This document shows, piece after piece, positions 1-34,510 of a stretch of 34,510 nt of DNA. The DNA is taken from positions 1-34,510 of the forward strand of contig JALTHG010000026.1 in assembly GCA_027004715.1 (NCBI GenBank), read 5' to 3'. Made by a program: the position numbers and the translations under genes. This DNA comes from Deltaproteobacteria bacterium (GTDB lineage: Bacteria; Desulfobacterota; Dissulfuribacteria; Dissulfuribacterales; UBA3076). A model generated the notes under the pieces. It saw only the letters and a list, made by a program, of their open reading frames with translations, ran no database searches and had not been told where the DNA came from. Position 1 is the stretch's first letter. The number at the start of each line of letters is the position of its first letter.

Positions 1-1
1 C

Positions 2-733
2 AGTATGCGTGGCGACTTTACGCCTGGAAATCAGGGAGACGACATCGTAAGTGGTCTTGTCTCCACATATCCCATCTCTATAGAACAGGAGAGGGCATTA
101 GGGCTTGATTCTGAGATGACCCTGGAAGAAAATTTCCCAGAGATCTATAATAGATTATTGGCCCTGTCAAAGAGGCTTATCTATAAAAAGAGGTGGGATC
201 CCCAGGAGATAGAATTTACCTTTGAAGGTCCAGAGGCCCACCAGCTCTTTATACTCCAGAGTAGAGATATGACCATCAAGAGGCAGGATACCCTTGAGAC
301 CTTTGTACCATCAGCGGAACTGGAGGCCAGCTATCTGTGCAGAGGCATTGGGGTGAGTAGAGGGGCCATGAGCGGAAGGGTGGCATTTACCCTCTCTGAG
401 ATCAAAGGACTACGCAAAAGAGAACCCCATACCCCCTTGATCCTTATCCGTTCAGATACGGTACCGGACGATATTAGAGAGATCTCTTCGGCAGATGGCC
501 TGCTCACGGCAAAGGGAGGACAGACATCTCATGCAGCCATTATTGCATTCCGCCTAGATAAGACCTGTGTCGTAGGGTGCAAGCAGTTGCAGGTCTTTGA
601 GGACCAGGGCCTTGCGCGCCTGCATGAACATACTATCCATTCTGGAGACTTTCTGAGTATTGACGGCAGGAGTGGCCTGATTTACATAGGGAGACATGCC
701 ACTCAGATAGAAAAGATGACTCCTCTGGACTGA
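2..733 (+). CDS. PPDK-type PEP-utilising phosphotransfer protein, 3' part (partial)
   Basis: The reading frame is open to the left edge, so the true start lies outside the window. The visible protein begins with the end of a PPDK-like nucleotide-binding region (GDFTPGNQGDD, then LFILQSRDM about residues 81-89 counted from the first Met). The swivelling phosphohistidine domain follows, with the signature GGQTSHAA; the phospho-accepting His is about residue 176. In pyruvate phosphate dikinase this His shuttles phosphate between the ATP site and a C-terminal PEP/pyruvate TIM barrel. Here the frame stops about 65 residues after the His, and pgk starts 14 bases later, so the barrel domain is absent. 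The protein may be a truncated paralogue, a regulatory phosphotransfer protein, or a subunit of a split dikinase. Family recognition is secure; the reaction is not. It lies directly upstream of pgk and tpiA, which fits central carbon metabolism. Confidence 0.8.
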   Translation, partial: SMRGDFTPGNQGDDIVSGLVSTYPISIEQERALGLDSEMTLEENFPEIYNRLLALSKRLIYKKRWDPQEIEFTFEGPEAHQLFILQSRDMTIKRQDTLETFVPSAELEASYLCRGIGVSRGAMSGRVAFTLSEIKGLRKREPHTPLILIRSDTVPDDIREISSADGLLTAKGGQTSHAAIIAFRLDKTCVVGCKQLQVFEDQGLARLHEHTIHSGDFLSIDGRSGLIYIGRHATQIEKMTPLD

Positions 734-747
734 GACAGGAGAAGACC

Positions 748-1947
748 ATGGCTACGATCAAATATATAGATCAGATTCCATTAGAGGGACAGAAGGTGCT
801 GATGAGGGTGGACTTTAATGTCCCCCTAGATGGGTCTGGGGACATCACAGACGACAACCGCATCAGGAGGGTCCTGCCCAGTATAAAATATGCCATAGAG
901 AACAGGGCCAGGCTGATACTCTGCTCGCACCTGGGCCGTCCCAAGGGAGAGAGGATAGAAAAGTTCAGCCTGAGGCCTGTGGCCAGGCGTCTTGGTGAAC
1001 TGTTGGACCAGGAGGTCCCCCTGGCCCAGGACTGCATAGGTGAAGATGTAGAAAATCAGGTCAGCGCCATGTCAGAGAGAGAGGTGCTGCTCCTTGAAAA
1101 TCTCAGATATCATCCAGGAGAGACCCAGAATGATCCTGCATTTGCAGAGGGTCTGGCGAGGCTGGCCGATGTATATATAAATGATGCCTTTGCGGTATCG
1201 CACCGTTCTCATGCCTCAGTGGTTGGAGTACCTGGAATAGTCAGGAAATGCGCGGCTGGATTTCTCATCAGGCAGGAACTCTCATACTTTAATAGGGCCA
1301 TGGAAGGGCCTGAAAGGCCCCTGTTGGCCATTCTGGGTGGGGCCAAGATATCCGGAAAGCTGGAGGCCATCAAAAATATCCTCCGCCGGGTAGATAAGCT
1401 GATAGTCGGCGGGGCCATGGCCAACACCTTCCTGGCTGCCCAGGGTATTGATATAGGGAGATCCCTCACTGAGACAGAACTGGTAGAGACTGCCAGGGAC
1501 CTGATTGAGCAGGCAGGAAAGGGGGGCGTCAAGTTTTATCTGCCTATTGACTGTGTCATAGCCCCAGGTCCTGATGCCAACGCCGAGACAAAAATCGTTC
1601 CGGTCCAGGAGATACCCCAGGACTGGATGGCGCTGGATATAGGGCCTGCTACCATAGATCTCTTCAGCGAGGTCATCCATGACGTAAAGACCATAGTATG
1701 GAATGGCCCTATGGGTGTCTTTGAACTGCCCCCCTTTAGCCACGGTACCCTGACCCTGGCACATGCAGTTGGAAAAGGCAATGCCCTCAGTATTGTAGGT
1801 GGAGGAGATACAGACCTGGCCATCCAGAGGGCGGATGAGACAGGCAATATCTCTTATATATCCACGGGTGGAGGGGCATTCCTCACCCTGTTGGAGGGGA
1901 GGGAACTGCCCGGCATAGAGGCCCTTAAGGAGTGTAGTAAAAAATGA
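748..1947 (+). CDS. pgk: Phosphoglycerate kinase
   Basis: Cytosolic enzyme of glycolysis and gluconeogenesis that moves phosphate between 1,3-bisphosphoglycerate and ADP. At 399 residues it has normal bacterial length. Visible hallmarks are the N-terminal substrate-binding segment VLMRVDFNVPLD (about residues 17-28), the HLGRPKG loop, LLLENLRYHPGE, the GGAKISGK motif, the nucleotide-binding WNGPMGVFE and the C-terminal IVGGGDT. The start at 748 is preceded by AGGAG about eight bases upstream. The stop overlaps the start of tpiA as ATGA, implying translational coupling. Nothing is unusual in the protein; the assignment is near certain. Confidence 0.98.
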   Translation: MATIKYIDQIPLEGQKVLMRVDFNVPLDGSGDITDDNRIRRVLPSIKYAIENRARLILCSHLGRPKGERIEKFSLRPVARRLGELLDQEVPLAQDCIGEDVENQVSAMSEREVLLLENLRYHPGETQNDPAFAEGLARLADVYINDAFAVSHRSHASVVGVPGIVRKCAAGFLIRQELSYFNRAMEGPERPLLAILGGAKISGKLEAIKNILRRVDKLIVGGAMANTFLAAQGIDIGRSLTETELVETARDLIEQAGKGGVKFYLPIDCVIAPGPDANAETKIVPVQEIPQDWMALDIGPATIDLFSEVIHDVKTIVWNGPMGVFELPPFSHGTLTLAHAVGKGNALSIVGGGDTDLAIQRADETGNISYISTGGGAFLTLLEGRELPGIEALKECSKK

Positions 1948-2717
1948 ATACCTCAAAGAGAAGACCTATTCTGGCTGCCAATTGGAAGATGCACAAGACC
2001 GCGGCCGAGACCCGCGGCTTCCTTACGGCGTTTCTGCCCCTTGTAGATGGTCTGGATGGAAGGGAGATAGTGATTGCCCCTCCGTTCACGGCCCTGTCGG
2101 CGGCCAGTGAAGTCCTGAAAGGGAATAAATTGGTATCCCTCGCCGCCCAGAACATGTATTTTGAGCAAGAGGGGGCCTTTACTGGAGAGATATCCCCCAT
2201 AATGCTCAGGGAGTTTGGGGTCAAGCGGGTGATCCTTGGACACTCTGAGCGCAGGCATGTCTTTGGAGAAGGAGACGATCTCATTGCCTCAAAGGTCAGG
2301 GCCGCCATGGAAAACGGTCTGCTCCCTATCCTCTGCATTGGAGAGATGCTGGAGGAACGGGAGGCCGGCTCCACCTATGAGGTGCTTGAAAGGCAGTTAT
2401 CCACAGGTCTCTCAGCCATAGATAACAGAGGGGCAACACAGGTGGTAATTGCGTATGAACCTGTATGGGCAATAGGCACTGGCAAGACGGCCACTCCCAC
2501 ACAGGCACAGGAGGCACATATCTATATCCGGTCCTGGCTGGACAGCCGTTTCGGCCCTGGTATTGCAGATCAAATCCGAATATTGTATGGTGGCTCTGTC
2601 AAACCGGATAATATCAATGAGTTGATGGCGCTCCCTGATATAGACGGGGTCCTCGTTGGTGGCGCATCTCTCAAGGTTGAGGGCTTTGCAGAGATCGTCA
2701 GTTGTCAGATCGATTAA
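1944..2717 (+). CDS. tpiA: Triosephosphate isomerase
   Basis: Interconverts dihydroxyacetone phosphate and glyceraldehyde 3-phosphate in the cytosol. The 257-residue chain shows the full TIM signature set: N-terminal AANWKMHK with the catalytic Lys, the catalytic-His segment ILGHSERRH, the catalytic-Glu loop AYEPVWAIGTGKTA with flexible loop 6, and the phosphate-binding LYGGSVKPDN and GVLVGGASL. The start overlaps the pgk stop by four bases (ATGA), so the two genes are almost certainly cotranscribed with the upstream PPDK-like gene. The following 231 bases contain no gene but hold a MITE-like inverted repeat. Confidence 0.98.
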   Translation: MNTSKRRPILAANWKMHKTAAETRGFLTAFLPLVDGLDGREIVIAPPFTALSAASEVLKGNKLVSLAAQNMYFEQEGAFTGEISPIMLREFGVKRVILGHSERRHVFGEGDDLIASKVRAAMENGLLPILCIGEMLEEREAGSTYEVLERQLSTGLSAIDNRGATQVVIAYEPVWAIGTGKTATPTQAQEAHIYIRSWLDSRFGPGIADQIRILYGGSVKPDNINELMALPDIDGVLVGGASLKVEGFAEIVSCQID

Positions 2718-2760
2718 TTTTTTATACAGGGGCCACTGATATCGGGATTAATGAAATATG

Positions 2761-2902
2761 AATATTGATGTCCTTGCAAAAAGTCTTTTTCTCACGCAAA
2801 GGCGCAAAGCTCGCAAAGGCAATCTATTGTTATTAAAGAAAAAACTCTGCGTCTTGGCGACCTTGCGTGATATCTTTGATTTTTTACGAAGTCATCAATG
2901 TT
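2761..2902. repeat. MITE-like imperfect inverted-repeat element
   Basis: A 142-base element with long imperfect inverted repeats fills most of the tpiA-secG gap. The outer ends are AATATTGATG (2761-2770) and CATCAATGTT (2893-2902), continuing inward as TCCTTGCAAAAAG against TTTTTACGAAGT. Inner arms are CTCACGCAAAGGCGCAAAG (from 2791) and CTCTGCGTCTTGGCG...TTGCGTGA (2845-2870), around an A+T-rich centre. There is no coding capacity. From general knowledge, palindromes rich in CACGCAAAG/CTTTGCGTG are dispersed in many bacterial genomes. The RNA could fold as a long hairpin and might end or stabilise the tpiA transcript, but no T-tract typical of an intrinsic terminator follows it. Confidence 0.7.
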
Positions 2903-2948
2903 GAGTTAGTCTTGCATAAGTTAAGTCTATGGATATCTGGGTAAATTT

Positions 2949-3440
2949 ATGTTTATGTACCCTTTTGTAATAGCAATACACGTTATAACGTGTATCCTCT
3001 TGGTTATTGCTGTATTGCTTCAACAGGGCAAGGGAGCTGAGATAGGTGCTGTATTTGGTGCCAGTGATACTGTATTTGGCAGCTCAGGGCCAACCTCCTT
3101 CTTGCACAAACTTACTGCAGGCCTGGCTGCACTCTTTATGATTACTTCCCTTACCCTTACCTATATGTCGGCCCACAGGGTTGAGAATTCAGTAATGCAA
3201 AATGTAGAGGAGGCCCCAGTAATCCCTAAGGTCCCAGCAGGCACAAAGGCACCTATTGAATCTGTCAAAAAAGGCGTTAATGTAGTCCCTACTAAGCCCA
3301 AGGCCAGTGCAAAGAGGCCTGGTGTTTTGAAGACAGGGCAGGCCCATAAGGCCGGCCCTGTAGAGAAACAAAAAGGCAAGAAAAGGACCAGGGCTAAAGA
3401 GCCGACTCTGCCAAAGGCCCGGGCCAAGACAAGCAAATAA
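2949..3440 (+). CDS. secG: Preprotein translocase subunit SecG with extended basic tail
   Basis: Small inner-membrane partner of SecY and SecE in the general secretion channel. The N-terminal 75 residues are classic SecG: a first membrane helix (about residues 4-24), the conserved cytosolic loop QQGKGAEIGAVFGASDTVFGSSGP, and a second helix (about 54-74). Residues from about 85 to 163 form a low-complexity tail rich in Lys, Pro, Ala and Val with no recognisable fold. Many SecG proteins have about 75-110 residues, so this one is long; tails of this kind occur in some lineages. ATG 2949 is used, but ATG 2955 in the same frame is equally possible because no clear ribosome-binding site precedes either. 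tRNA-Leu follows 11 bases after the stop. Confidence 0.93.
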   Translation: MFMYPFVIAIHVITCILLVIAVLLQQGKGAEIGAVFGASDTVFGSSGPTSFLHKLTAGLAALFMITSLTLTYMSAHRVENSVMQNVEEAPVIPKVPAGTKAPIESVKKGVNVVPTKPKASAKRPGVLKTGQAHKAGPVEKQKGKKRTRAKEPTLPKARAKTSK

Positions 3441-3451
3441 CAGAAATTATT

Positions 3452-3537
3452 GCCGAAGTGGTGGAATAGGTAGACACGCCATCTTGAGGGGGTGGTGGGC
3501 AAAACCCGTGGGGGTTCGAATCCCCCCTCCGGCACCA
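3452..3537 (+). tRNA. tRNA-Leu (anticodon GAG)
   Basis: An 86-base class II tRNA including an encoded CCA end. The acceptor arm GCCGAAG pairs with CTCCGGC with one A-C mismatch. The anticodon stem CCATC/GGTGG (3479-3483 with 3491-3495) encloses the loop TTGAGGG, placing anticodon GAG at 3486-3488, which reads CUC and CUU leucine codons. The long variable arm GGGCAAAACCC typical of tRNA-Leu is present, followed by the T arm GGGGGTTCGAATCCCCC. It sits 11 bases after secG and may be processed from the secG transcript. Confidence 0.96.
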
Positions 3538-3578
3538 TTTACAGGTCCAGCCATCCTGCCGTAGAGCAAGAGAGGGTG

Positions 3579-3640
3579 AGTGTTCACATCTCCTCTGGCC
3601 GGCGAGTAAACGGTCCAAGAGGAGGGGTGAACGCTTACAA
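3579..3640. repeat. Palindromic intergenic repeat, copy 1
   Basis: The left arm AGTGTTCACATCTCCTCT (3579-3596) can pair with the right arm AAGAGGAGGGGTGAACGCTT (3617-3636), leaving a roughly 20-base loop. The right arm reads GTGAACGCTTACA, matching the other copies near 4456, 18061 (reverse) and 33996. The segment TCTGGCCGGCGA at 3594-3605 occurs again, inverted, at 7072-7083. The repeat lies between tRNA-Leu and the DsbC-like gene; no T-tract follows. Confidence 0.65.
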
Positions 3641-3678
3641 GATGTTGGTAAGATTATAAAATTAAGGGAGGAATAGAG

Positions 3679-4449
3679 ATGTACTTTCTCAGGTATCTCA
3701 TTTTGTTGTTTGCGCCCCTGTTTGTACTGGTACAGGTCCAGGAGGGCTATGCTGCTTCCTGCCCAGACAGGGGTATTCTACAACAGCAGCTAAGGAAGAC
3801 CTTTAGACGAGACATAGATATCATAAAGGTCAGGCCAAGTCCTGTCCCAACGATCTGTGAAGTAGAGGTAAATTTTCGTGGTCATAAGGGCGTCTGGTAT
3901 ATTGATCAAAAAGGTAATTTCTTGAGCATTGGTCAGATCTACAGGGTCTCAGACGGGACCAATATCACCAGAGAGGCGATCAGCAGACTCAACCGCTTTA
4001 CCAACTCAGAGATCAAGGAACTCGATAAACTCACTGCCTTTACTGTGAATTCAAAGGGAAAGCTGCTCTATCTGGTCGTAGACCCAGAGTGTCCATATTG
4101 CAAAAGGGCAGAGGCGATCCTTGCCCCCCTGCTGAAAAAAGGGGAGATCCAGTTAAAAGTCCTGTTCTTCCCCCTCAGTTTCCATAGGGGTGCAAAGGAA
4201 CAGTGCATATCCATTATATGTGACAACAAGGGATTTGATGCCCTGAGGAACCAGTATAGATCGAAAAATCAGTGTCAGAGAGGGAGAGATAAGGTGGAAA
4301 ATACCCTCCGTTTCCTGGAACGTAAGGGTATTGGAGGTATCCCTACCTATATCTTTACTGATGGGCGCTACTATTCGGGCATACTTGGGAAAGAGGCCCT
4401 GATGAGGCGATTGGGGATTAAAGATGTGACTGTCGGGAAGTCTAAATAG
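3679..4449 (+). CDS. DsbC-like periplasmic thiol:disulfide interchange protein
   Basis: Predicted periplasmic disulfide isomerase or reductase of the thioredoxin fold. A signal peptide covers about residues 1-26 (hydrophobic LILLFAPLFVLVQV, likely cleavage after GYAA). An N-terminal dimerisation-like region (about 28-110) is followed by the thioredoxin-like domain with the active site CPYC at 138-141 inside VVDPECPYCKRAE, and the cis-Pro loop GGIPTYIFTDG near the C terminus. The 256-residue length matches DsbC/DsbG-type proteins. A strong ribosome-binding site AAGGGAGG precedes ATG 3679. No DsbD or cytochrome c maturation partner is nearby, so its specific substrates are unknown. Family assignment is firm; isomerase versus reductase cannot be settled from sequence alone. 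Confidence 0.88.
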   Translation: MYFLRYLILLFAPLFVLVQVQEGYAASCPDRGILQQQLRKTFRRDIDIIKVRPSPVPTICEVEVNFRGHKGVWYIDQKGNFLSIGQIYRVSDGTNITREAISRLNRFTNSEIKELDKLTAFTVNSKGKLLYLVVDPECPYCKRAEAILAPLLKKGEIQLKVLFFPLSFHRGAKEQCISIICDNKGFDALRNQYRSKNQCQRGRDKVENTLRFLERKGIGGIPTYIFTDGRYYSGILGKEALMRRLGIKDVTVGKSK

Positions 4450-4455
4450 GGCTGA

Positions 4456-4500
4456 CCTTCACACCTCCTCCTGACGTCGTCAGGGGATGTGAAGGTTACA
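4456..4500. repeat. Palindromic intergenic repeat, copy 2
   Basis: The left arm CCTTCACACCTCCTCCTGAC (4456-4475) pairs imperfectly with the right arm GTCAGGGGATGTGAAGG (4479-4495), giving a tight hairpin with a short loop. The right arm continues as TGTGAAGGTTACA, one base shorter than the TGTGAACGGTTACA seen at 34010. It lies between the DsbC-like gene and the purH-type gene. It is a strong hairpin but lacks a following T-run, so it is listed as a repeat and not as a terminator. Confidence 0.65.
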
Positions 4501-4514
4501 GATAGGAGTTACAT

Positions 4515-5807
4515 ATGAAAGACATGAAGGAGATGTACAGGACGATAATTGGGGATCACTTTCCTCCAAGTCTCTCTATATCTTTTGGTGACCAGACTCT
4601 GGTCTATCGCAAGAAGACCTGGAAGATCAGAAACGAAAAGACAGGAGAGCTAGAAGAGAGGGGGCTGCGCTACGGAGAGAACCCAGACCAGGAGGCAGCA
4701 CTGTATGAGCTTGTAAATGGAAATCTGGTCCTTGGGGACTGCACTTTTATAGCCCCAGGGAATGGTCTGGTGAGTTCTATATCCGACACAGATATGATCC
4801 AGGCAGGCAAGCACCCTGGCAAGATCAATCTTACAGATGTAGATAATTCTCTCAATATATTGAAATTTTTGTCAGAGAGACCTGCGACTGTCATAGTGAA
4901 ACACAATAATCCCTGTGGGGTGGCATATGGGAATAGCCTTGAAGAGGCCTTCACAAAGGCCTTGAGGGCAGACCGGGTGGCGGCATTTGGTGGCTGTGTA
5001 TCGTTTAACAGGCCTGTAGATAAGGCAACAGCAGAGGCAGTCAGCAGACAGTATATCGAGGTAGTATGTGCGCCTGAATATGAAGAAGGTAGTGTGGCAA
5101 TACTCTCTCAGAGGAAGAATCTCAGGATCATCCAGATCAGGCAGATTGATCGCCTGAGTGCCTATTGGGACATGCGTTTTGTGGACTTCAAGAGCCTGAT
5201 AGATGGAGGGATCATAGTCCAGCAGTCTCCGATAAACAAGATCCGTACAAAGGAAGACTTAAGACCCGCTGAGTGTGTATATAAAGGTAAGACATACAGG
5301 ATCGATCGCCTTCCAGACGACAGAGAATATGAAGATATACTGTTTGGTTGGTCAGTTGAACAGGGAGTCACCTCTAATTCTGTGATATATGTCAAGGACG
5401 GGGTGACAATAGGGATCGGTACAGGTGAACAGGATAGAGTAGGCGTAGCAGAGATTGCTGTATACAAGGCCTATACCAAATATGCAGACATCATCTGCTA
5501 TGACAGGTTTGGGATATCCTACAAAGAGCTTGGCCTGGCAGTGAGCAAAGGGGAGCGTAATGATGCTGAAAGACGTGAGATCGACCAAAAGGTAGAGCTG
5601 GATAGGGGAGGTCTTCCGGGTTCTGTTATGGTCTCTGATGCCTTTTTCCCCTTCAGGGATGGGGTCGATGTTGGCATCAGGCAGGGCATAACAGCTATTG
5701 TACAGCCTGGCGGTTCCCTGAGAGACTGGGAATCTATTCAGGCATGTAATGAGGCAGATCCCAAGGTGGCCATGGTATACACGGGTCAAAGGGCCTTCAG
5801 ACACTAA
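4515..5807 (+). CDS. Stand-alone AICAR transformylase (PurH C-terminal domain type)
   Basis: Predicted phosphoribosylaminoimidazolecarboxamide formyltransferase, the ninth step of de novo purine synthesis, moving a formyl group from 10-formyl-THF to AICAR. Visible hallmarks are LRYGENPDQ (51-59), the catalytic motif KHNNPCG (Lys129, His130), VSDAFFPFRD in the C-terminal half and the closing QPGGSLRD...TGQRAFRH. The usual bifunctional PurH has about 520-530 residues, with an N-terminal MGS-like IMP cyclohydrolase domain. This protein has 430 residues, and only about 50 residues without any cyclohydrolase motif precede the transformylase part. IMP cyclohydrolase must therefore be encoded elsewhere. 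ATG 4515 has a good TAGGAG site. It may be annotated purH, but the bifunctional name would be wrong. Confidence 0.88.
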   Translation: MKDMKEMYRTIIGDHFPPSLSISFGDQTLVYRKKTWKIRNEKTGELEERGLRYGENPDQEAALYELVNGNLVLGDCTFIAPGNGLVSSISDTDMIQAGKHPGKINLTDVDNSLNILKFLSERPATVIVKHNNPCGVAYGNSLEEAFTKALRADRVAAFGGCVSFNRPVDKATAEAVSRQYIEVVCAPEYEEGSVAILSQRKNLRIIQIRQIDRLSAYWDMRFVDFKSLIDGGIIVQQSPINKIRTKEDLRPAECVYKGKTYRIDRLPDDREYEDILFGWSVEQGVTSNSVIYVKDGVTIGIGTGEQDRVGVAEIAVYKAYTKYADIICYDRFGISYKELGLAVSKGERNDAERREIDQKVELDRGGLPGSVMVSDAFFPFRDGVDVGIRQGITAIVQPGGSLRDWESIQACNEADPKVAMVYTGQRAFRH

Positions 5808-5835
5808 AAAGTGAAAGAGATGCCCGTTGATGTAG

Positions 5836-6234
5836 ATGAAGACGACTTCTCTCAGGCTCGTTGACAAAATAGCCCTCCCAAATGGCCTCGTGCTGGAACT
5901 CTATGACTATTCCAGGCGTGTGGCAGGAGACAGGTGGTTTGTTGGGCTACTCTCTCGGATACCTATTGAGGTATCTAGAGAGGACTTTGCGAGTGTGGCA
6001 CAGGAGCAGGGACTCTATGAGGAATTTATCAGGCAACAGGGACAGCCAATATATTTTGAGATGAAGAAAGAGAGGAATTTCATAGACCAGAGGGAGAAAG
6101 ACCAGATCTTCAGGCAACTCCTGGATGAACTGAGACAGCATGCGCTCTCCTATATGGGACATAGGTCCTTTGCAAGAGGGTTTATTAGACAGAGGGTCCG
6201 AGACTTTGAGGAAAGACAGAAATGGTGGAAATAG
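5836..6234 (+). CDS. Conserved-looking hypothetical protein
   Basis: I do not recognise a named family. The 132-residue protein has an even amphipathic composition, no signal peptide and no membrane helix, so it is probably cytosolic. The N-terminal part (LVDKIALPNGLVLELYDYSRRVAGDRWFV) looks like a small beta-rich domain; the rest is rich in Glu, Gln, Arg and Lys and likely helical. It starts 28 bases after the AICAR transformylase and overlaps the next gene by 13 bases, a tight arrangement that supports it being a real, coexpressed gene. Codon use resembles its neighbours. Confidence 0.75.
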   Translation: MKTTSLRLVDKIALPNGLVLELYDYSRRVAGDRWFVGLLSRIPIEVSREDFASVAQEQGLYEEFIRQQGQPIYFEMKKERNFIDQREKDQIFRQLLDELRQHALSYMGHRSFARGFIRQRVRDFEERQKWWK

Positions 6235-7028
6235 GACAACTGACACAGTTAGACCACCCTGAGATAATTCAGGCACTCTTACCCTGCAGAGAAGAGTCTT
6301 ATAGAGAGAGTGAGCTAGAGATACTGACAGCGATATCAGAAGATGGCACTGAGATTCGCTCCAGGGTCTTTTGGGGAAGGCCAGGAGAGCCTCATATCCT
6401 GTTTTTTCCTGCCGAATATGACAGTGAGGCAGGTATCTCTAGACTGGCAACTGGGCTTGGTAAATTTGGCATCAGTCTGATAAGCATGGACTATCGTGGA
6501 TGTATGGGAAGTCCCGGCGAACCTTCCATCAGTGCCCTGCCAAAAGACGCCGAGGCCCTCTATCAGGCAGTAAAAGACTGGTATAGTGAGGCCCAGAGGA
6601 CTGGTCCCCTGGTATTTATGGGCCGTTCCCTGGGTAGTGCCATTGCCTTAGACCTTGCCTCTCGTCATGTCAAGGACTCTCTGGCCCTCATACTGGAAAG
6701 TGCCTTTGATACTACAGAGAGTTTCCTTTCAGGCAAGGGGATCTCTTTTTCTGGTGGGGATCTCTTTTCTAATCGCTCTAAGATGCTCAGGTACCATAAG
6801 CCCGTCCTGTTTATACACAGCTACCGTGATCAAGTCGTATCTATAAATGAGATCGATTCCCTCCTGGCAGAGAGTCGTTCAAGGGCCACACAGTTCCAGA
6901 TAGTACCCAGTGCATGCAGAGAGGATATAATGGAAAAGGCAGGAGATATCTATTTTACTGTCATAAGGGACTTTCTCAATCAACGCATGGGACGGAGACC
7001 CCGCAGGAGGAAAAAGGGTAATAAATGA
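6222..7028 (+). CDS. Alpha/beta-hydrolase-fold protein, probable catalytic His lost
   Basis: A cytosolic 268-residue alpha/beta-hydrolase-fold protein. The nucleophile elbow GRSLGS puts Ser136 at the usual place, and the oxyanion segment MDYRGCMGSPGEP precedes it. The acid is probably Asp203 in HSYRDQVV. Relatives typically end with a GxxH-N/E-D stretch before a GDxYF-like helix; here that place reads PSACREDIMEKAGDIYF, with Arg233 where the His is expected, and no other C-terminal His is seen. The enzyme may be inactive or use a different base. A basic tail (RRPRRRKKGNK) ends the protein. The gene overlaps the preceding hypothetical gene by 13 bases and is the last of this plus-strand run, converging on glnA. 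Confidence 0.8.
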   Translation: MVEIGQLTQLDHPEIIQALLPCREESYRESELEILTAISEDGTEIRSRVFWGRPGEPHILFFPAEYDSEAGISRLATGLGKFGISLISMDYRGCMGSPGEPSISALPKDAEALYQAVKDWYSEAQRTGPLVFMGRSLGSAIALDLASRHVKDSLALILESAFDTTESFLSGKGISFSGGDLFSNRSKMLRYHKPVLFIHSYRDQVVSINEIDSLLAESRSRATQFQIVPSACREDIMEKAGDIYFTVIRDFLNQRMGRRPRRRKKGNK

Positions 7029-7071
7029 GGCACCTGATGTAAGCTATGACCTCCTGTTGAACTTTACGTCG

Positions 7072-7170
7072 TCGCCGGCCAGATGTAGCCTCTCAAGGCT
7101 TTCATGGGCAAAGTGCCTGATCTTGTGTCAGGCTGCTCCTGAAACCCTGAGAAGGGCTACCCTGGCCGGG
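7072..7170. repeat. Structured inverted repeat between convergent genes, possible bidirectional terminator
   Basis: The 168-base gap between the hydrolase-fold gene and glnA (converging) holds nested palindromes. The outer arms are CCGGCCAGATGTAGCC (7075-7090) and GGCTACCCTGGCCGG (7155-7169). A middle pair joins CTCAAGG near 7092 with CCTGAG near 7146. A perfect inner hairpin GCCTGA-TCTTGTG-TCAGGC lies at 7115-7133. The structure could stop transcription from both sides, but there are no T-tracts. TGTTGAAC...TACGTCG just before it recurs at 18088, and TCTGGCCGGCGA (here inverted) recurs in repeat copy 1. Confidence 0.55.
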
Positions 7171-7196
7171 GATGTAGAAATTACCTTGAGGTAGAT

Positions 7197-8609
7197 CTAT
7201 ACATCAAAGTATAGATAGAATTCATAGGGATGTGGACGCAGCCTGACTGCATTGATCTCATGTTCTGTCTTATAGTCGATCCACATATCAATGACGTCCT
7301 GTGTAAATACGTCTCCCTTTAGCAGGAATTCGTGGTCTTCCTTGAGTGCCTCTATGGCCTCTTCTAGAGAGCCAGGAGCTGAAGGGATACTGGCCAGCTC
7401 CTCAGGTGGCAGCCCATAGATATCTTTATCTAGGGGTTCACCAGGATCGATCTTGTTCTCAATACCATCAAGGATTGCCATCAGCATTGCAGAGAAGGCC
7501 AGATAGCCATTACAGGACGGATCTGGAGTCCTGAATTCAAGTCTCTTGGCACCAGGAGAAGGAAAATACATGGGTATACGGACCGCAGCGCTCCTGTTTC
7601 GGCTTGAGTAGGCCAGGTTTACAGGGGCCTCAAAGCCTGGCACCAGACGCTTATAAGAGTTTGTAGAGGGATTACTGAAGGCACAGATGGCACGGCAGTG
7701 TTTGAGGATGCCACCTATACTGTATAGACCTATATCGGAAAAACCGGCATATTTGTTACCTGAAAAGACAGGTTGACCGTCCTTCCATATGCTGATGTGG
7801 GTATGCATACCACTGCCATTATCGCCAAAGAGGGGCTTTGGCATAAAGGTGACCGTCCGCCCATTTCTGTAGGCCACATTTTTGAGTACATACTTGAACC
7901 ACATGAGGTTGTCGCCCATCTTGACCAGGGGTTTAAAACGCATATCTATCTCTGCCTGCCCTGCAGTGGCCACCTCGTGGTGTTGGCATTCAACATCAAC
8001 ACCTACCTGCTGTAATGTTGTCAACATCTCGCTTCTCAGGTCCTGGAATTTGTCCATAGGTGGGACTGGGAAATAGCCTTCTTTGTGGCGGGGTTTATAG
8101 CCCAAATTAGGGCACTCATCCCTCCCTGTATTCCAGATTCCCTCTAGTGAATCCACTTCATAGAAGCATCCATTACTGCTGTTATCAAAACGCACATCGT
8201 CAAAGATAAAGAATTCAGCCTCAGGACCAAAGTAGGCAGTATCGCCAATGCCTGTATTCTTTAGATAGGCCTCGGCCTTTTTGGCTATATTTCTGGGGGC
8301 CCTTGAATATGGTTTCCTGGTTATGGGGTCTATAACGTCTCCAATCAGGACCAGGGTAGGTATCTGCATAAATGGATCTATCTGTGCTGTGCTGGGATCT
8401 GGGACAACAAGCATATCGCTGGCATTGATTGGCTGCCATCCACGTATACTTGAGCCATCGAAGCCAAAGCCCCCCTCAATACTGGCCTCGCTCAGCTCGC
8501 ATATAGGCACACTAAAGTGCTGCCACAGTCCCAAAAAGTCAACGAAGCGAAGGTCTACCACCTTGATACCCTTCTCGCTTGCCATGTCCAATACCTGTCT
8601 TGGTGTCAT
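7197..8609 (-). CDS. glnA: Glutamine synthetase, type I
   Basis: ATP-dependent condensation of ammonia with glutamate, the main entry of ammonium into metabolism; a cytosolic dodecamer. At 470 residues it has the length of the GSI-beta group. Hallmarks are [15 protein letters not shown] near the N terminus, [10 protein letters not shown], the metal- and substrate-binding [10 protein letters not shown] and [11 protein letters not shown], and the ATP-binding [20 protein letters not shown] segment. The adenylylation loop [11 protein letters not shown] carries Tyr398, equivalent to the Tyr modified by GlnE in E. coli, so covalent control is likely. A strong AAAGGAG site precedes ATG 8609. It is the last gene of a run amt-amt-glnB-glnA; the 68-base gap to glnB shows no sigma-54 element, so cotranscription is likely. 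Confidence 0.98.
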
Positions 8610-8677
8610 AACTATTCTCCTTTACATTTATTGATTATTGCTAAGAATGATATATAACTGGGATTATTCAGATAGGC

Positions 8678-9025
<348 letters not shown>

Positions 9026-9043
9026 TTATGGCTCATGCCTCTT

Positions 9044-10258
9044 TTATATAGAATAGCCAACTTCACTGTGTTGACTGATGTCCAGCCCCTGGACCTCTTC
9101 TTCTATATTTACTCTAAGTCCTAGAGTAATATCAATTGCCTTGAGGATAATAAAGCTGACAACAAATGAATATATCATGGTTGCCCCTACTCCTATTGCC
9201 TGTACTATAAACTGATGTGGATTCCCAAAGAAGAGGCCATTCGCACCATGCGGATTCATGGTGACTGAGGCAAAGAGCCCTGTGGCCAATGCACCCCATA
9301 TGCCCCCAATCCCGTGTACCCCAACTGCATCCAGGGCATCGTCATAGCCAAGTCTGGATTTGGCCAGCACGGCCATATAGCAGAGTACACCGGCTATCAG
9401 GCCAATAATTATAGCAGATACCGGGCTGACAAATCCAGCAGCAGGGGTAATTGCAACCAGCCCTGCCAGGGCCCCAGATGCGGCTCCAAGGGTCGTAGGT
9501 CTACCCTGAAGTATCCATTCAGCAAAGACCCATGAGAGGGTGGCCGCTCCAGCAGCTACCTGTGTGGTAATGAAGGCCAGACAGGCGCTTCCTCCTGCTG
9601 CAAGGGCACTCCCTGCATTAAAACCAAACCATCCAAACCACAATATGCCACCTCCCAGGATAGTAGCTGGCAGGTTATTGGGGTGAAATATCTCATGACC
9701 CCATCCCCTTCTCTTGCCTATAATGAGTGCGGCTGCCAGGGCAGCCATACCGCTATTGATGTGGATTACAGTCCCTCCGGCAAAGTCAAGGGCCCCCATC
9801 TTTTCAAGCCATCCGCCACCCCAGACCCAGTGACACACTGGCATGTATACCAGAGAACTCCACAGAAAGGTGAATATCAAGAAGGCAGAAAATTTCATCC
9901 TCTCAGCAAAGGCACCTGTTATGAGTGCTGGAGTCAAGACTGCAAACATCAGTTGAAATGTACAAAAGAGCAGGCTTGGGATGCTGTCTGAGTATGGGCC
10001 TGGTCTTGTGCCCACACCATTCAGCCATGCCCAGTGGAGATTTCCAATAAATCCACTAATATCAGGACCAAATGCCAGGGAGTAACCATAGGCAACCCAG
10101 ATAATAGAGACTATCCCCAGGCAGATAAAGCTCTGCATAACAGTGCTCAAGACATTTTTGGAACGTACAAGGCCTCCATAAAACAGCGCCAGCCCAGGGG
10201 TCATGAACATGACAAGGGCACTGGCTGTCAACATAAAGGCTATATCGCCTGTATTCAT
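9044..10258 (-). CDS. amt: Ammonium transporter (second Amt of tandem pair)
   Basis: Inner-membrane ammonium channel of the Amt/Mep/Rh family, about 404 residues with eleven predicted membrane helices. The twin pore histidines lie in VIHINSGMAALAAALI and VHGIGGIWGALATGLF. The family motif GGFVRSKN-like segment appears as GGLVRSKNVLSTVMQS, and TLGAASGALAGLVAITPAAGFV is also present. The C-terminal cytosolic tail needed for PII gating is present (EEEVQGLDISQHSEVGYS). The frame runs back to a TTG at 10303, but ATG 10258 (MNTGDIAFML) aligns with the start of the neighbouring Amt and is preferred. It lacks a cleavable signal peptide. It lies 48 bases after the first amt and 28 bases before glnB, clearly one operon. 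Confidence 0.95.
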   Translation of the reverse strand: MNTGDIAFMLTASALVMFMTPGLALFYGGLVRSKNVLSTVMQSFICLGIVSIIWVAYGYSLAFGPDISGFIGNLHWAWLNGVGTRPGPYSDSIPSLLFCTFQLMFAVLTPALITGAFAERMKFSAFLIFTFLWSSLVYMPVCHWVWGGGWLEKMGALDFAGGTVIHINSGMAALAAALIIGKRRGWGHEIFHPNNLPATILGGGILWFGWFGFNAGSALAAGGSACLAFITTQVAAGAATLSWVFAEWILQGRPTTLGAASGALAGLVAITPAAGFVSPVSAIIIGLIAGVLCYMAVLAKSRLGYDDALDAVGVHGIGGIWGALATGLFASVTMNPHGANGLFFGNPHQFIVQAIGVGATMIYSFVVSFIILKAIDITLGLRVNIEEEVQGLDISQHSEVGYSI

Positions 10259-10305
10259 TATCTTATTGTCTTTCTGTAATTGTTCATATCCATTTTTATA
10301 CAAGA

Positions 10306-11535
10306 TCAGGCATTATAGGCCGTTTCACTGTGTTCGCTCAGGTCCAGACCCTCGATCTCTTTTTCTCTTGGCAATCTCAGGCCTACAAGGACATCTACAA
10401 GCTTTAACAGGACCCAGCTTACTACAAAGGCATAGACTGCTACTATTGATACAGCAAGGGCCTGGACCCCAAAAAATCCCGGGTTTCCTGCAAAGAGGCC
10501 ATCAGCGCCCCCAGGATTTACTGCCTTAGTGGCAAAGAGCCCGAGACAGAGTGTGCCAAGCAGCCCACCGACACCATGGATGCCTACGACATCCAGACTG
10601 TCATCGTAGCCAAACTTACCTTTGGCATTTACTGCCATATAGCAACAGACTCCAGCCAAGAGACCTATAATGACGGCAGAATTTGGGCTGACAAATCCGG
10701 CTGCAGGTGTCACTGTGGCAAGACCTGCTATTGCACCTGAGGCCGCACCGAGTGTTGTGGGCCTGCCACGGTGCACCCATTCTAATAGGACCCACATGGC
10801 CATTCCAGACATGCCGGCAAGATGGGTAGATACAAAGGCCGTTCCAGCAACTGCATTTGCAGCCAGAGCACTTCCGGCATTAAACCCAAACCATCCAAAC
10901 CAGAGGATCCCTGCACCGAGGAGCGTCATTGGGAGGTTATGGGGCAGGAAATTCTCTTTTCCATATCCCTTGCGTCGGCCCAAGACCAGGGCTGCAGCCA
11001 GGGCCGCGGCACCAGATGTCAGATGTACTACCAGACCCCCGGCAAAATCCAGGACCCCTTTGGCCTTTAGCCAGCCACCAGCACCCCATACCCAGTGACA
11101 TACTGGATTATAGACCACAATGGTCCAGAGGAGACTGAATAAGAGAAAGGGACCAAAACGCATACGTTCTGCAAAGGCCCCTGTGATAAGGGCAGGAGTG
11201 ATCACTGCAAACATGCACTGGTAGATCATAAATACTGTCTGCGGTATAGTCGGGCCATAGTCAGGATTAGGTGCTGCCCCTACTCCCTTTAGTCCCATCC
11301 ATGAGAGATTCCCAATGAGACCCCCGACATCAGGGCCAAAGGACATGCTATAGCCCACATATATCCACTCCAGACTGACTACAGAGATGATAATGAAGCT
11401 CTGCATAATGGTACCCAGCACGTTTTTGCTCCTTACCATCCCTCCATAGAACAGTGCCAGGCCAGGGGTCATCAAAAATACCAATGCCGCTGCAATCAGT
11501 ACAAATGCAGTATCTCCTCCTTGGATCTGAGGCAT
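10306..11535 (-). CDS. amt: Ammonium transporter (first Amt of tandem pair)
   Basis: An inner-membrane ammonium channel of 409 residues, paralogous to the next gene downstream. Pore histidines lie in VVHLTSGAAALAAALV and IHGVGGLLGTLCLGLF. It also has GGMVRSKNVLGTIMQS and TLGAASGAIAGLATVTPAAGFV. The C-terminal PII-contact tail EKEIEGLDLSEHSETAYNA closely resembles that of its partner, suggesting that the same PII protein gates both. The two proteins differ in pore-helix segments, pointing to an old duplication. AAGGAGAT sits seven bases before ATG 11535. It is the first gene of the amt-amt-glnB-glnA run and is preceded by a sigma-54-type promoter near 11596-11611 with upstream palindromes. Confidence 0.96.
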   Translation of the reverse strand: MPQIQGGDTAFVLIAAALVFLMTPGLALFYGGMVRSKNVLGTIMQSFIIISVVSLEWIYVGYSMSFGPDVGGLIGNLSWMGLKGVGAAPNPDYGPTIPQTVFMIYQCMFAVITPALITGAFAERMRFGPFLLFSLLWTIVVYNPVCHWVWGAGGWLKAKGVLDFAGGLVVHLTSGAAALAAALVLGRRKGYGKENFLPHNLPMTLLGAGILWFGWFGFNAGSALAANAVAGTAFVSTHLAGMSGMAMWVLLEWVHRGRPTTLGAASGAIAGLATVTPAAGFVSPNSAVIIGLLAGVCCYMAVNAKGKFGYDDSLDVVGIHGVGGLLGTLCLGLFATKAVNPGGADGLFAGNPGFFGVQALAVSIVAVYAFVVSWVLLKLVDVLVGLRLPREKEIEGLDLSEHSETAYNA

Positions 11536-11595
11536 AGACTATCTCCTTTCAGACTTACATTTTTGTTATACCACTGCCTAAAAGGAGAATTATTA

Positions 11596-11611
11596 AGCAA
11601 AGTGAGTGCCA
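11596..11611 (-). promoter_or_regulatory. Sigma-54 (RpoN) -24/-12 promoter of the amt-amt-glnB-glnA operon
   Basis: On the minus strand the sequence reads TGGCACTCACTTTGCT, an exact fit to the RpoN consensus TGGCAC-N5-TTGCW, with GG (11610-11609) and GC (11598-11597) separated by ten bases. The predicted transcription start is near 11585, giving a leader of about 50 bases before amt. Control by RpoN is normal for amt-glnK operons in proteobacteria. Confidence 0.85.
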
Positions 11612-11689
11612 CTGTCCTATCTTTGGCTAAACCTCTGTTTCTTTTGATTATTTACTCTTTAGTCACCTCCCTGATACAGGACCAAAAAT

Positions 11690-11731
11690 TACATTTTTGT
11701 AGTTTTTTACCTCAAATCCTACATTTTTGTA
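11690..11731. promoter_or_regulatory. Paired TACA-N4-TGTA palindromes, candidate enhancer of the amt operon
   Basis: Two identical 12-base sites TACATTTTTGTA lie at 11690-11701 and 11720-11731, centres 30 bp (about three helical turns) apart. They stand roughly 110 and 140 bases upstream of the predicted sigma-54 start, the usual distance for an NtrC-type activator. A third, slightly divergent copy TACATTTTTGTT is at 11556-11567, just downstream of the predicted start. The sites do not match the classical NtrC motif TGCACC-N5-GGTGCA, so a different activator may bind. Confidence 0.7.
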
Positions 11732-11745
11732 GTAAAATGTAACCC

Positions 11746-12546
11746 TCAAAATGCCAGGCTTACTGAGAGACCGGCATAGACAAAATTGTCCTTGGCACCA
11801 TGGCCTGCATTCCGCATCGCCATGTCCCTGGCTGCATCACTTGAAAGGGGAAAGGACCAGTCAACCTCTGGACTTACTGTAATATACCTATTTACAGGGA
11901 CATTTAGTGCAGCAGAGAGGAGGCCGTCGTGAAAGTCAATATACCTCTTGTCTGGATTATTGGGATCTGGATAGGCCCCTTTATCATTGGAGATCAAATA
12001 GCTCCCCTTCAGGCCAAGATCCAGGCTGATACCATGCCATGGAAGGGCCATGCTATGGGATACAGCCAAAGTAATATAGGTACTAGGGGCATGGGCAAAC
12101 TCCCTGTATATAGTCAGTGTGGGAGAGAGAAAGGTATTGAGTGTAGCAGACGCATATACCTCATGGCTATCATTTGTGTGGACCAGGTCATACCAGATAT
12201 AACCTATCTCCAGTCCAAAATGACCAAAGTCATGACTATAAGAAACTGTGGTATCTGTCTCATTCAGGTTGTCTGCATCGTATGAGGTGTCCCAGTAGTC
12301 TGTATCAATATTCTGCCATATATTGATGGCAAGGCCTTTATAGCCAACCGTAAAGGATGGCTCAATGATCAGACTATCTCTGCTGAGTTCTTGACCACGC
12401 CATATGTACTGGGTCATAAAGCTTATTGTTGCCTCTACCGTGGGTCTATTGCTATCGGCCCAGACAGGGACTGGAACTGTCATACAGTATATCAGTACTG
12501 CCAGAACTATCTCTTTGAATATCCTATTTTTGCCTCCCTTTTCCAT
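11746..12546 (-). CDS. Outer-membrane beta-barrel protein linked to ammonium transport genes
   Basis: A 266-residue exported protein. A signal peptide covers residues 1-30 (hydrophobic IVLAVLIYCMTVPVPV, cleavage after VWA). The mature part alternates hydrophobic and polar residues in many short strands, is rich in Tyr, Trp, Asp and Ser, and ends in Phe (GLSVSLAF), the usual signal for outer-membrane insertion. The opening strand FMTQYIWRGQELSRDS resembles the TorF/TIGR02001-like putative porins, whose transport role is not established. It is upstream of the amt operon on the same strand and has a similar promoter layout. I infer a role in passage of ammonium or another nitrogen compound across the outer membrane. 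AAAGGAG precedes ATG 12546. Confidence 0.75.
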   Translation of the reverse strand: MEKGGKNRIFKEIVLAVLIYCMTVPVPVWADSNRPTVEATISFMTQYIWRGQELSRDSLIIEPSFTVGYKGLAINIWQNIDTDYWDTSYDADNLNETDTTVSYSHDFGHFGLEIGYIWYDLVHTNDSHEVYASATLNTFLSPTLTIYREFAHAPSTYITLAVSHSMALPWHGISLDLGLKGSYLISNDKGAYPDPNNPDKRYIDFHDGLLSAALNVPVNRYITVSPEVDWSFPLSSDAARDMAMRNAGHGAKDNFVYAGLSVSLAF

Positions 12547-12593
12547 AGTGTTACTCCTTTCTGAGTATAAGATGAGATACTGTGTCTGATATA

Positions 12594-12609
12594 CTCAATA
12601 TTGATGCCA
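12594..12609 (-). promoter_or_regulatory. Candidate sigma-54 promoter of the outer-membrane barrel gene
   Basis: The minus strand reads TGGCATCAATATTGAG. The -24 half TGGCA is intact and the spacing to the -12 half is correct, but the -12 element is TTGAG where TTGCW is expected, losing a conserved C. The predicted start is near 12583, 36 bases before the ATG. The call rests on the matching arrangement at the amt operon; alone it would be weak. Confidence 0.5.
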
Positions 12610-12689
12610 TAGGACCTCTTCTCTAATTTTTGATCTTAAAACAGTTCTTTATAGGAAGACTATAGGAGATAAAATAGGAGTACTGTCAG

Positions 12690-12731
12690 GACATTTATGT
12701 AAGATTTAGGTCTGTTTTCTACAAAATGGTA
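12690..12731. promoter_or_regulatory. Paired palindromes upstream of the barrel gene, candidate enhancer
   Basis: GACATTTATGTA (12690-12701) and TACAAAATGGTA (12720-12731) each match TACA-N4-TGTA with one mismatch. Their centres are exactly 30 bp apart, and the nearer one is 88 bases from the candidate -24 GG, against 86 bases at the amt operon. The same pair geometry at two neighbouring nitrogen genes makes chance unlikely, although the individual sites are short and A+T-rich. Confidence 0.55.
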
Positions 12732-12764
12732 AGAAGGGGTTCAGGGGCATAGCTTGATCAGAGA

Positions 12765-15700
12765 TCAGAATAGTCCTCCTGTAAGCCTCTTCCACTCCTC
12801 TGAGATACGCCTTGGAGAGACTGGCATGGCTGTGCCGAGTTCAGGGGCAAATATGGATACCCTATATTCTTCAATCAGTCTCTCAAATAGGAGTATTTCT
12901 GACCGGACCTCTGGTGTATTGTTTTTCTCCAGGAAGGCCCTGGCCTCTCTGAGCCTGGTCAAAAATGGCCTCAATCTGGATGCCTTTGCCCTGTCTTTTG
13001 AGGGGTTGACATATGCCCTGTCTGCCCTGATGAACAGGGCCTTTAGGTACCTTGGCAGGTCCTGCAGTCTCTCCAGGTCTGCATCTCTGGGGAATCCTGG
13101 GGGGGTAAGCCTGTTTAGCTCTGCCTCGAGGTCTCTGAGAGACTGGGGACAGAGACGGGTTATCTTTTTTTGGGTCAGGAGTCTCATCTCGAGTATCTCT
13201 CTCAAGAGGTCTATGATAGGGGTGGCACGTTGGAATATCTCTCCCCTCAGCCTTCTGGCCCTATCCAGCAGTTCAGATCTGGTTGGGACATGCCTCCAGC
13301 TCCCCAGCAGCTCCCTTGAGAGAAATGCATATATGGACCTCTGCAGTCTCTCTATGCCCCCAAAGGCCATATATGCCTCTATAGGCAGGCCCTCAGGTAC
13401 ACAGTTTCTCTTGAGATATTCAAGTTCTGTGACAAGCAGGTCGGCAAGGAGTCTCCTTGCCCCTTCCTGAGTCTCTGAGAGGGCCTCCTCTGGCGTAGCA
13501 AAGAGCCGAATACCCACTCTCTCTCTGTCTTCCAGGACAATAGCAGGGAAGGCCTGAACAGACATCTGATCTAGAGATATAGGGATCCTGTCAGGGAGGT
13601 CAGGGAGGTCCTTCAGGCTTATGTCAGATGCCTCCCACCTGGCCTGGGCCTCAAGCCATCCGGGGGCCCTGCTGTGGAGGCTGGAGCTAGATTCCTCCCA
13701 CCTCTTTTTTATAGAACAGAGGTCGCGTCCAGAGTCTATGACCTTTCCTCCCTGTGCCAGTAACTCAAACCTCATCAAGAGGTGTTCCGGCAGGTCCTTA
13801 GGGTCTGGCCACATCTCTCTGCCTACATGCAGACCATACTCTCTAGAGAGGACCTGCTCTAGTGCAGAAAAGAGGCTGCCTTTGACCTCCATTATGTCTT
13901 TAGTGACCTTCTCTGCAGCCCTGGGTATAGGCACCAATCTTTTGCGCACCTGCTTGGGTAGAGACCTCAAGAGGAACAGGACCTTTTCCTCCAGCATCCC
14001 TGGGACCAGCCACTCAAATGGCTCTGGAGATAGAGAAGAGACAATATCTGCAGGGATCTCTACAGTGACCCCATCTGCCCTGTCTCCAGGACAAAAGCGA
14101 TAGCTCAGAGAGAGTGTCTGGCCTGAGACCTCTATGTGACCAGGAAACAGGGCAATCTCATCGGCGTCTGGAACGGCCACGAGCAGGTCTTTTTTCTTGA
14201 AGCGCAAGGGACTGTCCTGACCAATACGTATGGCCATAGCGAGGGTAGGCTCACTCAATATCTGGAATGGCAGCTCTGCTTCGATGTCCTTTAATCCTCT
14301 ATCGTACAGAGAATAGAGGACCTCTTCGTCCACCATGATCTTTTTCCTGGTCCTGTCTTCCAGGTCCTGGACCTCTGAGATCAACTCCATGTTGTGGTCC
14401 AGAAAGCCATATCTCCTCCTGAGCTCTCCTGGGATCAGGGCCTGTCTTATAAAGATCTCCCTGGCCTCTCCAGGATCGATCTTTCCATAGCTGACCTTGC
14501 GTCTCTCTACTATAGGGAGTCCAAAAAGCGTGACCTTTTCCCATGCCATCACCTCTCCCCTGTCTTTCTCCCAGTGGGCTCCAGAATAGCTATATCTACA
14601 TAGGCCGCAGGCCAGTCCCTCTATCCACTCGGGCTCAATGGCGGCCACTGTCCTTGCAAAGAGCCTGGAGGTCCTGACGAGCTCTGTTGCCACTATCCAC
14701 TTTGGTCTCTTCTTATAGAGCGATGATCCAGGAAATAGGAAGACCTCTCTGCCGTGTGCAGCAAGATAGCGCGCCCCCTCCTGTCTGATGGCAATCTGTC
14801 CCAGAAATCCAGAGAGCACGGCACAGTGGATCTTGCGGCTGAGCGATTCTGTGACCTCTGGCCGTGGGGACTTAGGAATCCGGGAAATGCCTCTTGTCTC
14901 CCTGAGGGTAGTCCTGATCTGGTCATATATGTCTCTCCATTCCTGCATCCTGTTATAGGAGAGGAAGTGATCCTTACAGAATCTCCGCATCTGATTCCTG
15001 CTGCCCCCAGCCTCTAGCTCTACCTGATAGGCATTCCATATCCTGATAAAGCTCAAGAGGTCTGAGGAAGGGTCCTTAAAGACACTGTGGACCTGATCGG
15101 CCTGTCTCTCCTTGCCTGCCGGGCGTTCTCTGGGGTCCTGGATGCTCATGGCAGATGCTATAATGACTACCTCCTTGAGCGCATCCCCATTTCTGACCTG
15201 CAGGATCATCCTGGAGATCCTGGGGTCCAGAGGTAGCCTGGCCATCATCCTGCCCATCCTGGTCAGTCTGCCTGCCGCATCGATGGCGCCCAACTCCCTC
15301 AGTGTGGCAAAACCCTCTCTTATGGCCTGTGGAGATGGGGCATCCACAAATGGAAACTCCTCAACTGGTCTCTGGCCTATGGCCAGGAGATGGAGTACCA
15401 CCTCTGCCAGGTTAGATCGCTGGATCTCTGGCAGGGTATATTCTGGCCGACTCAGATAGTCTTCTTCGCTATATAGACGGATACAGACACCGGACTCGAC
15501 CCTGCCCGCACGTCCGGCCCTCTGGTCTGCACTGGCCCTGGATATAGGAGAGATCGGGAGTGCCTTTGTATGGGATCTTACATTATATCTGGCGATTCGG
15601 GCCAGTCCTGAGTCTATTACATATCTGATTCCAGGCACTGTAATAGAGGTCTCTGCCACGTTTGTGGCCACCACGATCTTCTGTAGAGAGGTGTGTCTAA

Positions 15701-16562
15701 ATATGCGTCTCTGGTCAACAGCGGCCAGCCTCCCGTACATGGGCAGTACAACTGCCCTATCTCCACATCTGGCCCTCAGGACCTTGACTGTCTCCTGGAT
15801 CTCTCTCTCTGTAGGAAGAAATATCAGTATGTCACCGAATGGGTCCTCTCTGGTGACTTCCAGTGTTGCGGCAACGACCATTTCAACTGTAGTGATATCC
15901 TCGTCTTCTACAGACCTGTAACGGATCTCTACTGGATAGCTGCGGCCTGCGATATCTATTACTGGTGCATTGCCAAAGGCCTTACAGAAGTGTGCTGTAT
16001 CCATGGTGGCAGAGGTGATAATGACCTTGAGATCAGGCCTTGAGGACAAGACCCTTCTGAGTATGCCCAGGAGGAAGTCTATGTTGAGGCTCCTCTCATG
16101 GGCCTCATCTACAATTATGGTGTCATATGCCCTGAATTCTGGGTCATGCTGCACCTCGGCCAGGAGCATGCCATCGGTCACAAATTTGATCCTGGTCTCA
16201 GGACCTGTCCTGTCTCTGAAGCGTATCTTATAGCCCACAAGCCTTGGGCCTATTGGACCCAGTTCCTCTGCCACCCTTGCTGCCACTGTCACTGCTGCCA
16301 CCCTCCTGGGCTGTGTGCAGGCAATCCTTTCCCTCTTCGCCTCAAGGCATATCTTTGGGAGTTGTGTGGTCTTTCCTGAGCCCGTCTCTCCAGTGACAAT
16401 GACTATCTGATTCTGCTCTATGGCAGACACCAGGTCCTCCCACCTCTCACATATAGGGAGACTGGAGGGACAGGAGATCACGAGCCCTGGAGGGCTATAT
16501 GAGGTAGGTATTGGTCTCTTTCTCTCGTCCAATGGTAGAGGTAGGCTGGTCTCCATAGTCAT
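12765..16562 (-). CDS. hrpA: ATP-dependent RNA helicase HrpA
   Basis: A large DEAH-box helicase of 1265 residues, near the usual HrpA length. Family members rescue stalled ribosomes or remodel RNA in the cytosol. Motifs in order: Walker A GETGSGKTT (58-66), QPRR, DEAH (152-155), SATMDTAHF, the second RecA domain with FLPTERE, TNVAETSITVPGIRYVIDSG and QRAGRAGR. These are followed by the HA2/OB-fold and a long C-terminal DUF3418-type region. The start ATG 16562 (MTMETSL) lies 68 bases inside the preceding hydrolase gene; GTG 16481, just after that gene's stop, is an alternative that still includes the conserved N-terminal LPICERWEDL. The gene ends a minus-strand run beginning with the SH3 protein. 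Confidence 0.95.
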   Translation of the reverse strand: MTMETSLPLPLDERKRPIPTSYSPPGLVISCPSSLPICERWEDLVSAIEQNQIVIVTGETGSGKTTQLPKICLEAKRERIACTQPRRVAAVTVAARVAEELGPIGPRLVGYKIRFRDRTGPETRIKFVTDGMLLAEVQHDPEFRAYDTIIVDEAHERSLNIDFLLGILRRVLSSRPDLKVIITSATMDTAHFCKAFGNAPVIDIAGRSYPVEIRYRSVEDEDITTVEMVVAATLEVTREDPFGDILIFLPTEREIQETVKVLRARCGDRAVVLPMYGRLAAVDQRRIFRHTSLQKIVVATNVAETSITVPGIRYVIDSGLARIARYNVRSHTKALPISPISRASADQRAGRAGRVESGVCIRLYSEEDYLSRPEYTLPEIQRSNLAEVVLHLLAIGQRPVEEFPFVDAPSPQAIREGFATLRELGAIDAAGRLTRMGRMMARLPLDPRISRMILQVRNGDALKEVVIIASAMSIQDPRERPAGKERQADQVHSVFKDPSSDLLSFIRIWNAYQVELEAGGSRNQMRRFCKDHFLSYNRMQEWRDIYDQIRTTLRETRGISRIPKSPRPEVTESLSRKIHCAVLSGFLGQIAIRQEGARYLAAHGREVFLFPGSSLYKKRPKWIVATELVRTSRLFARTVAAIEPEWIEGLACGLCRYSYSGAHWEKDRGEVMAWEKVTLFGLPIVERRKVSYGKIDPGEAREIFIRQALIPGELRRRYGFLDHNMELISEVQDLEDRTRKKIMVDEEVLYSLYDRGLKDIEAELPFQILSEPTLAMAIRIGQDSPLRFKKKDLLVAVPDADEIALFPGHIEVSGQTLSLSYRFCPGDRADGVTVEIPADIVSSLSPEPFEWLVPGMLEEKVLFLLRSLPKQVRKRLVPIPRAAEKVTKDIMEVKGSLFSALEQVLSREYGLHVGREMWPDPKDLPEHLLMRFELLAQGGKVIDSGRDLCSIKKRWEESSSSLHSRAPGWLEAQARWEASDISLKDLPDLPDRIPISLDQMSVQAFPAIVLEDRERVGIRLFATPEEALSETQEGARRLLADLLVTELEYLKRNCVPEGLPIEAYMAFGGIERLQRSIYAFLSRELLGSWRHVPTRSELLDRARRLRGEIFQRATPIIDLLREILEMRLLTQKKITRLCPQSLRDLEAELNRLTPPGFPRDADLERLQDLPRYLKALFIRADRAYVNPSKDRAKASRLRPFLTRLREARAFLEKNNTPEVRSEILLFERLIEEYRVSIFAPELGTAMPVSPRRISEEWKRLTGGLF

Positions 16563-17127
16563 GCCCTGGGAGCACTATAGTGGAGTCTGGAAGGGGCAGG
16601 ATGTAGGTCTTAATGGACCTGATCAGGGTGTCATAAGAGCCTCCTGGCAGGTCTGTACGGCCAACTGCACCTACAAACAGCGTATCTCCTGTAAATATAT
16701 AGCCATGTCCATACAGACATACCGAGCCTGGAGAGTGTCCTGGTGTGTGGATTACCTTAAATCTGAGTCTGCCGACCTCGATTATATCTCCGTGGTCAAT
16801 GTATCTGTCTGCAGGAGGGGCAGGTTCAAGGCCCCATGCCCTGAAGACCTCGATCACCCCTGGATTCCTGAACATGACATCGTCGGCACTGTGCATGAGT
16901 ACAGGTGCACCTGTAAGGGCCTTCATCCGGCGATTCCCACAGGTATGATCTGGGTGACCATGGGTATTGACTATATAGCGCAGGGTGAGACCAGATGCAG
17001 AGACCTCTCGTGCCAGTATATCTTCGCTCCCTGCAGGGTCTATGACCATACCTATACCTGTATCAGGACACCCTATTATGTATGCCTGTACAGACAGGGG
17101 ACCGACTGTATAGGACTTCAGGATCAT
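16495..17127 (-). CDS. Metallo-beta-lactamase-fold hydrolase (glyoxalase II-like)
   Basis: A cytosolic binuclear-metal hydrolase of 210 residues. Metal ligands visible are THGHPDH (His56, His58, Asp60, His61), HTPGHSPGS, FTGDTLF and LPGHD, and the C-terminal STIGREKETN tail is typical of the GloB-like group. Likely a thioester hydrolase, but the substrate is unknown. The frame extends upstream to 17220, but ATG 17127 overlaps the stop of the flavoprotein gene as ATGA, begins at the conserved first strand MILKSYTVGPL, and has AGAGGAT upstream, so this start is chosen. Its 3' end overlaps the annotated hrpA start by 68 bases. Pairing with a thioredoxin-reductase-like protein may point to thiol chemistry (inference). 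Confidence 0.9.
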   Translation of the reverse strand: MILKSYTVGPLSVQAYIIGCPDTGIGMVIDPAGSEDILAREVSASGLTLRYIVNTHGHPDHTCGNRRMKALTGAPVLMHSADDVMFRNPGVIEVFRAWGLEPAPPADRYIDHGDIIEVGRLRFKVIHTPGHSPGSVCLYGHGYIFTGDTLFVGAVGRTDLPGGSYDTLIRSIKTYILPLPDSTIVLPGHDYGDQPTSTIGREKETNTYLI

Positions 17128-18038
17128 CTGATCCTCTTTTTGAGCACAAAACTGCTGGCAGAAAGACCTGCTATACAGCCCTCTCCTACGGCCTTTGCCA
17201 TCTGAAATGGACGTCCACATATATCCCCTGCTGCATAGATACCAGGTACATTGGTGGCCTGTCTTTTGTCAGTAAGAATATAGGTAAATTTCTCTGGGTC
17301 CAGTCTCACACCCAGAGAGGCCACAAGCTCCATCGCACCCTTGGCACCTCCCTCTATAAATAGGCCATCCAACTGGAGCTCTGTCCCATCTCTGAGCACA
17401 ATGCCATCCAGCTTATCGGTCCCCTTGAGGCTCTCTACCACAGAGCCCTTGAGTACTGAGATATTGTCTCTGTCTAGCTCGGCCTTGAGTTGAGGGCTTA
17501 CCCTCAGGTCTCTTGTTATAAGAGTGACATGTCTTGCGATCTTACTCAGAGTGACTGCACCATGGGCCGCGGCACTCCCATCTCCGACTACTGCCACCTT
17601 CGCATTGTGATAGAAATTTGCATCGCAGTCGACGCAGTAGCTGACTCCCCTGCCCACCAGGTCTTTTTCTCTCTTGAGTCCAAGGCCATGACGTGTTACT
17701 CCGGTCGCAATTATCAGACTATAGGCAGAATAGATATCTCCACTTTCAGTGGTTACCTGATAGATATCTGAAGAGGCAGCAATGGATATGACGTCTTCCT
17801 GGAGGAATTTAGCTCCAAAGCCCTTTGCCTGCTGTATGCCTGTTGACAGCAGCTCTTCTCCTGTCTTTAGTCCAGATATACAGCAGTAGTTTTCGATATG
17901 GGCCCTGTACAGGCTGCTCGATTTCGGGCGGCCAAGCACGAGTACTTTTATCTTTTTCCTGGCTGCATGAATTGCGGCCTGCAGGCCTGCAGGCCCGGTC
18001 CCAATTATAATTATATCATATAAAGTGAAGTCTTCCAT
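17124..18038 (-). CDS. Thioredoxin-reductase-like FAD/NAD(P) oxidoreductase
   Basis: A 304-residue flavoprotein with the low-molecular-weight thioredoxin reductase fold. The FAD-binding GTGPAG is at residues 13-18, a redox pair CVDC at 135-138 in SYCVDCDANF, the NAD(P)-binding VGDGSAAAHGA, and a final FAD motif GIYAAGDICGRPFQMAKAVGEG. Classical TrxB has CATC in the redox site; CVDC with an acidic residue is a variant that may shift redox potential or partner. The first domain is otherwise canonical. No thioredoxin gene is adjacent. The stop overlaps the hydrolase start (ATGA), so the pair is translationally coupled. I am sure of the family, less of whether thioredoxin is the substrate. Confidence 0.9.
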   Translation of the reverse strand: MEDFTLYDIIIIGTGPAGLQAAIHAARKKIKVLVLGRPKSSSLYRAHIENYCCISGLKTGEELLSTGIQQAKGFGAKFLQEDVISIAASSDIYQVTTESGDIYSAYSLIIATGVTRHGLGLKREKDLVGRGVSYCVDCDANFYHNAKVAVVGDGSAAAHGAVTLSKIARHVTLITRDLRVSPQLKAELDRDNISVLKGSVVESLKGTDKLDGIVLRDGTELQLDGLFIEGGAKGAMELVASLGVRLDPEKFTYILTDKRQATNVPGIYAAGDICGRPFQMAKAVGEGCIAGLSASSFVLKKRIR

Positions 18039-18060
18039 ATATCTCTTTGACCCTGTTTAA

Positions 18061-18111
18061 TATACCTGTAAGCGTTCATACCACTGTTGAACCTGTACGT
18101 CGACGGTGGGA
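18061..18111. repeat. Palindromic intergenic repeat, copy 4 (reverse orientation)
   Basis: On the minus strand this gap reads GGTTCAACAGTGGTATGAACGCTTACAGG-like sequence: a short hairpin GTTCA...TGAAC followed by the shared tail TGAACGCTTACA. On the plus strand CTGTTGAACCTGTACGTCGACGG (18086-18108) also resembles CTGTTGAACTTTACGTCGTCG at 7053-7073. It separates yacG from the flavoprotein gene. Confidence 0.5.
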
Positions 18112-18309
18112 TCAATGCTCCTTTTCATATGGTTCTGTGTCCCCAGGCTCCTCAGGCCATATAGGACTTGATATCCGATACTCTTCTCTAAACCATGCAT
18201 CGAGGTCTGCCATCTTACACCTCTTGCTACAGAAGGGCCTATAGGGATTCCCCTCAAATGTAATTGGTTTCCCACACCAGGGACATCTATGTACCTCTTT
18301 CTCTGTCAT
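18112..18309 (-). CDS. yacG: DNA gyrase inhibitor YacG-type zinc protein
   Basis: A 65-residue zinc-binding protein. The Cys ligands are Cys9 and Cys12 (CPWC) and Cys27 and Cys31 (CSKRC), followed by the family signature KMADLDAWFREEYRI. In E. coli YacG binds GyrB and blocks DNA binding; the physiological role is still modestly understood. The acidic C-terminal tail (PEEPGDTEPYEKE) is also typical. ATG 18309 overlaps the stop of the upstream SH3 gene by four bases. The call is secure from the Cys spacing and signature. Confidence 0.93.
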   Translation of the reverse strand: MTEKEVHRCPWCGKPITFEGNPYRPFCSKRCKMADLDAWFREEYRISSPIWPEEPGDTEPYEKEH

Positions 18310-18998
18310 AGGACTAAGGTCTTATGTCTACGTCCTCTGCCTGTTATCAGGCCTATGATCCATCCAGATACAAAGACCCCTCCACCTGCCAGAAACCACT
18401 TTATTCTCTCCATATTCTTGAGATGCCTGTTCTCCTCTTCAGCTGCAAGGAGTCTCTGCCTTATCTCCTGTAGCTGCCTGCCAGTCTCTGAAACAGAACG
18501 CCTGAGCTGTATGGTGTCAGAGGCGTCTATCTTTAGGGCCTCATAGGCCTTTTTTATCTGATCTCTCTCCTGAATGCAGGCCTCCAGGTCATGACTACAC
18601 TGCTTAGAGGCACTGGAGACCTCATCCAGCTTCTTACTGATATCGGCTGCCTGTCTTTCGGCCCTGGTCTTACTGGCCTTCAGCCTGGCAACTAGATCTT
18701 CCAGGGGCGGAGAACTGCTCAGATATCTCTTGAGTATCCATCCCTCTTTATTGGCTCCAGTCTCCACCCTGGCCCAGGCCCCATCTTCCTGGAGGAGTTT
18801 TACCTGGCTGCCTTCCTTGAGTATACTAACAATCCTGTATTCTTGCCCCTTCCCACTTCTCAGAGGGATCTCTGCACGGGGCCTTATGTACCATGACTTA
18901 GCAGATGATACTATTGGTATTAAGACAATAATTGCCACTATCAAATATAATAGCAAGATGGAAATAGACAATCTCTTTTGTGTGGGCTCAAGGCTCAT
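18306..18998 (-). CDS. SH3-domain, coiled-coil, membrane-anchored protein (TIGR04211/YgiM-like)
   Basis: A 230-residue envelope protein. An N-terminal hydrophobic segment (about residues 11-33) acts as signal or anchor. A bacterial SH3 domain (about 36-94) reads WYIRPRAEIPLRSGKGQEYRIVSIL...EGWILKRYL. A long Glu/Lys/Arg/Gln-rich coiled coil spans about 98-195, and a C-terminal membrane helix (about 201-220) ends in a basic tail. This order matches the SH3-and-anchor family that includes E. coli YgiM. Bacterial SH3 domains often bind peptidoglycan or proteins in the periplasm. The function is unknown. It is the first gene of the minus-strand run; AGGAG lies eight bases before ATG 18998. It diverges from the dehydrogenase gene. 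Confidence 0.8.
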   Translation of the reverse strand: MSLEPTQKRLSISILLLYLIVAIIVLIPIVSSAKSWYIRPRAEIPLRSGKGQEYRIVSILKEGSQVKLLQEDGAWARVETGANKEGWILKRYLSSSPPLEDLVARLKASKTRAERQAADISKKLDEVSSASKQCSHDLEACIQERDQIKKAYEALKIDASDTIQLRRSVSETGRQLQEIRQRLLAAEEENRHLKNMERIKWFLAGGGVFVSGWIIGLITGRGRRHKTLVL

Positions 18999-19053
18999 CT
19001 CCTCAACGCTCCTAAAAATATATTTTCATTTGTGGGATTAGTAGAGAGGACAC

Positions 19054-19081
19054 TTTACAATACACTTATACTTAATATATA
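19054..19081 (+). promoter_or_regulatory. Candidate sigma-70 promoter for the sugar dehydrogenase gene
   Basis: TTTACA (19054-19059) and TATATA (19076-19081) are 16 bases apart in the A+T-rich divergent gap between the SH3 gene and the dehydrogenase gene. Matches to the -35 and -10 consensus are five and four of six. The leader would be about 80 bases. Confidence 0.35.
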
Positions 19082-19167
19082 TCCTTATCTATTCTGGTTT
19101 GTCCAGACCTGCCTGTATCAAGACAGCAGGTTATCCTGATTATAGAGATCTAAGGAGAAAGGTGCAT

Positions 19168-20454
19168 ATGACAATAAATTCTGTAGGGGTGGTAGGTCTA
19201 GGCTATGTAGGGCTCCCCCTGGCAATAGCGTTTGGCAAAAAGATAGAGACCATAGGTTTCGATATATCTAGAGAGAAAATAGAGAGCTACAGAGAGGGCA
19301 AAGACCCCACTGGAGAGCTAGACGACAGGGAATTTAGACAGGCAGTACATCTCACCTTTACCAACGACCCTGTCCTGTTGAGAGAGGTGGATATGATTGT
19401 GGTGGCCGTACCTACCCCTATAAACAACAGTCATCAGCCTGATCTCAGTCATATTGTATCTGCTTCAGAGATCGTTGGGCAGAACCTGAAGCAGAATACC
19501 ATTGTAGTATATGAGTCCACGGTCTATCCAGGGGTAACCGAGGATATATGTGTCCCAATCCTTGAAAGGCTCTCTGGATTCAGGTGTGGAAGGGACTTTA
19601 AGATCGGTTATTCACCTGAACGCATAAATCCTGGAGACAGGGAGCACTCCCTGGCTACAGTAATAAAGGTGGTGGCAGGCCAGGATCAGGAGACACTAGA
19701 TGAGATAGCAAGTGCCTATGGACTCATAGTGGATGCAGGGGTCTACAGGGCGGAGAGCATAAGGGTGGCTGAGGCAGCCAAGGTAATAGAAAATACACAG
19801 AGAGACCTCAATATCGCACTCATGAACGAATTGGCCATAATCTTCAACCGTCTGGGTATTGATACCCAGGCAGTGCTCAGGGCCGCAGAGACCAAGTGGA
19901 ATTTCCTCCCCTTTAGACCAGGTCTGGTGGGTGGACACTGCATTGGTGTAGACCCATATTACCTCACATACTGTGCCCAGCGACAGGGATATCACCCAGA
20001 GGTCATCCTGGCAGGGCGCCGCATCAACGACTCAATGGGTACATATATAGCGCAGAGGACAGTTAAGGAGCTTATCCATGCCAGGGTCCGGGTAGAAGGG
20101 GCCAGGGTCCTGATACTTGGGCTCACGTTTAAGGAAAATTGCCCTGATATAAGGAATACCAAGGTAATGGATATTGTGCGTGAGCTCAGGGAGTATGGTA
20201 TTGAGCCCTTGATACATGACCCCCTTGCAGATCCAAGAGATGCACAGGCCACATATGGCATCCGCCTGCTACGTGAGCTGCCTGTCAATGTAGATGCAGT
20301 TATACTTGCAGTAGCCCATAGGGCCTATATAGAGGCCGGAAGCACTGCAGTGAAAGAGATCATTACCCCTGACAGGGGAGTGGTAATAGACGTAAAGGAC
20401 CTCTATGAACCAGGCGATTTTGACAATACAAACATCAGATACTGGAGGCTGTAG
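19168..20454 (+). CDS. Nucleotide-sugar dehydrogenase (UDP-glucose/UDP-N-acetylhexosamine 6-dehydrogenase family)
   Basis: An NAD-dependent four-electron oxidation of a UDP-sugar to its uronic acid, a precursor for surface polysaccharides. The 428-residue protein has the Rossmann motif GVVGLGYVGLPLA at the N terminus, AVPTPIN, VVYESTVYPG, YSPERINPGD and the catalytic cysteine in GGHCIGVDPYYL (Cys258). The motif set is closer to the WecC/TviB (UDP-N-acetylhexosamine) branch than to plain UDP-glucose dehydrogenase, but the exact sugar is not decided. The frame opens earlier, at 19099; ATG 19168 is preferred because AAGGAGAAAGG precedes it and the conserved fold begins there. No glycosyltransferases are adjacent, so the polysaccharide locus must be elsewhere. 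AMMECR1 starts two bases after the stop. Confidence 0.92.
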   Translation: MTINSVGVVGLGYVGLPLAIAFGKKIETIGFDISREKIESYREGKDPTGELDDREFRQAVHLTFTNDPVLLREVDMIVVAVPTPINNSHQPDLSHIVSASEIVGQNLKQNTIVVYESTVYPGVTEDICVPILERLSGFRCGRDFKIGYSPERINPGDREHSLATVIKVVAGQDQETLDEIASAYGLIVDAGVYRAESIRVAEAAKVIENTQRDLNIALMNELAIIFNRLGIDTQAVLRAAETKWNFLPFRPGLVGGHCIGVDPYYLTYCAQRQGYHPEVILAGRRINDSMGTYIAQRTVKELIHARVRVEGARVLILGLTFKENCPDIRNTKVMDIVRELREYGIEPLIHDPLADPRDAQATYGIRLLRELPVNVDAVILAVAHRAYIEAGSTAVKEIITPDRGVVIDVKDLYEPGDFDNTNIRYWRL

Positions 20455-20456
20455 CC

Positions 20457-21023
20457 ATGGAAAGCGGGAAACTCTCCAGCCGTGAGAGGCAAGTCTTACT
20501 CAAGATAGCAAGAGAATCCATAAAGAGGGAATTGGAGGGCCTTCCCTTTACCCTTCCCAGAGTGACAGACTTGAACCTCCTAGAACACAGAGGGGCCTTT
20601 GTGACACTTCACAGGCATGGGCAACTCAGGGGATGTATTGGGACCTTTATAGCAGACAGACCTCTATACGAGATAGTAGGCGATATGGCCATATCAGCGG
20701 CCTTTAATGACCCCAGGTTCCGTCCGCTTAGTCCCTCTGAACTTGATGAGATAGACCTGGAGGTCTCTGCCCTTACACCTCTGAGAGAGACGACCGATCT
20801 GGATGAGATCCAGGTAGGTATACATGGGATCTATATTGTCAATGGCCCCTATCGTGGTGTGCTCTTGCCACAGGTAGCCACAGAATATGGATGGGACAGG
20901 TATACCTTCTTGGATCAGACCTGCATAAAGGCAGGCATGGCGCCTGGCTGCTGGAAAGACCCAAATACAAAGGTCTATATCTTCAGTGCAGAAGTCTTTG
21001 GCGAAAAGACAGAAAAAGATTAA
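20457..21023 (+). CDS. amrA: AMMECR1-domain protein
   Basis: A 188-residue protein of the AMMECR1 family. Signature segments are GAFVTLHRHGQLRGCIGTF with the invariant LRGCIG, FNDPRFRPLSPSEL, VSALTPLRE, and LLPQVATEYGWDRYTFLDQTC with the terminal CWKD. The biochemical role is unknown; in bacteria and archaea it often occurs with a MEMO-like AmrB and a radical SAM AmrS, but neither partner is in this window. It starts two bases after the dehydrogenase and overlaps rsmG by 38 bases, so it shares their transcript. The symbol amrA is used as a family name only. Confidence 0.88.
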   Translation: MESGKLSSRERQVLLKIARESIKRELEGLPFTLPRVTDLNLLEHRGAFVTLHRHGQLRGCIGTFIADRPLYEIVGDMAISAAFNDPRFRPLSPSELDEIDLEVSALTPLRETTDLDEIQVGIHGIYIVNGPYRGVLLPQVATEYGWDRYTFLDQTCIKAGMAPGCWKDPNTKVYIFSAEVFGEKTEKD

Positions 21024-21660
21024 GGCCCTGGTGGAAGAGCTCCTGTTGAAGGGCGGACTGATCCCTACAGAGGAGATCTCGAGGGGCCTTATGGCCTATC
21101 TGGAGGAACTCTACTCCTGGAATCAGCATGTTAACCTCACTGGACTAAAGACCTTAGAGGACATGGCCCTCAAGCATATAGGAGATACCCTGGTCCTGGT
21201 CCAACACCTGCCAGGAGGTGCCTACTATCTCCTGGATATAGGTACAGGTGCAGGTTCTCCAGGACTTGTCTTAAAGCTTCTCCGCCGTGATCTTGAGATT
21301 GTACTTGTCGATGCAGTCAGAAAAAAGGTCTCATTTCTCAATACAGTCATTGCAGAGACAGGTCTCACTGGCATCTGGGCAGAGCATGGCAGGATAGGTT
21401 CATATATACCCAGGCACTTACCCCCAGGGGGATTTGATATAGCCGTCAGTCAGGCCCTGGGACCCATGGCAGAACTCATAGATATGGCAGGGCCCCTGAT
21501 CTCAAGTAATGGCATGATAATAGCTATGAAGGGACCTCATATAGACATGAAATTAGGAAAAGGGGACCTCATTGGATGGAGATACAATATTATAAGGACT
21601 CAGGTCCCAGTCAGTGGCCACAGGCGGAGCCTCATTGTGATACAGAGAGACAGGAGTTGA
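20986..21660 (+). CDS. rsmG: 16S rRNA (guanine-N7)-methyltransferase RsmG
   Basis: A cytosolic SAM-dependent enzyme that methylates N7 of G527 in 16S rRNA (E. coli numbering). The 224-residue chain has the family's N-terminal helix with YLEELYSWNQHVNLTGLK, then DMALKHIGDTL, and the SAM-binding LLDIGTGAGSPGLVLKLL (about residues 81-98). VDAVRKKVSFLNTV and SQALGPMAELIDM follow, where most members have SRA. The start at 20986 lies inside AMMECR1, a 38-base overlap; the basic start MQKSLAKRQKK may be slightly over-extended. It converges with waaA, leaving only two bases between the stops. Here it is away from the gidA/parA/oriC neighbourhood common in other bacteria. Confidence 0.92.
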   Translation: MQKSLAKRQKKIKALVEELLLKGGLIPTEEISRGLMAYLEELYSWNQHVNLTGLKTLEDMALKHIGDTLVLVQHLPGGAYYLLDIGTGAGSPGLVLKLLRRDLEIVLVDAVRKKVSFLNTVIAETGLTGIWAEHGRIGSYIPRHLPPGGFDIAVSQALGPMAELIDMAGPLISSNGMIIAMKGPHIDMKLGKGDLIGWRYNIIRTQVPVSGHRRSLIVIQRDRS

Positions 21661-21662
21661 GA

Positions 21663-22952
21663 TCAGTCCTGGGACTGCAGTACCTGTAGCAATATATCTG
21701 CCTGCCTGGTAGCAACTCCATTGGCCAGGCTCTCCAGGGCAGTGCGGGCCTTTTTGGCCTGTGTCTCTCTCTGCATTGGTCTGTCAAGTAGCAGGCCCAC
21801 TACCTCTGCCAGATCTCTTCCGTTCTTTACTTCCTGGCCGCCCCCATAGGATTCAAGGGTCATCCTTGCCTCCTCAAAATCTTCTGTATGAGGACCATAG
21901 ATAACAGGACACCCCCAGGCAGCTGGCTCTAAGAGATTTTGTCCACCTTTTGGCACCAGAGAGGCCCCTACAAAGGCCACTGTAGCCAGGCCATAGAGGT
22001 CAAAAAGCGGACCTATTACGTCTACCAATATGGTATTTGCACTCCGCCGCTGTTTTACTTCCAGATCACTCCAGAGCTGGTATGCCATATTCTCTGACTT
22101 CAATATGTCTTCAAAGGCAGGTATATTTTTTAGGTGCCTTGGGACCAAAAAGAAGATCAGGTCTGGCCACTTGCTACGGAGTATATTATAGGCAGTTATT
22201 ACCTCTCTTTCTTCACCTCCTCTAATGCTTCCAGCAACAAAGACGTCCATGGATTCATCTATATCCAGGCGCCTGCGCAGGTCTCTCAGTCGAGCGAGGT
22301 CAGGCCTGGACAAGAGGCCCTCAAATTTTGCATTCCCTGTAATATGTATTCTGTCCATGGGGGCACCAAGTGCCACCATTCGGTCTGCATGGATCTCAGA
22401 GATGGCACAGATCTTTGAAAAACCGGCAAAGATAGGTCTGGTAATGGAGAGGATCTTCAGGTATCTGGGAAAGGACCTGACCGAGATTCTGCCATTCAGG
22501 AGCACGGTCTTGCCCCCAAACTGCCTTACTGCCCTTATCAGATTGGGCCAGAGCTCTGTCTCAAGACAGGCATAGACCTTGGGACGTACCTCCCTTACTA
22601 TTCTGCGGACTACCTGGGGAAAGTCAAATGGATAGGGAATTACAGGACAACGGGAACCAAGGCAAGATATTGCCCTGGCAAACCCTGCAGGAGTAGAAGT
22701 AGATATGAGGATCTTTAGACCTGGTGCCTGACGGTCAATGGCCTGGATCAGGGCCTCAGCCACTCCAACCTCTCCTACTGAGACTGCCTGTAGCCATATA
22801 TCCTGGGGCCCGGCCTCACTAATATAATTAGATAGATGTCCCAACTGGCCAGGCAGCATTCCACCTTTCCCTTCTAATCTGGACCACAGCTCCAAAAAAG
22901 GCCTGGCTATCGCATAGGTAATGCCAGTTGCCTTTTCATAGAGACCCATCAT
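21663..22952 (-). CDS. waaA: 3-deoxy-D-manno-octulosonic acid (Kdo) transferase
   Basis: An inner-membrane glycosyltransferase that adds Kdo to lipid A precursor, showing that the organism makes lipopolysaccharide. At 429 residues it has normal length. Hallmarks are IWLQAVSVGEVGVAEALI (about residues 51-68), ISTSTPAGFARA, the LETELWPNLI motif, NGRISVRSFPRY, GNAKFEG, and the sugar-nucleotide region VGASLVPKGGQNLLEPAAWGCPVIYGPHTEDFEEA. An N-terminal amphipathic segment anchors the enzyme. It is the last gene of the yicC-remA-gmk-rlmB-waaA run and starts five bases after rlmB. Confidence 0.96.
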   Translation of the reverse strand: MMGLYEKATGITYAIARPFLELWSRLEGKGGMLPGQLGHLSNYISEAGPQDIWLQAVSVGEVGVAEALIQAIDRQAPGLKILISTSTPAGFARAISCLGSRCPVIPYPFDFPQVVRRIVREVRPKVYACLETELWPNLIRAVRQFGGKTVLLNGRISVRSFPRYLKILSITRPIFAGFSKICAISEIHADRMVALGAPMDRIHITGNAKFEGLLSRPDLARLRDLRRRLDIDESMDVFVAGSIRGGEEREVITAYNILRSKWPDLIFFLVPRHLKNIPAFEDILKSENMAYQLWSDLEVKQRRSANTILVDVIGPLFDLYGLATVAFVGASLVPKGGQNLLEPAAWGCPVIYGPHTEDFEEARMTLESYGGGQEVKNGRDLAEVVGLLLDRPMQRETQAKKARTALESLANGVATRQADILLQVLQSQD

Positions 22953-22957
22953 AAAGT

Positions 22958-23737
22958 CTATTGCCTCAGAATAATATCAGGTGATAACCACAGACTCTGT
23001 CTTGCAACCTCATACAGGGCTATACTAGCAGCAGAAGCAACGTTCATGGAATCTATAGGACCAAGATGGGGTATCTTGACCAGCAGATCACAGGTCTTTC
23101 TGACCAGACGACGTAATCCCAGGCCTTCTGAACCAACTACAAGGGCTAAGGGTATAAGCAAATCTGATTCCCATAATACACTGTTACCATCAGGGGTCAA
23201 GCCTACCACCCAAAGGCCCATCTCTTTGATCTGCCTCAGTGCCCTTACCAGATTCACTACCTGGCATATCTTTGTGTGAAAGAGGGCACCAGAAGAGGCC
23301 TTTGCCACTGTCCCTGTAATATGCACGGTCTTACGGCCAGATAGCAGGATTGCCTGGCTGCCTAGTGCCACAGAGGAACGTATAATGGCACCCAGATTCT
23401 GTGGATCAGTCACCTGATCACAGACCACTATCAAGGGGACCTTGCCCCTCCACAATTGTGGTAGATGAGAGAAATCAGTAGACCAGACAGGTCTTACCCA
23501 GGCAGCTACTCCCTGATGTACAGCGCCAGGTGGAACACCCTGGTCTGTGAGACCCCTTGTGGGATTCAGGTCTACACCGTGGCTCTCTGCAAGACGCAAG
23601 AGGCTGGCCTGTATCTCCTTTTTCCCAAAAGAGGGACATACAAGAAGCCTTTGGCAGGCATCAGGTCGGGTCTTCAGGAGTTCCATTACTGGATGTATTC
23701 CCCAGATAAGGACCCCATTTTTTGGACTTGATATCAT
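22958..23737 (-). CDS. rlmB: SpoU-family rRNA 2'-O-methyltransferase (RlmB-like)
   Basis: A trefoil-knot (SPOUT) methyltransferase of 259 residues. An N-terminal substrate-binding domain begins VLIWGIHPVMELLKTRP, and HQGVAAWVRP marks the linker. The three SpoU motifs follow: DQVTDPQNLGAIIRSS, ALVVGSEGLGLRRLV and IPHLGPIDSMNVASAASIALYE. The architecture matches RlmB, which methylates G2251 of 23S rRNA; TrmH-group relatives cannot be fully excluded. The ribosome-binding site is weak (GGGA). The N-terminal Trp in WGIHPV is a small departure from the common GxHxV pattern. Confidence 0.88.
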   Translation of the reverse strand: MISSPKNGVLIWGIHPVMELLKTRPDACQRLLVCPSFGKKEIQASLLRLAESHGVDLNPTRGLTDQGVPPGAVHQGVAAWVRPVWSTDFSHLPQLWRGKVPLIVVCDQVTDPQNLGAIIRSSVALGSQAILLSGRKTVHITGTVAKASSGALFHTKICQVVNLVRALRQIKEMGLWVVGLTPDGNSVLWESDLLIPLALVVGSEGLGLRRLVRKTCDLLVKIPHLGPIDSMNVASAASIALYEVARQSLWLSPDIILRQ

Positions 23738-23790
23738 TGTCCCATATCATGCAGCAGCCATCTGCAGTCAGAAGGCATGCAACTGATTTT

Positions 23791-24429
23791 TTACTGTTTG
23801 GTGTCTGAGGTGCATAATTTGGGGCCATAGACCAGGGGCCATGACCCACCCTCCAGGACTCGAGAGACCCTGCACCTCTGGGCAAGCACTATAGACTTCA
23901 GGTCCTCTGTTGCCTGAGGGAGGTCTGTATTTATCACAGCAAAGTCATACTCATGCACTGTCTCTAGCTCTGATTTGGCCTTAGACATCCTGAGCCTCAG
24001 CATTGAAGGGTCTTCTGTCCCTCTGCCTTTGAGCCTGGCCTCCAGGACCGACCACGATGGAGGCAACAGAAATATCAGTATGGTCTCTGGAAAGGACCTG
24101 CGGACCTGTCTGGCCCCATGGACATCTATGTCCAATAAGATATCCTCTCCTGAGTCAAGCCTTGATAAGACCTCTGACCTGGCAGTCCCATAAGACTCTC
24201 CATATACCTCTGCCCACTCAAGGAATTCACCATTAGAGGCCATCTCCCTGAACCTGTCTTGAGTAATGAAGTGATAATCTATACCATCAGATTCTCCTTT
24301 TCTGGGGCCACGCGTAGTATATGAGACAGAGAAAGAGATTCCAGGGACCTGCCTGAGCAACCTGTGACACAGAACTGTCTTTCCAACACCTGAAGGGCCA
24401 GAAATTACAAAGAGGTCCCCTTTTTTCAT
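23791..24429 (-). CDS. gmk: Guanylate kinase
   Basis: Phosphorylates GMP to GDP in the cytosol. The 212-residue chain has the P-loop VISGPSGVGKTVL (about residues 8-20), the GMP-binding segment SVSYTTRGPRKGESDGIDYHF, FLEWAEVYGESYGT, and the lid and ILLDIDVHGARQVR motif. The C-terminal tail after EGGSWP is slightly longer than usual and unconserved. It starts twelve bases after remA. In many bacteria rpoZ follows gmk; here rlmB follows. Confidence 0.97.
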   Translation of the reverse strand: MKKGDLFVISGPSGVGKTVLCHRLLRQVPGISFSVSYTTRGPRKGESDGIDYHFITQDRFREMASNGEFLEWAEVYGESYGTARSEVLSRLDSGEDILLDIDVHGARQVRRSFPETILIFLLPPSWSVLEARLKGRGTEDPSMLRLRMSKAKSELETVHEYDFAVINTDLPQATEDLKSIVLAQRCRVSRVLEGGSWPLVYGPKLCTSDTKQ

Positions 24430-24441
24430 TTAAGAACTCCT

Positions 24442-24726
24442 TTAGCTCTTTGGGTCTTTCTCTTCCATCTTGGTCATGATGCCTGCACCCAGTCTCTGGG
24501 CAATTGTCTCTGTCTGTATGGCAGAGAGTATGACATGATTGCTGTCTGTTATTATTATAGAGCGGGTTCGACGTCCCTGGCTTGCATCTATAAGCCGACT
24601 ATTACTCTTTGCCTCTTCTCTCAGGCGCTTCATAGGAGCAGATGACGGATTGACTATAGCAACGACACGATCTGCCACTATGGTATTTCCAAAGCCAATA
24701 TTGAGTAGCTTGTACCTCCAGTTCAT
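24442..24726 (-). CDS. remA: RemA/DUF370-family regulatory protein
   Basis: A 94-residue protein of the DUF370 family. The N-terminal [31 protein letters not shown] and the [28 protein letters not shown] segment match the conserved core. In Bacillus subtilis RemA is a DNA-binding activator of matrix genes and osmoprotection; in Gram-negative members the role is not established. Position between yicC and gmk is the usual one for this family across phyla. A clear GGAG site precedes ATG 24726. Confidence 0.92.
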
Positions 24727-24745
24727 AATCTTCTCCTTATAATCT

Positions 24746-25627
24746 TTATACTACGTTCTGGACCTGCTCTCGCATCTTTTCCAATTCGTCCTTAATCTCT
24801 ACGACTGATTGGGAGATCATGGAGTCAGACGACTTGGAGGCCATGGTATTGACCTCTCTAAAGATCTCTTGAAGCAAAAAATCGAGTCTTCTTCCTACGG
24901 CCTCTTCCCTCTCTAGATACCTCCTGAACTGTTCTATATGGCTGTGGGCCCTGACTATCTCCTCTGTTATGTCTAGCTTATTGGCAAGCAGTGCTGCCTC
25001 TTGGACCAGACGACCCTCATCTACAGGTACATCCCTTAATATAGACTGGATTCTGTCTATCAGTGCCTCTTGGGCTCCCCTAAGGTGTGCCTCTGTCTGG
25101 CTCGAAATGGAATTGATCCACTCCTCAACTCGATCCAGTCTCGATCTCAGGTCTCTCTCCAGACTTGCCCCTTCCAGCAGAGACGTCGCCAGGGCCCCAT
25201 TGAGCAAGTCTGTCAAGGGCCCTTTTATCCTCTCCCATGCCTTCTCTATGTCTGGCTGTTGCTCACGAGTGACTATAACACCCTCCAGGGCAGCCAAAAG
25301 GCCTGAGAGGTCCAGGCTGCCTTCTATCCCAAGGCCCTCAGCGAGTCTCCTGGCCGCACTCAAATAAGAACGCCCGAGCTCCAGGTCAGGCTCAAAGATA
25401 GACCTGGGTGTCTCACTTCCCTCATAGGCTATAGCCAGGTCAATATGGCCTCGAAGCAGCCTCTCACGTACCAACTTTTTTATCCGCTCTTTCAGGGGGT
25501 CCATCCAGACGGGCAGCCTGATATGGATATCACAGAACCTTGCATTTACAGATCTCAGCTCTATTGTGCAATACCAGCCATCTCCTGCTGGCTCTATTCT
25601 GGCAAAAGTAGTCATACTACGTAACAT
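24746..25627 (-). CDS. yicC: YicC-family endoribonuclease
   Basis: A 293-residue member of the YicC/YloC family, recently shown in E. coli and B. subtilis to be an endoribonuclease acting on RNA. The conserved opening [10 protein letters not shown], the segment [17 protein letters not shown], and the C-terminal [24 protein letters not shown] with [18 protein letters not shown] are all present. The frame opens ten codons earlier, at 25657; ATG 25627 is chosen because family members start with M(I/L)RSMT and GGAG lies about seven bases upstream. It is the first gene of the minus-strand run and diverges from the aconitase gene. Confidence 0.94.
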
Positions 25628-25749
25628 ACATTTTCTCCATAATGAAGTCTGGCCCAAGATAGCTCAAAACTCAGACTTATGCAGCAAGATGTATTGTCTC
25701 AAGTACCAGTTCAATGGTCCCATCCAGGGGAGAGGGTTTGGGTTCGGTA

Positions 25750-25779
25750 TTGATTAATCTCGACTTTTTGCAGTATAGT
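25750..25779 (+). promoter_or_regulatory. Candidate sigma-70 promoter for the aconitase operon
   Basis: TTGATT (25750-25755) and TATAGT (25774-25779) are 18 bases apart, matching four and five of six consensus positions. The expected start is about 20 bases before the aconitase ATG, with AGGAG at 25795. The position in the yicC/aconitase divergent gap fits a promoter for the long plus-strand run. Confidence 0.45.
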
Positions 25780-25804
25780 CATAACTGGATATCAGGAGTA
25801 ACAA

Positions 25805-27745
25805 ATGGGACTGACAGTAACTGAAAAGATTCTAGATGCACACCTGCTAGAGGGTAAAGTCGTCTCTGGTGGACAAATAGCCATCCGGATCGATCAGACC
25901 CTTACCCAAGATGCCACTGGTACCATGGCCTATCTGGAATTTGAGGCCCTGGGCATACCCAGGGTCAAGACAGAACTCTCAGTGAGTTATGTGGACCACA
26001 ACCTCTTGCAGTCAGACTTTAGAAATGCAGATGACCACAGGTTCCTTCAATCTATTGCAGCCAGATATGGCATCTATTTTTCCAGACCTGGGAATGGGAT
26101 ATGTCATCAGGTACACCTGGAGAGATTTGCTGTACCTGGAAAGACCCTTCTGGGCTCAGACAGCCATACACCAACGGCAGGTGGATGTGGTATGCTTGCC
26201 ATAGGGGCAGGTGGGATAGATTTGGCCATGGCCATGGCTGGACAGCCCTTCTATCTGACAGTGCCAAAGATAGTGGGCATCCACCTGTCTGGAAGTCTCA
26301 GACCATGGGTATCGGCAAGGGATATCATCCTGGAGGTACTCCGGAGGATGACAGTAAGGGGAGGCCTTGGGAGAGTGATTGAATACCTTGGGCCAGGTCT
26401 CTCAGAGCTCTCTGTGACAGACCGTGCCACTATAGCAAACCTTGGGACCGAACTGGGTGCCACCAGCACGGTCTTTCCATCAGACGAAAGGACTAAGGAG
26501 TTTCTCTACAGCCAGGAGAGGGCAGGCCTCTGGCAGGAACTCAGGGCCGACACAGATGCCCAATATCACGAGACAATTGACATAGACCTATCTTCTCTTG
26601 AGCCCATGATAGCCTGTCCCTCATCTCCAGATAATGTAGTGCCTGTAAAGGAAGTGGCAGGTCGGCCAGTATTCCAGGTGATAATAGGGTCCTGTGCAAA
26701 TTCCTCGTATAGAGACATATCTGTCGTTGCAGATGCCCTGGAATACAGGGGAATAGCCCCATCTGTAGAACTTGAGATAAATCCAGGAAGCAGGCAGGTC
26801 CTTGAAAACCTCGACATTAGAGGTGAACTGCGTAAACTGATCCATGCAGGTGCCAGGATACAGCAAAGTGGTTGCCTGGGGTGTATAGGCATGGGACAGG
26901 CACCAGCCACAGGCACCATCTCTCTCAGGACCTTTACCAGAAACTTCCCAGGAAGGAGTGGCACAGAAGGAGACCAGGTATATCTGTGTAGCCCAGAGAC
27001 TGCAGTGGCATCTGCAATAATGGGTGTGATTACTGACCCCAGGGACCTGGGAGATGCACCAGAGATATCTATTCCTGATGTATATCTGATCAACGATAAT
27101 GGGATAATCCCTCCAGGAAAAGACGGGTCGGATATAGAGATACTACGTGGACCAAACATCAGACCTCTTCCAGAATTCGACCCTATACCAGAAGATATAG
27201 AGGCAGAGGTGCTCCTCAAGGTAGGAGACAACATCACCACTGACCACATAATGCCTGCAGGCAGTAAGATACTGCCACTCAGGAGCAATATACCTGCTAT
27301 CAGTGAGTATGTCTTTTCTGCTATTGATCCAGGATTTTCCACAAGGGCAAAGGAGACAGAGGCTGCAATTATGATAGTAGGTGGAGAGAACTATGGCCAG
27401 GGCTCTTCCAGGGAACATGCCGCCCTGGCACCAAGATATCTGGGGGTCAGGGTAAAGCTGGTAAAGAGTTTTGCCAGAATCCACAAGGCAAATCTCATAA
27501 ACTTTGGCATTGTACCCCTCACATTTGTAGATCCAGGAGACTTTGAACAGATCAGACAGGGAGACAGTATCAGCATATCTGGACTGAAGGCCGCGATCCT
27601 GAATGGCTCAGATAGAGTAGATATAGATATAAGAGGGGGCAAAAAGATACAGGCCAGAATTGAGCTCTTTGAAAGGGAGCGCCAGATACTGGCCTCAGGT
27701 GGTCTGTTGAACTGGATAAGGGCACAGAACAGGAGAGATCTATGA
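25805..27745 (+). CDS. Aconitate hydratase
   Basis: A [4Fe-4S] enzyme isomerising citrate and isocitrate in the TCA or reductive TCA cycle. The 646-residue chain belongs to the compact aconitase group, shorter than AcnA (about 890). Cluster ligands appear as Cys297 in GSCANSSYRD and Cys357 and Cys360 in GCLGC. Other signatures are GSDSHTPTAGGCGMLAIGAGG, the swivel-domain ITTDHIMPAGSKILPLR and GGENYGQGSSREHAALAPRYLGV. All catalytic regions are in the normal order. It may act on aconitate-like substrates in related pathways, but no homoaconitase context is visible. It overlaps aroE by four bases (ATGA). Confidence 0.94.
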   Translation: MGLTVTEKILDAHLLEGKVVSGGQIAIRIDQTLTQDATGTMAYLEFEALGIPRVKTELSVSYVDHNLLQSDFRNADDHRFLQSIAARYGIYFSRPGNGICHQVHLERFAVPGKTLLGSDSHTPTAGGCGMLAIGAGGIDLAMAMAGQPFYLTVPKIVGIHLSGSLRPWVSARDIILEVLRRMTVRGGLGRVIEYLGPGLSELSVTDRATIANLGTELGATSTVFPSDERTKEFLYSQERAGLWQELRADTDAQYHETIDIDLSSLEPMIACPSSPDNVVPVKEVAGRPVFQVIIGSCANSSYRDISVVADALEYRGIAPSVELEINPGSRQVLENLDIRGELRKLIHAGARIQQSGCLGCIGMGQAPATGTISLRTFTRNFPGRSGTEGDQVYLCSPETAVASAIMGVITDPRDLGDAPEISIPDVYLINDNGIIPPGKDGSDIEILRGPNIRPLPEFDPIPEDIEAEVLLKVGDNITTDHIMPAGSKILPLRSNIPAISEYVFSAIDPGFSTRAKETEAAIMIVGGENYGQGSSREHAALAPRYLGVRVKLVKSFARIHKANLINFGIVPLTFVDPGDFEQIRQGDSISISGLKAAILNGSDRVDIDIRGGKKIQARIELFERERQILASGGLLNWIRAQNRRDL

Positions 27746-28563
27746 ATTATCTTGATGCACATACTGACCTCTATGGGATCATAGGCCACCCAGTAGGTCA
27801 CAGCCTCAGTCCTGCCATACACAATATGGCATTCAGGGCCACTGGGAAAAATGCAGTCTATCTGGCCTTTGATGTGACCGACCTTCCTGGGGCAGTAGGG
27901 GGCATAAGGGCCCTGGGCATAAAGGGGGTCTCTGTTACCATACCCCACAAAGAGGCCATAGTGGACCTCTTGGATGAGATAGACCCGGTGGCCAGACGGA
28001 TTGGGGCAGTGAATACCATAATAAACAGGGCTGGCCACCTGATAGGTACAAACACAGACTGGATGGGCGCTGTCCATGCCCTCAAGGAGGTCACCGAGCT
28101 TAAGGGAAAGAGAGTTCTGGTACTGGGTGCAGGTGGGGCTTCAAGGGCAGTATGTATGGGCCTGATGGACATGGGTGTGGCAGGGCTCCACATAGCAAAC
28201 CGTACCACAGAGAGGGCAAAGGTCCTGGCAGAGGCCTGCAATGCCTCCTGGTCAGGTCTGGATGGGATATCAGGAGTAAAGGCCTCTATCCTGATAAATA
28301 CCACCTCTGTAGGTATGACCCCAAATGTCAATGAGATCCCGATCTCTCCTGAACTCCTGCCATACTTTCAGGTGGTAATGGACATTGTCTATTCTCCAAC
28401 TGATACGCGCCTGCTCAGAGAGGCCTCAGTGGCAGGCTGCAGGACAGTAAAGGGCATAAAAATGCTATTATATCAGGGCGTGGCACAGTTTGAGCTCTGG
28501 ACTGGAGAGAATGCGCCCATCCCGGTCATGGAACAGGCCCTGCGTGAATCCATTGGTATGTGA
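27742..28563 (+). CDS. aroE: Shikimate dehydrogenase
   Basis: The NADPH-dependent reduction of 3-dehydroshikimate to shikimate in aromatic amino acid synthesis. The 273-residue protein shows GIIGHPVGHSLSPAIHN (about residues 12-28), the catalytic region GVSVTIPHKEAIV with the active Lys, GAVNTI, NTDWMGA, and the NADP-binding GAGGASRAV. ANRTTERA, NTTSVGM and the C-terminal Gln motif LLYQGVAQFELWTG follow. It is coupled to aconitase (ATGA) and overlaps aroA by four bases, so the two shikimate genes are translated together. Confidence 0.97.
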   Translation: MNYLDAHTDLYGIIGHPVGHSLSPAIHNMAFRATGKNAVYLAFDVTDLPGAVGGIRALGIKGVSVTIPHKEAIVDLLDEIDPVARRIGAVNTIINRAGHLIGTNTDWMGAVHALKEVTELKGKRVLVLGAGGASRAVCMGLMDMGVAGLHIANRTTERAKVLAEACNASWSGLDGISGVKASILINTTSVGMTPNVNEIPISPELLPYFQVVMDIVYSPTDTRLLREASVAGCRTVKGIKMLLYQGVAQFELWTGENAPIPVMEQALRESIGM

Positions 28564-29843
28564 AGATGGGTAGCTCTTCAGGAGACGAGATCATAGAGTT
28601 GCACACAAGGACCAATCTGAGGGCCAGTGTGAAGGTCCCAGGCTCAAAGAGCATCACCCAAAGGGTCTTGGTTATCGCCTCCCTGGCCGATGGAGAGAGT
28701 GAGTTGAGAGGGCCTCTAGACAGTGAGGACACACTACTCCTGAGAAATAGCCTCAGATTACTGGGCATCTCCATCCAGGATAAGGGCCCAGACTGGACAA
28801 TAGGTGGTCAGGGCGGAAGAATCCTGCCCACGAGTCAGAGTCTCTATCTGGGCAACAACGGGACAGGGATGCGTTTTCTCACCTCTCTGGTCTGTTTGGG
28901 CCAGGGCACATATAGACTCACAGGGGCCAGGAGGATGTCTGAGAGACCGATAGCCCCCTTACTCAAGGCCTTGAAGGCATGGGGTGTCAAGGCGAGGAGT
29001 ACAGATGGCTGTCCACCACTAGAGATAGATGCCCATGGGCTCGATGGTGGAGAGGCATTGCTCTCTGCATCAAAGAGCAGTCAATACCTGTCCTCTATGT
29101 TGCTCATAGGCCCATATGCAGAGACACCGGCCCGAATCAGGCTGGAAGGCCCTCTGGTCTCCAGGCCCTATGTAGATATGACTATGGCCGTGATGTCTGC
29201 ATTCGGGATAGGTGTACGAGAGGAAGGCAATACCTTTTATTTACCTCAGGGGACCTATAAGGCCAGGGGATATCCTATAGAAGGGGATGCATCCAGTGCC
29301 TCTTATTTTTGGGCAGCAGCGGCAGTGACAGGGAGCAGGATAACAGTAGAAAATATCCCTCCAGATTCCCTACAGGGCGATGTCATATTTGCAGACATCC
29401 TTGCCACTATGGGTTGCTCTGTAGAAAGAGGACCAGGGGGAATCACGATCCAGGGACCTGATAGGCTCAGGGCCATAGAGATAGACATGGGAAAGTGGCC
29501 TGACCTGGTCCCAGGCCTTGCAGTGGTAGCTGCCTTTGCTAATGGCACTACAGTTATAAAAAATGTGGCACATCTGAGGATAAAGGAGACAGACAGGCTA
29601 AAGGCATTGGCACAGGAGCTCTCCAGGATAGGTGCCTCAGTACAGGAACTGGAAGATGGTCTGGTGATAAGGGGTGGGCGAGATATGCATGGCGCAGTAA
29701 TAGATACCTATAGAGATCACAGGATGGCCATGGCATTTGCAATAAGCAGTCTGAGGGTCCCTGGAATCAAGATCAGGGATCCCGACTGTGTCCAGAAGTC
29801 ATTTCCATCTTTTTGGGATCTCTGGCAAGATATTGGAAGATAG
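28560..29843 (+). CDS. aroA: 3-phosphoshikimate 1-carboxyvinyltransferase (EPSP synthase)
   Basis: Condenses shikimate 3-phosphate with PEP in the shikimate pathway. The 427-residue chain has the opening VPGSKSITQRVLVIASLA with the phosphate-binding Lys, the LYLGNNGTGMRFL motif, SKSSQYLSSMLL, DASSASYFWAAAA, RIKETDRLKAL and TYRDHRMAMAFA near the end. The listed start is GTG 28560, overlapping the aroE stop; ATG 28566, two codons later, is an equally good choice. In the glyphosate-contact loop the motif is LGNNGTGMR, where class I enzymes have LGNAGTAMR, so it looks like a class II type. Confidence 0.96.
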   Translation: MKMGSSSGDEIIELHTRTNLRASVKVPGSKSITQRVLVIASLADGESELRGPLDSEDTLLLRNSLRLLGISIQDKGPDWTIGGQGGRILPTSQSLYLGNNGTGMRFLTSLVCLGQGTYRLTGARRMSERPIAPLLKALKAWGVKARSTDGCPPLEIDAHGLDGGEALLSASKSSQYLSSMLLIGPYAETPARIRLEGPLVSRPYVDMTMAVMSAFGIGVREEGNTFYLPQGTYKARGYPIEGDASSASYFWAAAAVTGSRITVENIPPDSLQGDVIFADILATMGCSVERGPGGITIQGPDRLRAIEIDMGKWPDLVPGLAVVAAFANGTTVIKNVAHLRIKETDRLKALAQELSRIGASVQELEDGLVIRGGRDMHGAVIDTYRDHRMAMAFAISSLRVPGIKIRDPDCVQKSFPSFWDLWQDIGR

Positions 29844-29857
29844 AGGCAGAATCTGAC

Positions 29858-30508
29858 ATGATACCGATCCTGGCATTTATTGGCTGGCACAATGTTGGAA
29901 AGACCTATATAATCAGGAAGGTGGCACAGTCACTACGTGACAGGGGATACAGGATAGCGATAATCAAATCGACTGAGCATACAGGACTGGACCTGGATTC
30001 TCCTGGTTCAGACTCGTATCTCTACAAAAGAGACTCTATAGAATCTGTGGCTCTGCTCTGTCCTGATGAGCTGATCCTGTTTCAGAAAAATACCAGAAAG
30101 CAACTGGAATATCTGGCATTTCACCTGTTTCCTGATGCAGACCTGGTGATCTGTGAAGGCCTCAAACACGTCTCTGGGGTCCCAAAGATTGAGGTCACAC
30201 GTGCCACTGAAGAACCACTCTATAATATGGTAGATAACGTAGTGGCCATAGTATCAGACCACGATGTACCCTTTGATAGGGTCTTTAAACCAGAGGAGAT
30301 CACAGGGCTTGCAGACTTTATAGAGACCAGTTTTTTAAGGGATAGAGAAGGCGATGTATCTCTGTTCATAAATGGCAAAGAGGTCCCTATAAACAGGTTT
30401 GTCCGCAGTTCTCTTAGGGGGACAGTCCTCGGTTTTATCAGCTCTCTGCACTCCACTGGAGGGGCAGAGAGAGTAGAGCTATGTATAGATCTCAGGGCAG
30501 GGACATAG
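29858..30508 (+). CDS. mobB: Molybdopterin-guanine dinucleotide biosynthesis protein MobB with C-terminal extension
   Basis: A GTP-binding protein aiding insertion of GMP into the molybdenum cofactor, implying molybdo- or tungsto-enzymes in the organism. A P-loop IGWHNVGKTY (about residues 7-16), AIIKSTEHTGLDLDSPGSDSY, DLVICEGLKH and VAIVSDHD mark the MobB fold, about 150 residues. The last 55 residues (SLFINGKEVPINRFVRSSLRGTVLGF) are an extension found in some anaerobic bacteria; its role is unknown to me. The frame opens at TTG 29813 within aroA, but ATG 29858 with AGAGG upstream and an immediate first strand MIPILAFIG is preferred. Confidence 0.9.
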   Translation: MIPILAFIGWHNVGKTYIIRKVAQSLRDRGYRIAIIKSTEHTGLDLDSPGSDSYLYKRDSIESVALLCPDELILFQKNTRKQLEYLAFHLFPDADLVICEGLKHVSGVPKIEVTRATEEPLYNMVDNVVAIVSDHDVPFDRVFKPEEITGLADFIETSFLRDREGDVSLFINGKEVPINRFVRSSLRGTVLGFISSLHSTGGAERVELCIDLRAGT

Positions 30509-30554
30509 AGATACAGGACTATTGGGGCTCTCAATCTATATGCGAGTCTGTACC

Positions 30555-31250
30555 ATGAAACCTCTGACAACGCGGCCATTTTCAAACCTGGGACAGATGC
30601 TTTTAGAGGCAGAAAGGCGCAATAAGGCCATGTCTGCACCCAAGGGCCCAGGGGATTCATCTGCAAAGGAGACACATGGCATCCAGGAAGAGAGACTCTT
30701 TTTTCAGGCCATGAAGGATGTAATCCCATTGGATTCTGGCGAGACAGACAGGCCCTCAGATATGCCCATAAAGAGGGTCACTCTATCGCATAAAGATGAT
30801 CAAAAACTGGTCCTCAAAGAACTCAAGGCCATCATAGAGGGCAAAAGGCCTATTCCTGTACATAAGACCCCTGAATACGTGGAGTGGACATGGGAAGGCA
30901 GTAATAATCTCAGGATTGCCGAGAGGCTCCACAGCGGTGCATTTGCAGTCCAGGCCTATTGCGAACTGCATGGAATGGACTCTATCGAGGCACTTACAGC
31001 ATGTGAGGCATTTTTTAAAGAGGCCATTGCAGGGGGCAAGAGATGCATTGCCATCATCCATGGAAGGGGGCTTTCATCTCCAGGCAGGCCTGTACTCAAG
31101 GAGACCATAACAAGGTGGCTCGTCAGGGGGCCCTATAGACATCTTGTCCTGTCATTCAGTAGTGCACCCATTTGGGACGGGGGTGCAGGTGTCACCTATG
31201 TACTCCTCAAGAGGCACCCAATGAAGTGCAGAAGGTACAGGACGAGATAG
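30555..31250 (+). CDS. Smr-domain protein
   Basis: A 231-residue protein whose last 85 residues form a Smr domain: AYCELHGMDSIEALTACEAFF with the LHG-like motif, CIAIIHGRGLSSPGRPVLKETITRWL with HGxG, and FSSAPIWDGGAGVTYVLL. Smr domains are nucleic-acid endonucleases or MutS2-linked nicking domains; the stand-alone form in E. coli is SmrA/SmrB (ribosome rescue nuclease for SmrB). The N-terminal 110 residues are charged and probably disordered, with no recognised domain. TTG 30522, ATG 30540 and ATG 30555 are possible starts; none has a strong ribosome-binding site, and 30555 is a guess. It is five bases from tmk. Confidence 0.85.
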   Translation: MKPLTTRPFSNLGQMLLEAERRNKAMSAPKGPGDSSAKETHGIQEERLFFQAMKDVIPLDSGETDRPSDMPIKRVTLSHKDDQKLVLKELKAIIEGKRPIPVHKTPEYVEWTWEGSNNLRIAERLHSGAFAVQAYCELHGMDSIEALTACEAFFKEAIAGGKRCIAIIHGRGLSSPGRPVLKETITRWLVRGPYRHLVLSFSSAPIWDGGAGVTYVLLKRHPMKCRRYRTR

Positions 31251-31254
31251 ACTT

Positions 31255-31875
31255 GTGAAGGCATCAAGGCAGAATGGACACGGATGTCTCATAGTGATAG
31301 AGGGTATTGATGGCGCTGGAAAGACTACACTGGCACGCAGTATCTATACTCGTCTCATAAATGAGGGCATCCCTGCAGTCCTTACCTCTGAGCCTACAGA
31401 CGGCCCATGGGGAAGGCAGTTGCGTCTGAGCCTCTCTGCGGCTGAACGCCTGACCCCAGAAGAGGAGTTGAGACTCTTTATCAGAGATAGGCAAGAACAT
31501 ATAGAAAAGGTCATCTATCCCTCTCTTAGAGAGGGGAGGGTCGTTGTATGCGATCGCTATTACTTTTCTACCATGGCATATCAAGGGGCCAGGGGCCTTG
31601 ATCCAGAGGCCATCAGAAGAGAGAATGAGGCGTTTGCCCCAAGGCCTGATCTGGTATTTCTCCTGGAGATTGATCCCGATGTGGCCCTGAGGCGGATCAA
31701 ATATGGACGCCCTGAGGCACCTGACAGGTTTGAACAGCTTGCATACCTCAAGGTGGTAAAAAGGCTCTTCGAGGGCATTACTGACTCCTTTGTGGTCCAT
31801 ATCAATGCATCTATTCCCCCTGAGGCCCTGCTGGACCAGGTCTGGGAAAGGATATTAACTTCAATTTTTGGGTAG
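31255..31875 (+). CDS. tmk: Thymidylate kinase
   Basis: Phosphorylates dTMP to dTDP in the cytosol. The 206-residue protein has the P-loop LIVIEGIDGAGKTTLA (about residues 12-27), TSEPTDGPWGRQLR, the DRY-type motif CDRYYFSTMAYQGARG (about 99-114) and the lid RRIKYGRPEAPDRFE. The start is GTG 31255, with AGGACGAG upstream; no ATG is available before the P-loop. The lid has few basic residues beyond the RRIKYGR segment; lid type is not assigned. It sits six bases from the peptidase gene. Confidence 0.96.
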   Translation: MKASRQNGHGCLIVIEGIDGAGKTTLARSIYTRLINEGIPAVLTSEPTDGPWGRQLRLSLSAAERLTPEEELRLFIRDRQEHIEKVIYPSLREGRVVVCDRYYFSTMAYQGARGLDPEAIRRENEAFAPRPDLVFLLEIDPDVALRRIKYGRPEAPDRFEQLAYLKVVKRLFEGITDSFVVHINASIPPEALLDQVWERILTSIFG

Positions 31876-31880
31876 TAAAG

Positions 31881-33815
31881 ATGGAGATTAGATCCAAAAT
31901 AGCACCCTATGGGTCCTGGAGGTCCCCGATCACTTCAGACCTGATTGTATCTGATACTATAGGATTCAATCAGATAGCACTTGATGGTAGAGACACCTAT
32001 TGGATCGAGATGCGCCCCTCAGAGGGTGGGCGGCATGTCCTGGTTCGGCATAGTCCGGATGGGAAGACTATAGATATCACTCCTCTTCCATTCAATGCAC
32101 GTACGCGGGTACATGAATACGGCGGTGGCTCCTTTGCCGTCTGCCGTGGGAGGGTCTGTTTCTCAAACTTTTCTGATCAGCGCCTCTATCTCCAGGATCC
32201 AGATACTGAGCCAGTGGCAATCTCCCCTGATGCTGATCTGTGTTTTGCCGATGGGGTCATTGATCTGAAACGAAACAGGATAATATGTGTATGTGAGGAC
32301 CACTCTGATCCCAATGATGTGATCAACAGCCTGGTCAGCATTGACCTGGATAGGGGATATAAAATTAAGGTCATTGCCTCTGGCAGAGACTTCTATTCCT
32401 CTCTGTGTCTCAGCAGAGATGGATCCAGGCTGGCATGGCTCTCCTGGGACCATCCAAATATGCCATGGGATGGGACTGAGCTCTGGGTGAGTGACCTGGA
32501 TGTAGATGGCATGCCGATAGCTCCCAGACAGGTAGCAGGCAGTGCCAATGAATCCATATTTCAGCCGCAGTGGTCGCCTGATGGTGTCTTATACTTTGTC
32601 TCTGACAGGACAGGATGGTGGAACCTCTATCGCTATAGGGACGGGCACATCGAGGCCATTACTGAGATGGAGGCCGAATTTGGGATGCCACAGTGGATAT
32701 TTGGGATGTCTACATATGGATTTGAGTCAAGACGGCGCATAATCTCCAGTTATGTGCAGGGGGGAATATGGCATCTGGCAGGTATTGACACAGAGACCAG
32801 GCACCTGGAGGAGATTGAGACACCATATACAGAGATCGCCTTTCTCCGTGCAGCCCCTGGAAGGGCCGTGTTCCTTGCAGCTTCACCCACTGAGCCAGGT
32901 TCTATAGTCCAGCTCAACCTGGATACACAGGGGCATGAGGTACTACGTAGCTCAACCAGGGTAGCAATCGATCCGGGATCTATCTCTATCCCAGAACCCA
33001 TTGAGTTTCCTACAGGAAATGATACGACTGCATATGCCTTCTTTTATCCACCAAAAAACCAGGAGTATAGGGCACCAGAAGGGGAAAGAGCCCCACTCCT
33101 TGTAATAACACATGGTGGTCCTACTGCCCTTAGTCCCATGGCCCTCAGCCTCAGGACCCAGTTTTGGACCAGCAGAGGGATTGCGGTCATGGACGTAAAT
33201 TATGGCGGCAGCTCTGGCTATGGCAGGGCATACAGGCAGCGCCTCAATGGACAGTGGGGAATACTAGATGTAGATGACTGTGTAAATGGCGTCCGATACC
33301 TCATAGCACATTTTGGCATAGATCCCAATCGGCTCGCCATCAGGGGCAGCAGTGCAGGTGGCTATACTGCGCTCTGTGCACTCACCTTCCGTAATATCTT
33401 CAAGACAGGGGCAAGCTATTATGGTATAAGTGATTTGGAGGCCTTGACCAGGGACACCCACAAGTTTGAGTCACACTATCTGGAGTGGCTGGTTGGCCCA
33501 TACCCTGAATGCCGCGGTCTATATAGGGAGCGGTCTCCGATCCACCATACTGAATCCCTGTCCTGCCCTGTGATCTTTTTCCAGGGCCTTGAGGACAGGA
33601 TCGTCTTGCCCAATCAGGCAGAGATGATGGTCAAGACACTCTCTGAAAAGGGAGTGCCAGTTGCCTATGTCCCATTTGAAGGGGAGCAGCACGGCTTTAG
33701 AATTGCCAGACACATCAAACGTGCACTCGATGCAGAGCTGTATTTTTACTCCAGGATACTTGGCTTTGAGCTGGCCGATCCAGTAGAACCTGTATATATC
33801 AAAAATTATGATTAA
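31881..33815 (+). CDS. S9-family (prolyl oligopeptidase type) peptidase
   Basis: A 644-residue serine peptidase of the acylaminoacyl-peptidase/dipeptidyl-aminopeptidase type. Residues 1 to about 380 form a beta-propeller with repeated SPDG-like and WSPDG strands. The C-terminal alpha/beta-hydrolase domain has the nucleophile Ser491 in RGSSAGGYTAL, an acid in QGLEDRIVLP and a His in FEGEQHGFR. There is no signal peptide, so it is probably cytosolic and degrades oligopeptides. The ribosome-binding site is weak. The stop codon overlaps ATTAATTG, a presumed target duplication of the adjacent MITE-like element. It is the last gene of the aconitase-to-peptidase run. Confidence 0.93.
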   Translation: MEIRSKIAPYGSWRSPITSDLIVSDTIGFNQIALDGRDTYWIEMRPSEGGRHVLVRHSPDGKTIDITPLPFNARTRVHEYGGGSFAVCRGRVCFSNFSDQRLYLQDPDTEPVAISPDADLCFADGVIDLKRNRIICVCEDHSDPNDVINSLVSIDLDRGYKIKVIASGRDFYSSLCLSRDGSRLAWLSWDHPNMPWDGTELWVSDLDVDGMPIAPRQVAGSANESIFQPQWSPDGVLYFVSDRTGWWNLYRYRDGHIEAITEMEAEFGMPQWIFGMSTYGFESRRRIISSYVQGGIWHLAGIDTETRHLEEIETPYTEIAFLRAAPGRAVFLAASPTEPGSIVQLNLDTQGHEVLRSSTRVAIDPGSISIPEPIEFPTGNDTTAYAFFYPPKNQEYRAPEGERAPLLVITHGGPTALSPMALSLRTQFWTSRGIAVMDVNYGGSSGYGRAYRQRLNGQWGILDVDDCVNGVRYLIAHFGIDPNRLAIRGSSAGGYTALCALTFRNIFKTGASYYGISDLEALTRDTHKFESHYLEWLVGPYPECRGLYRERSPIHHTESLSCPVIFFQGLEDRIVLPNQAEMMVKTLSEKGVPVAYVPFEGEQHGFRIARHIKRALDAELYFYSRILGFELADPVEPVYIKNYD

Positions 33816-33996
33816 TTGGGTAACTTCTCAATAAGTTCTGGCAATACAGTGTTTCCCCTCACCCAAACCCTCTCCCCTGGGGAGAGGGCAGGGTGAGGGG
33901 GTCAGCCTTGTAGGGATAAGAGCATGTTGAAAAAAGAAGGAGCCTGTAATCGGTTACCAAAATGAGAGCCTCCCTTTATTGAGAAGTTATTAATTG
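33811..33996. mobile_element. MITE-like element with 13-bp terminal inverted repeats and 8-bp direct repeats
   Basis: The direct repeat ATTAATTG occurs at 33811-33818 and 33989-33996. Just inside are inverted repeats AACTTCTCAATAA (33822-33834) and TTATTGAGAAGTT (33976-33988). The roughly 170-base interior has no open reading frame of note and contains a second palindrome at 33855-33900. The pattern fits a non-autonomous transposable element with an 8-base target duplication; the left end has three extra bases (GGT) before the inverted repeat, so the ends are not perfectly symmetrical. The left duplication includes the peptidase stop codon. Confidence 0.65.
33855..33900. repeat. Palindrome CCCCTCACCC...GGGTGAGGGG
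   Basis: A near-perfect 46-base palindrome: CCCCTCACCC, AACCCTCTCCCC, a short loop, GGAGAGGGCA, GGGTGAGGGG. From general knowledge, very similar palindromes occur in many copies in diverse bacterial genomes. It lies inside the MITE-like element. No T-run follows, but such a stable hairpin downstream of the peptidase could protect or end that transcript. Confidence 0.75.
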
Positions 33997-34023
33997 TTCA
34001 CATCTATGGTGTGAACGGTTACA
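33996..34023. repeat. Palindromic intergenic repeat, copy 3
   Basis: GTTCACATC (33996-34004) and GGTGTGAAC (34008-34016) make a short-loop hairpin, followed by GGTTACA. This is the most compact member of the family seen near 3579, 4456 and 18061. It begins on the last base of the right ATTAATTG repeat, so the MITE-like element abuts it exactly. Confidence 0.6.
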
Positions 34024-34116
34024 ATTGACTTGGTTGTGGTTACAGAGACTTTTTCATAGAGAGAGTTTGGTGTAATCAGTGAAGATAATGGAATTTTTAA
34101 AAAATAGAGATGGTAT

Positions 34117-34510
34117 ATGCTTAAGGCAGGAATTTTTTTGGATATTGAGAATCTGGTACGATGCGGTGGCTGGGGTATCCGATACCGTGTTGTCAGGGAG
34201 TTGGTTGAGGCCCAAGGTGCGACTGTATTGAGGGCAAATGCCTATATGGCGGTTGATTTAGATCGAGAGAGCAGGGATCCTGAGTATCGTATAAAGAAAA
34301 AGGAGTATAGAGAGGCAGTCCGACGTGAAGGCTTCCACCTGATCTTGAAGAAAGTTAAGCGCTACCAGAATGCTGAAGGAGACATCATTACAAAGGCAAA
34401 TGCCGATCTTGATCTCGCACTGGATGCAGTTTTACAGTCAGACAACCTGGACTATATACTTTTGGGCAGTGGAGATGGTGACTTCTTCAGGCTCGTCAGG
34501 GTCCTTCAGA
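34117..34510 (+). CDS. NYN/LabA-like (DUF88) domain protein, 5' part (partial)
   Basis: The frame runs from ATG 34117 through the right edge. The 131 visible residues begin MLKAGIFLDIENLV, the first acidic motif of the NYN (PIN-like) nuclease fold. KKKEYREAVRREGFHLILKKVKRYQ follows, then KANADLDLALDAVLQ with the central Asp residues, and ILLGSGDGDFFRLVRVLQ with the S-GDGDF motif. These acidic residues fit metal-dependent RNase activity, but no activity is proven for most members. Many LabA-like proteins carry a C-terminal OST-HTH/LOTUS domain; that part would lie outside the window. Arginine codons include more CGA and CGT than most neighbours, too few to conclude transfer. The ribosome-binding site is weak. 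Confidence 0.82.
   Translation, partial: MLKAGIFLDIENLVRCGGWGIRYRVVRELVEAQGATVLRANAYMAVDLDRESRDPEYRIKKKEYREAVRREGFHLILKKVKRYQNAEGDIITKANADLDLALDAVLQSDNLDYILLGSGDGDFFRLVRVLQ

Follow-up and report, generated by a model that had tools for sequence, protein, structure and literature searches.

Paired TAC-N6-GTA sites upstream of sigma-54 promoters as candidate enhancers of a NifA/AnfA-type nitrogen regulon

The control of nitrogen uptake is poorly known in sulfur-cycling anaerobes outside the Proteobacteria, and the locus analysed here raises the question of which regulator switches on ammonium uptake and assimilation in such an organism. The stretch of DNA under study, 34,510 nt in length and referred to below as the window, carries a same-strand run of four genes (all minus strand) headed by a single amt promoter. 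The run consists of two ammonium transporter genes, amt1 (10306-11535; PF00909, E = 1.1e-128), the first under the presumed control, and amt2 (9044-10303; PF00909, E = 6.5e-133), followed by glnK/glnB, encoding a PII nitrogen signal protein (8678-9016; PF00543), and glnA, encoding glutamine synthetase (7197-8609; PF00120, E = 2.6e-132). No Rfam regulatory RNA was found in the window, where the only Rfam match was a tRNA.

Two promoters with paired upstream sites

The original prediction placed an exact RpoN -24/-12 element and two identical palindromes, 30 bp apart, upstream of amt, and all of its coordinates were confirmed. The sigma-54 promoter, TGGCACTCACTTTGC at 11597-11611 (minus strand), matches TGGCAC-N5-TTGC exactly and is the sole exact match in the window; relatives carry a sigma-54 element at the equivalent place, and transcription is predicted to start near 11585. 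The palindromes read TACATTTTTGTA at both 11690-11701 and 11720-11731 (TACAAAAATGTA along the direction of amt transcription), each a perfect TACA-N4-TGTA, with the centre of the proximal site 86 nt from the -24 GG. Because 2.2 sigma-54 matches with one mismatch are expected per window, a lone match of this kind is not significant, whereas the pair is. Single sites with at most one mismatch are likewise common, with 23 found vs. 10.8 expected, but the paired pattern (≤2 mismatches) occurred twice in the window vs. 0.00 times expected from 100 shuffles.

The second pair lies before a gene for an outer-membrane barrel, a Gcw_chp/TorF-like putative porin (11746-12546, minus strand; both family matches fall below cut-off) and the second likely target in the window. 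The layout described for amt recurs here as predicted: pattern matching located two sites with one mismatch each, TACCATTTTGTA (distal, 12720-12731, minus strand) and TACATAAATGTC (proximal, 12690-12701, minus strand), again 30 bp apart, and by count the proximal site is 88 nt from the -24 GG of a sigma-54 element, TGGCATCAATATTGA (12595-12609, minus strand). This element had been called weaker at -12, and it does carry TTGA there in place of TTGC. The same 15-mer nevertheless precedes the barrel gene in five related genomes (G002, G003, G006, G007 and G010) and is invariant in every barrel promoter seen, across two genera, which argues that the “weak” promoter is real; its start is predicted at about 12584. 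TTGA at -12 is a feature of three of the four pair-associated promoters (window 12595-12609; L005:945-959; L029:153-167). Further afield, a barrel relative in G269, 36% identical to the protein encoded in the window, adjoins an exact pair. If the pairs act as proposed below, the Gcw_chp/TorF barrel family, so far unexplained, would become linked to nitrogen starvation.

Distribution of the pair in the genome and its relatives

The whole genome, an incomplete metagenome-assembled genome (MAG) of 1.44 Mb estimated to be 93% complete, was scanned for TACA-N4-TGTA pairs with 30 bp spacing and at most two mismatches. The pairs were not scattered: four locations were found, vs. none with a reversed-pattern control, and all four precede nitrogen genes or, in the case of the barrel, a gene beside them. 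Two are those described above, before amt-amt-glnK-glnA and before the barrel gene. The third, a perfect pair (C55:1062-1103), precedes a second glnK-amt operon, and TGGCACATCTGTTGA stands between the pair and the operon. The fourth (C40:11536) is 78 bases from a contig end. It was considered as a two-mismatch false positive, an explanation that was dropped when it proved identical, base for base, to the nifH promoter of a sister genome. The last 127 bases of C40 recur without any difference at the very start of contig C232 from the sister species G002 (L004:1494-1620 vs. L029:1-127), and C232 runs on from this overlap through TGGCACACCTCTTGA into nifH. Since an exact 127-base overlap looks like an assembly k-mer (k = 127), the organism itself probably has the nif cluster, and only the MAG lacks it. 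The nifH promoter of another relative, G003, also carries a pair, at 31 bp.

Conservation in relatives, which the original prediction had proposed as a check, was found across the order and the phylum. In the family (11 genomes), six genomes have the pair with at most one mismatch and all six encode a NifA ortholog of at least 87% identity, while the five genomes without the pair either have no NifA (four) or a NifA fragment (one); this co-occurrence is not independent, as amt, the barrel gene and nifA come and go together, and amt is mostly lost alongside. Across 46 genomes from 22 genera, a set at the level of the order, the pair was present in 26 of 36 amt upstream regions, vs. a shuffled mean of 0.03. 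Spacing was 30 bp in 21 of these and 31 bp in four, with other spacings as scattered single cases. Two local variations were seen in this set of relatives. An asparagine synthetase-like gene sits between the paired promoter and amt in G007 (L057:4200-5708) and is therefore a probable member of the nitrogen regulon in that genome, and in G042 (C1:564599-565596) the amt1 copy is broken by several stops and amt2 is intact.

A sample of 395 genomes from the phylum yielded an exact pair in nine further genomes and none with the reversed pattern. Gene names at the nine loci come from tblastn matches to proteins of the window or from reading the translation. Eight of the nine pairs adjoin nitrogen genes or transporters: amt (four), glnK-amt, glnD, glnD together with a barrel relative, and an APC permease. 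A NifA ortholog (57-61% identity) is encoded in all eight of these genomes; among 31 control genomes, many of them from the same families and not random, about half have a similarly close NifA. The ninth pair, in G346, falls inside gltB/gltD coding sequence, and is taken as chance because this genome has no NifA. The exact pairs preceding glnD are at L237 (G269) and L234 (G310), and in one of these genomes glnD is divergent with the barrel relative.

Similar loci were found outside the phylum. Among 80 loci encoding NifA relatives, four from Spirochaete MAGs (L072, L077, L085 and L086) show the order nifA, pair (30 or 31 bp), amt, with glnK following amt in the three whose contigs run far enough. 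Pairs with a sigma-54 element nearby numbered three in the 80 loci, vs. 0.0 in shuffles. Several loci encoding the canonical NifA helix-turn-helix (WVQAKAARLLGMTPRQ type) have TGT-N10-ACA in place of TAC-N6-GTA.

These distributions bear on whether the pairs are a regulatory feature at all. A chance resemblance of AT-rich repeats is suggested by the abundance of single sites in the window, but the shuffles, the 26 paired amt regions and the empty reversed-pattern control in every genome that was pattern-searched rule out a chance origin of the pairs, and we give this explanation negligible weight. Taken together, the data argue that this regulatory module is genuine and conserved. Its most plausible reading is a nitrogen regulon of the NifA/AnfA type that also takes in ammonium assimilation.

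A NifA/AnfA-type candidate activator

The genome encodes nine sigma-54 activators, which implies an rpoN gene. A single one is NifA-like (G000:C20:9025-10590), with the architecture GAF-AAA+-Fis (domains GAF, Sigma54_activat and HTH_8), and it passes the NCBIfam NifA model TIGR01817 with 540.9 bits against a cut-off of 528.85. By the NCBI NtrC model TIGR01818, none of the nine passes: the best score among eight is 469.6 against a cut-off of 558.6, and the ninth, which is cut by a contig end, scores 282.8. Orthologs of the NifA-like protein in the phylum are about 58% identical. In a tree it clusters with the NifA proteins of Spirochaetes and of the phylum, and is separate both from canonical NifA and from another NifA-type paralog that occurs in the order.

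The DNA sites point in the same direction. The original prediction held that they differ from the classical NtrC box, and they do: the dyad is TAC-N6-GTA, and inspection by eye of the amt promoter region for an NtrC box (a TGCACC-type dyad) revealed no GCAC/GTGC dyad besides the -24 element. Nor did the 450 bases upstream of amt contain TGT-N10-ACA, the NifA site. Classical NtrC control was rejected both on the protein cut-off and on the DNA site. The proposal of an NtrC-family activator with another specificity thus stands in so far as it means sigma-54 activators in general, and probably fails in so far as it means an NtrC response regulator, as the half-site is that of AnfA, a NifA-type gene tracks the sites and no protein reaches the NtrC cut-off. 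The likely activator is a one-component protein of the NifA/AnfA type. AnfA/VnfA-type GAF domains carry a conserved cysteine motif; in the candidate this cluster is absent, the first 200 residues containing, by eye, just two cysteines that are not close together, and the protein is therefore not filed as AnfA proper, although we infer that it acts in an AnfA-like manner at the DNA. The NifA proteins differ in their helix-turn-helix sequences (SERILGLRV, TERIFGYKV, SLRIINYKI), so that one shared DNA specificity is an assumption. Plasmids were searched for annotated AnfA/VnfA proteins whose helix-turn-helix could be compared, and yielded only NifA and activators without a name.

A different activator could in principle bind the pairs, such as an NtrC/AtoC-like or NtrX-like response regulator, leaving NifA to control nif genes only. 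The other eight sigma-54 activators of the genome are possible candidates, and one relative, G029 (99% complete), has the pair before amt yet no NifA match at E 1e-110; moreover, amt-glnK genes of Proteobacteria are usually under NtrC control, as at Herbaspirillum nlmA-glnK-amtB (PMC3023670). Such an activator would, however, have to recognize the AnfA consensus half-site instead of an NtrC box in a genome where no protein qualifies as NtrC, and it would leave unexplained why nifH promoters have the same pair and why nifA lies next to the paired promoter of amt in Spirochaetes and, in G006 and G007, next to the barrel pair. We consider this alternative unlikely.

Our preferred reading, to which we assign a probability of roughly 0.8, is that the pairs are bipartite sigma-54 enhancers bound by the NifA/AnfA-type candidate, which would serve as a general switch for nitrogen genes. 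Under a shortage of fixed nitrogen, the activator would bind the TAC-N6-GTA pair as two dimers, and the 30 bp spacing, about three helical turns, would place both on almost the same side of the DNA. The two dimers would nucleate an AAA+ ATPase ring, and contact between this ring and the sigma-54 polymerase on the -24/-12 promoter would drive open-complex formation. As for NifA in general, the GAF domain is the probable target of the signal, either 2-oxoglutarate or PII. The regulon would comprise amt-amt-glnK-glnA, glnK-amt, the outer-membrane barrel and nitrogenase, and a NifA-type protein would do here the job that NtrC does in enterobacteria. One switch would then tie together ammonium uptake, glutamine synthesis and nitrogenase.

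A separate observation concerns a NifA paralog without the AAA+ domain, encoded directly upstream of the barrel promoter in G002 (L060:2760-3587, minus strand) and G010 (L059:2578-3456, minus strand) and not found in the genome under study. It consists of GAF plus the canonical NifA helix-turn-helix, is 275-292 residues long with about 60% identity, and has the same excision boundaries in two genera. Differences between the two genes number 75, 60 and 132 at codon positions 1, 2 and 3, respectively, which indicates purifying selection. This protein could occupy NifA sites without activating, as a possible natural NifA antagonist.

A third amt site and comparison with known systems

A third site, absent from the original prediction, is present between the predicted amt start and the amt start codon. 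It reads TACATTTTTGTT at 11556-11567 (AACAAAAATGTA on the minus strand, a 7/8 match), and its centre falls roughly 24 nt downstream from where transcription is predicted to begin. The site is kept at the equivalent position in amt promoters of several genera (including L019:1666-1677): eight amt promoters have a site 42-44 nt 3′ of the -24 TGG, vs. 0.12 expected, and three others have similar sites. It is absent from the barrel promoters, as judged from their printed sequences.

The position of this site is where a repressor would block the promoter, and short AT-rich dyads suit several repressor families. The pairs might accordingly be operators of a repressor or of a non-sigma-54 regulator, with the -24/-12 elements served by an unrelated enhancer. 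The location of the pairs themselves speaks against this. At those amt promoters of the order with a recognized -24 element, the distance from this element up to the proximal site is 64-88 nt; by count, it is 96-98 nt at the barrel promoters of relatives, 110 nt at the second glnK-amt operon of this genome and 111 nt at the G002 nifH promoter, all of which is typical of enhancers. Neither the 30/31 bp spacing nor the co-occurrence with NifA would be explained, and we regard operator function of the pairs as very improbable.

The simplest guess for the third site is that it may serve as a feedback operator or in a governor role. At E. coli glnA, extra NtrC sites near the promoter, termed governor sites, are proposed to damp transcription. 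The amt promoter resembles glnA in having an extra activator site close to the promoter, and differs in that the extra predicted site is downstream of the start. An extended form of the preferred reading, in which a NifA/AnfA-type general nitrogen regulator replaces NtrC in much of the phylum and in some Spirochaetes, acts through the 30-bp paired enhancer and, when abundant, turns off its own target at the third amt site, is tentative and, as a whole, rather doubtful.

No paper describing a regulatory module of this kind was found in the open-licence literature searched. Its signature can be scanned for (two TAC-N6-GTA sites with a spacing of 30 bp, followed after 64-111 bases by a -24/-12 promoter), and together with a named candidate activator and a list of targets it should make nitrogen regulons predictable across the phylum and in Spirochaetes.

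Among the closest known systems is AnfA of Rhodobacter capsulatus, whose consensus TAC-N6-GTA was set by promoter mutation and shift assays and which was shown to bind two sites per promoter, both needed for full activity (PMC7294313). Shared with that system are the dyad, its occurrence twice per promoter ahead of an RpoN element, and a GAF-AAA+-HTH activator, here a candidate whose binding we infer. The targets differ: the AnfA target is the iron-only nitrogenase operon, and those predicted here are amt-glnK-glnA, glnK-amt, the barrel gene and the nifH promoter. Azotobacter vinelandii VnfA1, as described in the available portion of its report, has the motif GT(T/A)C-N6-GTAC, with two motifs in most promoters (PMC9542535), and so resembles our sites in motif core, number and spacing. 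The VnfA1 targets named in that portion are vanadium nitrogenase, transport and metal-linked genes in a genome with separate NifA and AnfA, and an amt-glnK-glnA core regulon is not among them. At Herbaspirillum nlmA-glnK-amtB the target genes are the same, and glnK-amtB has a nitrogen-limitation membrane protein as its neighbour, but the activator is an NtrC response regulator with another DNA site (PMC3023670), whereas no NtrC is recognized here by the NCBI cut-off. Desulfovibrio DVUA0143, an AnfA/VnfA-like protein, is comparable as a NifA-family one-component activator from a related group of anaerobes, for which a motif has been predicted at nitrogenase operons (PMC4641369); the targets proposed for it are confined to such operons, and the regulon proposed here is wider.
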